Source: Clostridiales bacterium Firm_14 | GTDB taxonomy: Bacteria; Bacillota; Clostridia; Saccharofermentanales; Saccharofermentanaceae | Direction of reading: 5' to 3' | Assembly: GCA_001604135.1 (NCBI GenBank) | Contig: LVAT01000013.1 | Coordinates: forward strand, 124,001 to 188,000 | Length of the DNA stretch: 64,000 nt | Shown here: positions 1 to 64,000 of the stretch, piece by piece | Position numbering within the stretch: the stretch's first letter is position 1 | Layout: the number at the start of each line of letters is the position of its first letter | Position numbers and translations under genes: made by a program | The notes under the pieces: generated by a model | Database searches by the model: none | What the model was told of the DNA's origin: nothing | Seen by the model: only the letters and a program-made list of their open reading frames with translations

Positions 1-1
1 T

Positions 2-793
2 GCAGGCGGCGACATCATCATGCCCCTTATCAGGGAAAAGGGTGTTGCAATGCTCCCGATCGACAGTGAACATTCTGCTATCTGGCAGTGCCTTAAGGGC
101 GAGAAGAGAGCAGACCTGGACAGGATCCTCATTACCGCGTCAGGCGGCCCTTTCAGAGGAATGAAGAGGGAAGACTTAGAAAGCGTAACTCTTGAAGATG
201 CACTTCATCATCCGACATGGAATATGGGCGGAAAGATAACGATCGATTCTGCGACTATGATGAACAAGGGCCTTGAGATCATTGAGGCACATCACCTTTA
301 CGGCATCGCTTGCTCTAAGATCGATGTTGTCGTTCATCCGCAGAGCATCATTCATTCGATGATAAGACTTAAGGACGGTTCCGTTCTTGCACAGATGGGC
401 AAGCCTTCAATGGTCCTTCCCATCGAAGTAGCTTTATATTATCCGGACAGAGGCCCGTCCATTGTCACGGAGTTCGATCCGTTCGCCGAAGGCATGTCGA
501 ATCTTACTTTCGAGCCCTGCGACACGGAAGTATTCAGACTTGTTAAGCTCGCTTATGAGACGGGTGACAAGGGAGGACTTTATCCTACTGTCATGAATGC
601 CGCAAACGAGTCTGCAGTAAGAAGTTATCTTAAGGGAAAGATAAAGTTCCTTGATATCGAGAGAACCGTATTTGAGACTGTCGAAAAAATGGATCCCAAG
701 ATAAAGGATTCATCTCTTACCATAGAAACCATCGAGCAGGCAGATAAGGATGCCAGAATATATGCCGATGAGATAATTGACGGAAAGATCTGA
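2..793 (+). CDS. dxr: 1-deoxy-D-xylulose 5-phosphate reductoisomerase, C-terminal part (5' end outside window)
   Basis: This enzyme converts DXP to 2-C-methyl-D-erythritol 4-phosphate with NADPH and a divalent metal, the second step of the MEP isoprenoid pathway in the cytoplasm. The open frame runs in from the left edge, so the true start is missing and only the last ~263 codons are present (full-length family members are about 380-400 residues). Visible family features are the 'DSEHSAI' stretch, the 'HPTWNMGGKITIDSAT' active-site region followed by 'MNKGLE', and 'VVHPQSIIHSM'. The C-terminal helical domain is complete. The next gene, rseP, starts two bases after the stop codon, so the two are almost certainly co-transcribed. 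Nothing is damaged in the visible part. Confidence 0.95.
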   Translation, partial: AGGDIIMPLIREKGVAMLPIDSEHSAIWQCLKGEKRADLDRILITASGGPFRGMKREDLESVTLEDALHHPTWNMGGKITIDSATMMNKGLEIIEAHHLYGIACSKIDVVVHPQSIIHSMIRLKDGSVLAQMGKPSMVLPIEVALYYPDRGPSIVTEFDPFAEGMSNLTFEPCDTEVFRLVKLAYETGDKGGLYPTVMNAANESAVRSYLKGKIKFLDIERTVFETVEKMDPKIKDSSLTIETIEQADKDARIYADEIIDGKI

Positions 794-795
794 TT

Positions 796-2142
796 ATGAA
801 CATAGCAGCAAGTATTGTAGTTGTTTTGATAATGCTCGGTGTCCTTGCGACACTTCACGAGCTTGGTCATTACTGGATGGCGAGACTTCTTAAGATCAAG
901 GTCTTTGAAGTCTCTATCTTTGTCGGACCCAAGCTCCTCAAGTGGAAGCATAAGGATGTCGATTTCTCGATCAGGATGATACCTATCGGCGCTTACGTAA
1001 GGTTCTCCGAGATCGACGAAGAGGGCAAAGCCGTAGAAAGCAAGGAACCGGACCTTCTTCTTAACCAGCCGAGGATCAAGAGGCTTCTGGTAGCGCTCGC
1101 AGGACCTGCGATGAACCTGTTCCTGGGCACGCTTATCTTCCTTATCATGTTCTGGACAACGGGCTTTACCAGCACACATATTATCAAGCCTGAAAAGGGT
1201 TCTCAGCTCGCGGCTTATTCTGATATGGTGGGTGACGGTGATGAGATCGTTTCCGTAAACGGCGTTAGAGTTTTTTCTTCTTTCGACCTCATCTTCGAGA
1301 TGGATTCCGCCGATCCTTCAAAGGATATGGACCTTACTATCAGATCGAAAGAGACTGGCAAGAAATATTCTGTCACGCTCAATCCTGTTGTAAGAGCCAG
1401 ACCGATGCTTCTTATTACCGTTGAGAACAAACAGGCTGATAACGAATATAAAGGCTGGAAAGTCTATTCTGTCAGCGAAGAACAGAATAACGGCAACCCT
1501 GTCCTCAAGGAAGGAGACTTTATAACTCACATCAACGGAAAGTCCGTAGATGATGAAGACTTTGAAGACTTCTTATATAACATTACGGATGAAATAGTTT
1601 CCGTTACCTACGTAAGGGACGGTGAGACACATACAGACGACCTTGTTCCGAGATATGTCGATACGGTCAATTCCAGAGGAGTCACTTTGCTCCAGTACAA
1701 GGTCAATACCGTCGGCCGATTTTTCTCCGCGTTAGGTTATGCGGCCAAAATGCCGGCTTCGATGTTCAATATTTCCGTAAGAGGCATAAAAGATATTATC
1801 GCCGGAAAGGTAAAAGCTTATAATTTGGTATCAGGTCCCATAGGAATCACGACTATGGTCAATGACGTGGTAGCGGATGAGCATGATACCTTTGCTGATA
1901 AGGTCTATGTTCTCATAATGCTGAGTGCGGTAATTTCCATTGCGCTCGCATTCTCGAACCTTCTTCCGATACCTGGTCTTGACGGCATACAGATCATATT
2001 CATTGCCGTTGAGATGGTCATTGGGCGTAAGTTGTCGGAGAAGGCTGAGGCCAGGCTTACTGTGTTCGGTTTTGTGATCATAGTACTGCTTCTCATCCTG
2101 GCTTTTGTATCTGATATCCTAAGGATCATATTCGGTTACTGA
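796..2142 (+). CDS. rseP: RIP-type intramembrane zinc metalloprotease (site-2 protease)
   Basis: This is a membrane-embedded zinc protease of the RseP/RasP family that trims transmembrane segments such as anti-sigma factors and signal peptide remnants. The first helix carries HELGH at residues 21-25, the zinc-binding and catalytic motif. The third ligand region is the 'PIPGLDG' motif near residue 391, inside a C-terminal membrane segment. Between them are two PDZ-like modules (roughly residues 125-205 and 225-290), each with a GD-x-I-x-x-(V/I)-NG core. Length (448 aa) is normal for the family. It sits two bases after dxr and just before ispG and polC, the usual Firmicute order dxr-rseP-(ispG)-polC. 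The physiological substrate cannot be told from this window. Confidence 0.93.
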   Translation: MNIAASIVVVLIMLGVLATLHELGHYWMARLLKIKVFEVSIFVGPKLLKWKHKDVDFSIRMIPIGAYVRFSEIDEEGKAVESKEPDLLLNQPRIKRLLVALAGPAMNLFLGTLIFLIMFWTTGFTSTHIIKPEKGSQLAAYSDMVGDGDEIVSVNGVRVFSSFDLIFEMDSADPSKDMDLTIRSKETGKKYSVTLNPVVRARPMLLITVENKQADNEYKGWKVYSVSEEQNNGNPVLKEGDFITHINGKSVDDEDFEDFLYNITDEIVSVTYVRDGETHTDDLVPRYVDTVNSRGVTLLQYKVNTVGRFFSALGYAAKMPASMFNISVRGIKDIIAGKVKAYNLVSGPIGITTMVNDVVADEHDTFADKVYVLIMLSAVISIALAFSNLLPIPGLDGIQIIFIAVEMVIGRKLSEKAEARLTVFGFVIIVLLLILAFVSDILRIIFGY

Positions 2143-2166
2143 TCTGTTAGATTGGAGTGTGCTTTT

Positions 2167-3228
2167 ATGACGAAGAAAGTCTTTATCGGTAATGTAGAGG
2201 TCGGCGGCGGATCTTCTGTTAAGATCCAGTCGATGAATAATACTGATACGAGAGATGCCAAAGCTACTCTTGCTCAGATAAAGGAACTGGCAGACAACGG
2301 ATGTGATATCACCAGAGTCGCCATTCCCGACATGGAAGCCGCATTGAGCCTTAAGGAGATCACTTCAAAATCTCCGATTCCTGTTGTTGCAGATATTCAT
2401 TTCGATTACAGACTTGCTCTGGCAGCCGCAGACAACGGTGCGTCAAAGATAAGGATCAACCCCGGAAATATCGGCGGACCTGACAAAGTTAAGCTTGTCG
2501 CTGATAAATGTAAAGAGCGGCATATACCGATCAGAGTCGGTGTCAATTCCGGTTCGATATCCAGGGAGATACTTGCCAAATACGGTGAAGTAAACGCTGA
2601 TGCCATGACGGAGAGCGCTTTAGGCGCAGTAAAGCTTCTTGAAGATCAGGATTTCGACGATATCGTAATATCGATCAAATCATCTTCTCCCAAGCTTACG
2701 ATCGATACTTACAGGATTTTGGCCAAGTCTTGTGATTATCCTCTTCATGTCGGCGTCACTGAGGCAGGTACAGTCAGAGAAGGCGCGATCAAATCTGCAG
2801 TAGGTATCGGCGCGCTTCTTGCTGAAGGAATAGGTGATACCATAAGAGTTTCCTTAACAGGTAATCCTGTTGATGAAGTTATTACAGCTAAGCAGATCCT
2901 CAAAGCTCTTGACTTAAGAGACGGAGGCATTACTTTTATATCCTGTCCGACGTGCGGCAGAACCCAGGTTCCGCTTATCGAACTTGCAGGACAGATAGAA
3001 GAGAAGGTTTCCAAGCTTCCCTATAACCTTAAAGTTGCTGTCATGGGTTGTGTTGTCAACGGACCCGGAGAGGCACGCGAATGTGATATCGGATTAGCCG
3101 GCGGCATCGACGAATTTGTTTTATTTGAAAAAGGTGTGCCGGTCAGGAAGATTCCAGCTTCCGTGGCCGTTGATGAATTTGTAAGGGAAGTGATCAGAGT
3201 TGGAGAAGAAAAGTGTAAAGCTACTTGA
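2167..3228 (+). CDS. ispG: 4-hydroxy-3-methylbut-2-en-1-yl diphosphate synthase (flavodoxin/ferredoxin)
   Basis: IspG (GcpE) is a [4Fe-4S] enzyme that reduces MEcPP to HMBPP late in the MEP pathway. The N-terminal TIM barrel is recognisable from 'SMNNTDTRD', 'VADIHFDYRLAL' and 'KIRINPGNIG'. The C-terminal domain holds the three cluster cysteines in 'CPTCGRTQ' and 'MGCVVNGPGEA'. I place the start at ATG 2167, not the upstream in-frame TTG at 2152, because GGAG at 2154-2157 makes a good ribosome binding site about nine bases before that ATG. The 3' end overlaps the presumed TTG start of polC by 29 bases. With dxr nearby, the cell uses the MEP route, and the next steps are coded elsewhere. Confidence 0.95.
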   Translation: MTKKVFIGNVEVGGGSSVKIQSMNNTDTRDAKATLAQIKELADNGCDITRVAIPDMEAALSLKEITSKSPIPVVADIHFDYRLALAAADNGASKIRINPGNIGGPDKVKLVADKCKERHIPIRVGVNSGSISREILAKYGEVNADAMTESALGAVKLLEDQDFDDIVISIKSSSPKLTIDTYRILAKSCDYPLHVGVTEAGTVREGAIKSAVGIGALLAEGIGDTIRVSLTGNPVDEVITAKQILKALDLRDGGITFISCPTCGRTQVPLIELAGQIEEKVSKLPYNLKVAVMGCVVNGPGEARECDIGLAGGIDEFVLFEKGVPVRKIPASVAVDEFVREVIRVGEEKCKAT

Positions 3229-6200
3229 ATTATTCAATGTAGAAGACGACAGATATAAGGATTTAGTTGACCTTACGGTTGTTAAGGTCGATATCTACAA
3301 GGCAAAAGCATCGATCAACATTATCCTCGAGGGCATTGAGAACCTTAAGGACAACAGAAGTATTGTTTCTTTTGTAGAAGAGCTTGAACGTGATTTCGGG
3401 ACGAAGGTCAATTTCGCGTTCAAAGGTATTAACCGTGACAATTTTCCTTATCTCTATGAATCCTTAAGAGGTCTTATTAAGCATTACATCGCACGCGACA
3501 GCGCAGGCGGTGTATGTGACATGGTCGATTTCATCAATCTCAGTTTTGACGGTGATTATGAGACCGTAAATATCGATATTCCTACCGGCTGGTCTGCGAT
3601 GCTGACAGATTTCGACAGGAAGAACCTCAAAGAGTCCGTTGGTGATGCCGTTAATATCTGTGTTGCTGACAGGATAGATTTTAATTATGAGATCGTAAGC
3701 AGCGTGCCTGAAGTCGCAGTATCAGATTTTGAGCGTGAAGACGATATCCTTAAAGCGATTGCGGAAGGCAGAGTGGAATTCCCTGCAGAAGAACCTGTAG
3801 AAGAGCAGGCCGCGAAGGGAACTAAGAAAAAGAAGTCAGATGATGCGAAGGCTTCTGATGCCAAGCCCGCTTCTAAGGATTCATGGGCAGCCAAGGCTGA
3901 GCAGGTAAGAAAAGAAGCAAAGCAGGAAGATAAGCAGTCTTTTTACAGAGCAAAAGAGAATGCCGAGAATCAGTTGTATGGCCGTGTGAAGAAGCAGGCT
4001 ACATTCATGAAGATCGAGAATCTCACAGTCGGATGCTTTGATGTTAATATTGCCGGTGATATCTCGTTTAATGATGACAGCTTTAAGCTTGCGAAAACAG
4101 GCAAGAGCGTTGTCGTTAAGTTTATGTGTTTGGATGATACAGACGGTATATCCTGTATCGCATTCTTAAAGCCCGAGGAGGCTGACAGCTTCCAGAAAGA
4201 ATACGGCAAAGGCGGCTTTATCGGCATTCAGGGAAATGTTGAGAATGACTCTTTCACAGGCGACAAGATGCTTAAAGTCTCAGGCTTTTTCAGTGTGGAA
4301 AAACCGCCCAAGAGAAAGGATAATTCAAAGCGCAAGAGAGTTGAGCTTCACGTCCACACCAAGATGAGTGAGAGTGACGCCACGACTGAACCTGCCGACC
4401 TTGTTAAGCTTGCCGCATCTTTTGGCCACAGTGCTGTTGCTGTCACTGACCACGGTGTTGTCCAGGCATTCCCTCATGTTTTCGAGGCTGCCAAAGGAAT
4501 AAACAAGAAACGCAAGGATACAGGTGAAGAACCGATCAAATGCATTCTCGGATGTGAAGGATATCTTGTTGATGACGGTCCGACCGTCTTTTATAACCTT
4601 CCTTATGATGTTAAGAACGATAAGATAAAGCCTTCTGATGTCGATGATGATGCTTCCTTAAACTTTATCCAGAAGCCCAAGGCTGTTGGCTCTTTTGTCT
4701 CCATCGTAATTAACAGGAATGGTGATGATGCCCTTCGGGATACATTTACGTCTGTATGCGCATCCAAGTTCAGACTTAAGGGTTATAAAGCGGTTAAGCC
4801 TGAAGAAGAGGGTGAATCTGATCAGGATGCAATGGACTTTGCATCCCACGATATTGACAAGTCACTCTGGGATCCTGATGAGATACCTGAAGAACTCAGA
4901 GACGAGAATATTAATGCTAAGCCTTTGGAGCCGCACGCTCCTTTAGGTGCTGCATGTAATGTCGATCTCGACATTAACGGTGATTATGCTGACGGAAGTG
5001 ATGAAGTCATCCCGGAAGAACTGGTTTTCGAGCATGTCGCTGATTTCCACGCGGAATTCGGTGATGCTATTTATCCCGGCAAAGGTGAGCCATGCGACTC
5101 GTATTTTGCCATGGGAGAACTGTTGGAATTCATCGGTGATTCTTATATTACCGGTCCTGATATATTCACTACTCTGGCATTCCTACGCCGTGCAGGTTAC
5201 GGAATAAACATCGAAGATCACGTATATTACAGACATAAGTTCCTTATGCCTGCAACTTCAGATGAGGATATTCTTGAGACATTCTATAACGATGAGTACA
5301 AGAACATTGATGAAGCATTGAGCAGCAAAGGCGTTGCGTTTGAATATGCACCTGACGGAAGCATCTTCGATAGTATGTTCACCAAGTGCTATAAGTCAGC
5401 TTCTCTGCTTGTTGCATGCCTTAAGGATGCAGGGACTGTTGATGCTTTGTCCATCAACTATTCTGTCGGACACTATAAGCCGGAGAGGATTAAGTCCACG
5501 AAGAAGATTTCTCCGTCGAGTCCTATTAGGGAAGCACCTACTTACCATATTATTTATCTTGTGCGTTCCAATATGGGACTTTACAACCTGTACCGTATTG
5601 TATCTGAATCCCAGATACACTATTTCGCTTTAAGACCCAGAACTCCAAAGAGTCTTTTGAAGTATTTCAAATCTGGAATTATCGTTGGCGGTGCATGCGA
5701 GCGCGGTGAGATATACCGTTTTGTAATATCGAAATACAGAGAACTCAATAAGGACAGACAGGCTACAAGAGATTTCCTGAAAGAATCTAAAGAGTTCGCA
5801 AAGATATTGAGCCTTTACGACTATGTTGAGATCCAGCCTCTGTGCAACAATATGTTCATCATAAGACAGGATCCTTCAAAATCTGATACGGGAACTACTC
5901 CCATGAATGAGGATGACATCCGTATCATTAACGAGCTGCTCGTAGAGACTGCTGACGATCACGGCATGATGTGCTGCGCTACGACTGACTCGCACTTCCT
6001 TAATAAAGAAGACGGCCGTTACAGAAAATACATGCTGATTAGCATGGGCTTCAGTGATGCCGAGATGCAAAGTGATCTTTACTTCAGAACGACAGATGAG
6101 ATGCTCGATGAGTTTAAGTATCTGGGCGAAGAGAAAGCAATGGAGGTCGTTGTCGACAACACTAATAAGATCGCGGATCTTATCGAGTTCGGCATAAAGC

Positions 6201-8134
6201 CGTTCCCTGACGGCTCTTATCCGCCTCAGATCGCTAGAGCCGCTGCGGATGTAAGAGATATCGCTTATACAAAGGCTAACCGTATGTACCGTCATAACGG
6301 TGTCCTCAATGAGGTTGTCAAGGCCAGACTCGACAGAGAGCTTGCATCAATTATCGGTAACGGTTATGCGATCATGTACTACATCGCATACCGACTCGTT
6401 AAGAAGTCAAATAACGACGGATATGTTGTAGGTTCAAGAGGTTCAGTCGGTTCTTCATTTGCCGCTACAATGTGCGGTATCTCTGAAGTTAACCCGCTGC
6501 CTCCGCATTACAGATGCCCGAAGTGCAACTATGCTGAATTTGATAACACCGGTGTGTACGGATCAGGTTACGATCTTCCTCCGAAGAACTGTCCCGAATG
6601 CGGCGAGAAGCTAATTCCTGACGGACAGGATATTCCTTTCGAGACATTCCTCGGATTCAAGGGCGATAAGCAGCCCGATATCGACCTTAACTTCTCCGGT
6701 GAATACCAGCCGAGGGCGCATGCATATGTAGGAGTATTGTTCGGAGGAACACATACATTTAAGGCCGGCACGATCGGCGCTTACCAGGATAAGAACGCTT
6801 ACGGCGTTTGCCGTAAGATCTGTGAAGAGAAGGGAGAACCCTTTACACAGGCGCACCTGGCATTCATGGCACGAGACATTATCGGTGTTAAGAGAACCAC
6901 ATCCCAGCACCCGGGCGGTATCGTCGTTATTGCCAAGGAAATGGATATCTATGAATTTACTCCGATCCAGTTCCCGGCTAACAAGACTGACTGCGGAATC
7001 ATCACGACGCACTTCGACTTCCGCGCGATGCACGACACGATACTTAAACTCGATATTCTTGGTCACGCTGATCCTACCGTTTTGAGAATGCTCAGCGATA
7101 TTACAGGCATTAACATCACGGATATCCCAATCCCTGACGAGAAGGTTATGAGCCTTCTTGTCGGCACGGATGCTCTGGGTTTCCCGATAGATGCCACAGA
7201 TGCGGGTTCCGCAACACTTGGCCTTTCGGAACTTGGTACCAACATGGCGCGAGGCATGATCAAGGAAACAAAACCTACAAGGTTCTACGATCTTGTACAG
7301 CTCATGGGCCTTTCGCACGGTACCGACGTTTGGACAGGCAATGCCCAGGATCTTATCAGGAGCGGAACATGCGACCTTAATTCCGTTATCGGATGCCGTG
7401 ACTCCATCATGACAAGCCTTATCTATTGGGGACTTCCCAACAAAGACGCTTTCGACATCATGGAGGGCGTACGTAAAGGTAAGGTTGCCGCAGGCAAGGT
7501 CGAGAAATGGCCTGAATACGTTAAAGAGATGAAAGAATGCGGAGTGCCTGACTGGTATATCGAATCTTGCCAGAAGATCAAGTACATGTTCCCGAAGGCG
7601 CACGCCGCAGCTTATGCTATCTCCACTTTGAGAGTTGCATGGTTTAAGGTCTACTATCCTGAAGAGTATTACTGCTCATTCTTTACCCACAGAGGTGAAG
7701 GATTATTCGATGCCGAGCAGATGTGCAACGGACCTGAGAGGGTAAAGAAGAGAAGGATCGAGCTTGCAGACGAGATGCATGCAAAAGGCGACCCTAATAC
7801 AAAGCTTAAGTACTATTTCTATGAGCTCATTGAGGAGATGTATGCAAGAGGCATTACCTTTGCGCCTATCACGCTCAATGATTCTCTCGGAAAGAAGTTT
7901 ACCAAGGCGGGAGAAAAGCTCATAAGGCCTCCGTTCTGTGCCATTGCAGGCGTATCGGAAGCTAACGGACTTGATATTGAAAATGCCCGTAAAGACGGTG
8001 AATTCAAGAACAGGGACGAGTTCATGAAGAGGACAGGCTTAGGCCAGTCCGTTGTTCAGAAACTTTTGGATTATGGAGGTATTCTCAACGATCTTCCCGA
8101 GAGTGCCCAGATGAATCTTTTTGATCTGATGTGA
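3200..8134 (+). CDS. polC: DNA polymerase III alpha subunit, PolC type, with a decayed exonuclease domain
   Basis: This is the replicative polymerase of low-GC Gram-positives. Order of parts: an N-terminal domain; a Lys/Ala/Glu-rich linker near 195-255; an OB fold (~268-370); a PHP domain starting with HVH at 384-386; the region where PolC normally carries a DnaQ-like 3'-5' exonuclease (~490-745); then a near-canonical polymerase core. The core includes a four-cysteine zinc knuckle near 1105-1135 and the catalytic 'PDIDLNFSG' (D1160, D1162). In the exonuclease region the D-x-E-T motif is replaced by 'FVSIVINRNG' (~497), the AHNAxFD motif by 'TGPDIFTTLAFL' (~651) and HxxxYDT by 'FTKCYKSA' (~727), so proofreading in cis is probably lost. 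Length (1644 aa) exceeds the usual ~1430-1470. The TTG start is inferred from frame and a GGGAAG site at 3185. Confidence 0.95.
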   Translation: MEKKSVKLLELFNVEDDRYKDLVDLTVVKVDIYKAKASINIILEGIENLKDNRSIVSFVEELERDFGTKVNFAFKGINRDNFPYLYESLRGLIKHYIARDSAGGVCDMVDFINLSFDGDYETVNIDIPTGWSAMLTDFDRKNLKESVGDAVNICVADRIDFNYEIVSSVPEVAVSDFEREDDILKAIAEGRVEFPAEEPVEEQAAKGTKKKKSDDAKASDAKPASKDSWAAKAEQVRKEAKQEDKQSFYRAKENAENQLYGRVKKQATFMKIENLTVGCFDVNIAGDISFNDDSFKLAKTGKSVVVKFMCLDDTDGISCIAFLKPEEADSFQKEYGKGGFIGIQGNVENDSFTGDKMLKVSGFFSVEKPPKRKDNSKRKRVELHVHTKMSESDATTEPADLVKLAASFGHSAVAVTDHGVVQAFPHVFEAAKGINKKRKDTGEEPIKCILGCEGYLVDDGPTVFYNLPYDVKNDKIKPSDVDDDASLNFIQKPKAVGSFVSIVINRNGDDALRDTFTSVCASKFRLKGYKAVKPEEEGESDQDAMDFASHDIDKSLWDPDEIPEELRDENINAKPLEPHAPLGAACNVDLDINGDYADGSDEVIPEELVFEHVADFHAEFGDAIYPGKGEPCDSYFAMGELLEFIGDSYITGPDIFTTLAFLRRAGYGINIEDHVYYRHKFLMPATSDEDILETFYNDEYKNIDEALSSKGVAFEYAPDGSIFDSMFTKCYKSASLLVACLKDAGTVDALSINYSVGHYKPERIKSTKKISPSSPIREAPTYHIIYLVRSNMGLYNLYRIVSESQIHYFALRPRTPKSLLKYFKSGIIVGGACERGEIYRFVISKYRELNKDRQATRDFLKESKEFAKILSLYDYVEIQPLCNNMFIIRQDPSKSDTGTTPMNEDDIRIINELLVETADDHGMMCCATTDSHFLNKEDGRYRKYMLISMGFSDAEMQSDLYFRTTDEMLDEFKYLGEEKAMEVVVDNTNKIADLIEFGIKPFPDGSYPPQIARAAADVRDIAYTKANRMYRHNGVLNEVVKARLDRELASIIGNGYAIMYYIAYRLVKKSNNDGYVVGSRGSVGSSFAATMCGISEVNPLPPHYRCPKCNYAEFDNTGVYGSGYDLPPKNCPECGEKLIPDGQDIPFETFLGFKGDKQPDIDLNFSGEYQPRAHAYVGVLFGGTHTFKAGTIGAYQDKNAYGVCRKICEEKGEPFTQAHLAFMARDIIGVKRTTSQHPGGIVVIAKEMDIYEFTPIQFPANKTDCGIITTHFDFRAMHDTILKLDILGHADPTVLRMLSDITGINITDIPIPDEKVMSLLVGTDALGFPIDATDAGSATLGLSELGTNMARGMIKETKPTRFYDLVQLMGLSHGTDVWTGNAQDLIRSGTCDLNSVIGCRDSIMTSLIYWGLPNKDAFDIMEGVRKGKVAAGKVEKWPEYVKEMKECGVPDWYIESCQKIKYMFPKAHAAAYAISTLRVAWFKVYYPEEYYCSFFTHRGEGLFDAEQMCNGPERVKKRRIELADEMHAKGDPNTKLKYYFYELIEEMYARGITFAPITLNDSLGKKFTKAGEKLIRPPFCAIAGVSEANGLDIENARKDGEFKNRDEFMKRTGLGQSVVQKLLDYGGILNDLPESAQMNLFDLM

Positions 8135-8144
8135 GGTAGATAAC

Positions 8145-10409
8145 TTGTATTGCCGCGTTATCTTAAGAAGTGCCGTCAGGCAGACTGATGTCTATTACAC
8201 ATACCGTGTGCCTGAAGCCTTGAGGGCCGATACTTATCCCGGCTCTCTGGTCATGGTGCCTTTCGGTAAGGGTGATGCTTTGAAAGTAGCACTCATAGTG
8301 GAGTTAAAAGACACTTCTGAGGTTGAGGACAAATATCTGAAGGCTGTCGCATCACTGGTCTTCAAATATCCCGTCGTAAATCCCGATCAGTTGGAGCTCA
8401 TCGAAAAGATAAGCGAAAGATTCAACTGCACAAAAGGCGATGTTGTCGAACTGATGGTTCCTTCCTGTGTCGTCAATCACAAGAATCCTACCGAGATGTT
8501 TGTTGAGATCGTCTCGAAAGAGACGGCTGAACAAGTTCTGGAGAGCGAGATCTTAAGATCCGCTGCCCATATCAATATCCTTGAGTATCTTTTGGAGCGG
8601 GGCAAGTGCACTAGAAAAGAGCTGTTGTCTTCGCTCTCTTGTTCTGCTGCACAGGTTAATGCTCTTGAGCATAAAGGCCTGATCAGACAGGTAAAAGAGA
8701 CTTCGGACAAAGAAGTTCCCCAGCTTGCAATATCAGATGAAGTCCCTGTGGGAAAGTTCACTGAAGAATATGACTTAAGTGATGAGCAGCAGGAAGCAGT
8801 AGAAGAGATCCTTAAGGGCATTGATGAGAAGAAGGATAATACATATCTTCTCTTTGGCATCACCGGCAGCGGCAAGACAGAGGTCTATCTGAACATTGCC
8901 AAGAAGGTAATAAGCGAGGGCGGAAGCGTCATCTATATGGTTCCTGAGATATCGCTTACGCCTCAGACCATCAACTGGATAAAAGGAAGATTAGGCGACA
9001 GCTGTGCCGTTCTTCACAGCAGGCTTACCGACAAACAGAGATATGAACAGTGGAATAACATAAGGACCGGTAAAGCCAGAGTCATAGTAGGCCCAAGAAG
9101 CGGCGTTTTCGCGCCTGCAAAAGACTTGAGGCTCATCATTCTTGATGAGGAGCATGACGGTTCTTATAAGGCTGAATCACATCCGAGATATTCCGCAAGA
9201 GATGTCGCGAGAATGAGAGCAAAGGTCACGGGATGCAGTGTCGTACTGGGTTCTGCAACACCTTCCATAGAGAGCTTTTATGCTGCACAGGCCGGAGCTT
9301 TTAAGCTGCTCGAGTTAAAGAACAGGGCGAGGTCTGAGGCTACATTGCCGGAGATCATTCCTGTCGACATGAAGGAACAGATAAAGCTCGGCAGCGGAGA
9401 CATTCTTTCTCTGCCTTTAAGACAGGCTATGTCAGTTGCTTTCTCTGAGAATAAACAGGTTATCCTGCTTCTTAACAGGAGAGGATTTTCGAGAACTCTC
9501 GTATGTGAAGACTGCGGCGAACCTTTTACCTGCAAGAACTGTTCTGTTGCCATGACACTTCATAACAACAGGCGTAACGGCACACAGAGCCTTATCTGTC
9601 ATTACTGCGGTTATACGCTTCCTTCTTATGAGGCGAAATGCTCATTTTGTAACGGCAATCACTTCAAAAAAGCGGGATTCGGAACACAGCAGCTGGAAGA
9701 ATTGCTTCACAGTGTTTTCCCGCACGAGAAGGTATTAAGGATGGACCAGGATTCCACGATGACTCCGGGTGCCCACAAAGAGATAATCGAGAAGTTTGCT
9801 GCTAAAGAAGCTTCAATACTTATCGGCACTCAGATGATAGCGAAGGGTTTGGATTTCCCTGATGTAACCGTCGTCGGTGTTTTGGGGGCAGACCTGATGC
9901 TCGCATCGTCTTCTTTCAAGGCTTCGGAGAGAGCTTTCCAGCTCATAACCCAGGCTGCAGGAAGAGCGGGAAGGGGAGAACACCCCGGTAAAGTATTCAT
10001 CCAGAGCTTCAGGCCCGAACAGCCGCTTTTGCAGTTCGCCTGCACGCAGAATTACAGGGCGTTCTATGAACAGGAGATCGAATACAGGCAGAAACTAAAG
10101 CTTCCGCCTTTTAAAGCTTTGGGAGAGATCATACTGTCTTTGTCTGATGAGGATAAGCTTATAAAGAGAGCCAATGACGTTGGCAGGTATCTGAACGCTT
10201 TCTTAGGGTTTCAGGATCCGAAATACCAGTTCGAAGTATATGGTCCTATGCCGTGCGTGATATATGAACTCAGAGGCCGTTACAGGATGTCTTTTGTCAT
10301 CAAGGCGGTGAACAAATCTGCTATCAACGGAGTGTTTAAGAGACTGATCGCTGACTTTGATCACATTAAGTATCCGTTGTCGTTTGACAATGATCCTCAA
10401 GAGGGTTAA
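8145..10409 (+). CDS. priA: Primosomal protein N' (replication restart helicase PriA)
   Basis: PriA is a 3'-5' superfamily 2 helicase that recognises stalled forks and reloads the replisome. Features in order: an N-terminal DNA-binding domain (~1-110), a winged-helix-like segment, Walker A 'GITGSGKTE' near residue 240, the DEEH box 'ILDEEHDGSYK', and a zinc-binding insertion with paired cysteines ('CEDCG', 'CKNC', 'CHYCG', 'CSFC'). The helicase C motifs follow, with 'QAAGRAGRG'. Length (754 aa) is typical. The start is a TTG at 8145, supported by GAGGT at 8133-8137, which overlaps the polC stop codon and suggests translational coupling to polC. Placing polC and priA back to back links replication and restart functions. 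No clear terminator follows the stop codon at 10409. Confidence 0.95.
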   Translation: MYCRVILRSAVRQTDVYYTYRVPEALRADTYPGSLVMVPFGKGDALKVALIVELKDTSEVEDKYLKAVASLVFKYPVVNPDQLELIEKISERFNCTKGDVVELMVPSCVVNHKNPTEMFVEIVSKETAEQVLESEILRSAAHINILEYLLERGKCTRKELLSSLSCSAAQVNALEHKGLIRQVKETSDKEVPQLAISDEVPVGKFTEEYDLSDEQQEAVEEILKGIDEKKDNTYLLFGITGSGKTEVYLNIAKKVISEGGSVIYMVPEISLTPQTINWIKGRLGDSCAVLHSRLTDKQRYEQWNNIRTGKARVIVGPRSGVFAPAKDLRLIILDEEHDGSYKAESHPRYSARDVARMRAKVTGCSVVLGSATPSIESFYAAQAGAFKLLELKNRARSEATLPEIIPVDMKEQIKLGSGDILSLPLRQAMSVAFSENKQVILLLNRRGFSRTLVCEDCGEPFTCKNCSVAMTLHNNRRNGTQSLICHYCGYTLPSYEAKCSFCNGNHFKKAGFGTQQLEELLHSVFPHEKVLRMDQDSTMTPGAHKEIIEKFAAKEASILIGTQMIAKGLDFPDVTVVGVLGADLMLASSSFKASERAFQLITQAAGRAGRGEHPGKVFIQSFRPEQPLLQFACTQNYRAFYEQEIEYRQKLKLPPFKALGEIILSLSDEDKLIKRANDVGRYLNAFLGFQDPKYQFEVYGPMPCVIYELRGRYRMSFVIKAVNKSAINGVFKRLIADFDHIKYPLSFDNDPQEG

Positions 10410-10462
10410 AAAGCCTTGATTGTACGCTCCTGATGTACATATGTGCACCCCAGAAGTATAAA

Positions 10463-10492
10463 TTGACTATTTATAATATATGGTGATAAAAT
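10463..10492 (+). promoter_or_regulatory. Probable sigma-A type promoter of the dapA operon
   Basis: TTGACT at 10463-10468 and TAAAAT at 10487-10492 are separated by 18 bases, and a TG dinucleotide at 10484-10485 makes the -10 box extended. This lies about 70 bases upstream of the dapA start, in the 150-base gap after priA. The leader between it and dapA is short and shows no riboswitch-like fold, only a weak AATGC/GCATT hairpin near 10503-10520. Confidence 0.6.
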
Positions 10493-10559
10493 CCACTAGT
10501 CAGAATGCGCTTTCAGGCATTTTAACCACTTTTTTAATATCTATTTGGGAGGCATTTAT

Positions 10560-11468
10560 ATGTCCAAGCCTGTTTTTGTTGGTGCTGCTGTAGCTATCGT
10601 CACTCCGTTCTATGAAAATGGCGGAATCAATTTCGACGAACTCAAGAAGCTTATCGAATTTCAGATAGCAGAAGGCATCGATTCTATCGTAATCTGCGGT
10701 TCTACCGGCGAAGCTGCTACCATGACTGAAGAAGAGCATATAGCTGCTATCAAGTTTGCTGTAGATACTGTTGCAGGCCGTGTCCCCGTTATTGCCGGAA
10801 CAGGCTCAAACGATACTGCATTCGGTGTAGAGCTTACGAAGAAGGCTTATGAGCTCGGTGCAGATGCTGCATTGCTCGTAACACCTTATTACAACAAGTG
10901 CACACAGGAAGGTCTCTTCCGCCACTACGCTAAGATAGCAGAGGCAGTACCTGAGCTTCCTATCATCCTTTATAACGTTCCTTCAAGAACTAACGTTAAT
11001 ATCAGCCCTGAACTCTTAAAGAGACTTGCTGTTTATGAGAACATCATCGGCGTTAAGGAATGCAACTTCGGTCAGGTTCCTGAGATCTACAGCCTTTGCG
11101 GTGACAGATATGCTCTTTATTCAGGTGAGGACGGACTTGCTGTTCCCATGGTTTCTCTTGGTGCTAAGGGTGTTATCTCTGTAATCGCAAACATCCTGCC
11201 TAAGGAAACCTCAAAGATGATCCACAGCTATATCGACGGAGATACTGAGGCTGCAAGAAACGCTCAGATCGGTTTCATCCCGCTCGTTAAGGCTATGTTC
11301 TGTGAAGTTAACCCGATCCCTGTTAAGGAAGCTATGAATATCCTTGGCTGGAACGTAGGACCCTGCAGACTTCCTCTTTGCGAGATGAGCTCTGCAAATC
11401 ACGACAAGGTAGTAGAAGTCCTTAAGGCTTATGACACTTCTGCTATGAACAGCTATATTGCCAAGTAA
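10560..11468 (+). CDS. dapA: 4-hydroxy-tetrahydrodipicolinate synthase
   Basis: DapA condenses pyruvate with aspartate semialdehyde, the first committed step of diaminopimelate and lysine synthesis. The TIM-barrel family signs are 'GSTGEAATMTEEE', 'TPYYNKCTQEGL', the tyrosine motif 'ILYNVPSRT' and the Schiff-base lysine K166 in 'IIGVKECN'. I use ATG 10560, not the upstream in-frame TTG at 10545, because GGGAGG at 10547-10552 is an excellent ribosome binding site for that ATG. The gene has its own promoter (10463) and is followed after 15 bases by dapB, so the two enzymes act in sequence and are co-expressed. Length (302 aa) is normal. Confidence 0.96.
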   Translation: MSKPVFVGAAVAIVTPFYENGGINFDELKKLIEFQIAEGIDSIVICGSTGEAATMTEEEHIAAIKFAVDTVAGRVPVIAGTGSNDTAFGVELTKKAYELGADAALLVTPYYNKCTQEGLFRHYAKIAEAVPELPIILYNVPSRTNVNISPELLKRLAVYENIIGVKECNFGQVPEIYSLCGDRYALYSGEDGLAVPMVSLGAKGVISVIANILPKETSKMIHSYIDGDTEAARNAQIGFIPLVKAMFCEVNPIPVKEAMNILGWNVGPCRLPLCEMSSANHDKVVEVLKAYDTSAMNSYIAK

Positions 11469-11483
11469 TCTGAGGAGATAAAG

Positions 11484-12251
11484 ATGGTAAAGATTTTCCT
11501 TAACGGTTGTTGCGGCAGAATGGGAAAGGCGATTGCCAACCTTTGTTACAACAATCCTGACTATAAGATCGTTGCAGGCGGAGATATCATCGAGAATAAG
11601 AATTATGATTTCCCGGTATATACAAGCCTTAGCGAATGCACTGAAGAGTTTGATGTCATCATCGATTTCTCCAATGCAAAGGCTGTTCCTACGATCCTTG
11701 AGTTTGCTCTGAACCGCAAGAAGCCTTTCATCTGCTGCACGACAGCTCTTTCTGATGATACTGTTTCAGCTATTCTTTCAGCTTCAGAGAAGATCGCAGT
11801 GTTTAAGTCAGCAAACATGAGCCTCGGCATCAACATGATGGTGGAGCTCTGCAAGCAGGCTACAAGAATCCTTTATCCTGAGTTTGATATCGAGATCGTT
11901 GAAGCTCATCACAACAGAAAGCTTGACGCACCTTCCGGCACGGCAATGATGATCGCTTCAGCTATCGATCAGGAGATCCCTGACAACGTAGAATATGTTT
12001 ATGACAGACACAGCGTTAATAAGGCCAGATCCAAGAATGAAATTGGAATATCTTCGATCAGGGGCGGTAATATCGTAGGTGAACATTCCGCAATGTTCAT
12101 CAGTGACGAAGAGATCCTTACGATCAGCCACAGCGCTCAGACAAGAGATGTCTTCGCTAAGGGTGCTCTTACAGCTGCCAAGTTCATGGCAGGCAAAGAG
12201 AAGGGTTATTTCACAATGTCTGATGTAATAGCCCAATATATTGGTGAATAA
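11484..12251 (+). CDS. dapB: 4-hydroxy-tetrahydrodipicolinate reductase
   Basis: DapB reduces the DapA product to tetrahydrodipicolinate with NAD(P)H. The N-terminal Rossmann fold shows the nucleotide loop 'NGCCGRMGKAI', and the C-terminal domain contains the family hallmark 'EAHHNRKLDAPSGTA', with the catalytic His and Lys. Length (255 aa) matches the family. A GAGGAG-type ribosome binding site lies just before the ATG. It is the middle gene of dapA-dapB-yajC. The diaminopimelate made here feeds peptidoglycan cross-linking, in keeping with murD and uppP elsewhere in the window. Confidence 0.95.
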   Translation: MVKIFLNGCCGRMGKAIANLCYNNPDYKIVAGGDIIENKNYDFPVYTSLSECTEEFDVIIDFSNAKAVPTILEFALNRKKPFICCTTALSDDTVSAILSASEKIAVFKSANMSLGINMMVELCKQATRILYPEFDIEIVEAHHNRKLDAPSGTAMMIASAIDQEIPDNVEYVYDRHSVNKARSKNEIGISSIRGGNIVGEHSAMFISDEEILTISHSAQTRDVFAKGALTAAKFMAGKEKGYFTMSDVIAQYIGE

Positions 12252-12269
12252 TTTTTGGAGGAAATATAA

Positions 12270-12683
12270 ATGATCAATTTCACAAACACAACCAATCCTA
12301 GCACGATGGGCGGAGATTTAATGGGATCCGTTGCATCTTTTGGTGTGCTCATTTTAATGTTTGTTGTATTTTACTTCATCCTTATCAGACCTCAGCGTAA
12401 GAAGGAGAAGGAACTCAAGGAACAGATGAGCAAGCTTTCCGTTGGTGACAGAGTTACAACCATTGGCGGACTTGTAGGTTTCGTTGCTAACATCAAGGAT
12501 GATCAGGTTACTATCTCAACATCTGCAGCAAACACACTCGTTACTTTCACAAAGAGTGCTATCCAGACGATTGTTAAGCGTGATCAGCTCAATCCTGACG
12601 GAACTATCAAGAAGAGCGAAGAGCCTGCTAAGACCGGTTTGTTCGGTGGTAAGAAGAAGGCAAAGAAAGAGGAAGAAGAGTAA
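12270..12683 (+). CDS. yajC: Preprotein translocase subunit YajC
   Basis: YajC is a small single-pass inner-membrane protein that associates with SecDF and the Sec translocon. The protein has a short polar N-terminus, one strongly hydrophobic helix (about residues 27-45), then the family signature 'IRPQRKKEKE' and a small soluble domain with 'SVGDRVTTIGGLVG'. It ends in a Lys/Glu-rich tail. The ribosome binding site is GGAGG ahead of ATG 12270. yajC usually sits beside tgt or secDF; here it closes a dapA-dapB operon, and a strong intrinsic terminator follows at 12711. The secD and secF genes are not in this window. Confidence 0.9.
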   Translation: MINFTNTTNPSTMGGDLMGSVASFGVLILMFVVFYFILIRPQRKKEKELKEQMSKLSVGDRVTTIGGLVGFVANIKDDQVTISTSAANTLVTFTKSAIQTIVKRDQLNPDGTIKKSEEPAKTGLFGGKKKAKKEEEE

Positions 12684-12710
12684 TTCCTTTACTATTCGGC
12701 TATTCTATCA

Positions 12711-12737
12711 GGCCCGGAACATAACCGGGCCTTTTAA
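12711..12737 (+). terminator. Intrinsic terminator after dapA-dapB-yajC
   Basis: A perfect seven-pair G/C stem (GGCCCGG/CCGGGCC) with a seven-base loop is followed directly by TTTT. It sits 27 bases after yajC and 19 bases before dnaG, so it separates the dap operon from the dnaG block. Confidence 0.85.
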
Positions 12738-12755
12738 TTAAATCAAGAGGCAAAT

Positions 12756-14708
12756 ATGGGACTTATACCTGATAATGTAATCGATGAAGTACTTACCAGG
12801 GCGGACATAGAATCCGTTGTAGGCCGTTATGTGCTCTTAAAGCGTTCGGGCGGCAATCTCTGGGGATTGTGCCCGTTTCATTCTGAGAAGACCGCGTCTT
12901 TCTCTGTAAACCCCGCCAAGAATATTTTCCATTGCTTCGGATGCGGCAAGGGCGGCAATGCCATCAAGTTCATAATGGAGATCGAGCATTTAAGCTATCC
13001 TGAAGCCATAAGACATCTGGCAGGCATATATGGTGTTGATATTCCTGAGACCGGTTATTCCGCTGACAACATAAAAAAGGAAGAAAAGGAACGGGTCAAG
13101 GACATCCTTAAGGAAGCTGCCAAGTTCTACTATAAGGCGTATAACGATGAGAACATCGGTAAGCCCGCCAGGGATTATGCCGCAAAGAGAGGACTTACCA
13201 AGCAGACTCTGGATAATTTCGGCATCGGTTATTCTCCTATCAACTGGTCAGCTTTGTATGACTATCTGAATAAGAAAGGTTATACGGACGAAGAACTCCT
13301 TAATTCCGGCATTTTCAAGAAGTCTGATAAGACAAATAAGCCTTATGATCTTTTCCGCGGAAGGCTGATGTTCCCGATCTTTGATCTGTACGGGAATATC
13401 GTTGCATTCGGCGGCAGGTCTTTGGGCGATGAAATGCCGAAGTATATTAATTCGCCTGATTCACTCGTATATAACAAGCAAAACCATCTTTATGCTTTGA
13501 ATTTTGCAAGAAAAGAGCAGTCCAAGCAGCTTATCGTCGTCGAAGGTTACATGGATGCAATAGCAATGCATTCTGCAGGCTTTAAGAATACTGTAGCTGC
13601 ATTGGGAACTTCCTTTACTGACAGTCAGCTCAAACTTTGTTCCAGATTTGCTGAAGAAGTCATATTCTTCTTTGATGCTGATAATGCAGGACAGAAGGCT
13701 GCTTTAAGAGCCATCAGGATGATGATGGATTATCTTAAAAAACTTACGGGTATCAACATCCGTATAAGGATCGCCAAGGTTCCTGACGGTAAGGATCCTG
13801 ACGAATACATCAAGACTAATGGCGCCGAGAAGTTCAAAGATGTTGTTAAGAATGCTCTTTATGTCGAAGATTATCTGCTCGAAAGAGCTAAGAATGACAA
13901 TACCGATCCTGAGTCAGGCGAACTCGACAGGGGAAGATACCAGAAGGATATCTGCACATACGGTTCCTGGATGAATGATGAGATCAAGATGAGCAGGATG
14001 GCCGGTGTAGCTGCGCCGCTGCTCGGTGCTACTGCCCAGGCCGTAATGAACCAGATGATCAAGTTCCAGCAGGCAGAAGACAAGAAGCAGGAACAGATGG
14101 ATTCCAGGGCATTAGAGCGCCAAAGAAGGGAAGACATCGACAGAAGGAACGTTGCAGAAGAATTCGAAGATGCTGATAACTCAATGCCTTCTGAGGTAGT
14201 TACTGAACGTCCGGCCTTTAAGAAAGTAAACGATTCGGCTACAAAAGAAGAAGTCGATCTTTTCGCTTATGCGTTATCTCTTGGAAGCGCGCTTGCCAAG
14301 AATGACCGTATCCAAAAGACCGATATTATCAGACCTGATGATTTCTCAGGCGATACCTTAAGAGAACTCGTTAAGATATTCCTTAACATCTATGACGGCA
14401 GGAATGAGACGCTTTTCGCTAAGATGAGCGATTATTTCTCAAGGCTTACTATCAACGGAATGCCCGCTGAAGATATTATCCTTAAAGCTGTTGAGGCTGC
14501 AGATAAGTGTGCTGACGTTCATGTTAAGAGCGATATGTATCTGGCTCTCCTGTTAAAGGTAAGGGAGTCGATAATCAACCGCGAAGAAGAACGGCTCATG
14601 AATCTCAGAGGCAGTTCGGCACCTGAAGATAAGAAAAAGATCGATGAGATGTTAAGCCGTTTGTCTGATTACAAGCTGTCATTAAGAAACAGGATCGGAG
14701 AGCTCTGA
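12756..14708 (+). CDS. dnaG: DNA primase
   Basis: DnaG makes the RNA primers for lagging-strand synthesis. The N-terminal CHC2 zinc-binding domain is intact ('CPFHSEKT' then 'HCFGCGKGG'). The central TOPRIM catalytic core shows 'IVVEGYMDAIA' with the conserved Glu, and 'FFFDADNAGQKA' with the paired Asp. The C-terminal ~200 residues form a helicase-interaction domain preceded by a charged linker. Length (650 aa) is slightly above the usual 600. The stop codon overlaps the trmK start in TGATG, pointing to translational coupling. In most Firmicutes rpoD directly follows dnaG; here it is missing from that position and trmK follows immediately. Confidence 0.96.
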   Translation: MGLIPDNVIDEVLTRADIESVVGRYVLLKRSGGNLWGLCPFHSEKTASFSVNPAKNIFHCFGCGKGGNAIKFIMEIEHLSYPEAIRHLAGIYGVDIPETGYSADNIKKEEKERVKDILKEAAKFYYKAYNDENIGKPARDYAAKRGLTKQTLDNFGIGYSPINWSALYDYLNKKGYTDEELLNSGIFKKSDKTNKPYDLFRGRLMFPIFDLYGNIVAFGGRSLGDEMPKYINSPDSLVYNKQNHLYALNFARKEQSKQLIVVEGYMDAIAMHSAGFKNTVAALGTSFTDSQLKLCSRFAEEVIFFFDADNAGQKAALRAIRMMMDYLKKLTGINIRIRIAKVPDGKDPDEYIKTNGAEKFKDVVKNALYVEDYLLERAKNDNTDPESGELDRGRYQKDICTYGSWMNDEIKMSRMAGVAAPLLGATAQAVMNQMIKFQQAEDKKQEQMDSRALERQRREDIDRRNVAEEFEDADNSMPSEVVTERPAFKKVNDSATKEEVDLFAYALSLGSALAKNDRIQKTDIIRPDDFSGDTLRELVKIFLNIYDGRNETLFAKMSDYFSRLTINGMPAEDIILKAVEAADKCADVHVKSDMYLALLLKVRESIINREEERLMNLRGSSAPEDKKKIDEMLSRLSDYKLSLRNRIGEL

Positions 14709-15403
14709 TGCAGGAACTGACTGAACGACTGACAATGGTTTTGGGTCAGGTAAGATATGCCAGACAGGGATCTGTTCAAGGCAGGATCATTGACGTCGGA
14801 TCTGACCACGGATATCTTGCGATAAGGTGCCTCGAAGAAGGACTTGCAGTTGAAGCTGTATGTACTGAGATCCACAGGGCACCTGCCCAGAGATCTGAAG
14901 ACGCACTGATAGAAGCCGGATTCGGAGGTTGTTCCGAAGTTTATATCACTGACGGCCTGAAAGGCGTTCCTCTTAAAGCAGGCGATACAGTAGTTATCGC
15001 AGGTATGGGAGGGCTTAATATCGTTGATATAATCTCCAGAGCTCTCAAAGATAACGGTTATCACGTGCTGGAGAATGTCACATTCGTGCTCCAGCCCCAG
15101 AAGTCCAATGATATTGTTAGAAAATATCTCTCAAAAGCCGGCTTCGTTTTTGAGGACGAGAGTGTTTGTTATGACAGGGATATATTCTATAATTGTATGC
15201 GGGTAGTGTTTAAGGGGATAAGCACTACAATATCAGATTTAGAAGCATGCTACGGCCCCAATCTCCTTTCGAAGTTCAAAAACGGCGACCCTCAGGTAAT
15301 CGCTTATTTTGATCATTTGGATGAGATCTTCGAGATAAGGCAGAGGAGCAACCCCACGGTCAAGGCTGCTTTGGAAGAGAGGAAGAAAAATGCTGGTAAA
15401 TGA
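14708..15403 (+). CDS. trmK: tRNA (adenine(22)-N1)-methyltransferase
   Basis: TrmK methylates N1 of A22 in tRNAs using S-adenosylmethionine. The Rossmann-fold SAM-binding motif appears as 'IIDVGSDHGYLA' near residue 27-38, followed by 'VVIAGMGGLNIVDII' and 'FVLQPQKSNDIVRKYL', which are characteristic of the YqfN/TrmK family. Length (231 aa) is normal. The start overlaps the dnaG stop (TGATG) and the stop overlaps the start of the Nif3-like gene by 14 bases. The trmK-nif3 pair downstream of the primase gene is a conserved Firmicute arrangement, so context and motifs agree. Confidence 0.92.
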   Translation: MQELTERLTMVLGQVRYARQGSVQGRIIDVGSDHGYLAIRCLEEGLAVEAVCTEIHRAPAQRSEDALIEAGFGGCSEVYITDGLKGVPLKAGDTVVIAGMGGLNIVDIISRALKDNGYHVLENVTFVLQPQKSNDIVRKYLSKAGFVFEDESVCYDRDIFYNCMRVVFKGISTTISDLEACYGPNLLSKFKNGDPQVIAYFDHLDEIFEIRQRSNPTVKAALEERKKNAGK

Positions 15404-16163
15404 TATTGAGAAATATTTGAGCGAAGTGTTTCCGCCCGAGAACGCCCTTGATTACGATAATGTAGGGCTTATCGCCGGCAACAGGGACAAAGTTGTTTCC
15501 GCTATTTTGGTCTCGTTAGATCTTACGAGCAAGGCTATTGACGCAGCAAAAGCTTGCGGAGCCAATCTCATCGTTACACATCATCCGATAATTTTCGGCG
15601 GCATTAAGGCCCTGACAATGGATGATTATGTCGGAAGAACATTGGTAGAGCTCGTAAAATCAGGGATTTCAGTGATCAGCTGCCATACGAACTTAGACCT
15701 TACTGATGAATTCGGAAATCTTGCGATCGCCGAGATGCTCGGCGTAACGGATGCAAAGCATCTGGACGGTGCTGTCTGCGGCGTTGTTTATGAACTTAAT
15801 TCAGAAGAGCCTGTAACACTTAAGGAATACTGCAGAAAAGTCGCTAGTGACCTTAAGTGCAGCGGCGTTATCACTATCAACGATCCGCAGAATAAGGTAA
15901 ATAAGGTCTTCCTTCAGGGAGGCTCCTTCGATGAGGAATCAGTTGATGTAATCCTGAAGAACAACATCGACACCGTTATTTCCGGCGAGATCAAGCACCA
16001 TATCTGTGTCGGACTTGGTCAGATGGGCGTTAATACTATCATTGCGGGTCATTCTGCGACGGAGCAGGCATATCTTCCCAAGATGGCCAAATTGCTTTCG
16101 GAGAAGTATCCGGGAATAGATATTACTGTGAATTATAACAACGAAGTATCATCTATACTTTGA
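15390..16163 (+). CDS. Nif3-like dinuclear metal centre protein (YqfO family)
   Basis: Members form hexameric rings with a two-metal site. A GTP cyclohydrolase I type 2 label has been used for the family, but the physiological activity is not firmly established. Metal-binding motifs are visible: 'IVTHHPIIFGG' (~residues 62-72), 'SCHTNLD' (~99-105) and the C-terminal 'AGHSATEQAYLP'. At 257 aa it is the short form, lacking the PII-like central insertion found in longer homologues such as those of Bacillus. It overlaps trmK by 14 bases, so it is the last protein gene of the dnaG-trmK-nif3 set before the RNase P RNA gene. Confidence 0.88.
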   Translation: MLVNDIEKYLSEVFPPENALDYDNVGLIAGNRDKVVSAILVSLDLTSKAIDAAKACGANLIVTHHPIIFGGIKALTMDDYVGRTLVELVKSGISVISCHTNLDLTDEFGNLAIAEMLGVTDAKHLDGAVCGVVYELNSEEPVTLKEYCRKVASDLKCSGVITINDPQNKVNKVFLQGGSFDEESVDVILKNNIDTVISGEIKHHICVGLGQMGVNTIIAGHSATEQAYLPKMAKLLSEKYPGIDITVNYNNEVSSIL

Positions 16164-16188
16164 TTGATTTTATTTATAGAATTAAGTT

Positions 16189-16542
16189 GTTTTTCGGGCA
16201 GGCCGAGACGATCGCGGGCGCCAAAAGTACGAAAGTACGGCGCATGAGGAAAGTCCGGGCTCCACAGGACAGGGTGCCGGGCAGTTCCCGGTGAAGGCAA
16301 CTTTAAGGAAAGTGCAACAGAAAAGAAAACCGCCCCAAAAGGGTAAGGATGAAAAGGCGAGGTAAGAGCTCACCGGCGATGTGGAGACATATCGGCCTTG
16401 TAAACCCCATCCGGAGCAACGTCGTGGAAAGGCATATCGTGGTCCGCGAGCCTTAGGAGACGGCTTGAACGTATTAGAGATATTACGTCTAGATAGATGA
16501 TCGTCACATACAGAACCCGGCTTACCGGTCTGCACGGAAAAC
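16189..16542 (+). ncRNA. rnpB: RNase P RNA, bacterial class A
   Basis: This is the catalytic RNA that matures tRNA 5' ends. The conserved core is unmistakable: a GAGGAAAGTCCGGGCTCC block at 16246-16263, then an ACAGGACAGGGTGCCGGG-like stretch, and at the other end ACAGAACCCGGCTTA at 16510-16524. The ends are set by helix P1, where 16189-16202 pairs with 16529-16542 over fourteen positions with one mismatch. The overall layout resembles class A (ancestral), not the Bacillus class B form. A TAGAAT box at 16177-16182 lies six bases before the P1 start and could be a -10 element, though no good -35 is seen. No strong terminator separates it from the PurM gene 37 bases downstream. Confidence 0.95.
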
Positions 16543-16578
16543 GTTAACAAAGTATTTTATTAATGGAGGATATAAGCA

Positions 16579-17754
16579 ATGTCAGCAGAATCTTATTTGT
16601 CAAGAGGCGTTTCACCTACAAAGGATGATGTAAAGGCAGCTGTTAAGAATCAGTCTAAGGGTGTTTTCCCGGGAGCTTTCTGCAAGCTTATCGAGGATCT
16701 CGCAGGTGATCCCGAATACTGTACGGCTATCCATGCTGACGGCGCAGGCACAAAATCCTCCGTTGCTTACCTTATGTATAAAGAGACTGGCAATTACGAC
16801 TGGTTCAAGGGCCTGGCTCAGGACTCACTCGTTATGAATACAGATGACCTCGCTTGCTGCGGTGTTACTGAGAACCTTATGTTGTCCAACACGATCGGCC
16901 GTAATGCTCACAGAGTAGACGGAAAGGCAATCGCCAAGGTCATTGAAGGCTATGACGAGATCATCGCAAAGCTCGCAGGTCAGGGAATCAACATCACGAT
17001 GTGCGGCGGTGAGACTGCTGATGTAGGTGACCTCGTTAAGACACTTATCGTTGACTCAACACTCGTTGCAAGAGCTAAGAGATCTGAAGTTATCAATGCA
17101 GCTAACATCAAGCCCGGCAACGTTATCGTAGGTCTTGCTTCTTTCGGTCAGGCTACATATGAGGATAAGTACAATTCAGGCATGTCTTCAAACGGCCTTA
17201 CTGCTGCCCGTCACATGCTCCTTAACAAGCATTATTTCGAGAACTACAAGGAATCCTTCTCTGATACATTGGGTGAGGATAAGGCTTACTGCGGCAAGTA
17301 CAGACTTTCAGATAAGCTCCCAGGTGCTGATTGCACGGTAGGTGAGGCTATCCTTGCTCCTACAAGAACATTCCTTCCTGTTATTTCCAAGGTTCTCGCT
17401 TCCTATAGAGAGAACGTTTACGGAATCATTCACTGCACTGGCGGCGGCCAGGCTAAGTGCCGTGACTTCGGTACAGGCGTCAGATATGTTAAGGACAATA
17501 TGTTTGAGCTTCCTCCGCTTTTCCAGGCTATCTATGAATCCGGTGAGATCCCGATGAAGGAGCTTTATCAGGTATTTAACTGCGGTCACAGGATCGAATT
17601 CTACGTTGATGAGTCTGTCGCTTCTAAGATCATTGATATTGCTTCATCTTTCAATATCGAATCGAAGATTATCGGTCATGTCGAAAAGTCTTCAAACGGT
17701 AACACAAATGAAGTAATAATTAAATGCAATAACGACGAGTTTGTATATAATTAA
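16579..17754 (+). CDS. purM: Phosphoribosylformylglycinamidine cyclo-ligase, long (Bacteroidetes-like) form
   Basis: PurM closes the imidazole ring of 5-aminoimidazole ribotide in purine synthesis, using ATP. The AIR-synthase fold is shown by 'HADGAGTKSSVAYL', 'GLAQDSLVMNTDDLACCG', 'TMCGGETADVGDL', 'GLASFGQATYE' and, near the end, 'VFNCGHRIEFYV'. At 391 aa it is longer than the usual ~345 aa enzyme and, from memory of family sequences, resembles the ~390 aa form typical of Bacteroidetes. It stands alone, with no other pur genes nearby, directly after rnpB. A GGAGG ribosome binding site precedes ATG 16579. A related AIR-synthase-like function is possible but less likely. Confidence 0.85.
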   Translation: MSAESYLSRGVSPTKDDVKAAVKNQSKGVFPGAFCKLIEDLAGDPEYCTAIHADGAGTKSSVAYLMYKETGNYDWFKGLAQDSLVMNTDDLACCGVTENLMLSNTIGRNAHRVDGKAIAKVIEGYDEIIAKLAGQGINITMCGGETADVGDLVKTLIVDSTLVARAKRSEVINAANIKPGNVIVGLASFGQATYEDKYNSGMSSNGLTAARHMLLNKHYFENYKESFSDTLGEDKAYCGKYRLSDKLPGADCTVGEAILAPTRTFLPVISKVLASYRENVYGIIHCTGGGQAKCRDFGTGVRYVKDNMFELPPLFQAIYESGEIPMKELYQVFNCGHRIEFYVDESVASKIIDIASSFNIESKIIGHVEKSSNGNTNEVIIKCNNDEFVYN

Positions 17755-17758
17755 TTAA

Positions 17759-17800
17759 GGGCAGGTCCCAAATACCTGCTCAAATAATTAAAGGCAGGTG
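17759..17800 (+). promoter_or_regulatory. Alternative hairpins that could hide the aquaporin ribosome binding site
   Basis: The segment 17774-17781 (ACCTGCTC) can pair with 17759-17766 to form an eight-pair hairpin with a seven-base loop. The core of the same segment (17774-17779) can instead pair with GCAGGT at 17794-17799, which contains the AGGTG ribosome binding site five bases before the aquaporin ATG. The two foldings exclude each other. The first hairpin has no T-run, so it is a weak terminator at best. A regulatory role is inference. Confidence 0.4.
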
Positions 17801-17805
17801 TTGAT

Positions 17806-18495
17806 ATGGACTCGTTCAAAAAATGTATTGCCGAGTTTATCGGTACATTCACGCTCGTACTGGTAGGATGTGGTACTGCTATGCTCGTTGGCTGTGATGC
17901 AGTTAACGGAAGCGGTTATATCCTCACAGCTTTTGCTTTTGGTCTCGTTATCGTTGGAATGGCATACTGCGTCGGAAATGTTTCCGGCTGCCACATCAAT
18001 CCTGCTGTTTCATTAGCAGTTTTGATCTCCGGCAGAATGTCTGTTTCTGACTTTTTCTTCTATATCATTTCACAGATCCTTGGTGCGATCAGCGGTGCTG
18101 CTTGCCTTAAGATCATCTTCAGCCTCGGACAGGTTGCTGACAAGACCGGCGGTCTTGGCTCCAACGGTCTTGCCGGTGTAGGCGGTAATGCTGTTGCAGG
18201 TCTCATCGTTGAGATACTCTTAACATGCATCTTTGTTCTCGTTATCCTCGGTGTTACGGATTCCAAGTACAACCACGGTTCATTTGGTGGCGTTGTAATC
18301 GGTTTCTCTCTCGTTATGGTTCACATCCTCGGCATTGGTCTCACAGGAACATCAGTTAACCCTGCACGTTCGATCGGACCTGCTATCTTCGCAGGCGGCG
18401 ATGCTCTTGCATCTCTCTGGGTTTTCATCGTTGGACCTTTCGCTGGTGCAGCTATTGCAGCTTTGGTTTATAAGCTCATTGCTAAGAAAGATTAA
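17806..18495 (+). CDS. aqpZ: Aquaporin Z-type water channel (MIP family)
   Basis: This is a six-helix membrane channel of the major intrinsic protein family. Both half-helix NPA boxes are present: 'CHINPAVSLAV' near residue 65 and 'TSVNPARSIGPA' near residue 188. The residues around the pore, with a His in 'VMVHILGIGLTG' and Arg directly after the second NPA, follow the AqpZ pattern, which favours a water channel over a glycerol facilitator. That is an inference from alignment by eye. Length (229 aa) is normal. The ribosome binding site can be sequestered by upstream pairing, and an intrinsic terminator follows at 18539, so the gene may be controlled on its own. No glycerol-use genes are adjacent, which also argues against GlpF. 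Confidence 0.88.
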   Translation: MDSFKKCIAEFIGTFTLVLVGCGTAMLVGCDAVNGSGYILTAFAFGLVIVGMAYCVGNVSGCHINPAVSLAVLISGRMSVSDFFFYIISQILGAISGAACLKIIFSLGQVADKTGGLGSNGLAGVGGNAVAGLIVEILLTCIFVLVILGVTDSKYNHGSFGGVVIGFSLVMVHILGIGLTGTSVNPARSIGPAIFAGGDALASLWVFIVGPFAGAAIAALVYKLIAKKD

Positions 18496-18538
18496 TTAGT
18501 AGTACCTTACTGATTCATTATTAACCCGACCGGGTACG

Positions 18539-18576
18539 AAGGGCTGTCTCATATGAGGCGGCCCTTCAACTTTTTG
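18539..18576 (+). terminator. Intrinsic terminator after the aquaporin gene
   Basis: Positions 18539-18550 pair with 18555-18566 over twelve positions, including two G-T pairs, around an ATAT loop. CAAC and TTTTT follow. It ends 62 bases before the next start codon. Confidence 0.8.
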
Positions 18577-18638
18577 CAACAAATTTAATGGTTTCTCTGT
18601 ATGTATAGTAATTAAAAACTTTGAAGGGAATAACGCAT

Positions 18639-19025
18639 ATGAGAAAGAAAGCGGTAAGTATCATCCTGATCGTCGCGGACATGATTCTTCTGGTATTGTC
18701 TGTGTTTGTTTTAACAGGCTTTTTGAGAAGTGTCGCCGGTTTTGATGTAATCGAATACGAGAATTGGAACGGACAGATCGAAAACCCGTTAGTATTAAGA
18801 CTTGGTTGCGGATTTTGGGGGTTGATGATCATATTGGTTAGGCTGATCGTTTTCATTATCTGTCAAATAAAACTCTTAAAGGGCAAAAGCATGGGAATGA
18901 TGGTAATTGCAATAATCTTACATTCGATTATTGGAATACTTGGTTTCATGTATTGGTTAAAATGGGGTGATGGTCCGTATTTTACTTATATGCTTCAATT
19001 GTTGTTTGAAAGGATCTCTACCTGA
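18639..19025 (+). CDS. Small membrane protein of unknown function
   Basis: I do not recognise this 128-residue protein. It has a basic N-terminus ('MRKKAVS'), a first hydrophobic helix at about residues 5-25, a short polar outer loop with 'YENWNGQIENP', then two or three more hydrophobic stretches, so it is probably a three- to four-helix membrane protein. ATG 18639 is preferred to the in-frame TTG at 18621 because GAAGGGAA at 18623-18630 gives a proper ribosome binding site for it. It is flanked by terminators on both sides, so it seems to be transcribed alone. Its codon and base composition is a little more AT-rich than the housekeeping genes nearby. Confidence 0.6.
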   Translation: MRKKAVSIILIVADMILLVLSVFVLTGFLRSVAGFDVIEYENWNGQIENPLVLRLGCGFWGLMIILVRLIVFIICQIKLLKGKSMGMMVIAIILHSIIGILGFMYWLKWGDGPYFTYMLQLLFERIST

Positions 19026-19040
19026 ATAATGTTAAGTAAT

Positions 19041-19080
19041 CAAAATAAAAGGGATGTCATTATTAGACATCCCCTTGTTG
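19041..19080 (-). terminator. Intrinsic terminator, mainly for the minus-strand glutamine synthetase
   Basis: An eight-pair stem (19051-19058 with 19066-19073, GGGATGTC/GACATCCC) has a seven-base loop. Read on the minus strand it is followed by TTTTATTTTG, a good terminator tail. On the plus strand the tail is only moderately T-rich, so it may also end the small membrane protein gene less efficiently. Confidence 0.75.
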
Positions 19081-19099
19081 TTAATACTTGTTGAATCTG

Positions 19100-21010
19100 T
19101 CAGATCTGGTTATCGCAATAGATCTTGTACTTATTCTTAAGCTCGTTCATTGCGTTCTTCATGGCACGCTGATATTCAGATGTCTTCTCCCAGTCACCGG
19201 ACTTAACCGCGCCCTTGACCCTTGTGAAGATAGAATCCTGAACGTCAGTATCCTTGGCAAGAAGGAGCTTTAAGTCTTCGATGTCGCTCCAGAGCTTCTC
19301 GTCGTAATTAGATGTACCGTCATCAGATCTTACAACGCTTCTGATAAGTGAGAGGTTAGCAGGGATGATCTTCTCCATGAGCTCCATCTCCCAGCGAACG
19401 AGCATTGCCTGATAGTACGAATCGATGAGCTGTCCGTCAAAAACGCCGCCTCTGCAGAGGATCTCGGCAACGGAAGGATCCTTAAGAGTGGAGAGGGATT
19501 CGTAAACCGTTGCTGCCGGAGTTCCGAAGAGTCTGTCTCTCTCGTTGGAGTCCATGTCTTCGAAAATATCATCTTCGCAGCGGTAGAGTTTGTCTGCCTC
19601 AAGATAATCGCTGGCCTGGCCGTAAGGCTTAATGAATTCAGCTTCCAGTGACTTGGAATCCTTGCCCGAATCGACTGCATAAGCGATACCGTCGAGCATT
19701 GCCTGATATACGGATGCGAGGCAGAGGTATGTATTTGTGTGCGGGTTCGGAGCGCGGAGCTCGAATCTTGTCGCATACTTCGTATCTTCGCTTCTTACGA
19801 GGCCCAAGAGTACAGATCTGTTACGTGAAGGCGTGTTTACGTCCATGCCGATGGAAGCTACTGAATGTGTAGGAGCTTCAAATCCGGGTGTGAGACGCTC
19901 GAAAGCATCTGTCGTAGCAGAAACGAAAGGATTGATAACGTTGCTGTAGTGCTTCATGATGCCCATAAGGCAGCCCCAGCCGAATCTGCTTAAGAAATCA
20001 ACTGTTGTGTCTTCGGGTGCAAAGAGGTTGATCTTTTTGCCGGACTTAAGATAAGCAACGGCATTAACGTGAGTGTGCTCACCTGAACCTGCAACGCCGG
20101 GAAGGGGCTTTGCATTGAAGCTTACGTCAAGACCATGGAGTCTGAAGATCTCCTTGATAAGGATCCTGGCAATAAGCTCGTAGTCTGCGCCCTGAAGTGC
20201 ATCGGAATATTTCCAGTCGACTTCGAGCTGCTCCATGATGAAGTGGAACTGACCGGAAGAATTGAGGGATGCCTTAACGCCGCCTACTTCCTTGTGGCCC
20301 ATCTCAGGGTTGAAGCCGTAGTTATCGAGAAGCAGGATGACCTGCTCTAATGCTGTTCTTACTACGCCCTTGGTGCGCTTCCAGTAAGATTCCTTAAGTT
20401 CCTGTGAGATAGAGAGCTGTTCTGTGCTGATGATTTCGTCAGGGGAGTTTACCCAGAATTCAAGCTCAGTTGCCGTAATAAGCGTAATGTGATCAAGTTC
20501 ATCCGGTGTAAATCCATAATCAGCGCACAATGCGGGATCGTTTAAGAATCTTTCTTTTACGATTTTCTCGAAATGTTCGGTGCTCTTTCTTAAGATGGAC
20601 CTTGAGCATACAAGATCATTGTTATGTCTGAGGAAAGAAGGGATCCTTAACGTACCGATAGGCTTACCAGTCTCAAAATCCAGGTGCTCGTAGTTATAAT
20701 CGATATACCAGATGACCTTGCTGTCAGGGATGAGGTCAACTTTACCGTCATTTAATGTGGCAATTCCCGGAAGAACAACTGAGGAACCGTCTGTTTGTAC
20801 GGCCTTTCCGTCAAGGAAATTCTCGATGTTGTCCATGAAGTCAGATAACGGGATCTTCTCGTCAGTGTCGTTGCCCATGAGGTCAACTGCAGCAAGAGAT
20901 ACGAACTTGACTTCGGGATGTGCGCTTAAGATATTTCTGATATCCTGCGCAGAATGCTTCTCGGCGGGAATTACGTAAAGTAAATCCGGAATTACATGGA
21001 AATCAATCAT
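19100..21010 (-). CDS. glnA: Glutamine synthetase, long variant (~636 residues)
   Basis: Glutamine synthetase ligates ammonia to glutamate with ATP and is the main nitrogen entry point. The N-terminal beta-grasp domain is followed by the catalytic domain, with 'ATELEFW', 'GSGEHTHVN', 'GFEAPTHSVASIGM' and 'RFELRAPNPHTNTYLCLA'. These resemble the type I active site more than GSIII, whose key motif differs. The protein is much longer than ordinary GSI (~440-470 aa), with an expanded N-terminal half and a helical C-terminal extension. I place the start at complement of 21010, with AGAAGG upstream; the frame runs further without a better site. It is the only gene on the minus strand in this region. 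Two operator-like inverted repeats lie upstream at 21045-21088. Confidence 0.85.
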   Translation of the reverse strand: MIDFHVIPDLLYVIPAEKHSAQDIRNILSAHPEVKFVSLAAVDLMGNDTDEKIPLSDFMDNIENFLDGKAVQTDGSSVVLPGIATLNDGKVDLIPDSKVIWYIDYNYEHLDFETGKPIGTLRIPSFLRHNNDLVCSRSILRKSTEHFEKIVKERFLNDPALCADYGFTPDELDHITLITATELEFWVNSPDEIISTEQLSISQELKESYWKRTKGVVRTALEQVILLLDNYGFNPEMGHKEVGGVKASLNSSGQFHFIMEQLEVDWKYSDALQGADYELIARILIKEIFRLHGLDVSFNAKPLPGVAGSGEHTHVNAVAYLKSGKKINLFAPEDTTVDFLSRFGWGCLMGIMKHYSNVINPFVSATTDAFERLTPGFEAPTHSVASIGMDVNTPSRNRSVLLGLVRSEDTKYATRFELRAPNPHTNTYLCLASVYQAMLDGIAYAVDSGKDSKSLEAEFIKPYGQASDYLEADKLYRCEDDIFEDMDSNERDRLFGTPAATVYESLSTLKDPSVAEILCRGGVFDGQLIDSYYQAMLVRWEMELMEKIIPANLSLIRSVVRSDDGTSNYDEKLWSDIEDLKLLLAKDTDVQDSIFTRVKGAVKSGDWEKTSEYQRAMKNAMNELKNKYKIYCDNQI

Positions 21011-21044
21011 ATTTATACGACCTTCTAAAAATATAATAGGGTAT

Positions 21045-21088
21045 TGTAACACAAGTATTACTTTTTGAGTAAAAATTGGTCCAATTTT
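21045..21088 (-). promoter_or_regulatory. Two inverted repeats upstream of glutamine synthetase
   Basis: The first, 21045-21062, reads TGTAA-N8-TTACT. This is close to the GlnR/TnrA consensus TGTNA-N7-TNACA, but with a spacer one base longer and an imperfect last base. A possible -10 box TACAAT for the minus-strand gene (complement of 21043-21048) overlaps it. The second, 21072-21088, is a perfect 8+1+8 palindrome (AAAATTGG-T-CCAATTTT). Both lie in the 145-base gap between divergent genes. Confidence 0.45.
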
Positions 21089-21155
21089 ATCTTCTGACTT
21101 TAAAATTCAGCATATTTCCCGTAATATAACGTTAGTTTAGTTTTGAGGTGTACTG

Positions 21156-21992
21156 ATGTTTTTTCCGACTCTGAAAAGCATTTTTAACATTGATGATGTG
21201 GGTAACAGGTGGGGAGTAAGGATCCTTTATCTGATTACTATGGTCCTCAATGCGGCTGTACACTTTAATCCCTATGCAGATACTGATTTCACGCCTCTCC
21301 AGAGCTGGGCCATGGAAGTTTATAACATGACCGAGTATGATGCGGATCAGTATAATGCCCTGATGAACGCCATCCCGATAAGCAAGGGCAATGTCATCTA
21401 CATTATCTCGCTTTGTGCCGGTTTCCTGATACTTATGGCCAGCGCTTATATCTATGCGGGCCTTTACGTAAGGCAGTTCCGTAAGGATAAGATAGCTTCT
21501 GTTAAGGATGATGATCAGGAAGTCATAAATTATGCCATTGAGCACCTTCCTGATAAGCCGATCAAGCCTTTCGAGCTATTCTTAAGAGTTCTTCTGCTTA
21601 CTCTGTTCTCGGCGCTTATATCTATACCTTTTGTCCTGATAACTTACAGCTTTATGTTTGTTGCCATCATTGGCCTGCCGTTCGTATTTACGGCACCTGT
21701 AGGGTATCTCTCAGGCGATAAGGGGCTTTTCAGTTCGCTTCCTTATTCTGTCAGACTGTCAGCAAAATACTATTTCATCAACATGAGAGGCATCGGACTG
21801 ATCCTTCTGGCTATCCTTGTCTCTGATTTTACGGTTCCGCTGCTCGTATACGTCTCAACCACGGCATTCTATATCGTTGATGCGGCGGTTACCACATGGA
21901 TATGGCTGTCCTTTGCAAGGCTTGCCGGTTCGGCATACTGCACGATGAAGGATTTCCCGATAAAGGGCAGCAAGAGGCCTTTCGCGATCTGA
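21156..21992 (+). CDS. Multi-pass membrane protein of unknown function
   Basis: I do not recognise the family of this 278-residue protein. It starts with a short amphipathic segment ('FFPTLKSIFNIDD'), then about six hydrophobic helices in two groups: one near residues 20-36 and 73-98, then a cluster from about 135 to 260. A charged cytoplasmic-looking loop (~100-130) separates them. GAGG lies upstream of ATG 21156. It is divergent from glutamine synthetase and shares the intergenic region that carries two inverted repeats, so a link to nitrogen status is possible but unproven. Its overall hydropathy resembles DUF975/YesL-like integral membrane proteins; that comparison is weak. Confidence 0.6.
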   Translation: MFFPTLKSIFNIDDVGNRWGVRILYLITMVLNAAVHFNPYADTDFTPLQSWAMEVYNMTEYDADQYNALMNAIPISKGNVIYIISLCAGFLILMASAYIYAGLYVRQFRKDKIASVKDDDQEVINYAIEHLPDKPIKPFELFLRVLLLTLFSALISIPFVLITYSFMFVAIIGLPFVFTAPVGYLSGDKGLFSSLPYSVRLSAKYYFINMRGIGLILLAILVSDFTVPLLVYVSTTAFYIVDAAVTTWIWLSFARLAGSAYCTMKDFPIKGSKRPFAI

Positions 21993-22073
21993 TACATATT
22001 CTTCGGTTTCTGTTTACTGTTCAAAACGACAATAAATAGGCTGATTTGAGTAAAAAATCTTATAATCCCGAGA

Positions 22074-22102
22074 TTGTTTTTGCTATTAAATATATTTATT
22101 AT
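22074..22102 (+). promoter_or_regulatory. Candidate promoter of the malic enzyme gene
   Basis: TTGTTT at 22074-22079 and TATTAT at 22097-22102 are 17 bases apart and lie 36 bases before the malic enzyme ATG. A perfect TATAAT at 22061-22066 is also present but has no matching -35 box. Confidence 0.45.
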
Positions 22103-22137
22103 TAGTGCGTTAAGATTAAAAACGGAGGTTCATAGGT

Positions 22138-23310
22138 ATGGACGTTAATGAGAAAGCAATTAAGATGCATGAAGAGTGGGCTGGTAAGATCGAAGTTATT
22201 GCCACAGCTCCCGTTGGTTCAAAGGAAGAACTCGCAATCGCTTACACACCCGGTGTTGCAGCTCCTTGTCTTGAGATCCAGAAGGATGTTGACCTCTCTT
22301 ACAAATATACAAGAAGACACAATCTCGTAGCTGTTGTTACAGACGGTACAGCAGTTTTAGGCTTGGGCGATATCGGACCTGAGGCAGGTATGCCTGTTAT
22401 GGAAGGAAAGTGCGCTCTCTTTAAGGCATTCGGTGATGTTGACGCATTCCCTCTCTGCATCCGTTCCAAGGATGTAGACGAGATCGTTAATACAGTTGCT
22501 CTTCTCGCTGGTTCCTTCGGTGGTGTAAACCTTGAGGATATCTCTGCTCCCAGATGCTTTGAGATCGAGAAGAAGCTCAAGGAAAGATGCGACATCCCGA
22601 TCTTCCACGATGACCAGCACGGTACAGCAGTTATCACACTTGCAGGTCTTACAAATGCTCTTAAGATCGTCGGCAAGAAGATGGAAGACATCCACGTTGT
22701 AGTTAACGGCGCTGGCGCTGCTGCTACAGCTATCACAAAGCTCCTTATCTCCAGAGGCCTTAAGAACGTTATTCTCTGCGACAGAAAGGGTGCTATCTAT
22801 GAGGGTAGAGAAGGCCTCAACTCCGCTAAGGAAGAGATGGCTAAGATCACTAACCCTGAGAAGAAGGCTGGTTCTCTTGCTGACGTTATCGTTGGCGCTG
22901 ATGTATTCATCGGCGTTTCCGCTCCCGGCGTTCTTACAGCAGACATGGTAGCTACAATGGCTAAGGATCCTGTTGTTTTCGCTTGCGCTAACCCTGTACC
23001 TGAGATCCTTCCTGATGAAGCTAAGAAGGCGGGCGTTGCAGTTATGGCTACAGGTCGTTCCGACTTCCCGAACCAGGTTAACAACGTTCTCGCATTCCCC
23101 GGTATCTTCCGTGGTGCATTAGACGTAAGAGCTTCTGACATCAACGATGAGATGAAGATCGCTGCAGCTAACGCTATCGCAGGCATCGTTTCTGATGCTG
23201 AGCTCAATCCTGATTACATCCTTCCTGATGCATTCGATGCAAGAGTCGGTAAGGCTGTTGCAGCCGCTGTTGCGCAGGCAGCACGTGATACAGGTGTAGC
23301 AAGAATCTGA
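22138..23310 (+). CDS. NAD(P)-dependent malic enzyme, short form
   Basis: Malic enzyme decarboxylates malate to pyruvate while reducing NAD(P). The N-terminal malic domain shows 'AYTPGVAAPCLEI', 'VAVVTDGTAVLGLGDIGPEAG' and 'FHDDQHGTAVITL' with the metal and substrate ligands. The C-terminal Rossmann domain has 'VVVNGAGAAATAIT'. At 390 aa it lacks the phosphotransacetylase-like domain of the long MaeB form, and is the size usual in Firmicutes. A GGAGG site precedes ATG 22138. Codon use is highly biased, with repeated GCT/GTT/AAG, suggesting strong expression. It is a single-gene unit with its own candidate promoter and a strong terminator. Cofactor preference cannot be judged by eye. Confidence 0.93.
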   Translation: MDVNEKAIKMHEEWAGKIEVIATAPVGSKEELAIAYTPGVAAPCLEIQKDVDLSYKYTRRHNLVAVVTDGTAVLGLGDIGPEAGMPVMEGKCALFKAFGDVDAFPLCIRSKDVDEIVNTVALLAGSFGGVNLEDISAPRCFEIEKKLKERCDIPIFHDDQHGTAVITLAGLTNALKIVGKKMEDIHVVVNGAGAAATAITKLLISRGLKNVILCDRKGAIYEGREGLNSAKEEMAKITNPEKKAGSLADVIVGADVFIGVSAPGVLTADMVATMAKDPVVFACANPVPEILPDEAKKAGVAVMATGRSDFPNQVNNVLAFPGIFRGALDVRASDINDEMKIAAANAIAGIVSDAELNPDYILPDAFDARVGKAVAAAVAQAARDTGVARI

Positions 23311-23330
23311 ATAAACTGAATTAAAGCAAC

Positions 23331-23364
23331 AATCTCCCGCAATTTTGTTGCGGGAGATTTTGTA
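23331..23364 (+). terminator. Intrinsic terminator after malic enzyme
   Basis: A perfect 12-pair stem (23331-23342 with 23348-23359, AATCTCCCGCAA/TTGCGGGAGATT) has a five-base loop and is followed by TTGTAAT. It ends 24 bases before the next gene. Confidence 0.85.
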
Positions 23365-23387
23365 ATATATAGAAAAGGAGTTTCCAC

Positions 23388-23876
23388 ATGATTGACGATT
23401 TAGAGCTTTTAAGACTTATTGAGAACAACGCAAGACTCTCTTCTGAAGAGATAGCCGTTATGCTCGGTACAACCGCCGCGGATGTGGAAGCCGAAATCAA
23501 GCGCCTTAAGGATGAGAACATCATCTTAGGCTATAACACGATCATTAACTGGGAAAAGCAGGCACCCGATAACTGCATAGGCATGATCGAAGTAAGGATC
23601 ACGCCCGTAAAGAATAAGGGTTACGACCACATTGCCCAGATCTTAAGCAAGTATGACAAGGTAACTGCATGCTACCTTATGAGCGGCGGCTTTGACCTCA
23701 TGATCATCTACGAGGACCGTACATTAAGAGATATCGCTACATTCGTTACTGAGAAGATCGCTACTATGGAAGGCGTTCTTTCCACGACAACACACTTCAT
23801 CCTTAAGAAGTATAAGGCGAATGGTATAATCTACGATAATCCGAATACTGACGACAGGCAGGCTATCATCTTATGA
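23388..23876 (+). CDS. Lrp/AsnC family transcriptional regulator
   Basis: This is a feast/famine type regulator that usually senses amino acids. An N-terminal helix-turn-helix (~residues 1-55, with 'ARLSSEEIAVMLGTTAADVEAEIKR' split over two helices) is followed by an alpha-beta RAM (ligand-binding and oligomerisation) domain, visible in 'GMIEVRITPVKN' and 'YLMSGGFDLMIIYE'. Length (162 aa) is typical. Its last four bases overlap the start of the aminotransferase gene (ATGA), so the two are translationally coupled. The most likely role is control of that aminotransferase or a related amino-acid pathway; the ligand is unknown. Confidence 0.88.
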   Translation: MIDDLELLRLIENNARLSSEEIAVMLGTTAADVEAEIKRLKDENIILGYNTIINWEKQAPDNCIGMIEVRITPVKNKGYDHIAQILSKYDKVTACYLMSGGFDLMIIYEDRTLRDIATFVTEKIATMEGVLSTTTHFILKKYKANGIIYDNPNTDDRQAIIL

Positions 23877-25060
23877 GTTTTGATTACGATTCCAAGATCT
23901 CCAAAGCAGTACAGCAGGTTCCGCCGTCTGCCATAAGGAAGTTCTTTGATCTTGCCAATGAGATGAAGGGCCACGTAATCTCACTTTCCATAGGTGAGCC
24001 CGACTTTGTAACTCCCTGGACGATCAGAGAAGCTGCTATTAATTCCATTATCGACGGATATACTCATTATTCACCCAATTCCGGATATATCGATTCCAGA
24101 GTTGCCATCGCCGATTATCTTAAGAGAAGATATGGTGTTTCTTATGACGCCAAAACGGAGATCTTTATCACTGTAGGCGGATCTGAAGGTCTTGACCTTG
24201 CTGCCAGGGCACTTATCAATCCCGGCGATGAGGTAATAGTTGTTGAGCCTTGTTTCGTTGCTTATAAGGCAACTGTAGAGTTTGCTCACGGTGTTCCTGT
24301 AATTGTCGAGACTAAGCCTGAGAATAACTATAAACTGATGCCCGAAGAGCTTGAGGCAGCGATCACCGATAAGACAAAGTATGTCATCGTCGGATATCCC
24401 AATAATCCTACAGGTGCCATAATGACACTTGAGGACTGGGCTAAGATCAAGGATGTCCTTATGAGACACCCTGAGATCATCGTTCTTTCCGATGAGCTTT
24501 ACTGCGAGCTTAACTATCTTGACGGTAAGCCGGCATCACTTACGCAGTTTGCTGAATTAAGAGACAGAGTTGTTATGGTTAACGGCTTTTCGAAGTCATA
24601 TGCCATGACAGGCTTCAGAGTAGGTTACTTAGCAGGTCCTCATGAGCTTATCGCACCGATGGTTAAGATCCATCAGTACTGCATCATGTGCGCACCTTCT
24701 ACATCTCAGCTCGCTATTATCGAAGCTGCAATGAATGCAGATGATGAAGTTAAAAAAATGCGTGACGAATATAACCACAGAAGAAGAGTGATCGTTCAGG
24801 GCTTAAAGGATGCAGGACTTGAGTGTTTCACGCCATACGGAGCTTTCTATGCTTTCCCTTGCATCAAGTCTACGGGAATGACTTCTGAGGAATTCTGTGA
24901 GAAGCTCCTTATCGAAAAGCACGTCGCCATAGTTCCCGGCAACGCTTTCGGCAAGTGCGGTGAAGGCTTTGTACGTATCAGTTATGCAGCTTCTTTGGAT
25001 GACATCAAGGAAGCGATGAGACTTGTTAAAGAATTTGTTGAAGAACATAAAAAGGGGTAA
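23873..25060 (+). CDS. Pyridoxal-phosphate aminotransferase, class I/II
   Basis: This is a fold-type I PLP enzyme that transfers amino groups between amino and keto acids. The PLP lysine is K241 in 'FSKSYAMTGFRVGYL'. Other family marks are 'LSIGEPDF' near the N-terminus, 'VGYPNNPTGA' with the conserved Asn, and the C-terminal Arg in 'FVRISYAAS' that binds the substrate carboxylate. Length (395 aa) is normal. It overlaps the Lrp-type regulator by four bases and is followed after three bases by prfB. The substrate may be aspartate, an aromatic amino acid or alanine; the sequence alone does not decide this. PatA-like enzymes have the same pattern. Confidence 0.9.
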   Translation: MSFDYDSKISKAVQQVPPSAIRKFFDLANEMKGHVISLSIGEPDFVTPWTIREAAINSIIDGYTHYSPNSGYIDSRVAIADYLKRRYGVSYDAKTEIFITVGGSEGLDLAARALINPGDEVIVVEPCFVAYKATVEFAHGVPVIVETKPENNYKLMPEELEAAITDKTKYVIVGYPNNPTGAIMTLEDWAKIKDVLMRHPEIIVLSDELYCELNYLDGKPASLTQFAELRDRVVMVNGFSKSYAMTGFRVGYLAGPHELIAPMVKIHQYCIMCAPSTSQLAIIEAAMNADDEVKKMRDEYNHRRRVIVQGLKDAGLECFTPYGAFYAFPCIKSTGMTSEEFCEKLLIEKHVAIVPGNAFGKCGEGFVRISYAASLDDIKEAMRLVKEFVEEHKKG

Positions 25061-25063
25061 TCA

Positions 25064-26179
25064 ATGCTTGAATTTGACAACATAAGACTCGATCTTGAAT
25101 CTTACGAAGTGCCTGTAGCAGAGCTTAAGGATGCTCTTCACATTGACCGCGTATCTGACCAGATAAGCGAATACGAGAACCGTATGCAGGAGCCTGATTT
25201 CTGGAATAATGTCGACAAGGCCCAGGTGATCCAGCAGACATTGGGAAGACTTAAGAAGAAGGTTGAGAGCTATAACGCTCTTGTAGCTGAACGCGAAGAC
25301 CTTCTGGCTCTTTGCGAGCTCGCCAATGAGGAAGAGGATCTGGATTCTTTGGAAGAACTTAAGACTTCTTCTGCCAAATTCAAGGAAGACTTCGAAAAGA
25401 TGCGTCTTGAGACACTTCTTACAGGTCCCTACGATGCTAATAATGCAACGATCACGCTTCACGCAGGTGCCGGCGGAACGGAAGCCATGGACTGGTGCTC
25501 AATGCTTTACAGAATGTACACCAGATGGGCAGAGAGCCACGGTTTTGGCGTTGAGGAACTTGATTATGTTGAAGGTGATACGGCAGGTATCCAGTCGGTT
25601 TCCGTCATGATCAAGGGTGAATATGCATATGGTTTCTTGAGATCCGAACTCGGTGTTCACCGTCTCGTAAGGATCTCGCCTTTTGATGCGGCTGGAAGAA
25701 GACATACATCATTTGCTTCATGCGAAGTAATTCCTGAATTGGACCAGAAGACAGAAGACGATATCAAGATCGATATGGCGGATGTCCGTGTCGATACATA
25801 CCGTGCTACAGGTAAGGGCGGTCAGCACATCAATAAGACGGATACGGCTGTCCGTATGACTCATAACCCTACAGGAATCGTTGTTTCCTGCCAGGCAGAA
25901 AGATCACAGCTCCAGAACAAGGAAACATGCTTGAGAATGCTTAAGGCTAAGCTTTTCGCGCTCGCTAGGGCATCAGAGATGGAGAAGATCGAAGACTTAA
26001 AGGGCAACCAGATGGAGATCGCATGGGGTTCACAGATCAGATCCTATGTATTCTGTCCTTACACACTCGTTAAAGACAACAGAACAGGCTACGAGGAAGT
26101 AGATGTTGATTCCGTTATGGACGGCAACTTAGACGGCTTCATCAATGCTTTCCTCTCCGGAATGAAGAACGAGAAATAA
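25064..26179 (+). CDS. prfB: Peptide chain release factor 2, without programmed frameshift
   Basis: RF2 releases finished proteins at UGA and UAA stop codons. The stop-codon reading motif S205-P206-F207 is the RF2 type. The peptidyl-tRNA hydrolysis loop carries G252-G253-Q254. The N-terminal coiled-coil domain includes the usual 'EPDFWNN'. Length (371 aa) is full. In many bacteria an in-frame UGA near codon 25 forces an autoregulatory +1 frameshift; here the frame is continuous from ATG 25064, so that control is absent. It begins three bases after the aminotransferase stop codon and ends at an intrinsic terminator (26206). Confidence 0.96.
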   Translation: MLEFDNIRLDLESYEVPVAELKDALHIDRVSDQISEYENRMQEPDFWNNVDKAQVIQQTLGRLKKKVESYNALVAEREDLLALCELANEEEDLDSLEELKTSSAKFKEDFEKMRLETLLTGPYDANNATITLHAGAGGTEAMDWCSMLYRMYTRWAESHGFGVEELDYVEGDTAGIQSVSVMIKGEYAYGFLRSELGVHRLVRISPFDAAGRRHTSFASCEVIPELDQKTEDDIKIDMADVRVDTYRATGKGGQHINKTDTAVRMTHNPTGIVVSCQAERSQLQNKETCLRMLKAKLFALARASEMEKIEDLKGNQMEIAWGSQIRSYVFCPYTLVKDNRTGYEEVDVDSVMDGNLDGFINAFLSGMKNEK

Positions 26180-26205
26180 GCTGAATTAACAGTTGATACT
26201 TAATG

Positions 26206-26234
26206 GCCCGGTTCATGCCGGGCTATATTTTTTG
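26206..26234 (+). terminator. Intrinsic terminator after prfB
   Basis: A six-pair GCCCGG/CCGGGC stem with a six-base loop (26206-26223) is followed by TATATTTTTT. It closes the Lrp-aminotransferase-prfB unit and sits about 95 bases before the LytTR gene. Confidence 0.85.
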
Positions 26235-26327
26235 CAATCTGTGAGAGAAACAGTGCAAATCATTCCAAAATCGAGATTTAAAAAAGTTTTTGTTGTATCT
26301 TCTATTCAGATGAAAGGAGAGCAGCGG

Positions 26328-26768
26328 GTGAACATCAAATTAATGCTGGATCCTGAAGATCCGATAAGAAAGAGTCTGGAATCTATGGGGATAATTGACG
26401 ATCCTGACTCGAAGTATGCACTTATCCGCCGCGGCGGTGAAGTTAATTACATAGCCGGAAAAAGGGAAGACCAGCAGTTCTTCATTGACGTCAATGACAT
26501 ATGTTTTATCGAGAGCATGGGTCACGAAATAATTATCCATGCATCGGATGGTACTTACAATTCAGGGGAAAGGCTTAAAGCGCTTGAGCAGGTTCTGCCG
26601 GCAGAACGTTTCTTGAGAGTAAGCAATTCCTCGATCGTAAACCTTAAGAAGATAAAACGCATCGAATCATCCTTGCTCCAGAAATTCATCCTGCATATGA
26701 CTAACGGATCCAAAGTCGATGTAACCAGAAGTTATTACTACATTTTCAGAGAAAGAATAGGAATTTAA
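26328..26768 (+). CDS. LytTR-domain DNA-binding regulator
   Basis: This 146-residue protein is a stand-alone LytTR regulator without a receiver domain. The C-terminal ~95 residues make the LytTR fold: 'FIDVNDICFIESMG', 'ERFLRVSNSSIVNLKKIKRI' and 'HMTNGSKVDVTRSYY' are its characteristic strands. The N-terminal ~45 residues ('NIKLMLDPEDPIR') match the short leader common in LytTR proteins paired with membrane proteins. I start at GTG 26328 because AAAGGAGA at 26313-26320 gives an ideal ribosome binding site; the frame stays open upstream to 26193. The next gene is a membrane protein 13 bases downstream. In such pairs the partner often restrains the regulator, so a small LytTR regulatory system is likely here (inference). 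Confidence 0.85.
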   Translation: MNIKLMLDPEDPIRKSLESMGIIDDPDSKYALIRRGGEVNYIAGKREDQQFFIDVNDICFIESMGHEIIIHASDGTYNSGERLKALEQVLPAERFLRVSNSSIVNLKKIKRIESSLLQKFILHMTNGSKVDVTRSYYYIFRERIGI

Positions 26769-26781
26769 AGGGGAAATAATT

Positions 26782-27459
26782 ATGACAGTAGTTTCAATCG
26801 GTGTTTATACAGTTTTATTTCCAATGATAGTGATCATTACTGTAGCGGCTTTCTTTATTTACAAAGCCATATACGACAAGCACACCAACAAAGTCCTGGA
26901 ATCAGGCGAGGCAGATAAGCGGAAATGGATAGCGCCATGGGGCCTGGCCCTCATAGTTCTGGGCGCTCAATTGATTCTCGCAGCCAGTGTCATGTTACCT
27001 GTATCTATGTTAATGGTTGATCCGGAAACACAAGAAACGAATCTTGTATTATCAAGTGACAACCCGGTGCTTTTTGATATAAGTTGCGGGGCAATGTTTC
27101 AGCCAGATGAAGATAATTATACTGAGGAGTCAACATTAAACGAAGACGGCATTAAAATTTCTGTTTACCACAATAAGAATGCAAAAGACATCAATAAGTT
27201 TATTCTTATTGGTGAAATAGAAAAAGAACCATATGAGCCGGTAGGAATTTACATTTTTTATGAGAATGACAACATAGAGGGTAGTTGCATGAGTGGAATC
27301 ACGGCGAACGATGATTCTTCAAAAGTATATTTTAAATGTGAAGTGCTGAAAAAACTTGATACTCCGGCTTCTATCAAGGTCGGGATCAAAAATGGACATG
27401 CTGACCAAATGTCGAGTGAAGAAAAATATTTTGATAGGGAAGTTAAGCTCGTATTCTGA
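26782..27459 (+). CDS. Membrane protein with extracytoplasmic domain, partner of the LytTR regulator
   Basis: I do not recognise this 225-residue protein. Two hydrophobic helices are visible (~residues 5-27 and 50-75) around a short charged cytoplasmic-looking loop ('DKHTNKVLESGEADKRKW'). A soluble domain of about 145 residues, rich in Asp, Glu and beta-prone segments, then probably lies outside the membrane. It follows the LytTR gene by 13 bases with its own AAGGGGA ribosome binding site, and a perfect 12-pair terminator follows at 27494, making a two-gene unit. It is not an obvious DUF3021-type partner. Its role may be as a sensor or as the regulator's target; both are inferred from position only. 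Confidence 0.6.
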   Translation: MTVVSIGVYTVLFPMIVIITVAAFFIYKAIYDKHTNKVLESGEADKRKWIAPWGLALIVLGAQLILAASVMLPVSMLMVDPETQETNLVLSSDNPVLFDISCGAMFQPDEDNYTEESTLNEDGIKISVYHNKNAKDINKFILIGEIEKEPYEPVGIYIFYENDNIEGSCMSGITANDDSSKVYFKCEVLKKLDTPASIKVGIKNGHADQMSSEEKYFDREVKLVF

Positions 27460-27493
27460 TACTTAATGTTGGGGAAAATAGGAATGGAAAAAG

Positions 27494-27523
27494 ACGTGTA
27501 CTGCAAATGCAGTACACGTTTTT
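27494..27523 (+). terminator. Intrinsic terminator after the LytTR-membrane protein pair
   Basis: A perfect 12-pair palindromic stem (27494-27505 with 27508-27519, ACGTGTACTGCA/TGCAGTACACGT) with a two-base turn is followed by TTTT. Confidence 0.85.
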
Positions 27524-27539
27524 CATATCTGCAGATCAT

Positions 27540-27567
27540 TTGAAATGTAAAAGATTATAGATATTAT
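27540..27567 (+). promoter_or_regulatory. Candidate promoter of the 27.7-30.2 kb operon leader
   Basis: TTGAAA at 27540-27545 and TATTAT at 27562-27567 have a 16-base spacer. Transcription would begin near 27574 and produce about 150 bases of leader before the start codon at 27722. Confidence 0.5.
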
Positions 27568-27600
27568 ATTCCTTTCTTTATATAAAACTGTTATTATCTA

Positions 27601-27677
27601 CTTGGGGATTTAACAAAATCACGAAGGTGTAGTTAGTTTTGATAAGCAAAGCTGCTTATCGCTGACTGCACTTTTTT
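27601..27677 (+). promoter_or_regulatory. Attenuator-like leader: two hairpins and a U-tract
   Basis: A first hairpin (27607-27611 with 27616-27620, extendable by CTT/AAG at 27601-27603 and 27624-27626) abuts a second, strong one. In the second, 27627-27636 pairs with 27662-27671 over ten positions, including two G-T pairs. Inside it 27641-27648 pairs with 27653-27660 over eight pairs. TTTTTT follows immediately at 27672-27677. This has the form of an intrinsic terminator placed inside a leader, downstream of a candidate promoter and only 45 bases before the start codon. It could be an attenuator, or the end of a small RNA of about 100 bases. Confidence 0.6.
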
Positions 27678-27721
27678 ATGTCTGAAAATCCCAAAAATAT
27701 TTGGAAGGAGCGTTGACGTGT

Positions 27722-29008
27722 ATGGTTGACAGCACAACTTTTACTGTTGACATTAATAACCTCACAATGAGGATCCAACAGGCTGAAATGTATCTCAAGG
27801 AATATGAGAATGAAGTGAAAAGAGCACAAGGCGGAACTCCGATCTTCCGTTCGAGAGAAGACGCGCTATCAAGGATCAAGATCCTTAATGAATTTGCTCC
27901 GAACGATCCGCGTGTAATGGATCTTTTCCAGAGGGCGAGAAAATGTCTCGAAAATGCTGCCGGCGATTTTATTGACATTACCGAAGATATGATCGCTTAT
28001 CTGAAGAATGAGGAAGAATTTGTTAAGGAATTCAGTCAGAAAAGTGAGATGGCTTGGAATGAGCTGGTAAATCAATACAAAGACAGCATGCTTGAAAAGC
28101 TTTATCCTGCACCCGACTATAACGAGATATACTTGGATGATATTAAGGATAAACACGTGATAATCGATGATGTTAAGTATCCGTACAATCAATTTACCGG
28201 CGTTACAGGTGAATATATCCATGTGGGAAAACGTTCAACCGGAATGTATTTTGTAAAGATCGATACCAGAAAATGGCTGGGACCATACGAAGCTGTTAAG
28301 CGCTATAGAAGGCAGGTTGACAGTACCATAGCAGAAGTTACAAACTGGACAATTCTTGGAGTTATCTCGGATTTAACCTTGGAAATGCCTGTTGGTGGTG
28401 AAAGTCAGCCGGGTCCCGCGATCATGGCTTGGGTAATAGAACCAATGGCTTTATATGTTCCGGGTCATGTCCTTGGCCTATATTCAGATGAAAAAGAAAC
28501 CAGTGGTTATTTTGTAGGAGAAGATGAAGTAGCAGCCAGAAAGGAAAGCTGGTATACCGTTAAATCTGTACCTGACGATGTAACACCTGAAAGATTGGTC
28601 GAGATATTCCAGCAGGCTATCAAGGAAAAAAACTACGATCTTTACCTTGATTGCATTGACCCTGAAATGAGGAAATCCGACTTTGCAAAAGAGAACTTGA
28701 GATATCACTGGGATCTTCATCAGGAGCGTTTCCACGGTGAATATGTTTATGCAAAGGTTAACCCGGAAAAGACAGAGATAGTTGTAGTCAAAGGCTACGA
28801 TGATACCAACGATCTTAATTCCTATTTCATGACAAAAGAACAGCAAGAAAAGATTGCTTCACATTATGGAGACAAGGTTGAGTACGCGTATGTCACAACG
28901 GTAGCTTATGATATACACGGCAAGCAGCTTGGAAGTCCGAATAAGAGGACTTTGCAGAGAACAAACAACGGACGTTGGTATGTTCGTGAATATGATGTCA
29001 GATTCTAA
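27722..29008 (+). CDS. Unknown protein with C-terminal NTF2-like region
   Basis: I do not recognise this 429-residue protein. It has no signal peptide and no membrane helix. The first ~130 residues are helical and charged, probably coiled coil ('MRIQQAEMYLKEYENEVKR'). A middle part (~residues 140-270) looks beta-rich, with 'GEYIHVGKRSTGMYFVKID'. The last ~130 residues fit an NTF2/SnoaL-like fold ('TPERLVEIFQQAIKEKNY' ... 'NGRWYVREYDVRF'), which is a weak assignment. ATG 27722 is chosen because GGAAGGAG at 27703-27710 is a ribosome binding site; the in-frame TTG codons at 27701 and 27713 are poorly placed. It follows the attenuator-like leader and lies 35 bases before another unknown gene. Confidence 0.65.
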   Translation: MVDSTTFTVDINNLTMRIQQAEMYLKEYENEVKRAQGGTPIFRSREDALSRIKILNEFAPNDPRVMDLFQRARKCLENAAGDFIDITEDMIAYLKNEEEFVKEFSQKSEMAWNELVNQYKDSMLEKLYPAPDYNEIYLDDIKDKHVIIDDVKYPYNQFTGVTGEYIHVGKRSTGMYFVKIDTRKWLGPYEAVKRYRRQVDSTIAEVTNWTILGVISDLTLEMPVGGESQPGPAIMAWVIEPMALYVPGHVLGLYSDEKETSGYFVGEDEVAARKESWYTVKSVPDDVTPERLVEIFQQAIKEKNYDLYLDCIDPEMRKSDFAKENLRYHWDLHQERFHGEYVYAKVNPEKTEIVVVKGYDDTNDLNSYFMTKEQQEKIASHYGDKVEYAYVTTVAYDIHGKQLGSPNKRTLQRTNNGRWYVREYDVRF

Positions 29009-29043
29009 AGGAAATTCCCAAAATAATATTAAGGAGAAATAAG

Positions 29044-30180
29044 ATGGACGAAGAGAACTTTGATTATCTTGAGTGGGAGAAAATTGACTTTAAGTTTTTA
29101 GAAACAAAAATGACTGAAACGGCTGGTAATTCACTTGATGCAGTTAAAGCCTTGGAAGATGTAGTTAATGGACACGGGGATTTTGATTATGCTTTTGAGT
29201 CTACGGATGCCTTTATGGTATGTGATTTCGGGCCCAAGGGATGGTTCTTCAATTTTGTTGCCGTTAATGAAAATGCTTTGGCTCAATTCCACCCGACTAC
29301 GCAGGAAGATATTCAGAAATACGCTTATTGGGATGATCTGAAGCTGCTCAAATCAATGTGCGAGAAGGCTTATAGCGGTTATGAAAAACTAAACAAAGAA
29401 TTATTCAAAGCATGTTTTGATTTTTTGCAAACTAAAGCGAATATGGAAGGTGTAAATCTAAATAGGGGTTTATACGATCAAATAGACAGACAAATAAAAT
29501 CAGTTACAAAACTGGTCAATACTGACTATAAATCTATTCGACTTCCTAATTTTGAAGCATACATTCAGAACAATAAAGATAAAATTGAAAAACTGAAATA
29601 CAAAAACGATGAAAAATTGAAAAACGAAATAAAGAAAAAATTCGGAGAAGACTTTAACAAATACGTCTTTAACTCTGATATTGGAAGAGATTTAACGCAG
29701 AATTCTTCGGGAAAATACCGAGTCACACAAAACATGGAAGGATCATTAAATGCAATTGACTTAAGTACAGCTGCAATTGCAAAAGCTTCAAAGCATAATT
29801 GCGATAAGATAAAGGAAGCTTGTCAAGAGTTTGCGGAAGCTAACAGGTATATTTATCCGGAGAGAATGGCGCAATTTAAAACACCTTTATGCAAGCAGTT
29901 AGCAGAAAGTCTTTATAAGTTAGTGTGTGCTTTACAGGATTTTACCGGTACAGGACATGACTATTTGCTGAAATTCAAAGAGCATAGTCTTGAACCGTTT
30001 ATATTTATGAAAAATGTTCCCGGGATAGGAGAAGCTCATGGCGCTGGATTAGAACGCATCAATAAGGCAGAGCCATGGGACAAAGGCGGGACGAATTATC
30101 TGGACGTTTATGAGGAAATGTATTATGCAATCTACAGTTATGGTGCAAGCGCGTTTAATGAAATAAAACCATATCCGTAA
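29044..30180 (+). CDS. Unknown AT-rich accessory protein
   Basis: I do not recognise this 378-residue protein. It has no signal peptide or membrane helix. The first ~110 residues are acidic and aromatic ('DYLEWEKIDFKFLE'). A Lys/Asn/Glu-rich central section (~residues 120-230, with 'NNKDKIEKLKYKNDEKLKN') is probably helical or coiled coil. The C-terminal part contains 'VPGIGEAHGAGLERI' and 'NYLDVYEEMYYAIYSYG'. Bases 29400-29750 are far more AT-rich than the housekeeping genes, and codon use shifts to AAA/AAT/ATT, which suggests recent acquisition. AAGGAG precedes ATG 29044. It forms an operon with the gene 35 bases upstream and ends at a 13-pair terminator. The partnership might be a small defence, toxin or stress unit, but nothing in the sequence proves this. 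Confidence 0.65.
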   Translation: MDEENFDYLEWEKIDFKFLETKMTETAGNSLDAVKALEDVVNGHGDFDYAFESTDAFMVCDFGPKGWFFNFVAVNENALAQFHPTTQEDIQKYAYWDDLKLLKSMCEKAYSGYEKLNKELFKACFDFLQTKANMEGVNLNRGLYDQIDRQIKSVTKLVNTDYKSIRLPNFEAYIQNNKDKIEKLKYKNDEKLKNEIKKKFGEDFNKYVFNSDIGRDLTQNSSGKYRVTQNMEGSLNAIDLSTAAIAKASKHNCDKIKEACQEFAEANRYIYPERMAQFKTPLCKQLAESLYKLVCALQDFTGTGHDYLLKFKEHSLEPFIFMKNVPGIGEAHGAGLERINKAEPWDKGGTNYLDVYEEMYYAIYSYGASAFNEIKPYP

Positions 30181-30185
30181 TATCG

Positions 30186-30219
30186 CAGAGGCTGTCTTTT
30201 AATTTAAGACAGCCTCTGA
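30186..30219 (+). terminator. Intrinsic terminator ending the accessory block
   Basis: A 13-pair stem (CAGAGGCTGTCTT at 30187-30200 region pairing with AAGACAGCCTCTG ending at 30218) with a short AT-rich loop separates the accessory gene from the convergent hisK gene. The tail is TTAATTT. Confidence 0.75.
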
Positions 30220-30237
30220 TTAATTTGAAGTTATTGA

Positions 30238-31050
30238 TTACAGCGCTTCGAAATACGGTTTATGCTCCTTGAAGTACACGGTTTCCTTAATTCCCAAGGA
30301 TTTAAGGTATTCCACGGCTTCGTTAAAGCTTACGGCAAATGTGCCTGGGAAGTGGGAATCGGAGCCTAAGGTTATGTATTTGCCGCCCATTTCGATGAAT
30401 CTGTTGATAATGGCCGCATCGGGCAGGAATCTCGTAAATCCGCCGTCTTTATGCTTTTGAATCGATTTGGTATTGATCTCCAGGGCTTTGTCCTTGGAGA
30501 TCATTGCTTCGAAAAGCCTGTCGAATTCTTTGGGGCATTCCTCATAAGTAACGAAATCGTTCTTGTTGTCTGCATATCTGTTGATGTAGTCGTAGTGGGC
30601 TACAACGTCGAAGTTATTACACTTTTCGCACATCTCGGCCATGATGCTTACATATTCGCTGTGGAGCTCTTTGACAGGCATCTTATAGCAGTCACGGTCA
30701 ACATAGAAATCCTTGCCTCTGAAGAGGTGAACGCTCATCAGGACCACGTCCAGGGGGATAGAAGCGGCAACTTTGTCAATCTCTTCGGCTACATGCGTCT
30801 GATATCCGAATTCGATGCCTTTGAGGAGCTCGAAATCGCCCGCTTTTTTGCGCCATTCTTCAAATGTCTTGTTGTATTCATCAAGGTCGAACATCCAGTT
30901 AAGGCCGTCGTCGACATAGTCTATTTCGTAGTGTTCAGTGATTCCAATCCTGTTAAACCCCTTTGATTTTGCCTCATTTATCAGTTCCTCTATGGTCTGT
31001 CCTGCATCAACTGAGAAGTGTTTTGTATGATTGTGTCCGTCAGTTATCAT
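30238..31050 (-). CDS. hisK: Histidinol-phosphatase, PHP family (HisK/HisJ-like)
   Basis: This is a PHP-domain phosphatase that removes phosphate from histidinol phosphate in histidine synthesis. The metal-binding motifs are present: 'DGHNHTKHFS' (H-x-H) at the N-terminus, 'GIEFGY', 'LMSVHLF', 'VVAHYDYI' and 'LGSDSHFPG' near the end. Length (270 aa) fits the YtvP/HisJ subfamily. It is alone on the minus strand and divergent from the aminopeptidase, with 71 bases between the two start codons. No other his genes are visible, so a related PHP phosphoesterase with another substrate remains possible. The start at complement of 31050 has AGAGGAC-like spacing upstream. Confidence 0.82.
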   Translation of the reverse strand: MITDGHNHTKHFSVDAGQTIEELINEAKSKGFNRIGITEHYEIDYVDDGLNWMFDLDEYNKTFEEWRKKAGDFELLKGIEFGYQTHVAEEIDKVAASIPLDVVLMSVHLFRGKDFYVDRDCYKMPVKELHSEYVSIMAEMCEKCNNFDVVAHYDYINRYADNKNDFVTYEECPKEFDRLFEAMISKDKALEINTKSIQKHKDGGFTRFLPDAAIINRFIEMGGKYITLGSDSHFPGTFAVSFNEAVEYLKSLGIKETVYFKEHKPYFEAL

Positions 31051-31121
31051 TTTGTCCTCTTAATTAAAAGATTTTATTTTACTTTATGGTATCATAAGTT
31101 CATTAGAAAGAGGTGATACTT

Positions 31122-32558
31122 ATGCCTAAGAAAAAAGAAACCAAAAAGATCAAGACCAGCGAGCTTTTCGCTGAATTTCCCAACCTTTATGAGGTAGCTT
31201 CAGAAGATGATATGACAGCTACTTTTAATTTTGCCGAGGAATATAAGGCATTTTTGGATAATTCCAAGACAGAACGCGAATTTGCCGCAAATGCCATTGC
31301 CGCAGCAGAAGACCTGGGTTATGTGGATATCGCTACTAAAGATACCTTAAAGCCCGGTGACAAGGTCTACCAGAGCATTAAGGGCAAGGGCTTTGCAGCT
31401 GCAGTTATCGGTAAGAAGAGCCCTGCTGAAGGATTTAACATCCTTGGTGCCCACATTGATTCTCCCAGACTGGACTTAAAGCCCAATCCGATCTATGAGG
31501 ATAATGACACCGTTTACTTCAAGACCCACTACTATGGCGGCATCAAGAAGTATCAGTGGACAACGATTCCTTTGGCTGTACACGGCGTTGTTTTCACAAA
31601 TGACGGCAAGGCACATCAGATCGTTGTAGGTGAGAAGGACACTGATCCCGTATTCTACATCACTGACCTTCTTCCTCACCTTGGAAACGAGCAGATGACG
31701 AAGAAAGCATCTGATTTCATTCCTGCTGAAGACCTTAACGTAGTCATCGGCGGAATTCCCTGCAAAGATGATAAGAAGTCTTCTGATATCTTCAAGGCAG
31801 GCGTTCTGAAGATTCTTTTCGAGCAGTACGGCATCAAGGAGAAGGATTTTGTATCTGCTGAGATCGAGATCGTTCCCGCTACACATGCAAGAGATGTCGG
31901 TTTTGACCGTGCTTATATTGCAGCTTACGGCCACGACGATAAGGTCTGCGCTTATCCTGCATTAAGAGCTTTGCTCGCTCAGGAGAAGCCCAAGAAGACA
32001 TGCGTCTGCCTACTTACAGATAAGGAAGAGATCGGATCTTATTCCAATTCCGGTGCAACATCCAATCTTTATGAGAATTTCCTCATGGAAGTCTTTGCAA
32101 AGGCTGAGGGCGGCATAGATAAGTTCAATACGCTTAAGTTCCGCAAGGCTCTTGCAGCTACAAAGATGCTTTCCACAGACGTTACGACAGCATACGATCC
32201 CAAGTACTCTTCAGTATTTGAGAAGAACAATACCGCATTCATGTCTCACGGTCTTAAGATCGAGAAGTATACGGGGGCAAGAGGCAAGTCCGGATGCTCA
32301 GAAGCTACAGGAGACTTCATTGCTGAGATCACTGACATCTTCGAGAAGAATTCTATCCCGTGGCAGACAGGCGAACTCGGACGTATCGACGCAGGCGGCG
32401 GCGGAACTATCGCTGCAATCATGGCTGAGCTCGGTATGGATGTAGTTGATATGGGCGTACCCGTATGGTCCATGCATGCACCTGTTGAGGTCATCTCCAA
32501 GATCGACCTTTACTATCTCTATCTCGGATATAAGGCATTCATCGAGAACATTGGCTAA
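31122..32558 (+). CDS. apeB: M18 family aspartyl aminopeptidase
   Basis: This is a zinc aminopeptidase that removes N-terminal acidic residues from peptides in the cytoplasm. It matches the M18 family: 'LGAHIDSPRLDLKPNP' carries the metal-binding His and Asp, 'LTDKEEIGSYSNSGATS' the catalytic and metal-bridging acidic residues, 'GRIDAGGGGT' and 'VWSMHAPVEVISK' the last His ligand. Length (479 aa) is typical for the clostridial version. ATG 31122 is used because AGAGGTGA just before it is a good ribosome binding site; an in-frame GTG lies three codons upstream. Its stop codon overlaps the start of the cardiolipin synthase gene (TAATG), so the pair is translationally coupled although the functions differ. 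Confidence 0.92.
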   Translation: MPKKKETKKIKTSELFAEFPNLYEVASEDDMTATFNFAEEYKAFLDNSKTEREFAANAIAAAEDLGYVDIATKDTLKPGDKVYQSIKGKGFAAAVIGKKSPAEGFNILGAHIDSPRLDLKPNPIYEDNDTVYFKTHYYGGIKKYQWTTIPLAVHGVVFTNDGKAHQIVVGEKDTDPVFYITDLLPHLGNEQMTKKASDFIPAEDLNVVIGGIPCKDDKKSSDIFKAGVLKILFEQYGIKEKDFVSAEIEIVPATHARDVGFDRAYIAAYGHDDKVCAYPALRALLAQEKPKKTCVCLLTDKEEIGSYSNSGATSNLYENFLMEVFAKAEGGIDKFNTLKFRKALAATKMLSTDVTTAYDPKYSSVFEKNNTAFMSHGLKIEKYTGARGKSGCSEATGDFIAEITDIFEKNSIPWQTGELGRIDAGGGGTIAAIMAELGMDVVDMGVPVWSMHAPVEVISKIDLYYLYLGYKAFIENIG

Positions 32559-34117
32559 TGACTAAGAAAAGAACGGTAGAACGCAAAACTGCTATCAAGA
32601 ACAGTATCGGAAGAATTATTGTCTTCGGATTGCTTGTAATTGCGCAGTTGGTAGGTTTTATCGTTCTTTTGTATTATCTCGGAAGTTACTTCCCGCCGCT
32701 TGATATCGCTGTGAGAGCAATATCTTTGATCGTTGCTCTCGGTATCAACTCAAGGGACCATAACGGCGTATTTAAGCTCATCTGGGTTATCGTGATCCTG
32801 ATCTTTCCGGTGCCGGGTCTGTTGTTCTATGTCCTGAATAACTTTTCGAGTTCCAAGCATAAGATCAAGAGACGTCTCGAAAAGGTTGACATGATGGTGT
32901 TCTCACACCTGAACTATAACGATGATATTTTCGCTGAGTTCAAGGCAGAAGACCCTGCCAGGGCTTCAAATGCGAGGTATCTCAGAGGCTTTGAATTCCC
33001 GATCTATGAAGGAACGGATATCAAATACTATCCTGTTGCTTACGACGCTTACAAGGCTCAGATAGAGGACATCAAGAAAGCCAAGGAATACGTTTATCTT
33101 GAGTATCATGCTATTGAGACCAAGGAAGCATTCGAGCCTTTGCACGAGGCACTGAAGGAGAGAGCAGCTGCAGGTGTTGACTGCAGAGTCTTATATGATG
33201 ACGTGGGTTCGTTCCTTTTCATCAATAAGAATTTCGTCAGAGTCCTTGAATCAGAAGGTATCAAGTGCAATGCGTTTAACCCGGCATATCCTGTAGTATC
33301 GCTTTTCATGAACAACAGAGACCACAGAAAGATCACTGTTGTTGACGGCAAAGTCGGATATACGGGCGGATATAATATCGCGGACGAGTATTTCAATATC
33401 GTTAACCCTTACGGACGCTGGAAGGATAACGGCATCAGGCTTGAAGGTCCTGCAGTCCAGAGCCTTACGGCAATGTTCATTGAGATGTGGAACTTTGCCG
33501 ATATGAAGAAGAGGGACGACGATATGATGAAGTTCGAGGCGATCCCGCTCGTTCCCGTCGAAGGCGCTGCAGGCTTCTGCGTTCCTTATTGTGACAGCCC
33601 TCTCGATAATGAGCCTGTCGGTGAGAATGTTTACCTCAACATGATCAACAATTCTCAGGAATACTGCTGGATCATGTCACCATATCTGGTATTGTCCGAC
33701 GAGATCGCAAGAGCTTTGCAGATTGCCGCCAAGAGAGGCATAGATGTAAGACTCATGACTCCCGGCATCCCTGATAAGAAGCTTACATACAGCGTTACGA
33801 GATCTTATTACAACATGCTTATCACAAGCGGCGTAAGGATCTACGAATATACACCTGGATTTAACCATTCGAAGACTTTCCTTTGTGATGATAAATGTGC
33901 CGTAGTAGGAACAATAAACCTTGATTTCAGAAGCCTTTACCATCACTTTGAGAATGCTGTTTACATGTATAGGACAGATTGCCTTAAGGACATTAAGCAG
34001 GATTTCATAGATACCTTCGCGGAGTGCCGTGACGTTACCGAGAAATACAGGAAGAAACCAAACGTGTTTGTATGGTTCTTCAAATCAATATTGCGACTTA
34101 TCGCACCGTTGTTATAA
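32558..34117 (+). CDS. cls: Cardiolipin synthase
   Basis: This is a membrane enzyme that joins two phosphatidylglycerol molecules to form cardiolipin. Two N-terminal hydrophobic helices (~residues 18-40 and 45-95 region) anchor it. Two phospholipase D motifs follow: 'HRKITVVDGKVGYTGG' near residue 260 and 'HSKTFLCDDKCAVVGT' near residue 440, both with the H-x-K-x4-D core. Length (519 aa) is usual. It starts on the last base of the aminopeptidase stop codon. The downstream amidohydrolase begins 22 bases later. No upstream promoter is evident, so expression probably depends on the aminopeptidase transcript. Confidence 0.93.
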   Translation: MTKKRTVERKTAIKNSIGRIIVFGLLVIAQLVGFIVLLYYLGSYFPPLDIAVRAISLIVALGINSRDHNGVFKLIWVIVILIFPVPGLLFYVLNNFSSSKHKIKRRLEKVDMMVFSHLNYNDDIFAEFKAEDPARASNARYLRGFEFPIYEGTDIKYYPVAYDAYKAQIEDIKKAKEYVYLEYHAIETKEAFEPLHEALKERAAAGVDCRVLYDDVGSFLFINKNFVRVLESEGIKCNAFNPAYPVVSLFMNNRDHRKITVVDGKVGYTGGYNIADEYFNIVNPYGRWKDNGIRLEGPAVQSLTAMFIEMWNFADMKKRDDDMMKFEAIPLVPVEGAAGFCVPYCDSPLDNEPVGENVYLNMINNSQEYCWIMSPYLVLSDEIARALQIAAKRGIDVRLMTPGIPDKKLTYSVTRSYYNMLITSGVRIYEYTPGFNHSKTFLCDDKCAVVGTINLDFRSLYHHFENAVYMYRTDCLKDIKQDFIDTFAECRDVTEKYRKKPNVFVWFFKSILRLIAPLL

Positions 34118-34138
34118 CGGGTTAGAAAGGAAAACTAT

Positions 34139-35407
34139 ATGTCTGTTCGTTTTTATAATTGCAGGATCCTGAAGATGACCGATGACAAGATCATTGATGG
34201 TGAGTTGTGGACTGATAAGGACAGGATCAGTTATATCGGACCTTCTGTCGACGTTTCCGATAAGAAGTTCGACCGTGAGATAGATTGCAAGGGCAATCTC
34301 TTAATGCCCGGTCTTAAGAATGCCCATACGCATTCTGCAATGACTTTCTCAAGGTCTCTTGCTGACGAATACTGTCTTAATGACTGGCTTCACAAGGCAA
34401 TATTCCCCAGGGAAGCAAAGCTTACTCCTGAAGCAGTCTACTGGTTCTCCAAGCTCGCTTATGCCGATTATCTGGCAGGCGGTACAACTGCTTGTTTTGA
34501 CATGTATTTCCACAGGGAAGAAAATGCAAGGGCTGCAGTCGAGACAGGCTTCAGACACGTATTCTGCGGCGCTGCCAATGATTTCGGCGGTTTTGAAAGT
34601 CTCGAAAAATACTATAACGAGCTTAATTCATACGATCCTCTCGTATCCTTCATATTAGGTTTCCACGCCGAATATACGACTTGCGAAGATAATCTTAAGT
34701 ACATGTCGGAGCTTGCTCATAAATATGAAGCTCCTGTATTTACTCATATCTCCGAATCTTTCGAAGAGGTCGAGGGATGTAAGGAAAGATACGGCGTAAC
34801 GCCTGCAGTCCTTTTCGACAAGCTCGGGATCTTCGATTTCGGCGGCGGCGGATTCCATTGCGTATGGTTCACCGATGAAGACAGGGATATCTTCAAAAAG
34901 CGCGGCCTTTGGTCCGTATTCAATGCATGTTCCAACTTAAAGCTTGCAAGCGGCATCACGCCTGTCTATAAGTTCATCGAAAAAGACATGAAGATCGCAA
35001 TCGGTACTGACGGTGCCGGTTCTAACAACGCGCTTTCGATGTTCCGTGAGATGTATCTTGATACCGTCCTCTCGAATATTGAGACACATAATGCTGCGGC
35101 AGTAGATCCTTATAAGATCCTTAAGGCAGGAACTTCAGGCGGAGCTTTGTGCATGGGCCTTAATGATTCTGACGTTCTTGAAGAAGGAAAGAAAGCTGAC
35201 ATCATAATGATCAACATGAACAAACCTTCGATGCAGCCTGAGAACAATATCGTTAGAAATATAGTCTACAGCGGTGATAACTCCATCGTTAAGATGACCA
35301 TGATAGACGGTAAGATACTCTATGAGGACGGAAAGTATACGACCATCGATCTTGATGAGGTAATCCGCGAATCCAATAAACTTATGAAGGATCTGTCTGA
35401 TATCTGA
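34139..35407 (+). CDS. mtaD: Amidohydrolase, methylthioadenosine/S-adenosylhomocysteine deaminase-like
   Basis: This is a metal-dependent hydrolase of the MTA/SAH deaminase group, which deaminates purine nucleosides such as S-adenosylhomocysteine. Key motifs are 'LKNAHTHSAMTF' (metal-binding H-x-H), 'GGTTACFDMYF', 'FTHISES' (third His), 'FHCVWFTDED' (fourth His) and 'AIGTDGAGSNN' (Asp). Length (422 aa) is normal. A 'GLKNAHTHS' start and 'MTFSRS' agree with the group, but related chlorohydrolase and guanine deaminase enzymes share these motifs, so the substrate is inferred. It lies between cls and a heterodimeric ABC exporter, with two bases to the next gene. Confidence 0.78.
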   Translation: MSVRFYNCRILKMTDDKIIDGELWTDKDRISYIGPSVDVSDKKFDREIDCKGNLLMPGLKNAHTHSAMTFSRSLADEYCLNDWLHKAIFPREAKLTPEAVYWFSKLAYADYLAGGTTACFDMYFHREENARAAVETGFRHVFCGAANDFGGFESLEKYYNELNSYDPLVSFILGFHAEYTTCEDNLKYMSELAHKYEAPVFTHISESFEEVEGCKERYGVTPAVLFDKLGIFDFGGGGFHCVWFTDEDRDIFKKRGLWSVFNACSNLKLASGITPVYKFIEKDMKIAIGTDGAGSNNALSMFREMYLDTVLSNIETHNAAAVDPYKILKAGTSGGALCMGLNDSDVLEEGKKADIIMINMNKPSMQPENNIVRNIVYSGDNSIVKMTMIDGKILYEDGKYTTIDLDEVIRESNKLMKDLSDI

Positions 35408-35409
35408 TC

Positions 35410-37134
35410 ATGAAACTTCTTTTCGACCACATCGGAAAATACAAAGCTGCTTCGATCTTAAGCCCCGTGTTTAAGCTCCTTGAAGCGTGCTTTGAACTTA
35501 TCGTGCCGCTTATCGTGGCCGGCGTTATCGATAACGGCATCAGAACGGGCGACATGGGCTATGTATGGTCTCATGTGCCGATCCTTGTATTATTTGCTGT
35601 CGTAGGCTTTGCCAGTGCCATTACAGCGCAGTATTTCGCCGCTTATTCTGCGACGGGAATATCTTCAGGGATCAGAAAGAGCCTTCACGATAAGCTCCAG
35701 ACGTTATCCGTAAGCGATTATGAGAAGATCGGTTCCTCCGGTATGGTTACGCTCCTTACATCTGACGTTAACCAGATCCAGACGGGCATCAATCTTTTCT
35801 TGAGACTTCTTCTGAGGTCTCCTTTTATAGTTGTCGGCGCCTGCATTATGGCGGCAACAGTTAAGCCTTCCATAGCTTTGATCCTTGTTGCATGTACGCT
35901 CCTTTTGTCTGTCGTTATTGCACTTAACATGAAGTTCTCCATCGTAAGGCACAGGGAATCCAGAGCCGGATTGGACAGTCTTGTAAAAAAGACTTCTAAC
36001 GGAATCGCAGGCGAGAGGGTAATTAGAGGCTTTAACAAGACTTTAAATGATTACGAGAAGTTTGAACAAAAGAGCAGGAACATAAGGAACTCACAGATCA
36101 AGGCAGCTGATTTTGCTGCTTGGCTCAATCCGTTGACTTATGCAGTCGTTAATCTCGGTATCTGCCTTCTGATCTACAGAGGTTCTATACATTTCAACTC
36201 AGGAAATCTTACTGACGGACAGGTAGTAGCCCTTTATAACTACATGTCCCAGATCCTTATAGAGCTGGTTAAGCTCGCAAATCTCATTGTATCCGTATCA
36301 AGGGCCTATGCCTGCCTTAAGCGTGCGGAAGGCCTGATGGAGATAAAAAGTACCGCTAATAACGGCGCAGAAGAGCTTCCCTCAGGTACTCCTTTGTCCG
36401 TATCGATGAAGAAGGTCTCTTTTACATATCAGGGTAATGTCGAAGAGTCTGTTAAGGACTTTTCGATCGACATTAAGCCCGGAGAGACTATCGGCATTAT
36501 AGGAAGTACAGGCTGCGGTAAATCAACCGCTGCTGCGCTCATTGCCGGTATCTATAACGCCGATGAAGGCGAAGTGGACATAAACGGCAGGAATATTAAG
36601 GATATTTCAGTTTCGAGCCTCTCGAAAACAGTGGCTCTGAGCCTTCAAAAGACCAGATTGTTTAAAGGTTCGCTTAAAGATAACATCACTCTCGGAAGAG
36701 CTTCTTTGTCGCAGGAAGATATCGAATCTGCATGCAAAGCATCGTGCAGCGATGATGTTATCGCAACAAAGAAGGAAGGCCTGGATTTTGTCATATCTGA
36801 CGGCGGAGCAGGCCTTTCGGGCGGTCAGAGACAGAGGATTGGAATTGCAAGAGCCTTGGCAGGGAAGCCCGGCCTTGTTATCCTTGATGACTCTACATCA
36901 GCATTGGACTGGGGAACTGAGAAGAGGCTTCTTAATAACCTTTCGAACCTTCCCGTAAAGCCTACCACGATCCTTGTATCTCAAAAGGTCAGGACGTGCA
37001 TGAACTGTGACCGCATTATTCTCATGGATGACGGCAAGATCGAAGCGATCGCTCCTCATGAGGAATTGCTTAAGATCTCCGAGAACTACAGATATATGAA
37101 TTCTCTTCAGATGAAGGGAGGCGCTGTATCATGA
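35410..37134 (+). CDS. ABC exporter subunit with degenerate ATP site
   Basis: This is one half of a heterodimeric ABC exporter, with a six-helix membrane domain (~residues 1-310) followed by an ATPase domain. Walker A 'GSTGCGKST' begins at G365, the signature LSGGQ is canonical at 469-473, but the Walker B position that should hold the catalytic Glu is D494 ('LVILDDSTS') and the switch His is Q525 ('LVSQKVRT'). So this subunit's own site should not hydrolyse ATP well, while it supplies a good signature motif to the partner. Its 3' end overlaps the next gene by four bases (ATGA). Substrates of such exporters range from drugs to lipids and peptides; nothing here narrows it. Confidence 0.88.
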   Translation: MKLLFDHIGKYKAASILSPVFKLLEACFELIVPLIVAGVIDNGIRTGDMGYVWSHVPILVLFAVVGFASAITAQYFAAYSATGISSGIRKSLHDKLQTLSVSDYEKIGSSGMVTLLTSDVNQIQTGINLFLRLLLRSPFIVVGACIMAATVKPSIALILVACTLLLSVVIALNMKFSIVRHRESRAGLDSLVKKTSNGIAGERVIRGFNKTLNDYEKFEQKSRNIRNSQIKAADFAAWLNPLTYAVVNLGICLLIYRGSIHFNSGNLTDGQVVALYNYMSQILIELVKLANLIVSVSRAYACLKRAEGLMEIKSTANNGAEELPSGTPLSVSMKKVSFTYQGNVEESVKDFSIDIKPGETIGIIGSTGCGKSTAAALIAGIYNADEGEVDINGRNIKDISVSSLSKTVALSLQKTRLFKGSLKDNITLGRASLSQEDIESACKASCSDDVIATKKEGLDFVISDGGAGLSGGQRQRIGIARALAGKPGLVILDDSTSALDWGTEKRLLNNLSNLPVKPTTILVSQKVRTCMNCDRIILMDDGKIEAIAPHEELLKISENYRYMNSLQMKGGAVS

Positions 37135-38852
37135 ACGGTAAGTCGTTAAAGCGTCTCTTCTCATATCTCAAAGGTTCAACGGGTCTTGTCGTATTGTCCG
37201 TGATCATCGGATTATTCTTCGGCGGAGCTACAGTTGCCATTCCTTATTTTGCAGGAAGAGCCATTGATAACCTGAGTGATACTGATCAGCTTATCAAGTG
37301 TCTGGTCATTATTGTCGGGCTTATCATAGTTGCGGCCTTGCTCCAGTTCGCGCTGATCAGAATGAATAACCGTATCGCGTTTGCCATCGGTCAGAACTTA
37401 AGGAACGCGACTTATTCCAAGATGCACAGGGTAAAGATGTCCTATATCGACAGGACTTCTGCAGGAAAGCTTCAGAGCCTCATTATCAGCGATGTTGAGA
37501 CCGTATCTGACGGAATGCTCTTATTCCTTAACCAGTTTGCTTCGGGTATTGCGACAATTATCATTACGCTCATTGTAATGTTCTATATCAACTGGAAGAT
37601 ATCGCTCATAGTCGTTATCTTTACGCCTGTATCCATTGCTGTTTCCACGGCTATTGCAAAGGGTGCTTACAAGTCATTTGCCAAGCAGGCTGAGATCAGG
37701 TCGAAGCAGACCTCATTTGTTGCTGAGTCAGTCAACAATTTCAGGGAATGTAAGCTCTATAACGTTACTGATACCAGGATCGCAGGCTTTGATGAGATCA
37801 ACGGTGAATACCGTAAAACATCGACTAAGGCTACATTCTTATCCTCAATAAGCAACCCGTCTTCAAGATTTGTTAATGCCCTTATCTATGCTGGCGTGGT
37901 ACTTACAGGCTGCATAGCGGGTATCGGCGGAACGATCACTGTAGGTGCCTTAACTTCACTTCTGGCATATGCTAACCAGTTCATGAAGCCATTTAATGAT
38001 CTGTCAGCAGTTTATACAGAGCTTTCCGACAGCTTTGCCTGCCTTGCCAGAGTTTTCGAGTACTTAGACAGTCCTGAGGTCCCTGACGAACCCGTAAGAG
38101 ATGACCTTCCTTCTAAGGACGTACAGTTTGATATCGAGTTTAAAAATGTATCTTTCTCTTATGTAGAGGGCAGGCCTGTACTTCAGGATATCTCATTCAA
38201 GGTAGGAAGGGGCGAATCCTTCGCGATCGCCGGACCTACCGGCTGCGGCAAGACTACGCTTATAAATCTACTCATGCGTTATTACGAGCCTGATTCGGGC
38301 GATATCCTCATAAACGGCAAATCCATAAAGGATATTCCCAGGTCTGAGCTCAGGCACTATATCGGCTTTGTTTCGCAGGATACATGGCTTTCAGACGATA
38401 CTGTAATGGAGAATATCAGGTTCTCCGGAAGCCACATTACCGAAGAAGAGGCCGTTGAGGCAAGTAAGAAGGCAGGCTGTGACTCTTTTATCAGAAAACT
38501 GCCAAAGCGTTATAATGAGATGTTGGATAACGACAGGGATGACATATCCGAAGGCCAGAAACAGCTCCTGACAATAGCCAGGGCAATGGCTTCGGATCCT
38601 TCGATCCTCATATTGGACGAAGCTACGTCATCTGTTGACGTTGTGACGGAAGACCGTATCCAGAAAGCAGTAAAAAAGCTTCTGAACGGAAGAACAAGTA
38701 TTATAATTGCGCACAGGCTCTCGCAGATCACATCCTGTGACAAGATCGTCGTTATTGACGGCGGTAAGGTCTCAGAGATCGGCTCTCACGATGAGCTTAT
38801 CGCAAACGGCGGATTCTACAGCAGGCTCTATGCCTCGTACATATCCGAATAA
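37131..38852 (+). CDS. ABC exporter subunit with consensus ATP site
   Basis: This is the second half of the exporter. The membrane domain (~residues 1-320) is followed by an ATPase domain with Walker A 'GPTGCGKTT' beginning at G368. Walker B ends in the catalytic E497 ('ILILDEATSS') and the switch is H528 ('IIAHRLSQI'). The signature, however, is the variant 'ISEGQKQ' near S473. With subunit 1, this makes one consensus site (Walker A/B and His from here, LSGGQ from the partner) and one degenerate site, the arrangement known for asymmetric heterodimers such as TM287/288 and BmrCD. It overlaps subunit 1 by four bases, and murD follows ten bases later, so the set is likely one transcript. Confidence 0.9.
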   Translation: MNGKSLKRLFSYLKGSTGLVVLSVIIGLFFGGATVAIPYFAGRAIDNLSDTDQLIKCLVIIVGLIIVAALLQFALIRMNNRIAFAIGQNLRNATYSKMHRVKMSYIDRTSAGKLQSLIISDVETVSDGMLLFLNQFASGIATIIITLIVMFYINWKISLIVVIFTPVSIAVSTAIAKGAYKSFAKQAEIRSKQTSFVAESVNNFRECKLYNVTDTRIAGFDEINGEYRKTSTKATFLSSISNPSSRFVNALIYAGVVLTGCIAGIGGTITVGALTSLLAYANQFMKPFNDLSAVYTELSDSFACLARVFEYLDSPEVPDEPVRDDLPSKDVQFDIEFKNVSFSYVEGRPVLQDISFKVGRGESFAIAGPTGCGKTTLINLLMRYYEPDSGDILINGKSIKDIPRSELRHYIGFVSQDTWLSDDTVMENIRFSGSHITEEEAVEASKKAGCDSFIRKLPKRYNEMLDNDRDDISEGQKQLLTIARAMASDPSILILDEATSSVDVVTEDRIQKAVKKLLNGRTSIIIAHRLSQITSCDKIVVIDGGKVSEIGSHDELIANGGFYSRLYASYISE

Positions 38853-38861
38853 GGAGTGACT

Positions 38862-40352
38862 ATGGCTAACTATAAGTTTGACGAGTTCAAGAAATACATA
38901 AAGGGCAGGAAAGCTGCCGTTATCGGCATCGGTATCTCGAATACGCCTCTTATCAAGTGGCTTATTTCATTGGGAGCTGATGTTACGGCATGTGACAAGA
39001 TGACCGAAGAAGACCCGGTATTGAGTAAGAATATCGCAGCACTTAAGGAGATCTCGACTGACATCAAGTGGTCTTTGGGTGAATCTTACTTAACTCATTT
39101 AAGAGACGAGCACTATGACATAGTCTTTAAGACTCCGAAGATGCGTTTCGAGACGCCGGAACTTCAGGCTTTGAAAGAAATGGGTTCTATTCTCACTACT
39201 GAGATGGAGCTCTTCATGAGCCTTTGTCCTGCCGAGATCTTTGCGATTACGGGTTCTGACGGCAAGACAACGACTACTACGCTTACTGCGGAGATCTTAA
39301 AGCATGCAGGCTATAAGGTCTGGATCGGCGGAAATATAGGAACTCCGCTCCTTGACCGCATTGCCGAGATCGAGCCTGAGGATAAGGTCGTTCTGGAATT
39401 GTCTTCATTCCAGCTCCTTGGAATGAGCACGCCTGCTGATGTTGCGATCGTAACCAACATCACGCCTAATCACCTGGATTTCCATAAAGATTATGATGAA
39501 TACATCCAGGCTAAGGTCAATGCCTTCAGGAACCAGGGACCTGTCGGCAAGGTCGTCCTTAATGCCGGCTGTGATTTAACATATGAGATGAAGGACATCG
39601 CCAGAGGCAGGGTTAAGTTGTTCTCTGCCAACAAGGGCAAGGTCATGAGGTCCGATTCTCCTTTGTATCCGAGAGCTTATACCGAAGACGGCAGGCTCAT
39701 CTACGATGAGAATGGCGATAAATACGACATCTGCGGCATGGACGAGATATTTATTCCCGGCGTTCATAATGTCGAGAATTTCCTCGCTGCAACTTGCGCG
39801 GTAATCGATTATGTAAAGCCTGAAGACATCGCTTATGTAGCCAGAAACTTCAAGGGAGTGCCGCACAGGATCGAGTTTATCAGAGAGCTTGACGGAGTAA
39901 GGTGGTATAACTCATCGATCGATACTTCACCGAACCGTTCCCTTAATACGATGAATGCTCTTGCAGCCAGAAATGAGAAGGGTGTCCTTATCTGCGGCGG
40001 TGCTGACAAGAAGTGCCTCTACAGCAAGCTTGGCGACGCCATCCTTAATGTATGCGACAGGATCATTATCTACGGATCAAACGCTGACCTTGTTACTGAC
40101 ATCATTGCAAAGGAAGCACGCGGCCGTAAGTACGAGATCTACAGGATCCCTGATAAGGAAGGCGACGTTTACGAGTTCCCGAAGACACGTGATAATGTTG
40201 TTAACGCTTATAAGGAAGCCATCAATAAGGCCAGAGAGTGGGCAAAACCCGGAGAGATTGTTATTATGTCTTCTATAGGTACGTCCTATGACCATTTCAG
40301 GCATTTCGAACACAGAGGCGACATGTTCAGAAGCCTCGTAAATGAACTTTAA
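38862..40352 (+). CDS. murD: UDP-N-acetylmuramoyl-L-alanine--D-glutamate ligase
   Basis: MurD adds D-glutamate to UDP-MurNAc-L-Ala in peptidoglycan precursor synthesis, with ATP. The P-loop is 'ITGSDGKTTTTT' near residue 131. The Mur ligase central domain shows 'ELSSFQL' and 'VTNITPNHLDFH', and the C-terminal domain 'ICGGADKK' and 'SSIGTSYDHF'. Length (497 aa) is a little longer than average. ATG 38862 is used because AAGGAG at 38851-38856 is an ideal ribosome binding site. It is separated from the other division and cell-wall genes, next to an ABC exporter and leuA. It fits with dapA/dapB and uppP in the same window as a peptidoglycan theme. The other mur ligases are not seen. Confidence 0.92.
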   Translation: MANYKFDEFKKYIKGRKAAVIGIGISNTPLIKWLISLGADVTACDKMTEEDPVLSKNIAALKEISTDIKWSLGESYLTHLRDEHYDIVFKTPKMRFETPELQALKEMGSILTTEMELFMSLCPAEIFAITGSDGKTTTTTLTAEILKHAGYKVWIGGNIGTPLLDRIAEIEPEDKVVLELSSFQLLGMSTPADVAIVTNITPNHLDFHKDYDEYIQAKVNAFRNQGPVGKVVLNAGCDLTYEMKDIARGRVKLFSANKGKVMRSDSPLYPRAYTEDGRLIYDENGDKYDICGMDEIFIPGVHNVENFLAATCAVIDYVKPEDIAYVARNFKGVPHRIEFIRELDGVRWYNSSIDTSPNRSLNTMNALAARNEKGVLICGGADKKCLYSKLGDAILNVCDRIIIYGSNADLVTDIIAKEARGRKYEIYRIPDKEGDVYEFPKTRDNVVNAYKEAINKAREWAKPGEIVIMSSIGTSYDHFRHFEHRGDMFRSLVNEL

Positions 40353-40385
40353 CAGGCTTTAAGCTTCTAGGGTGGAGGAAAGTTT

Positions 40386-42068
40386 ATGGCTGATATGAAT
40401 TACCGAAAGTATAAGGCTCATCCGACTGTTGATCTGCCGGACAGAAAGTGGCCTTCAAATAAGATAACCAAGGCACCGATCTGGTGTTCTGTTGACTTGA
40501 GAGACGGTAATCAGGCCCTTGAAGTTCCCATGACTTTGGAAGAAAAGGTCGAGTTCTTTGAATATTTATGCTCCATCGGTTTCAAAGAGATCGAGATCGG
40601 TTTCCCGGCGGCTTCTGACACGGACTATAATTTCTGCAGGCATCTGATCGACAATGATCTGATCCCTTCAGACGTTGCAATCCAGGTATTGACCCAGTCC
40701 AGAGAACACATAATCGATAAGACGATGGAAGCCGTAAAGGGCGCTCCCAACGTCATTATCCATCTCTATAATGCGACAAGTACGCTCCACAGGGACGTTG
40801 TTTTCGATTTCACATGCGACGAATGCATCAATCTCGCCGTTGAGGGCGCGAAAATGATCATCGACAGGATCAACGAGGATACGAGCGGTACGAACTTCAT
40901 TCTCGAGTATTCGCCGGAGGCTTTCTCAGATACTGAACTTGATTTCGCGGTTAAGATCTGTGACAGCGTTCTTGAAGTATGGAAGCCGACGCCTGACAAA
41001 AAGGCGATCATCAACCTGCCTGAGACAGTAGAGTATCAGACAGCCAATGTATATGCTGACCAGATCGAATATTTCTGCTCGAAAACAAAGTGGAGGGACT
41101 CGATTATCGTATCCCTGCATACCCATAATGACAGAGGAACGGCCGTTGCCACGTCGGAATTCGGTCTCATGGCCGGCGGTGACAGGGTAGAAGGTACTTT
41201 GTTCGGTAATGGAGAGAGGACCGGAAACGTTGATATCATTACGCTTGCAATCAATATGATGATGCTCGGGATCAATCCGGGCCTGGATTTCTCTAACATC
41301 AATAAGACCATCGATATTTATGAAGAGCTGACCGGAATGAAGGTCGAGCCTAGGCACCCATGGGCTGGTAAGCTTGTATTTACTGCATTCTCAGGTTCCC
41401 ATCAGGATGCAATAAATAAGGGCAGAAAGAAGATGGAAGAAAGGGGAGAGACCATTTGGGCAGTTCCTTACCTTCCTATCGATCCTAAGGATGTCGGCAG
41501 AGAGTATGAGCCCATCATCCGTATTAATTCCCAGTCCGGAAGAGGCGGAATTGCTTATGTCATGGAAACTTACTTCGGAGTCCAGCTCCCGAAGGCTTTC
41601 CAGCGTGATTTCCTGCCTGTCGTCAAGGCAGCCACCGAAGAGAACGGCACAGAAAATGAACTTACACCCCAGCAGATCTTCGATCTGTTCGATGACAAAT
41701 ATATCAATGTTCTTGAGCCTTACGGCCTGAAGAACTTCTCGGAAACACAGGACAGCGATCAGGTATCCACTGTAGAGGCTCTTATTACTGACCACGGTAA
41801 GGAAGTTACCATTAAGGGTAAGGGTAACGGTCTCTTGGATGCTTTTGTCAGAGGTTTCTGTGATTATACGGGCGTCGAGTTCTCGATCTCCAACTATTCC
41901 GAGCATGCTATGAAGTCCGGTTCAGACTCTGCGGCTATTACGTATATTGAGATCTCCAATAAATCCAATAAACAGACTTATATTGGTGCCGGCGTATCGA
42001 GCTCTGTCACAAAATCTTCCGTTCGTGCCGTAGTTTGCGCATATAACAGAATGATTAATGTGTTATGA
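40386..42068 (+). CDS. leuA: 2-isopropylmalate synthase, fungal-type long form
   Basis: LeuA condenses acetyl-CoA with 2-oxoisovalerate, the first committed step of leucine synthesis. The catalytic TIM barrel has 'VDLRDGNQAL' with the metal-binding Asp, 'EIEIGFPAASDTDY' and 'SLHTHNDRGTAVA' with the metal-binding His pair. The C-terminal ~150 residues form the LeuA dimer regulatory domain where leucine normally binds. At 560 aa it is the long class found also in fungi and actinobacteria. GGAGG lies just before ATG 40386. No leader peptide or T-box is visible in the 33-base gap to murD, so expression control is not obvious and feedback inhibition by leucine is the likely control. Confidence 0.93.
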   Translation: MADMNYRKYKAHPTVDLPDRKWPSNKITKAPIWCSVDLRDGNQALEVPMTLEEKVEFFEYLCSIGFKEIEIGFPAASDTDYNFCRHLIDNDLIPSDVAIQVLTQSREHIIDKTMEAVKGAPNVIIHLYNATSTLHRDVVFDFTCDECINLAVEGAKMIIDRINEDTSGTNFILEYSPEAFSDTELDFAVKICDSVLEVWKPTPDKKAIINLPETVEYQTANVYADQIEYFCSKTKWRDSIIVSLHTHNDRGTAVATSEFGLMAGGDRVEGTLFGNGERTGNVDIITLAINMMMLGINPGLDFSNINKTIDIYEELTGMKVEPRHPWAGKLVFTAFSGSHQDAINKGRKKMEERGETIWAVPYLPIDPKDVGREYEPIIRINSQSGRGGIAYVMETYFGVQLPKAFQRDFLPVVKAATEENGTENELTPQQIFDLFDDKYINVLEPYGLKNFSETQDSDQVSTVEALITDHGKEVTIKGKGNGLLDAFVRGFCDYTGVEFSISNYSEHAMKSGSDSAAITYIEISNKSNKQTYIGAGVSSSVTKSSVRAVVCAYNRMINVL

Positions 42069-42104
42069 TTTTGGGGTTTTAAGGAAAAGAGGAGATATTA
42101 AATA

Positions 42105-42980
42105 ATGATTTGGGATTATTTTGTTGCTTTTATTTTTGGCGTTGTTGAAGGCATTACCGAGTGGCTTCCCGTAAGTTCCACGGGCCACATGATCATATTA
42201 AATGAGTTCTTGAAGCTCAATGTATCGCCTGAATTCTATGACCTTTATCTCGTAGTGATCCAGTTAGGCGCTATACTGGCCGTTATTGTCATATTCTGGA
42301 AAGAGATATGGCCTTTCGGGATCAAGAATAACGATCATCCGTTCTCAAAGACCGGCGTCGGCAGATATGTTATGAAGGATAAGATCATCCTTTGGCTTAA
42401 GATAGCGCTCGCATGCGTTCCTGCTGCTGTCGTTGGCGTTCTTTTCGACGATTGGCTTGATGAGCACCTTTATAACTATTTCGTTGTTGCCATCGCTCTT
42501 ATCGTATTCGGCGTTGCATTTATCGTTGTCGAATACCTCATGAAGAACAGAAATCCCATCGTTAAGACCGTAAACCAGCTTAACTGGGGACATGCTCTTG
42601 CTATCGGTATTTTCCAGCTCTTTGCAGCTGTTTTCCCGGGCGCTTCCAGATCAGGCTCCACTATCGTAGGTTCTATTGCTATCGGAATCAAAAGGGAAGC
42701 GGCAGCAAAGTTTACTTTCTTCCTTGCCATCCCCGTAATGTTCGGTGCGAGCCTTCTTAAGATCGTTAAGTATGACGGAGGCGTAACCGCTCATGAGGTC
42801 GGTCTTCTTCTTGTAGGAATGGTTACTGCATTTGGTGTCAGCCTTCTTATCATCAAGCAGCTCATGGCATTCATCAGAAAGCATACATTCTCATGCTTCG
42901 GCTGGTATCGTATCGGCCTCGGGATCCTTGTCCTGATCCTTGGTGCAGCAGGCGTAATCGGCGGCGGTACTCCGGCTTAA
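42105..42980 (+). CDS. uppP: Undecaprenyl-diphosphatase (BacA/UppP)
   Basis: UppP is an integral membrane phosphatase that recycles undecaprenyl diphosphate to the carrier lipid used for cell-wall export. Its family signatures are intact: 'EGITEWLPVSSTGHM' near the N-terminus (catalytic Glu-rich region) and 'FPGASRSGSTIVG' in the second repeat (Arg and Ser of the active site). About eight hydrophobic helices are visible. Length (291 aa) is normal. It is 36 bases after leuA with GAGGAG near the start codon, and a gap of roughly 75 bases follows before a new extended -10 promoter. Overexpression of this family gives bacitracin resistance. Confidence 0.94.
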   Translation: MIWDYFVAFIFGVVEGITEWLPVSSTGHMIILNEFLKLNVSPEFYDLYLVVIQLGAILAVIVIFWKEIWPFGIKNNDHPFSKTGVGRYVMKDKIILWLKIALACVPAAVVGVLFDDWLDEHLYNYFVVAIALIVFGVAFIVVEYLMKNRNPIVKTVNQLNWGHALAIGIFQLFAAVFPGASRSGSTIVGSIAIGIKREAAAKFTFFLAIPVMFGASLLKIVKYDGGVTAHEVGLLLVGMVTAFGVSLLIIKQLMAFIRKHTFSCFGWYRIGLGILVLILGAAGVIGGGTPA

Positions 42981-43033
42981 TTTCCGATTGCCAAATAACT
43001 CTTTTATTTTTAATAAGTATATTAGCTTGTTTA

Positions 43034-43042
43034 TGCTATAAT
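43034..43042 (+). promoter_or_regulatory. Extended -10 promoter (TGCTATAAT)
   Basis: TG at 43034-43035, one base, then TATAAT at 43037-43042 forms an extended -10 box in the gap after uppP. No convincing -35 box is seen, as expected for this class. It lies 36 bases before the TTG start at 43079. Confidence 0.6.
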
Positions 43043-43078
43043 TCACAATGAATTATTATGCGGACAGGAGATGTCTTT

Positions 43079-43837
43079 TTGCGCAAATATATCTACAACA
43101 GCCGTGACGTAGCGGCTTACTTCAAGTATTTCTCGGTTCCGAGCTACCTTGAAGTGTCATATATGCAGTATATCTTCAATCTCGGCAGTAAGGTTTTGGC
43201 TGAGCCCCTTACGCGCGATTTTGAATCTTTTAAGAAGGATGTCTACAGGGAGCTCTATTTCCTGTGGGCTAACGGTTTTGAGAACGAGAAGGCTGATATC
43301 TCGAAGATGACCTCTGATGGCGATCTCTCGCTTATCTGCGACCAGGAATGTATCTGCCTCGAGTCTTATATGAAGCTTATCTGCCTTCATTTGATCTTTT
43401 CGAGCAATCTGCCTTACATCACGCTGAATTTCACGGGCCTTATGACTCAGCTCGGCATTAAGTGTGACGTATCTCTCTATGAAGCTAACTGTAAGACGGT
43501 CTGCGATTCATTGCAGCTTGAGGTGTTCGATGCCTTCGGAAAGCCTTTTGATCTGTCACTCGGCATTCCGGATGAGCTCTTGAGAGTATCTTTGAGCGCC
43601 GAATTCAAGCAGGGTCTTGATTCCAGGAACTTCAAGGATGCATTGCGATCTGAGCAGATGAACTGGCTCATGGACCTTAAGGATAAGTCCTTTAAGTTAT
43701 TCGGTTCCATTCAGCCGCGTAAGAAAACAACAAGGAGCCGCACTTCAGGCTCTTCCAATAAGAACTACAGAAATTCGGGTAATAACGTAGTTCGCAATCA
43801 GGCGCAGCCTAAGGGCACGCCCAAGACTAACAGATAA
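43079..43837 (+). CDS. Unknown protein with basic, Asn/Ser/Arg-rich tail
   Basis: I do not recognise this 252-residue protein. The body (~residues 1-200) is helical, with leucine- and cysteine-containing hydrophobic patches ('LICLHLIFSSNLPYI') that look like a buried core and not a membrane helix. The last ~45 residues are basic and low in complexity ('RKKTTRSRTSGSSNK'), typical of nucleic-acid-binding or disordered tails. I use TTG 43079 because ACAGGAGA at 43064-43071 lies eight bases before it; ATG 43058 has no ribosome binding site. An extended -10 promoter is just upstream, and the large activase starts 19 bases after its stop, so it heads that operon. A role in RNA or ribosome biology is a guess only. 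Confidence 0.6.
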   Translation: MRKYIYNSRDVAAYFKYFSVPSYLEVSYMQYIFNLGSKVLAEPLTRDFESFKKDVYRELYFLWANGFENEKADISKMTSDGDLSLICDQECICLESYMKLICLHLIFSSNLPYITLNFTGLMTQLGIKCDVSLYEANCKTVCDSLQLEVFDAFGKPFDLSLGIPDELLRVSLSAEFKQGLDSRNFKDALRSEQMNWLMDLKDKSFKLFGSIQPRKKTTRSRTSGSSNKNYRNSGNNVVRNQAQPKGTPKTNR

Positions 43838-43856
43838 ACCACTTGGAGGGTAAGTG

Positions 43857-46800
43857 ATGGGCAAGGTATACAAGCTTGGTCTTGATATCGGATCTACAAC
43901 GATCAAGGTCGTTCTCTTGGACGGCGAGAAGATAATCCACAGCGATTATCAGAGACACCATTCGGATGTATCAGGTCTTTTAAATGACCTTTTTGAAGAT
44001 CTGAACAAGAAATTCCCCGGAATCGACGTTGACGTTGTTATCACGGGTTCAGGCGGACTTTCAGTAGCTAACTGGCTCGGCTTTAAGTTCACTCAGGAAG
44101 TTATGGCTGAGACTCAGGCGATCAAGACATATCACCCTGAGACAGACGTAATCATCGAGCTCGGCGGTGAGGATGCCAAGATCACATACATGCATCCTGT
44201 ACTTGAGCAGCGAATGAACGGCACTTGCGCAGGCGGCACCGGTTCGTTCATCGACCAGATGGCTTCTCTTTTGCAGACTGATGCCGACGGCCTTAATAAT
44301 TTCGCGAAAGATTACAGATCACTTTATACTATCGCAAGCCGCTGCGGCGTTTTCGCAAAGTCCGATCTCCAGCCCCTTATCAATGAGGGAGCGGCGAAAG
44401 AAGACCTCGCGGCTTCGATCTACCAGTCCGTTGTAAACCAGACTATCTCCGGCCTTGCATGCGGCAGACCGATCAAGGGCAATGTCACATTCTTAGGCGG
44501 TCCTTTGTTCTTTAATTCAGAGCTTAGAAATGCTTTCGAGCGCACCTTGGAAGGCAAGGTCGATTCATTCTGGATGCCTGAAGAGGCCCAGATCTACGTT
44601 GCTTTAGGCGCAGCTTTATCAGCTGACGGCAAGAATCCCGTTAACCTTTCCGACCTGCTCGAAAAGCTTAAGAACAGGGAAGGCTTCGTTCCGGATATCA
44701 TCAGGATCGACCCTATCTTCAAGAGCAAGGAAGACAAGAAGGCTTTTGATGACCGTCACATGAAGGATCAGATCCCTGTCCTTAACATTAAGGACCAGAC
44801 GGGCGCACTTTTCCTTGGCGTTGATGCAGGTTCCACAACGACTAAAGCAGTTGTTATCAACAGGAAGGGCGATCTTGTTTACACATATTACGCAAGCAAT
44901 AAGGGTAATCCTGTAATGAGCGCAGTTGCGATCATGAAGGATATCTATTCGAAGATGCCCGACGACTGCTACATTGCTCACTCATGCGTTACAGGTTACG
45001 GTGAGAACATCATCAAGGCCGCTTTGAACATCGATGAGGGCGAGATCGAGACTATGGCTCACTTCCAGTCAGCTAAATTCTTCTGCCCGGATGTTGATTT
45101 CATCATTGATATCGGCGGTCAGGACATGAAGTGCATGAAGATCAGGAACGGCGTCATCGATTCCATCATGCTCAATGAGGCATGTTCTTCAGGCTGCGGT
45201 TCATTCATTCAGACATTTGCGCAGACTTTGGGCCTTACGACGCCTGAGTTTGCTGAAGCTGCTTTATCTTCGACTAAGCCTGTCGATCTCGGAACACGCT
45301 GTACCGTATTCATGAACTCCAAGGTTAAGCAGGCGCAGAAGGAAGGTGCTTCCGTAGGCGATATCTCTGCAGGCCTTTCATATTCAGTCGTAAGAAACGC
45401 GCTCTATAAGGTTATCAAGATCCGTGATACAGAGCAGCTCGGTAAGAACATCGTCGTTCAGGGCGGTACGTTCCTTAACGATGCTATCTTAAGATGTTTC
45501 GAGCTCGTATCCGGAAGAGACGTTATCAGACCTAATGTTGCAGGCCTGATGGGCGCTTTCGGCGCAGCTCTCATCGCAAGGAAGAGAGGCCATGAAGACG
45601 GCAGATCTAATGTTCTCGGAAAGGATGAACTGGATTCATTCAAGATGGATACCGAGAATACACAGTGTCAGGGCTGCACAAATCACTGCCGCCTTACCAT
45701 TGCTACTTTCTCAAACGGCACGAAGTTCGTATCAGGCAACCGCTGCGAGAGAGGCGAGGACTTAGCGCTCGACAGGGAGCCTGCAAGCGATAAGAAGAAG
45801 CTCCCTAATCTTTTCGATTACAAGTATTCAAGAACATTCAGCTACTATAAGCCTTTAAAGCTTGAGGATGCTCCCAGAGGAGAGATCGGAATTCCGCGCG
45901 TACTTAACCAGTATGAGAATTATCCTTTCTGGTTTACCGTACTTACAAAGCTCGGATTCAGAGTCCTTATCTCCGCAAGATCTTCTCACAAGATCTACGA
46001 AGGCGGTATGGAGACGATTCCTTCCGAGTCTGTATGCTATCCTGCAAAGCTTGCTCACGGCCATATCGAGAATCTCATTGACCGCGGCATCACGACGATC
46101 TTCTATCCTGATGTTCCTTATGAGAATATCGAGAACCAGAATTCGAATAACCACTACAATTGTCCTATCGTATGTTCTTATCCTGAGGTAATCAGAAACA
46201 ATGTTGAGAACCTTCTCGAAAAGAACATCAGATACTTAAATCCTTTCATGCCTTTGGACAACCTTGATAACGTAGCGCTCCATCTTACAGAGTGTTTTGA
46301 TTATCTCGGCGTTTCCGCTGAGGAAGCAAAGCAGGCAGTTCAGGCAGGTTCAGAGGAGTACTTCAAGTACAAGGAAGACATCAGAAATAAGGGTCAGGAG
46401 ATCCTTAAGGAGATGGAAGAAAAGGGCCTTAAGGGAATCGTTCTTGCAGGCAGACCTTATCACTGCGATCCTGAGATCAACCACGGTATCCCTCAGATGA
46501 TCAATTCTCTTGGTCTTGCAGTACTTACTGAAGATTCAGTTGCAAAGCCCGGTGTATTAAAGCGTCCTATCAGAGTCATCGACCAGTGGATGTATCACAC
46601 GAGACTTTATGAGGCAGCTGCATTCGTTATTACAAGACCTGACTTAGAGCTTGTACAGCTTACGAGCTTCGGCTGCGGCCTTGATGCCGTTACATCTGAC
46701 CAGGTTCAGGAGATCCTTGAGACATCAGGCAAGCTCTACACGCTCCTTAAGATCGACGAAGTAAGCAACTTGGGCGCAGCAAGGATCAGAATGAGATCAC

Positions 46801-48302
46801 TTGTAGTTGCAATGAACGAGCGTCAGGAGCTTATCGATAAGGGCGAAGCAAGGGTATTCGTTCCTGAAGAAAACGACAGCGCTCCTTACACATTGCAGCG
46901 TGTTGAATTTACTAAGGAACATAAGAAGAATCACACTATCCTGGCCCCCCAGATGGCGCCTGTCCAATTCGAGCTTGTTGAGTCCGTATTCCATAAGCAC
47001 GGATATAAGTTAAAGCTCTTAAAGCAGGCTACACGTGAGGATATCGAGTGCGGTCTTAAGTTCGTTAATAACGACGCATGCTTCCCGACGATAATCGTTG
47101 TCGGACAGATGATAAATGCGATCTTAAAAGGCGAGATCGATCCAGATAATACGACGCTTGCAATAACACAGACGGGCGGCGGTTGCCGTGCTACTAACTA
47201 TGTAGCGTTCCTGCGTAAGGCTTTGAAGGAAGCAGGTTATCCGCAGATCCCTGTCATCACGATCTCTGCTCAGAGATTCGAAAAGAATGAAGGTTTTGAA
47301 TACACGATCTCATTCGCGCTCGATGCAATCAAGGCACTCTGCGCAGGCGATATGCTCTCTACATTGCTCTTGAGAGTAAGGCCTTACGAGAAGGTTCCGG
47401 GTTCTGCTAATGCCCTGTATTCCTACATAAACAGGATCGGCAGAAAGCTTTTCAATCCCAAGAACTTAAATGACGACCTTACCGAGAGATATGATGTCAT
47501 GATGCCTAACAGTTACTTTTCCAAGTCCATCGAGGAGAAGAAGGAGATCCTGGATTGCCTCTCACAGATCGGTGTTGATTTCGATAATCCTCCGGTAATA
47601 ACGAAGTATAAGGAATTCGTTAAGTTCGCAGTATCCAAGTTCGATGCGCTTCCTCTGGCAGATATTCCGAGAAAGCCTCGTGTCGGTCTTGTTGGCGAGA
47701 TCTTAGTAAAGTTCCAGCCTGATGCAAATAACAATGCAATTGATGTTATCGAAGCAGAAGGCTGCGAAGCAGTGCTTCCGGGCGTATTGGACTTCTTCCT
47801 GTACTGCGCTTATAACCCTGTATGGCAGGCACAGAACCTCGGCAAGAGCAAGAAGACCGGTTATATCATGAAGACTGCAATAAGATTCCTTGAGTCTTTG
47901 AGAAAGCCTATAAATAAGGAGTTTGCAAAGACAAACGGCAAGTTCATGCTGACAGAGAGGATTCAGGAACTGGCTGAGAAATCTTCTACCGTATTAAGCT
48001 GCGGCAACTCCTGCGGTGAGGGCTGGTTCCTTACAGCTGAGATGATCGAGCTTATCCAGGACGGCGTTCCGAACATCATCTGCGCACAGCCTTTCGCGTG
48101 CCTCCCTAACCATGTAACAGGCAAGGGCATGATCAAGGAATTGAGAAGACAGTATCCTAAGTCAAATATCGTTCCGATCGACTACGATCCGGGCGCATCT
48201 GAAGCTAACCAGCTTAACCGTATCAAGCTCATGATCAGCACAGCGCGTGCCGTAAGAGAGCAGGAAATTGAAGATGAGAAGAAAGCGAACGGGGGCAACT
48301 GA
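43857..48302 (+). CDS. Giant acyl-CoA dehydratase activase-like protein (two BadF ATPase domains plus CoA-dehydratase-like part)
   Basis: This is a 1482-residue protein of the 2-hydroxyacyl-CoA dehydratase activase group found in anaerobes. Two actin-fold ATPase domains are seen: residues ~5-265 ('LGLDIGSTTIKVV', 'GTCAGGTGSFIDQ') and ~320-575 ('LGVDAGSTTTKAV', 'IGGQDMKCMKI', 'SSGCGSFIQT'). A cysteine motif ('CQGCTNHCRL') follows near 603, then HgdB/DUF2229-like segments ('YPAKLAHGHIENL', 'AGRPYHCDPEINHG') to the C-terminus. Known activases bind a [4Fe-4S] cluster and inject an electron into the dehydratase using ATP. The true substrate of the fused giant proteins is not known to me. ATG 43857 follows a GGAGGG site. 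The stop codon overlaps the polA start. Confidence 0.85.
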   Translation: MGKVYKLGLDIGSTTIKVVLLDGEKIIHSDYQRHHSDVSGLLNDLFEDLNKKFPGIDVDVVITGSGGLSVANWLGFKFTQEVMAETQAIKTYHPETDVIIELGGEDAKITYMHPVLEQRMNGTCAGGTGSFIDQMASLLQTDADGLNNFAKDYRSLYTIASRCGVFAKSDLQPLINEGAAKEDLAASIYQSVVNQTISGLACGRPIKGNVTFLGGPLFFNSELRNAFERTLEGKVDSFWMPEEAQIYVALGAALSADGKNPVNLSDLLEKLKNREGFVPDIIRIDPIFKSKEDKKAFDDRHMKDQIPVLNIKDQTGALFLGVDAGSTTTKAVVINRKGDLVYTYYASNKGNPVMSAVAIMKDIYSKMPDDCYIAHSCVTGYGENIIKAALNIDEGEIETMAHFQSAKFFCPDVDFIIDIGGQDMKCMKIRNGVIDSIMLNEACSSGCGSFIQTFAQTLGLTTPEFAEAALSSTKPVDLGTRCTVFMNSKVKQAQKEGASVGDISAGLSYSVVRNALYKVIKIRDTEQLGKNIVVQGGTFLNDAILRCFELVSGRDVIRPNVAGLMGAFGAALIARKRGHEDGRSNVLGKDELDSFKMDTENTQCQGCTNHCRLTIATFSNGTKFVSGNRCERGEDLALDREPASDKKKLPNLFDYKYSRTFSYYKPLKLEDAPRGEIGIPRVLNQYENYPFWFTVLTKLGFRVLISARSSHKIYEGGMETIPSESVCYPAKLAHGHIENLIDRGITTIFYPDVPYENIENQNSNNHYNCPIVCSYPEVIRNNVENLLEKNIRYLNPFMPLDNLDNVALHLTECFDYLGVSAEEAKQAVQAGSEEYFKYKEDIRNKGQEILKEMEEKGLKGIVLAGRPYHCDPEINHGIPQMINSLGLAVLTEDSVAKPGVLKRPIRVIDQWMYHTRLYEAAAFVITRPDLELVQLTSFGCGLDAVTSDQVQEILETSGKLYTLLKIDEVSNLGAARIRMRSLVVAMNERQELIDKGEARVFVPEENDSAPYTLQRVEFTKEHKKNHTILAPQMAPVQFELVESVFHKHGYKLKLLKQATREDIECGLKFVNNDACFPTIIVVGQMINAILKGEIDPDNTTLAITQTGGGCRATNYVAFLRKALKEAGYPQIPVITISAQRFEKNEGFEYTISFALDAIKALCAGDMLSTLLLRVRPYEKVPGSANALYSYINRIGRKLFNPKNLNDDLTERYDVMMPNSYFSKSIEEKKEILDCLSQIGVDFDNPPVITKYKEFVKFAVSKFDALPLADIPRKPRVGLVGEILVKFQPDANNNAIDVIEAEGCEAVLPGVLDFFLYCAYNPVWQAQNLGKSKKTGYIMKTAIRFLESLRKPINKEFAKTNGKFMLTERIQELAEKSSTVLSCGNSCGEGWFLTAEMIELIQDGVPNIICAQPFACLPNHVTGKGMIKELRRQYPKSNIVPIDYDPGASEANQLNRIKLMISTARAVREQEIEDEKKANGGN

Positions 48303-50998
48303 TGAGCACACTCCTTCTTGTTGACGGCAACTCAATAATCAACAGAGCATACTATGCCGTAATCGGCAGAGCTCCAATGACAGCGCCTGACGGTACACCG
48401 ACCGGTGCCGTAAACGGATTCTTTAATTCCGTACTTGGCGTCATGAAGGAATATAACCCTGATTACATGTGTGTTCTTTTCGACAGGAGAGAACCCACAT
48501 TCAGACATAAGATGAGCACGGATTATAAGGCTAACCGTAAGGGTATGCCTGATGACCTCGCTGCCCAGATGCCAGTAGTTAAGAATATGCTCGATCTCTA
48601 CGGCATCAAGCGCATGGAGCTTGCAGGATATGAAGCTGACGACCTTATCGGCACTTTGTCAAAACAGGGCGAGGCAGAAGGTATGGACGTTTATATCTTC
48701 AGCGGCGACCACGACGATTTCCAGCTGATCTCAGATAAGGTCTCAGTCATAATGCCGCAGTCGGGCAAGGGGAAAGAACCCAGAGTCTTATTCGACCGTA
48801 AGATGTTCGAAGAGACTTACGGCGTTAAGCCTGAAGTATTCGTTCAGGTAAAAGCTCTCATGGGTGATAATTCCGATAACATCAAGGGCGTCGAGAAGGT
48901 AGGAGAGAAGACTGCTTTTAAGCTGATAGCAGACTACGGTTCATGCGAAGAAGTTTTCAATAACGCAGATAAATTGTCTCCTGCTTTGGGCGAGAGGATA
49001 AAGAATTCCAAAGAACTCTTAGAGCTTAATATCAAGCTCTGCACGATCGACCGCGAATCTCCCGTTGAGGAAGGCGCTAAGGACTGCACATATCCTTCAG
49101 CGACAAGAGATTTTCCTGCATTGTCCGGCGTTCTTAACCGCCTCGCGTTAAGGTCGCTCATTAAGAAACTCGATCTCGAAGACATTAAGCCTTCAGGCTT
49201 TGAGACTACTGAAGAAGTTGATGATTTCACTTCTGGCATTTCCAAAGAAGTTGAGACATGCCTTAAGTCAGCGCTTAACATCAGGTATGAAGTGCCTTCA
49301 TCATTTGATTTTGATGATCTTAACTGCGGTATCGATTTTGTCGATATCATGTCAGGCAACAAGGTCATACTTCTTGACTGGAAAGCCAAGACCTTCTATG
49401 TGACAGATCCTGAAGATTTCGCCAAGTTGTCTTCTAGCAAGAAGGTAATGCCCGTATCCTACGAGTATAAGGACAGATCGAAGATAATTAGAGAGCCTTT
49501 GGCTTCCGTTGATTCCGTTTTCGATTGCGCGATCGCAGGATATGTTCTTAATATCCTTTCAGGCAAGCCTGATCTTCAGAGATTATATGAGAGCGTATTG
49601 AAATCCGCTTATCCCGTTGAGGACAAGAAGGGCCCTGTAAAGCAGCTTTCCTTATTCGATGAGATCACTGAAGATGACGGTTCATCGAAGGTTGAAGAGA
49701 CCTGTTCAAAGCTCCTTGCTGTTACGGCTATCGCGAAAGTGATGTCCCGTGACATCGAAAACGATAAGGACCTTAAGAGCCTGTTGTACGATATTGAATT
49801 CCCGCTCGTAATAACTCTTGATAAGATCGAGAGAAACGGTATGCACGTATCAGGCGAAAGGCTTTCAGAGCTTCACAGCGAGTATACAAAGCGTCTGGAA
49901 GATATCAGTGCCAGGGTTTTTGATGCGTGCGGCACGGAGTTTAATATTGGTTCTCCCAAGCAGCTTGCAGAGGTCCTGTTCGGCGAAAAGCACCTTAACC
50001 TGCCTTCTGGAAAGAAAGGCAAGAGCGGTGATTTCTCGACAGGTATCGATGAACTTAAGAGATTAAGACCTTATTTTCCGGAGATCGATTACATCATCGA
50101 ATACAGAGAGCTTTCAAAACTTGATTCCACATATGCCGTAGGCCTTGCAAGATCCATTAAGAGCGACAACAGGATCCATACGACATTTACTCAGGCAATG
50201 ACAAATACGGGAAGATTATCTTCAACAGAACCTAATCTCCAGAACATTCCGGTAAGGACAGAAGAGGGATCCAGACTCCGTGAAGCCTTTACTGCAGAGG
50301 AAGGCAAGATCTTAGTCGATGCCGACTATTCGCAGATCGAGTTAAGGCTTCTTGCTGCATTAAGCGGCGATGAAGTAATGTGCTCTGCGTTCTTAGACGG
50401 CGAAGACATCCATAAGAGAACTGCCGCTAAAGTCTACGGCGTAACTGAAGACATGGTTACGCATAAGATGAGAGCGACTGCAAAGACAGTAAACTTCAGT
50501 ATCATTTACGGTATCTCTGATTACGGCCTTGCGACTGATCTCGGTATCAGCTATAAGGAAGCTTCGGACCTTATCAAGGAATACAACAACCAGTTCCCGG
50601 GCGTAACTTCTTACCTCGAGTCTTTGCGCAAGTCAGGTGAAGAGAAGGGCTATGCGGTAACGATGTATGGACGTAAGAGGATCTTAAACGAGCTTAAGAG
50701 CCAGAACAGGAACATTAAGAATTTCGGTTACAGGGCAGCAATGAATACGCCGATACAGGGCACAGCCGCTGACATAATCAAGATCGCCATGAACCGCGTA
50801 TCCAAGGCATTATCAGAAAAGCTTCCTTCAGCAAAGCTCGTAATGCAGGTACACGACGAACTTATATGCGAATGTGATATTGAAGATAAGGATCTTTGCG
50901 CATCAATCCTTAAGGAAGAGATGGAAACGGCAGCTAAACTGAGCGTTCCGCTCCTTGCAGAAGTGGGATTTGGAAAAGACTGGCTGGAGGCTAAATAA
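48302..50998 (+). CDS. polA: DNA polymerase I, with no visible 3'-5' exonuclease motifs
   Basis: Pol I fills gaps and removes RNA primers in lagging-strand maturation and repair. The N-terminal 5'-3' nuclease (~1-300) shows 'LVDGNSIINRAYY' and 'FSGDHDDFQLIS'. The middle domain (~310-520), where E. coli has the 3'-5' proofreading site, lacks the D-x-E motif and looks like the inactive version of Bacillus Pol I. The polymerase domain has motif A 'DADYSQIELR' (Asp at ~675), motif B 'KTVNFSIIYGIS' and motif C 'QVHDEL'. Length (898 aa) is normal. The start codon overlaps the stop of the activase gene (TGATG), and coaE starts in the same way at its end. Confidence 0.96.
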   Translation: MSTLLLVDGNSIINRAYYAVIGRAPMTAPDGTPTGAVNGFFNSVLGVMKEYNPDYMCVLFDRREPTFRHKMSTDYKANRKGMPDDLAAQMPVVKNMLDLYGIKRMELAGYEADDLIGTLSKQGEAEGMDVYIFSGDHDDFQLISDKVSVIMPQSGKGKEPRVLFDRKMFEETYGVKPEVFVQVKALMGDNSDNIKGVEKVGEKTAFKLIADYGSCEEVFNNADKLSPALGERIKNSKELLELNIKLCTIDRESPVEEGAKDCTYPSATRDFPALSGVLNRLALRSLIKKLDLEDIKPSGFETTEEVDDFTSGISKEVETCLKSALNIRYEVPSSFDFDDLNCGIDFVDIMSGNKVILLDWKAKTFYVTDPEDFAKLSSSKKVMPVSYEYKDRSKIIREPLASVDSVFDCAIAGYVLNILSGKPDLQRLYESVLKSAYPVEDKKGPVKQLSLFDEITEDDGSSKVEETCSKLLAVTAIAKVMSRDIENDKDLKSLLYDIEFPLVITLDKIERNGMHVSGERLSELHSEYTKRLEDISARVFDACGTEFNIGSPKQLAEVLFGEKHLNLPSGKKGKSGDFSTGIDELKRLRPYFPEIDYIIEYRELSKLDSTYAVGLARSIKSDNRIHTTFTQAMTNTGRLSSTEPNLQNIPVRTEEGSRLREAFTAEEGKILVDADYSQIELRLLAALSGDEVMCSAFLDGEDIHKRTAAKVYGVTEDMVTHKMRATAKTVNFSIIYGISDYGLATDLGISYKEASDLIKEYNNQFPGVTSYLESLRKSGEEKGYAVTMYGRKRILNELKSQNRNIKNFGYRAAMNTPIQGTAADIIKIAMNRVSKALSEKLPSAKLVMQVHDELICECDIEDKDLCASILKEEMETAAKLSVPLLAEVGFGKDWLEAK

Positions 50999-51603
50999 TG
51001 TTTGTATTAGGTATTACCGGTGGTATCGGCAGCGGCAAGAGCACTGTAAGTTCACTTCTTGCAGAAAGGGGACTTCCGGTCCTTGATGCGGATGAGATCT
51101 CCAGAAGCGTTACAGGTCCCATGGGCAGGGCAATGCCTGAGATTGCTGAGACTTTCGGAAAGAAAGTCGTTGCCGCAAACGGTGCTTTGAACCGCCGCGT
51201 TATGTCTGATATTGCTTTCGGAGACAAGAAGAAGCTAGATGATCTCAGCACGATCATTCACCGTCATGTTTTCGAGCAGATTGAAGAGACATTGAGCAAG
51301 GAAAAAGAGAAGGGCACCAAGTGCGTTGTCCTTGATGTTCCGATCCCGGTCAATAAGTTCCGTGAGCTCTGCAACCAGATCTGGGTAGTTACATGCGATA
51401 AGGATGTCAGACTTGCAAGACTTCAGAAGCGCGGAATGGAAAAGGAAGAAGCCGAGAGGCGCATAGCTGTCCAGATGACAGATGATGAATACTGTGAGCT
51501 TGGTGATCACTCGATCGATAATTCCTGGGATCTTGACGATCTGAAGGATAAGGTCGAAGTTCTGATCCGTGAGCAGCTTTACGAGAGAGGTATCAGGATA
51601 TGA
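50998..51603 (+). CDS. coaE: Dephospho-CoA kinase
   Basis: CoaE performs the last step of coenzyme A synthesis, phosphorylating dephospho-CoA on the 3'-hydroxyl of ribose. The P-loop is 'GITGGIGSGKST' at residues ~4-15. The typical 'LDADEISRSVT' follows near 30, and the C-terminal half has 'VLDVPIP' and 'RLQKRGMEKEEAERRI'. Length (201 aa) is normal. polA-coaE is a conserved Firmicute order, and the start overlaps the polA stop. Its 3' end overlaps the next small gene by four bases (ATGA). Confidence 0.94.
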   Translation: MFVLGITGGIGSGKSTVSSLLAERGLPVLDADEISRSVTGPMGRAMPEIAETFGKKVVAANGALNRRVMSDIAFGDKKKLDDLSTIIHRHVFEQIEETLSKEKEKGTKCVVLDVPIPVNKFRELCNQIWVVTCDKDVRLARLQKRGMEKEEAERRIAVQMTDDEYCELGDHSIDNSWDLDDLKDKVEVLIREQLYERGIRI

Positions 51604-51935
51604 ACATCGCTGCAGTAATAACGGCATGCATATTCCTTTTGGTCTCCATCTTGGCGCTGATATTCATGTTTGTCGGGAAGGCACCTTTTTGCAGGGGAAA
51701 GTATAAGGGTTTTTATCTTGGCTCATGCGGCGTATACATAAGCGGTGTTATTCTCGTCTTGATCTTTACGCTCATAATGAAGGGCCTTCCTGTCGCATAC
51801 GTTCTGATATCTGATATTACGATCACCGTTGTTTTTTGTTTTACTGTAGGTCTTATCTATTTCATGACAAGATCCATAGTGGAAGCAGCTTCCAAAGCTG
51901 AAGCAAAGGAAATCGATGACAAGAGCAAAGACTGA
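51600..51935 (+). CDS. Small membrane protein of unknown function
   Basis: This is a 111-residue protein with about three hydrophobic helices (residues ~4-27, 39-60 and 66-88) and a charged, probably cytoplasmic tail ('SKAEAKEIDDKSKD'). I do not recognise the family. It overlaps coaE by four bases and the following ElyC-like gene by 20 bases, so it is tightly coupled within the polA-coaE transcript. The protein could be a membrane anchor or chaperone for its neighbours, but there is no direct evidence. Confidence 0.6.
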   Translation: MNIAAVITACIFLLVSILALIFMFVGKAPFCRGKYKGFYLGSCGVYISGVILVLIFTLIMKGLPVAYVLISDITITVVFCFTVGLIYFMTRSIVEAASKAEAKEIDDKSKD

Positions 51936-52566
51936 CATAAACAGGAAGAAGATAATCCTTAAGGTCTTTCTTATATTAGTCATTCTTGGCCTGCTCGGTA
52001 TTTTTGGCCTGTCGCTCTTAAATCTCCATGTGATCGGCGATACTGATACCCAGGTGTATTCTCTTGCCGATTTCGAAAACACTAACGATAAACATTATGA
52101 AGCTGTGATCGTTCTGGGCTGCGCAGTATGGGATAACGGCCCGAGTCCGATGCTTGCTGACAGACTCCGCACGGCTGCTGCAGTCTATAAGACTGGCTGT
52201 GCCGATTATATCCTTGTTACAGGCGACAGCGAGCATCCTGAGAAATACGATGAGACCGGTGCGATGCGCGATTTTCTGATCGATGAAGGCATTCCTGCTG
52301 ACAAGATCGTTTGTGATCCGCTGGGCCTTTCGACATATGAGTCGATGATAAGGGCGAAGAAGGAATTTAATATCGTAAGCGCAGTGGTTGTTACTACTGA
52401 ATTTCATGTGCCGAGGTCTGTTTATGACTGCAAGGCTTTTGGTATAGTATCTGTAGGAGTTGAAGCGATCAATTCCGGTTATGTGATCAAGCCGCATAAT
52501 TATGTCAGAGAGTTTATCGCGCGCGGTAAGGATTTTGTTTTTGCGGGTATCAAGCCCGGATGGTGA
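51916..52566 (+). CDS. ElyC/SanA/YdcF family envelope protein (DUF218)
   Basis: This protein has one N-terminal membrane anchor (~residues 10-32) followed by a DUF218 domain facing outward. The domain is clear from 'AVIVLGCAVWDNGPSP', 'ADRLRTAAAVYKTGCADYILVTGD', 'LSTYESMIRAKKE' and 'VTTEFHVPRS' (the first and second each read within one motif of the family). Members such as SanA and ElyC are linked to envelope integrity and peptidoglycan or carrier-lipid metabolism, but their chemistry is unclear. Length (216 aa) fits SanA. It overlaps the genes on both sides. Confidence 0.82.
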   Translation: MTRAKTDINRKKIILKVFLILVILGLLGIFGLSLLNLHVIGDTDTQVYSLADFENTNDKHYEAVIVLGCAVWDNGPSPMLADRLRTAAAVYKTGCADYILVTGDSEHPEKYDETGAMRDFLIDEGIPADKIVCDPLGLSTYESMIRAKKEFNIVSAVVVTTEFHVPRSVYDCKAFGIVSVGVEAINSGYVIKPHNYVREFIARGKDFVFAGIKPGW

Positions 52567-53144
52567 AGATCATGACTGCTAATACTACAAAAAGACTACC
52601 TAGTTATATCGGCGGTATCTTTGCGATAATCGCAGGATTCTTCTTTATAACGCTGCCCGAGATCTCATCAGGCGTTATCGGCATCCTTTTTGGCGTCGTA
52701 CTCTTTATAGCAGGATTTACTGAAGTCATTGGTTATTTCCTGACGATCAAGCAGTTCAGGGAGGAGAATTACGGAAAGGCTGCAGGTGCCGAGATCGTTC
52801 TTGTTTATTCGATCATCCTCATGGCACTGGGACTGTTCTTTGTCATTCATGCCGATATTGTTTTGCAGCTCCTGTCCACGATCTTAGGATTGTTCTTCCT
52901 TGTTGACGGAATAATAAAGCTCAGACAGGAGATCTTCCTTTTTACGAAGAAAGACGTTTACAGCTGGGTGCTCTTGATCATGGCAATCGTTTTGATTGTT
53001 GCAGGCGTGGTACTTCTGGCTAATGCATTTAAGGGTACAAGGAACATCATAGTCTTCTCCGGAATTGCTTTTGTCATCAGCGGAGTCGAGACATGCGTCA
53101 TGAGCTTTGCCAGAAAGATCGATAATAAAACCCGCAAGAGCTGA
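52560..53144 (+). CDS. HdeD/DUF308 family membrane protein
   Basis: This is a 194-residue six-helix membrane protein. The repeated pattern of a helix pair ending in 'GFTEVIGYFLTIKQF' and 'FLVDGIIKLRQE', with a third 'GVETCVMSF', is typical of DUF308 (HdeD-like) proteins, whose function in Firmicutes is unknown. The start may be ATG 52560, which overlaps the previous gene by seven bases, or ATG 52572; neither has a strong ribosome binding site. It is the last plus-strand gene of the run; its stop codon lies inside a bidirectional terminator hairpin. Confidence 0.7.
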   Translation: MVKIMTANTTKRLPSYIGGIFAIIAGFFFITLPEISSGVIGILFGVVLFIAGFTEVIGYFLTIKQFREENYGKAAGAEIVLVYSIILMALGLFFVIHADIVLQLLSTILGLFFLVDGIIKLRQEIFLFTKKDVYSWVLLIMAIVLIVAGVVLLANAFKGTRNIIVFSGIAFVISGVETCVMSFARKIDNKTRKS

Positions 53145-53155
53145 GCTGTTGCGGG
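53131..53155. terminator. Bidirectional intrinsic terminator between DUF308 gene and ychF
   Basis: A seven-pair stem (CCCGCAA at 53131-53137, TTGCGGG at 53149-53155) with a small inner AGC/GCT stem overlaps the TGA at 53142-53144. On the plus strand CTTGTTGTTTAATTT follows; on the minus strand TTTTATTATC. It serves both convergent genes. Confidence 0.8.
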
Positions 53156-53186
53156 CTTGTTGTTTAATTTGAATTCTCGAGATTAA

Positions 53187-54278
53187 TCAGACGTTGAATC
53201 TGAATACTACGACGTCGCCGTCCTTCATGACGTATTCCTTGCCTTCGGATCTTACAAGACCCTTTTCCTTGGCAGCATTGTAAGTGCCGTTAGCAATGAG
53301 GTCGTCGTAAGCAACGACTTCTGCTCTGATGAAGCCTCTTTCGAAGTCCGAATGGATCTTGCCGGCAGCCTGAGGTGCCTTTGTTCCTTGCTTGATCGTC
53401 CATGCACGGACTTCCTTGGGGCCTGCGGTAAGGAAAGAAATAAGGCCTAAGAGGGAATAGGATGCGTTGATCATCTTATCAAGACCTGCGCTCTCGATGC
53501 CGAGATCTTCTAGGAACATCTCGCGGTCTTCAGGTGAGAGCTCGCCCAATTCTTCCTCGATCTTAGCTGAGATTACGACTACGCCGGAACCTTCTTTTGC
53601 TGCGATCTCCTTAACTACGTTTACGTAAGGAATGTCGTCTTTCTTGATATCATCTTCAGAGATGTTTGCGCAGTAGAGAACAGGCTTCATTGAGATCAGC
53701 TGAAGATCCTTTGTGTATTCCTGTTCGTCTTCTTCGAAAGTAAGAGTTCTTGCAGATTTGCCTTCTGCAAGGCAGTCGTAGATCCTCTCGTAAACTGCGA
53801 GTTCCTTTGCGAAAGCTTTATCGCCGCCCTTCATCATCTTCTTGGTGCGGTCGATCCTCTTTTCCATGATCTCCAAGTCGGAAAGAATGAGCTCGACATC
53901 GATAGTAGCGATATCGCCTGCGGGGTCAGCGTGACCGTTAACGTGGATGACATCAGGATCGTCGAAGCATCTTACAACGTGAACGATAGCATCGCACTCT
54001 CTAATGTTGGACAGGAACTTGTTGCCCAGACCTTCGCCCTTGGAAGCGCCTGCAACAAGGCCTGCGATGTCGACGAATTCGACAACTGCGGGAGTATATT
54101 TCTCAGGATTATAGATCTCGGCAAGCTTATCTAATCTCTTGTCGGGAACGGATACGACGCCAACGTTAGGTTCGATCGTGCAGAAAGGATAGTTTGCGGA
54201 TTCTGCACCGGCTCTTGTGATCGCGTTAAAAAGCGTGCTCTTACCGACATTAGGAAGTCCTACGATACCAAGCTTCAT
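53187..54278 (-). CDS. ychF: YchF/Obg-like ribosome-binding ATPase
   Basis: YchF is a P-loop NTPase of the Obg group that binds ribosomes and, unlike most members, prefers ATP. Motifs in order: '[14 protein letters not shown]' (G1), '[17 protein letters not shown]' (G3 region), the G4 equivalent 'PVLYCANIS', a central coiled coil, and the C-terminal TGS domain ('[15 protein letters not shown]', '[11 protein letters not shown]'). Length (363 aa) is exact for the family. On the minus strand GAGG precedes the start codon. A TACAAT box preceded by TG (complement of 54314-54319) could be its extended -10 promoter. A three-codon frame, with stop overlapping the ychF ribosome binding site, lies just upstream. 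Confidence 0.95.
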
Positions 54279-54338
54279 ATATTTACCTCATAAAATCATA
54301 TTTTTGCCTCATAATTGTAGCACATTCACATCATAATA

Positions 54339-54432
54339 CTTTGTAGGTTGTTTGTCGGTATTTGTCTGGTAGTTATAGGCTCTTTTGTAGGTTTTTGTAA
54401 GAAAAGGTTCGCTTTTGCAGGTTTTTGTCGCA
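54339..54432 (+). repeat. Three imperfect copies of a 19-20 base repeat upstream of comM-dprA
   Basis: The copies begin at about 54339, 54382 and 54412 and follow the pattern CTTTTGYAGGTTTTTGT plus a variable end; the first is degenerate. Spacings are about 43 and 30 bases. The last two copies enclose a small AAAAG/CTTTT dyad at 54402-54416. The array is on the comM side of the divergent gap with ychF. It could be a set of regulator binding sites; nothing similar is seen elsewhere in the window. Confidence 0.5.
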
Positions 54433-54527
54433 AACCGTGTCGGTTTTGAGCCTCATCTTTGCGATGTTTTTGTACTGATAATTAGGATTTCAAAAGCGTA
54501 TTCTCCAATCAGAAGGAGGATATGCTC

Positions 54528-56048
54528 ATGGCTTCAAAACCTAATGTTGTACATATTTATTCCTGCTTTACGACAGGCTCGGATTCGACGGTATCACTGA
54601 TAGAAGTTTCCATATCGCCGGGAATCCCTACTTTTTCTGTGATCGGACTTTGCGACTCTTCAATAAGGGAATCGCAAGGAAGGATCAGATCGGCATTTAA
54701 GTCTTCCGGGTTTTCGATGCCGAAAGGACACATAACCATCGGCATAAGCCCTGCTTATATGCGGAAGGCAGGTTCTGGTTTTGATCTTCCGATGGCCATG
54801 GGGATACTGTTTTGCTCAGGTCAGCTTTATCTTCCTCCGAACAGCAAGATATATGCTGAAGGAGAGCTTTCTTTGGGCGGTGATATCATCGGGACGCCGG
54901 GTTCCTGCCTGAGGCTTAAGACTGTCCGTGATATGGATTTTGATTATAAGCTCATTCCTGAGAGTGAAGCTACAAGTGCAGGTATTTCCTGTTTTACCGG
55001 ACAGGCTGTAAGCAGGCTTACTGATCTTAACGCACTGTTCGAAGGCGGGCAGTATAAAGAAGCTTCCTTCGGATATCAGAAACAGGATTCGGAAAACGAT
55101 TATATCGACATCTCAAATCTGAAAGGTCAGGAGAAGGCGAAAAGGGCTCTTCTTATCAGCGCGGCGGGATTTCACAATCTGATGCTGATGGGAAGCCCCG
55201 GCTGCGGCAAGACACTGGCCGGAAAAATGCTTGCAGGGATCCTGCCTGAATTGTCGCCCGAAGAATTGTCAGATGTCTATTCGATAACCGAATTGTTGGA
55301 AGGCGAGGAAGCTAAGCTCTGCGGTGAGCGGCCAGTAAGGCTGATAGGTCCTAATATAACGGTTGGAAAACTTGTAGGGAATTCGGCAAGCCTGACGCCT
55401 GGCGAACTGGCACTGGCAAATCACGGGATATTGTTTGCTGATGAGCTTCCTTTATACAGTTCCGAAGTGATCGATTTTCTTCGAAAACCTCTTGAAGAAC
55501 GTAAAGTCCACATGATGAGACGCGGGCAGCTTTATTCATTCGATGCGAACTTTATATTCTTGGGCACGGGCAATCCTTGTAAATGCGGACTCTTTTATGA
55601 GAGCGGAGACAGGTGCAGGTGTACTGCAAATGATATCAACCGTTATATGGCAAAGATCTCCGGGCCTTTTCTGGAGAGGATAGATCTCTATAGTGAGATG
55701 AGGTCTATCTCCGGTAAGGATATGAGCATCATCTATGCTAACGATAAGGAGAGCGAGAGTCCTGCTTATAAGGAAACTGTTCAGAGGTGCTGGGACATCG
55801 CGCATAAGCGTTACGGCGCAGGTTACCTCAACGGAACTTTTCCTGACGGAGATATCAGAGATGCGTTAAGGGTTCCTGAGAAGGCCATAAAGTATGCTTC
55901 CGATACCTGCGATAAAGGGTTCTTCTCGGCGAGAGGATTTACAAGGATCTTAAGGGTGGCAAGAACGATTGCCGACATTAAGGGCACGGAAGACATATCG
56001 GTAGAAGACATCGCAGAAGCGGTGCAGTACAGGAAGAGAGGCTTCTGA
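54528..56048 (+). CDS. comM: YifB/ComM family Mg-chelatase-like AAA+ ATPase
   Basis: ComM is a hexameric DNA helicase that promotes branch migration during natural transformation; the YifB name is used in other bacteria. The N-terminal ~200 residues form a ChlI-like domain ('GLCDSSIRESQGRIRSA', 'ISPAYMRKAGSGFDLPMA' each within it). The AAA+ core has Walker A 'GSPGCGKTLAGK' near residue 225, Walker B with 'ILFADELP', a zinc-like 'GNPCKCGLF' and 'DRCRC' and an arginine finger region. Length (506 aa) is normal. I use ATG 54528 because AGGAGG at 54513-54518 fits best; ATG 54522 is too close. It is followed after one base by dprA, the usual partner in transformation. Confidence 0.9.
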   Translation: MASKPNVVHIYSCFTTGSDSTVSLIEVSISPGIPTFSVIGLCDSSIRESQGRIRSAFKSSGFSMPKGHITIGISPAYMRKAGSGFDLPMAMGILFCSGQLYLPPNSKIYAEGELSLGGDIIGTPGSCLRLKTVRDMDFDYKLIPESEATSAGISCFTGQAVSRLTDLNALFEGGQYKEASFGYQKQDSENDYIDISNLKGQEKAKRALLISAAGFHNLMLMGSPGCGKTLAGKMLAGILPELSPEELSDVYSITELLEGEEAKLCGERPVRLIGPNITVGKLVGNSASLTPGELALANHGILFADELPLYSSEVIDFLRKPLEERKVHMMRRGQLYSFDANFIFLGTGNPCKCGLFYESGDRCRCTANDINRYMAKISGPFLERIDLYSEMRSISGKDMSIIYANDKESESPAYKETVQRCWDIAHKRYGAGYLNGTFPDGDIRDALRVPEKAIKYASDTCDKGFFSARGFTRILRVARTIADIKGTEDISVEDIAEAVQYRKRGF

Positions 56049-56049
56049 A

Positions 56050-57291
56050 ATGGATTATACGGAGCAACAGTTAAGGCGGATGGACTTTTTCTATTCTGCC
56101 GTAATGCTTAATACGGATGTTAATTACAGGACTTTAAATGATCTTATAGATAATAATGTTTTCGCAAATTACAGAGACTTTTACGATAAGGAACTTCTAG
56201 GCCGCATCGCGAAAGGAGAATTCAAATTAAGGTCTGATACGGTTCACAAGATAAAAAAGCTCCTTGATTCATATGGCGAGATAACTAAGACCGTAAATAG
56301 ATATGAGAAGATCGCGACAGAGAACAGGATCAGGGTCATATCGTCTCTGGATAAGAGATATCCCTATAACTGGCAAGTCTTAAGCGGAATGCCGAAAGTG
56401 TTCTATGTGAGGGGAAACTATGAGATGCTGGACAGGATGACTCTTCAGGGAGCAGTTGCAGTCGTAGGTTCCAGGAACCCGAGTAAATATTCACTTTATG
56501 CTACTGACCAGATATGCAGAGAGCTCGGAAACAAAGGAATTACGATAGTATCCGGCATGGCCTGCGGCATAGACAGGCAGGCGCATATCTCATCCGTCAA
56601 CACTTCCGGAGGCACGATTGCCGTATTGGCAGGCGGTGTCGACAACATCTATCCGCCGGCAAATAAAGATCTGTATGATCTTATCGGCACTAACGGACTC
56701 CTTGTATCTGAGATGCCGCCCGGGCAGATGCCTTTAAGACAATATTTCCCGTCCAGGAACAGGCTTATCGCCGGGTTATCCGATACAACGCTTGTAATGG
56801 AAGCCGGAGTATGTTCCGGAACGCTTCATACTGCTTCTTTTGCCGCCAATCAGGGAAAAGAGGTTTTCGTGCTTCCAAATAACATTTACTACGATAATGC
56901 CAAGGGCGGCTTGAAGCTCCTTGAAGACGGCGGCAATGTGCTTTTGGGATCTGAGAGCGTGATCGACAGCATTACGAGGGCAATTATGTTTAAGCATATG
57001 GGAATGGGATGTCCGTCGGAACTCAAGTTTAAGGATGACAAGGATGACTTTACGGATAAGATCGATATTGATGCATTAAGAGAACTGGCTAAGGTTAAGC
57101 CTGAAATGCTGACAGATGACAATTGGAAGGTGATAATAACAGACGCGCTTACATTAAAACCTCTATGTGCAGATGAGCTCTGTTCTGTTACAATGCTTCC
57201 GTTTTATAAGATTTCGATACTTTTGACCGAGCTTGAACTTAATGGGACAGTTTGTCAGGAGAAGGGTAAGTACTCGTTGACATTTGTATAA
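56050..57291 (+). CDS. dprA: DNA-processing protein DprA
   Basis: DprA (Smf) loads RecA onto incoming single-stranded DNA during natural transformation. The Rossmann-like core is intact: 'VVGSRNPSKYSLYATDQI' split by the 'GSR' turn near residue 139, 'IVSGMACGIDRQAH', 'AVLAGGVDNIYP', 'SRNRLIAGLSD' and 'EAGVCSGTLHTASFA'. The C-terminal ~80 residues form a winged-helix-like domain ('LTDDNWKVIIT'). Length (413 aa) is slightly long. It starts one base after comM, and with topA downstream makes a conserved comM-dprA-topA run. Competence itself is not proven: no other com genes are in this window. Confidence 0.94.
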   Translation: MDYTEQQLRRMDFFYSAVMLNTDVNYRTLNDLIDNNVFANYRDFYDKELLGRIAKGEFKLRSDTVHKIKKLLDSYGEITKTVNRYEKIATENRIRVISSLDKRYPYNWQVLSGMPKVFYVRGNYEMLDRMTLQGAVAVVGSRNPSKYSLYATDQICRELGNKGITIVSGMACGIDRQAHISSVNTSGGTIAVLAGGVDNIYPPANKDLYDLIGTNGLLVSEMPPGQMPLRQYFPSRNRLIAGLSDTTLVMEAGVCSGTLHTASFAANQGKEVFVLPNNIYYDNAKGGLKLLEDGGNVLLGSESVIDSITRAIMFKHMGMGCPSELKFKDDKDDFTDKIDIDALRELAKVKPEMLTDDNWKVIITDALTLKPLCADELCSVTMLPFYKISILLTELELNGTVCQEKGKYSLTFV

Positions 57292-57330
57292 TGATGATAT
57301 ATTTTTAATTAAAAATATAGAGGGGTACTT

Positions 57331-59490
57331 ATGAGCAAGAAATTAGTCATTGTTGAGTCTCCTGCCAAGTCAAAGACAATTGGCAGATACCTTGGAAGCG
57401 ATTATATCATTTCCGCATCTTTAGGACATATCAGGGATCTTCCTTCAGGAAATCTCGGTGTTGATGTTAAGAATAACTTCAGACCTTTGTACATAACCAT
57501 GAAGGGAAAGGAGAAGGTCGTAAGAGACTTAAAGCTCTTGGCTGCTGATTGCGACGAGATACTGCTCGCAACGGACCCTGACCGCGAGGGTGAAGCTATT
57601 GCTTGGCACTTGGCCAAGGTCCTTAAGATCGATCCTGATTCAAAGTGCAGGATCACTTTTAACGAGATCACAAAGTCAGCAGTTCAGGAAGCCATTAAGA
57701 ATCCCAGAACGATCAACATGAATCTTGCCAATGCACAGCAGGCAAGAAGAATTCTGGACAGACTCGTAGGTTATGAATTGAGCCCGCTTCTCTGGAAGAA
57801 GATTAGAAAGGGCTTATCTGCCGGACGTGTTCAGTCCGTTGCAACTAAGATCGTAATGGACAGAGATGCTGAGATCGACGCATTTAAGCCTGAAGAATAC
57901 TGGCTCATCAAGGCTCTCGTAACGCCCGGAAAGAATTCCGACAAGTTCTTGCTCGGTTACTATGGAATCGCTGACGGCGACAAGGTTAAGAAGGACGACC
58001 TCAAGTGCATCGAGGATGCACAGGAAGTGCTTGATGCCGTTGGCAGTGGTCCGCTTGTAGTTGATTCCGTTAAGAAGGGCAAGAAGGAGAGGAATCCCTA
58101 TCCTCCGTTTACGACATCAACATTGCAGCAGGAAGCTTCCAAGAGATTAGGATTCTCTTCCAAGAAGACAATGTCTATTGCCCAGCAGCTTTATGAAGGT
58201 GTTGAGGTCGCAGGACAGGGCCAGACAGCGCTCGTATCCTATATCAGAACAGACTCAGTACGTATCTCCGAAGAGGCTGTTGCAGCTGCTAATAAGCTCA
58301 TCAAGGAGAGATTCGGAAAAGAATATTGTGCTCCTTATAAGAGACAATATAAGAATAAGAATTCCGCTCAGGATGCTCACGAAGCTATCAGACCTACGCA
58401 TTTTGATCTCGATCCGAGAGACATCAGGTCATCACTTACAAATGACCAGTATAAGCTCTATCAGCTCATCTGGGACAGATTCTTAGCTACACAGATGGCT
58501 TCATGCAAGCTTGATACTGTTACATGTCAGGCTACATGCAATAATAGAGTGTTCAGGGCAACAGGCGAGACCGTTACATTCAAGGGATTCCTTGTACTCT
58601 ACGATGATATTGCTGAAGATCAGAACAAGAGTGACGATGCTGACGGCAAGGCGATCATTCCGCCTCTTGAAGACGGCATGAAGCTCGAACTCTTAGACCT
58701 TAAGTCTTTGCAGAAGTTCACGACTCCGCCGCCGCATTATACGGAAGCTACGCTTATCAAGGCTCTGGAAGAATACGGTATCGGAAGACCTTCCACATAT
58801 GCTCCTACGATCTCTACTATCCTTGACCGTAAGTACATCGAGAAGAACGGCAGACTCCTTCAGATCACCGATCTCGGTAAGATCGTAACCAACATGCTCT
58901 CCGAGAATTTCAGCGAGATCGTTGACCTCTCATTTACGGCTGACATGGAGACAAAGCTCGACGAGGTTGAAGAGGGCAAGGAAAAGTGGGAAGAAGTACT
59001 TAATGCTTTCTATCCTGAATTCAATACACAGATCAAGGCTGCCCAGGAGTCGATCGATAAGATCACATTTGAGCCTGAGAAGACCGGTGAGGTATGCCCC
59101 CAGTGCGGTGCAGAGCTCGTTTATAAGGAAGGCAGATACGGCAAGTTTATTGCTTGCTCCAACTTCCCTGAGTGCAATTACACAAAGAACATCGTTGTTT
59201 ATGCTAAAGGTGTCTGCCCTAAGTGCGGTTCAGGACTTCTCGTTCATAAGTCTAAGAAGTACAGGAACAAGTCTTTCTATACATGTGACAAGCAGGGATC
59301 TGATCCGAATTGCGACTTTATCTCTTGGGATCTTCCTATTGAAGGCAAGTTCTGTCCTGAATGCGGCAGTTACATGATCCTAAAGCACTTCGGCAAGAAG
59401 GCTTACCCCAGATGCTCTAACAAGGATTGCCCGACAAACGCGAGAAAGAGCAGAAAATCTTCAGATAAGAAGAATGAAGATGAAGAATAA
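57331..59490 (+). CDS. topA: DNA topoisomerase I (type IA)
   Basis: TopA relaxes negatively supercoiled DNA by single-strand passage. The TOPRIM domain shows '[16 protein letters not shown]' and '[16 protein letters not shown]'. The catalytic tyrosine is Y304 in 'SYIRTDSVR'. Three C-terminal zinc ribbons follow: 'CPQCGAELV', 'CPKCGSGLL' and 'CPECGSYMI', each with a matching downstream cysteine pair. Length (719 aa) is usual. A possible promoter (TTGACA at 57277 with TATATT 15 bases on) overlaps the end of dprA. trmFO starts inside the last six codons, an overlap of 17 bases. Confidence 0.96.
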
Positions 59491-60823
59491 TCCTACAGTT
59501 ACCATAATCGGTGCAGGTCTGGCGGGCTCTGAGGCCGCTAATATCTGTGCCCGCGCAGGAGTTCACGTAAAGCTTTATGAGATGAAGCCCGTGAAGTACA
59601 GCCCTGCACATCATTCGGAGAATTTCGCCGAACTCGTTTGCAGCAACTCTTTAAGGGCAGCTGCAAGGGAGAATGCCATCGGCCTTCTTAAGGAAGAGCT
59701 CAGGCACTTAGGGTCGCTCATCATGGAAGCAGCTGATAAGAGTGCCATTCCTGCAGGCGGCGCTTTGGCTGTAGACAGAGATGAGTTCTCCGGATATATA
59801 ACCGAATCAATCAGGAATAATCCTCTTATCGAGGTCATTCCGGGTGAAGTTACAAAGATCCCTGAAGAGGGAATCGTAATCGTTGCTACAGGTCCTCTTA
59901 CCGAAGGTGAACTTTTCGAGGACATCCTTCGAGTAACAGGTGACACATCAGGTCTTCATTTCTTTGACAGTGCGGCGCCTATAGTAACGGGTGATTCCAT
60001 TGATATGACAAAGGCTTTCAGAGCTTCAAGATACGGCAAGGGCGGAGATGATTACATCAACTGCCCCATGACAAAGGAGCAGTATCTGGCATTCAGGGAA
60101 GAGCTCGTTAATGCCGAGAGGGCAGAGGTCAAGAACTTTGACAGGGAGATAGTTTTCGAGGGCTGCATGCCCATAGAAGTAATGGCGCAAAGAGGCGTGG
60201 ATACAATGAGATTCGGACCTTTGAAGGGTGTCGGACTTATCGATCCTGCAACGGGAAAAGAACCTTATGCCAATCTCCAGTTAAGACAGGACGACCGTGC
60301 GAAGACCATGTATAATCTTGTAGGTTTCCAGACAAGACTTAAGTGGCCGGAGCAGAAGCGTGTATTCGGCATGATCCCGGGTCTCGAGAACGCTGAGTAT
60401 ACGCGTTACGGCGTTATGCACCGCAATACATTCCTTAATTCGCCACTGTACCTGTCGTCGCATTACAGCTTAAGGGCTAAGCCTGATATCTTCTTCGCCG
60501 GACAGATAACCGGCGTGGAAGGATATATCGAATCTACGGCTTCTGGCTTTATGGCAGGATTTTATGCTGCACAGAGAGCGCTTGGCATAGAGCCCTCTTA
60601 TGAGCCTGATGCATGCACAGTCATCGGTTCGATGGCTCTCTATGTTTCAGATCCTCATATCAAGAAGTTCCAGCCGATGAATGCGAACTTCGGTATCGTA
60701 AGTCCCATCGAAGGAAGATTTAAGGGCAAGACCGCCAAGAAGGATAAGAACAATGCTTTGGCTGACAGGGCATTAGAGCACCTTAAGGCATTTGAAGAAA
60801 GCGTTGAGAACCTTACCACATAA
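59474..60823 (+). CDS. trmFO: Methylenetetrahydrofolate--tRNA-(uracil-5-)-methyltransferase
   Basis: TrmFO is a folate- and FAD-dependent enzyme that makes the T54 base of tRNA. The FAD-binding loop is '[13 protein letters not shown]' near the N-terminus, with '[12 protein letters not shown]' following, and '[12 protein letters not shown]' and '[16 protein letters not shown]' later, all typical. Length (449 aa) is normal. The start overlaps topA by 17 bases; ATG 59474 is used, with ATG 59480 possible. topA-trmFO is a well-known Firmicute gene pair. It shares a base with the start of the following membrane protein gene (TAATG). Confidence 0.95.
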
Positions 60824-61728
60824 TGGCTCAGGATATTAAGGACAACAAAGAAACGGAAGCAAGAGCAAAAGGACCTTTTGCTCATTTCTTTATTTCCGGT
60901 TGGAATAACTTAGTAAGGCTCATGGGCGTAAATGTCCTTTTCTTACTGTTTAATATTCCCTCTTTGGCGATAGCCTTCGGATTTGCGTTATTGTTTGTAC
61001 CGGGCCTTGTTTCTGCGTTTGATCTTCATAAATTCATTTCCGTTCCCGATAATCAGGGTTCGATCACTCCGGCAGTCACTACTGTTGTTTCATATCAGCT
61101 CTTATCTTTTCTGTTCTTATTCTTTATTGTTTCTGTGGTAGCAAGCCTTCTTATATGCATCGGACCTTTCCAGACAGGCTTTGCACAGGTATATAAAGAC
61201 ATCAGGAACGGTACGTCTGTGTCCATGTTTGGCAGCTTTAAGGTCGGATTGAAGGAGAACTGGAAGAAAGCTCTGGTATCGACTTTCATCGGCATAGTTT
61301 TTACTGCGATCATCGTTCTTGCAGTAAGTTTCTACCTCAACATGGATACTGATGTCGGCATCGTAATAGGTACTGTTTTCTGCGTTTTATTCATCGCATT
61401 TATCCTCATACAGAATTTTGCTTATAACCTGATGGTTACAACTGATCTTAAGCTCGGACAGATCTATAAGAATGCGATGCTTTTCATTCTTATCAGATTC
61501 GGTCATTGCTTGGGATTGGGAATCGTAGCGGCACTTTTCTTTATCATCATTCCGTTTGTTCTCCTGATGTCTGCATCCTATACGACTCTCGGATTATTCA
61601 TTTTCCTGTATTCGTTTGTTGTAATCTCCTGGGTGCAGTACGGCCTTGCTTACTTTACGGGAAGCCTTGTAGACAGGTATGTTGCCTCTGACGAAGAAGT
61701 TGCCGAAGAAAACAGTGAAGAATCTTAA
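60823..61728 (+). CDS. Integral membrane protein, possibly DUF624/YesL-like
   Basis: This 301-residue protein has a charged N-terminal ~25 residues, then roughly six hydrophobic helices in two blocks: residues ~38-68 with ~95-118, and ~150-280. It ends in an acidic tail ('SDEEVAEENSEES'). The first helices ('WNNLVRLMGVNVLFLLFNIPSL') resemble YesL/DUF624 proteins, but this is a weak match by eye. The start overlaps the trmFO stop by one base (TAATG), so it is coupled to it. Function unknown. Confidence 0.6.
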   Translation: MAQDIKDNKETEARAKGPFAHFFISGWNNLVRLMGVNVLFLLFNIPSLAIAFGFALLFVPGLVSAFDLHKFISVPDNQGSITPAVTTVVSYQLLSFLFLFFIVSVVASLLICIGPFQTGFAQVYKDIRNGTSVSMFGSFKVGLKENWKKALVSTFIGIVFTAIIVLAVSFYLNMDTDVGIVIGTVFCVLFIAFILIQNFAYNLMVTTDLKLGQIYKNAMLFILIRFGHCLGLGIVAALFFIIIPFVLLMSASYTTLGLFIFLYSFVVISWVQYGLAYFTGSLVDRYVASDEEVAEENSEES

Positions 61729-61797
61729 GCAAATTGAGTTAGAATAATATAGTAGTTCTGATAGGCTGTTTTTAAGAGGATAGAATTAAGTCTCAGC

Positions 61798-62694
61798 ATG
61801 TACGATTTTGATCTGTTGCCTGATGATACTGTATTTGCTCTTTATGTTGCATTGGTGCTCTTTGCCATTGCATTTGTTTCGTTTGTAGCAATTTCCCTAT
61901 ATACGCTTATCAAGATGACCGTGTATAGCAAGAAGCACGAGGATAAGCTTAAGCTCACGCCTGATGTCGCGTTTTTTCATGAACGCGGAAAGCGCGGAAA
62001 CCAGGAAGACTCTGTTTATATCTCGCCGCTCGAAAAGATCGAAGATTCAGGTCTTGTAGCTGCCTGTTCCGACGGTATGGGCGGTCTTCTTAACGGTGAA
62101 GTCGTATCGAAATATGTTACCGATTCTCTTAAAGAGAATTATCCTTTCAAATTCGATGCTCAGGCTGATAATGCGAAGATAATTTCCGGAATATCTGACA
62201 AGGTTTATGAGGACTTCCATTTGAGTGCCGGAGCAACGCTCGTCATGGTCCATATTTCCGATGACCTGCTGAATTTCTACAGCTTAGGTGACAGCAACAT
62301 CATCCTTATCCGCAATAACCGTGCGACGCTCCTTAATAACAAACAGAATTATGCGTCGATTATGATCAAGAAGTTCTCTGAAGGCGGTATCGATACGGTA
62401 GATGCGTATAAGGATCCCAGAGCCAGAGGCCTTACTGATTTTGTCGGCAACTTCAAATGCAATGTCCAGATGACTTCCAAGCCCATGAAACTCAGGGATA
62501 ATGATATTATTATCGTAGGTTCTGACGGTGTTACGGATTCAATGCCGCTGAACCGCATCGCCGGACATATCCATTCAGATCAGAATGCCCCCGGAATCGC
62601 CAGAATGATCAAGTATGGCGTAAAGTCCAGTAAGAATCCCAGACAGGATAATTACTCGGCGATAATCATAAAGATGCGCAGGAGCATAGTGTGA
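61798..62694 (+). CDS. PP2C-type Ser/Thr protein phosphatase with N-terminal membrane helix
   Basis: This is a metal-dependent protein phosphatase. A membrane helix at ~residues 12-42 anchors a cytoplasmic PP2C domain. Its motifs are complete: 'RGNQEDS' (metal Asp, ~66-72), 'CSDGMGG' (~88-94), 'GATLVM', 'LGDSNIILI', 'VGSDGVTD' and the final 'RQDNYSAI'. Length (298 aa) fits. The usual anchoring in PrkC/PrpC-type systems is through the kinase, so a membrane-bound phosphatase is less common. No kinase gene is seen in the window. Its stop codon overlaps the start of the next gene (GTGA), which codes a PP2C-like partner lacking the metal residues. Confidence 0.85.
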   Translation: MYDFDLLPDDTVFALYVALVLFAIAFVSFVAISLYTLIKMTVYSKKHEDKLKLTPDVAFFHERGKRGNQEDSVYISPLEKIEDSGLVAACSDGMGGLLNGEVVSKYVTDSLKENYPFKFDAQADNAKIISGISDKVYEDFHLSAGATLVMVHISDDLLNFYSLGDSNIILIRNNRATLLNNKQNYASIMIKKFSEGGIDTVDAYKDPRARGLTDFVGNFKCNVQMTSKPMKLRDNDIIIVGSDGVTDSMPLNRIAGHIHSDQNAPGIARMIKYGVKSSKNPRQDNYSAIIIKMRRSIV

Positions 62695-63233
62695 TAGAGT
62701 ATTACACATTTAAGCACAGGGGAGATGCCCTTGATTTCTCGGATGAAGTCTTCTTAAGACTTGTCCCTAATCTTACTGTTGCGCTTTTTTTCGGAAGCAA
62801 CCTGAAGATCGCTCCTAAGAGCCAGGCGCTTCTTTTCTCTGAGATATTGAACAGTGAAGAAGGCTGCAAGAGTATCGAATACTTATCTTCGGTATTTGAT
62901 GAGTGCCTTGATGAAGAATCTGAATATCTCATTTTGCGCGTGCTTAAGAACGGCGTCGAATGCTACAGAAGAGGCGGCGTTTTCGCGAAGATCGTAAAGG
63001 ACGGGCAGATACACGTCCTGCCCAACGGCTTCTTCGGACTTAATGTCGGCGACAGCATAGTCTGCGCTACTTCGAACTTCTATAAATACTTGACCGATGA
63101 AGGGATACTTGCTGACGCGCTCGTCTCTGGTTCTTGCAGCGATTGGATGAACATGCTGATAAGAAGGATCTCTGACCAGTGTCAGCTTAAGTGCGGAAAT
63201 CTGTCCGCAGTAACGCTCAAGTTGAACGAGTAA
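62691..63233 (+). CDS. PP2C-like protein without metal-binding residues (probable pseudophosphatase)
   Basis: This is a 180-residue protein. Segments such as 'GDSIVCATSNFYKYLTDEGI' and 'LKCGNLSAVTLKLNE' line up in order with the late PP2C strands, but neither DGMGG nor the metal-binding Asp residues are present, and the front part is short. It looks like a decayed or regulatory PP2C fold; this is an inference by eye. The GTG start overlaps the phosphatase stop codon (GTGA), so the two are coupled and might form a pair. At the 3' end it overlaps the convergent GH3 gene by 17 bases. Confidence 0.6.
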   Translation: MIEYYTFKHRGDALDFSDEVFLRLVPNLTVALFFGSNLKIAPKSQALLFSEILNSEEGCKSIEYLSSVFDECLDEESEYLILRVLKNGVECYRRGGVFAKIVKDGQIHVLPNGFFGLNVGDSIVCATSNFYKYLTDEGILADALVSGSCSDWMNMLIRRISDQCQLKCGNLSAVTLKLNE

Positions 63234-64000
63234 GGTGGCTCTTTAAAGCTAGCTTTATTATCCTTCTTGCAGATCTCTCGATATCATCTTTTGAGATAAG
63301 ACCTTTCTTACAGGCCTTCATGATCTTTGCCGGAATAGTGGGAAGACCGGGCATTATAAGGTCAGTTCCTGCCTTGCAGCAGAGCTCGTCCAGACTCTCG
63401 TGGTGACCTGTTGCAAACCAGTCGGTCATGACGATTCCGTCAAAGCCCCATTCGTTCCTTAATATGCTGGTCTGAAGATCGTAGTTAAGGGCTGCATAGA
63501 CACCGTTTATCTTGTTGTAGCTGCACATGACGGCTTCAAGAGGCTGATCCTCAATTGCAGTCCTGAACGCCTTAAGATAAATCTCTCGCAAAGTCCGCTC
63601 GTCCATGTTGGAAGATGATACATTGCGCCTTGTCTCAAGGTTATTTGCCGCGAAATGCTTTATCGTCGGGAAACAGCCGCCTTCGTCGTGGACGCCACTG
63701 ATAACGCTCTTTGCCATAAGGCCAGTAAGGAGCGGATCTTCGGAATAGTATTCGTAGTTTCTGCCGCACAAAGGATTCCTGTGGATATTAACAGCAGGCG
63801 CGAGCCAGAATACTACGCCGTATTCCTTCATCTCGACAGCCGTAGCATGTCCCAGCAATCTTGCATGATTCGTATCCCATGTCTGGGCAACAACGGTCTC
63901 TGAGGGCCATGAGGTGCAATACTGGTAGTAAAGATCTTTATTCTTGCCGGCTGTTGAAGTTCCGAGCTTCGAGATAATGTGACTGCTACGTAATGCTTCA
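63217..64000 (-). CDS. Glycoside hydrolase family 3 (beta-glucosidase-like), C-terminal part (start outside window)
   Basis: This is a GH3 enzyme that releases glucose or xylose from the ends of oligosaccharides. The frame runs open to the right edge, so the start lies outside and no internal start is credible. The visible 261 codons are the TIM-barrel domain: 'SWPSETVVAQTWD', 'WLAPAVNIHRNPLCGRN', 'EYYSEDPLLTG', 'VMCSYNKING' and the nucleophile Asp in 'GIVMTDWF'. The protein ends ~50 residues after the nucleophile, with no alpha/beta sandwich domain behind the barrel. That fits the reversed order seen in some ruminal GH3 enzymes, where the sandwich domain comes first. It overlaps the convergent PP2C-like gene by 17 bases. 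Confidence 0.9.
   Translation of the reverse strand, partial: EALRSSHIISKLGTSTAGKNKDLYYQYCTSWPSETVVAQTWDTNHARLLGHATAVEMKEYGVVFWLAPAVNIHRNPLCGRNYEYYSEDPLLTGLMAKSVISGVHDEGGCFPTIKHFAANNLETRRNVSSSNMDERTLREIYLKAFRTAIEDQPLEAVMCSYNKINGVYAALNYDLQTSILRNEWGFDGIVMTDWFATGHHESLDELCCKAGTDLIMPGLPTIPAKIMKACKKGLISKDDIERSARRIIKLALKSHLTRST

Follow-up and report, generated by a model that had tools for sequence, protein, structure and literature searches.

The window, a 64,000-nucleotide stretch of contig LVAT01000013.1 from Clostridiales bacterium Firm_14, carries a gene for the replicative polymerase PolC. The reading frame at 3200-8134 scores 1245.9 bits against NF001688 (curated cut-off 873) and 1127 bits against TIGR01405 (curated cut-off 1043), both of which identify PolC. 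In Pfam, the 1644-aa product matches the PHP, DNA_pol3_alpha, finger and HHH_6 families, with no match to PF00929 or any other exonuclease family. The features discussed here, all on the + strand, are:

3200..8134, +, polC, PolC-type DNA polymerase III with an exonuclease domain predicted to be inactivated (1644 aa, TTG start)
4313..4600, +, PHP part 1, residues 372-467, with H384, H386, D417, H418 and E453 (Pfam PF02811; ligand columns)
4652..5515, +, degenerate DnaQ-like exonuclease domain, residues 485-772 (alignments, hhalign, AF2, structural match)
4697..4723, +, Exo I position, VSIVINRNG for ALDVETTGL, D to V503 and E to N505 (alignment)
4775..5098, +, acidic insert, residues 526-633, net charge -24 in 108 aa (alignment)
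5153..5182, +, Exo II position, GPDIFTTLAF for the GHNIFFDMGF of g3, D to T658 (alignment)
5378..5404, +, Exo III position, FTKCYKSAS, H lost and D to K729 (alignment)
5531..6169, +, PHP part 2, residues 778-990, with H783, C833, D930 and H932 (ligand columns)
6674..7066, +, polymerase active-site region, D1160 and D1162 (PDIDLNFSG) and D1285 (LKLDILGH) intact
8108..8131, +, QMNLFDLM at the PolC C-terminus (sequence)

Here g1 is the host genus, Saccharofermentans by its named relatives, and g3 a neighbouring genus. We take D1160, D1162 and D1285 to be the catalytic Asp triad of the polymerase, and QMNLFDLM is presumably a clamp-binding-like motif. In the Pol-null form of Enterococcus faecium PolC, the Asp pair is changed, according to the available text of PMC12592400. 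The protein is longer than the 1524-1565 aa of 16 g3 reading frames and than the E. faecium chain (1474 aa). An excess of ~180 residues, claimed earlier from the letters alone (the sequence-only reading), is about right against distant PolCs but falls to 80-120 against g3, the nearest genus with an intact exonuclease.

The degenerate domain occupies the usual position of the PolC exonuclease, inside the PHP domain. When aligned with the exo-intact PolCs of g3, it has lost all five DEDDh residues, which are replaced by V, N, T, a gap and K. The g3 stretch SFVALDVETTG reads SFVSIVINRNG here, and HRAMGD of g3 aligns within the stretch SMFTKC. The sequence-only reading had reported the loss of all three motifs, and the alignment confirms it residue by residue; its motif-less region (~490-745) was rightly located but extends to about residue 772. 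The segments LLEFIGD and FLRRAGYGI, which it took for remnants of the fold, are genuine landmarks of the exonuclease domain and correctly placed (alignments, hhalign), and the acidic insertion it described is real, about 108 residues long with a net charge of -24. The insert is found in the g1 rows and in none of the g2-g5 rows of the same alignment, and the whole domain measures 288 aa versus 189-214 aa in nine intact exonuclease domains. Judged from these alignments, the exonuclease domain of the window PolC is inactivated in place, with its DEDDh set gone.

A DnaQ-type Pfam family matched none of 16 dead domains, whereas RNase_T matched all 24 intact domains used as a control. A profile search against PDB sequences gave chance-level matches (best E 1.5), DnaQ 8h18 being one of three, and primary sequence is accordingly weak as homology evidence for the N-terminal half of the domain. 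With hhalign, however, the dead domain matches the exonuclease domain with a probability of 96.8 and an E of 2.8e-10, the C-terminal half being covered. The AF2 model made from a g1-only alignment (pLDDT 78.9, pTM 0.77) has as its two best VIA matches the exonuclease domain of E. faecium PolC, at Z 14.8 (rmsd 3.3, 163 aligned, residues 418-612 of 9QRN) and Z 14.2 (rmsd 2.9, 161 aligned). The model also matches E. coli epsilon (VIA, Z 12.9) and 8h2f (Foldseek, E 5.1e-5). The dead domain is thus predicted to be a member of the DnaQ fold superfamily. An unrelated insertion at this place is ruled out by the profile comparison and the predicted fold. Nor does the protein belong with PolCs that lack the Exo insertion, since a homologous domain of 288 aa is present.

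The bacteria that carry the dead PolC exonuclease inhabit gut and rumen. PolC is matched in 58 of 59 g1 genomes, the exception (G016) being 64% complete. None of the 65 g1 main-copy PolCs read has a full DEDDh set: 52 keep none of the residues, 12 keep one and a single copy keeps two. In g3, by contrast, the set is intact in 16 of 16 distinct PolCs. A sequencing error or frameshift is ruled out, as all 65 g1 main copies lack the set; the intact copy in close relatives that would have pointed to such an error did not turn up among the relatives read. No stop codon lies inside PolC among the g1 rows listed in the first genus search, some of which are truncated at a contig end or divided between contigs; a genome added later (G087) has an in-frame TAA, 3' of the exonuclease domain. 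Of 87 rows without the full exonuclease motif set, 84 have the whole Asp triad of the polymerase; the other three are L055, a paralogue, and the incomplete frames L068 and L146.

In-place inactivation of the exonuclease recurs within the order. The state of the DnaQ site differs among related genera, and in one case within one genus, while PHP is kept. In another family of the order, several lineages have eroded exonuclease domains, and in g19 of that family PolC exceeds the cut-off in 0 of 14 genomes, which have DnaE-type matches only. Seven loci lack the Exo insertion but for 9-25 residues: Heliobacterium, two Phascolarctobacterium, Acidaminococcaceae, Cuneatibacter, L190 and L215. A quick tree (72 rows) places exo-intact g3 as the sister of g1 (SH-aLRT 81), a topology that would imply two losses in the family; in a more careful tree (34 rows), a single group made up of all 23 exo-dead rows remains acceptable (AU p 0.445). 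The quick tree requires a minimum of 8 changes between intact and lost, with regain allowed, clean absences counted and L183, a partial frame with ambiguous letters, included.

Median dN/dS in the dead domain is 0.058-0.084. Elsewhere in g1 PolC it is 0.031 in the polymerase part and 0.025 in PHP-N, the two most constrained parts, 0.060 in PHP-C and 0.111 in the N-terminal part. The C-terminal part of the exonuclease domain evolves about twice as fast when dead (0.084 in g1) as when intact (0.038 in g3); the pairs behind these values are non-independent and dS is near saturation. The ratios indicate that the dead domain is under purifying selection, as a conserved pseudo-exonuclease.

The PHP site has fared differently. 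The window PolC keeps all nine metal ligands, reading HHDHEHCDH, in agreement with the motif HHDHEH[C/H]DH as given in the available text of PMC12926913; the sequence-only reading had rightly called PHP near canonical, and the link to proofreading is new here. DnaE1 of this genome likewise has all nine ligands, and PHP is intact in 16 of 16 DnaE1 read. HHDHEHCDH is present in all 82 exo-dead PolCs with readable PHP (66 from g1, including one paralogue), and the ligands are kept in 65 of 65 g1 main copies; 39 of 41 sampled exo-intact PolCs keep PHP as well, in a reading from which five rows with incomplete PHP were dropped. In a class sample, PHP is intact in 55 of 56 exo-intact and 4 of 4 exo-absent PolCs. 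This sample comprises 60 PolCs hand-picked among the matches listed for a search in which 176 class genomes outside the order gave a match; most of them score high and four looked domain-less, so that its rates are not frequencies; as the query was exo-intact, low-scoring PolCs with an in-place dead domain could have escaped. The three PHP-broken PolCs seen are all exo-intact, with none among those that lost the exonuclease, in a count that leaves out 80 loci found with search patterns containing PHP residues. PHP is so rarely broken that this is a weak test of complementarity between the two sites, though its direction fits. The ligand columns are invariant in one alignment (A2), an invariance partly built in by search patterns of the same kind. 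From the conservation of the ligands we infer that PHP of the exo-dead PolC would do the proofreading.

Proofreading might instead be supplied in trans. The sequence-only reading had proposed that DnaQ-type proofreading is lost in cis, which sequence, family scans and relatives bear out, and that the replicase relies on a separate exonuclease, which they do not. A search of the genome for a free DnaQ/epsilon-like enzyme gave one PF00929 match, the PolC frame being without one: an RNase_T protein of ~359 aa (L001; 39.9 bits, cut-off 24). It could be the missing exonuclease, as all three other g1 genomes read have a relative (59-93% identity), but so does exo-intact g3, at 33-35% identity over about 300 aa in each of the four loci read, so that it does not track the loss and is no specific replacement. 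Free DEDDh proteins with strong scores occur in part of the genus; those of the ten loci read are 221-259 aa long, and the only one scanned, L110, carries a Top1 zinc ribbon. However, among rows listed above 100 bits they are patchy in both genera (25 of 68 g1 and 13 of 23 g3 genomes, PolC frames excluded, in a search covering PF00929), and the genome search found none here. Proofreading in trans is therefore improbable. A PolC fork without any 3'-5' proofreading, relying on polymerase selectivity and MutS in a genus tolerant of a higher mutation rate, would accord with the dead DnaQ domain, with a window Pol I (48302-50998) in which no 3'-5' exonuclease family is recognisable, and with a mutS match in every one of the 58 genomes of the family, above the cut-off in 56. 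We regard this as unlikely, because the retention of PHP ligands in every g1 main-copy PolC and every DnaE1 read is hard to explain for an unused site.

Two further readings concern PolC itself. If DnaE1 had taken over bulk synthesis, selection on PolC proofreading would be relaxed, as a step towards loss of PolC; the lack of any PolC match over the cut-off in g19 and the eroded domains in its family speak for this. Yet the strong constraint on the polymerase part and PHP-N, the intact Asp triad and the near-universal presence of PolC in g1 give this demotion only a slim chance. It is harder still to credit that the exonuclease is active with carboxylates drawn from elsewhere, for example from the acidic insert. 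Several acidic residues are indeed invariant across the g1 exonuclease domain, but the domain has lost its catalytic residues all together, two carboxylates in Exo I, the Asp in Exo II and the His and Asp in Exo III; no acidic set occupies the active-site positions, and in PMC12592400 the exonuclease-inactivated form of E. faecium PolC has changes at Exo I D431 and E433.

With the catalytic residues gone, copying errors must be corrected some other way, most likely through the PHP site of the same protein, which is metal-dependent and the older of the two. Our main reading, to which we give a probability of about 0.6, is that g1 PolC is an active replicase whose pseudo-exonuclease is kept for a non-catalytic job. 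That job may be to hold the PHP/thumb architecture, or alternatively to dock a partner through the conserved acidic insert. Excision of misincorporated nucleotides would fall to the PHP exonuclease sites in PolC and DnaE1, with MutS mismatch repair as a backup, and the order would have tolerated repeated loss of DnaQ activity thanks to an intact PHP site. Other lineages without the domain still keep PolC, which indicates that the domain is not structurally obligatory. A bolder proposal, which we hold tentatively and as rather doubtful, is that the genus, and independently other lineages of the order, moved proofreading in the main replicase from DnaQ to PHP. The DnaQ domain would then have been retained as a conserved scaffold, and its DNA-like acidic insert, perhaps a DNA mimic that plugs the cleft, would shield the dead site from the primer end and hand that end to PHP or DnaE1.

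The protein shares with E. faecium PolC (9QPC/9QRN) a PHP split by an exonuclease-fold domain, a polymerase core and HhH, but lacks DEDDh, has an acidic insert of ~100 residues and carries a domain missed by sequence families. M. tuberculosis DnaE1 is not known to have an embedded DnaQ domain. Its PHP is a demonstrated proofreader in the available text of PMC5636811; the present polymerase would likewise be a replicative C-family enzyme proofreading through PHP rather than DEDD, although the evidence there is experimental and here comes from ligand conservation. PolCs lacking the Exo insertion make up 6% of PolC, in Clostridia and Negativicutes, and are known already; PMC3919608, the source of this figure, also has the phrase 'except in 16%' for PolC paired with DnaE1, and some members of the present group may be among that 16%. 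Such variants also have no DnaQ proofreader, an intact PHP and a DnaE1 partner, but their insertion is missing, whereas here the domain is kept, enlarged and folded in prediction. What is new is a DnaQ domain dead yet retained in PolC; in the literature, supplementary files aside, we found nothing on a PolC whose DnaQ domain is inactivated, and nothing on Saccharofermentans Pol III. A DnaQ-like domain also outlasts its active site in bacterial Pol I, PolA2 and PolB2, whose 3'-5' exonuclease domains are inactivated, PolB2 and PolA2 being tied to translesion or mutagenic repair (both from the available text of PMC12926913).

According to that survey, of 2026, it is PHP rather than DnaQ that gets inactivated in Pol III alpha, and the g1 PolC is a counter-example. 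For annotation, it can be wrong to equate 'PolC' with competence in proofreading, or to call a region without a Pfam match 'Exo lacking'. A role of PHP as the main proofreader of the PolC fork is hard to probe where an active DnaQ domain coexists; this group is a natural experiment in which the state of the DnaQ site varies while PHP is constant. If the replicase did switch from DnaQ to PHP, successive stages of the change would coexist in the order, from an intact domain through one dead but kept and one that is eroding to the complete loss of PolC.

The replicative polymerase PolC of the window (1644 aa) agrees with known PolCs over its polymerase, PHP and HhH parts, as judged by Pfam, PolC family profiles and comparison with E. 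faecium PolC.

3200-8134, + strand: polC, an open reading frame for PolC, the single PolC found in its own genome

Over residues 471-772, where PolC normally has its DnaQ-like exonuclease (exo) domain, the match to E. faecium PolC is interrupted, and a Pfam scan found no family match over the exonuclease region. A canonical exo domain is present at the same place in g3, a genus of the same family. Alignment to g3 retains the domain frame and places V, N, T, a gap and K at the five catalytic (DEDDh) positions, confirming the degenerate exo domain described in the sequence-only reading. The V and N, placed by the g3 alignment and not residue by residue against E. faecium, correspond to exo I positions D431 and E433; according to the consulted part of PMC12592400, D431A + E433A is the exonuclease-inactivated form of E. 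faecium PolC.

An unrelated insert at the exo position was considered and rejected: the g3 alignment, profile comparison, predicted fold and structural matches all indicate a degenerate exo domain. Pfam DnaQ-type families recognize none of 16 dead domains versus 24 of 24 intact ones. The profile of the dead domains matches that of 24 intact PolC exo domains (96.8%, E 2.8e-10), the match being confined to the C-terminal half. In a model of residues 372-990, built with 40 relatives including intact ones (pLDDT 88.2, pTM 0.87), model residues ~122 to ~390 resemble epsilon, RNase T and DinG (Z ~10-11). With stricter input (16 genus members only), the domain alone was modeled at pLDDT 78.9 and pTM 0.77; its top structural matches are to the E. 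faecium PolC exonuclease domain (Z 14.8 and 14.2), E. coli epsilon scores Z 12.9, and Foldseek ranks a DnaQ domain first (E 5.1e-5).

By sequence, loss of the exo site is general in the genus of the window (g1). PolC was matched, whole or in part, in 58 of 59 g1 genomes searched, the exception (G016, 64% complete) having DnaE-type matches only. The DEDDh set was found in none of 65 main-copy g1 PolCs (65 genomes); 52 retain none of the five residues, 12 retain one and one retains two. The nearest 15 named relatives found to have the domain (L148-L162; 48-89% identity across it) are titled Saccharofermentans sp. (7), Clostridiales bacterium (6) and uncultured Clostridia (2); g1 is probably Saccharofermentans. 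PF00929 scores within the PolC frame in 23/23 g3 genomes; among the matches listed for 68 g1 genomes it does so only in the second PolC of G106, which is probably foreign; very weak matches may fall outside that list. All 16 distinct g3 PolCs read are exo-intact. In the family genera g2 (one PolC read), g4 (two) and g5 (three) the domain is dead, with up to three DEDDh residues remaining in g4. Both one loss and two within the family are compatible with the data.

Inactivation in place, with the domain kept and its residues lost, recurs in the order. The 38 PolC loci read there outside the family comprise 10 dead in place (genera g9, g12, g30, g25 and g11), 25 intact and 3 too partial to score; g30 lacks some of the domain's N-terminal half. 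A quick tree of 72 rows (one unscored) implies at least eight changes between intact and lost. A class sample of 60 PolCs from 60 other genomes, hand-picked from best-scoring matches so that no frequency can be taken from it, has 56 exo-intact, four without the domain (one family) and none dead in place. Both states occur in g25 (L124 and the partial L146 intact, L137 and L145 dead), probably the youngest inactivation seen, making this genus the best place for studying the transition from intact to dead. The PolC frame of L183 (Lachnoclostridium sp. UBA933), partial and with ambiguous letters, reads FHMMKTG where FDxETTG is expected; low sequence quality or a pseudogene could account for this. 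In one genome (L068, G087) an in-frame TAA, either an error or a real break, splits polC into 1228- and 384-aa frames.

The sequences indicate that the dead domain is under constraint. Among 37 genus PolCs, 248 of 666 pairs had dS <1.6 (191-248 per region, pairs of undefined dS being dropped). Median dN/dS is 0.058, 0.067 and 0.084 for the N-terminal part, acidic insert and C-terminal part of the dead domain; elsewhere in g1 PolC it is 0.025 and 0.060 (PHP parts), 0.031 (polymerase) and 0.111 (N-terminal part). The intact exo parts of g3 give 0.045 and 0.038, so that the dead C-terminal part changes at roughly twice the rate of the intact one, yet far from neutrally. The ratio of domain to polymerase amino-acid divergence in ten g1 pairs (1.6-4.4) overlaps that in twelve intact pairs (1.4-5.5); ten pairs of other dead domains give 2.1-5.2. 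The insert of the window PolC has a net charge of -24 across 108 residues. For comparison, net charge is -22 to -30 in seven further dead domains from g1, -4 to -17 in nine intact domains and -6 to -14 in eight dead domains from other genera. Since the domain is kept under selection though other lineages, with 9-25 residues in its place, do without it, we infer that it is retained for a non-catalytic role.

Elsewhere PolC appears decayed or lost. A second, N-terminally short paralogue in G007 (L055:1916-5710, + strand; frame 1265 aa) has R, P and E for the polymerase Asp residues and no exo residues, with all nine PHP ligands intact, and looks like a relic with only PHP kept; upstream lies a frame resembling, by eye, a replicative-helicase/RecA-type ATPase. 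In genus g19 (family f2 of the order) PolC is apparently gone, leaving DnaE1 as the sole replicative polymerase: 0/14 genomes have PolC above the family cut-off, with DnaE-type matches only. Both g27 genomes (G146, G174) give weak PolC matches only. Further losses are possible in 12 of 196 class genomes without a match to a PolC query at E 1e-60 or better (G186, G214, G219, G261, G266, G284, G288, G318, G326, G343, G359, G361), five of which belong to a single family (f8) and are ~0.8-1.1 Mb in size.

The sequence-only reading, that proofreading may be lost in cis and supplied by a separate exonuclease, proved half right. The DnaQ-type site is lost in cis, but a PF00929 search of the window's own genome gave one match, a ~359-aa protein, and no strong free exonuclease; relatives of the ~359-aa protein occur in 3/3 g1 loci and also in 4/4 exo-intact g3 loci among those read. 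Strong free exonucleases are patchy across the family. Examples from g1 and g3, where they are likewise patchy, are L109-L118 (DEDDh type, 221-259 aa); a topoisomerase-type C4 zinc ribbon (PF01396) was recognized in L110, and others have similar tails by eye. In the window's polA (48302-50998), 5'-3' exonuclease and polymerase domains were recognized, and a 3'-5' exonuclease family scan gave no match. MutS matches were found in 58/58 genomes.

The remaining candidate proofreader of the replisome would be PHP. Its nine metal ligands (HHDHEHCDH) are present in 82/82 exo-dead PolCs (66 from g1, 16 from other genera) and 39/41 exo-intact ones with readable PHP, counted as loci from genome searches with five too-partial rows excluded. 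The class sample has them in 4/4 exo-absent and 55/56 exo-intact PolCs. DnaE1 carries the same nine in 16/16 proteins read (nine g1, four g3-g5, three from a PolC-less genus). Broken PHP with a full DEDDh set was seen in L132 (G110; HKDRELLNH), L287 (G369; KHDTDSNDY) and L056 (G106; HHDIEHCDH), the last being the second PolC of a 6% contaminated genome and possibly foreign.

PolCs without the Exo insertion make up 6% of PolC, from Clostridia, Negativicutes and one extra Thermotogae copy, in the part of PMC3919608 consulted. In Pol III alpha, according to the portion of a survey consulted (PMC12926913), it is PHP and not DnaQ that is inactivated; the reverse holds for the window PolC and its relatives, with PHP kept and DnaQ dead in place. 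A PolC with a conserved pseudo-exonuclease is a new variant, and that of the window most likely proofreads via PHP.
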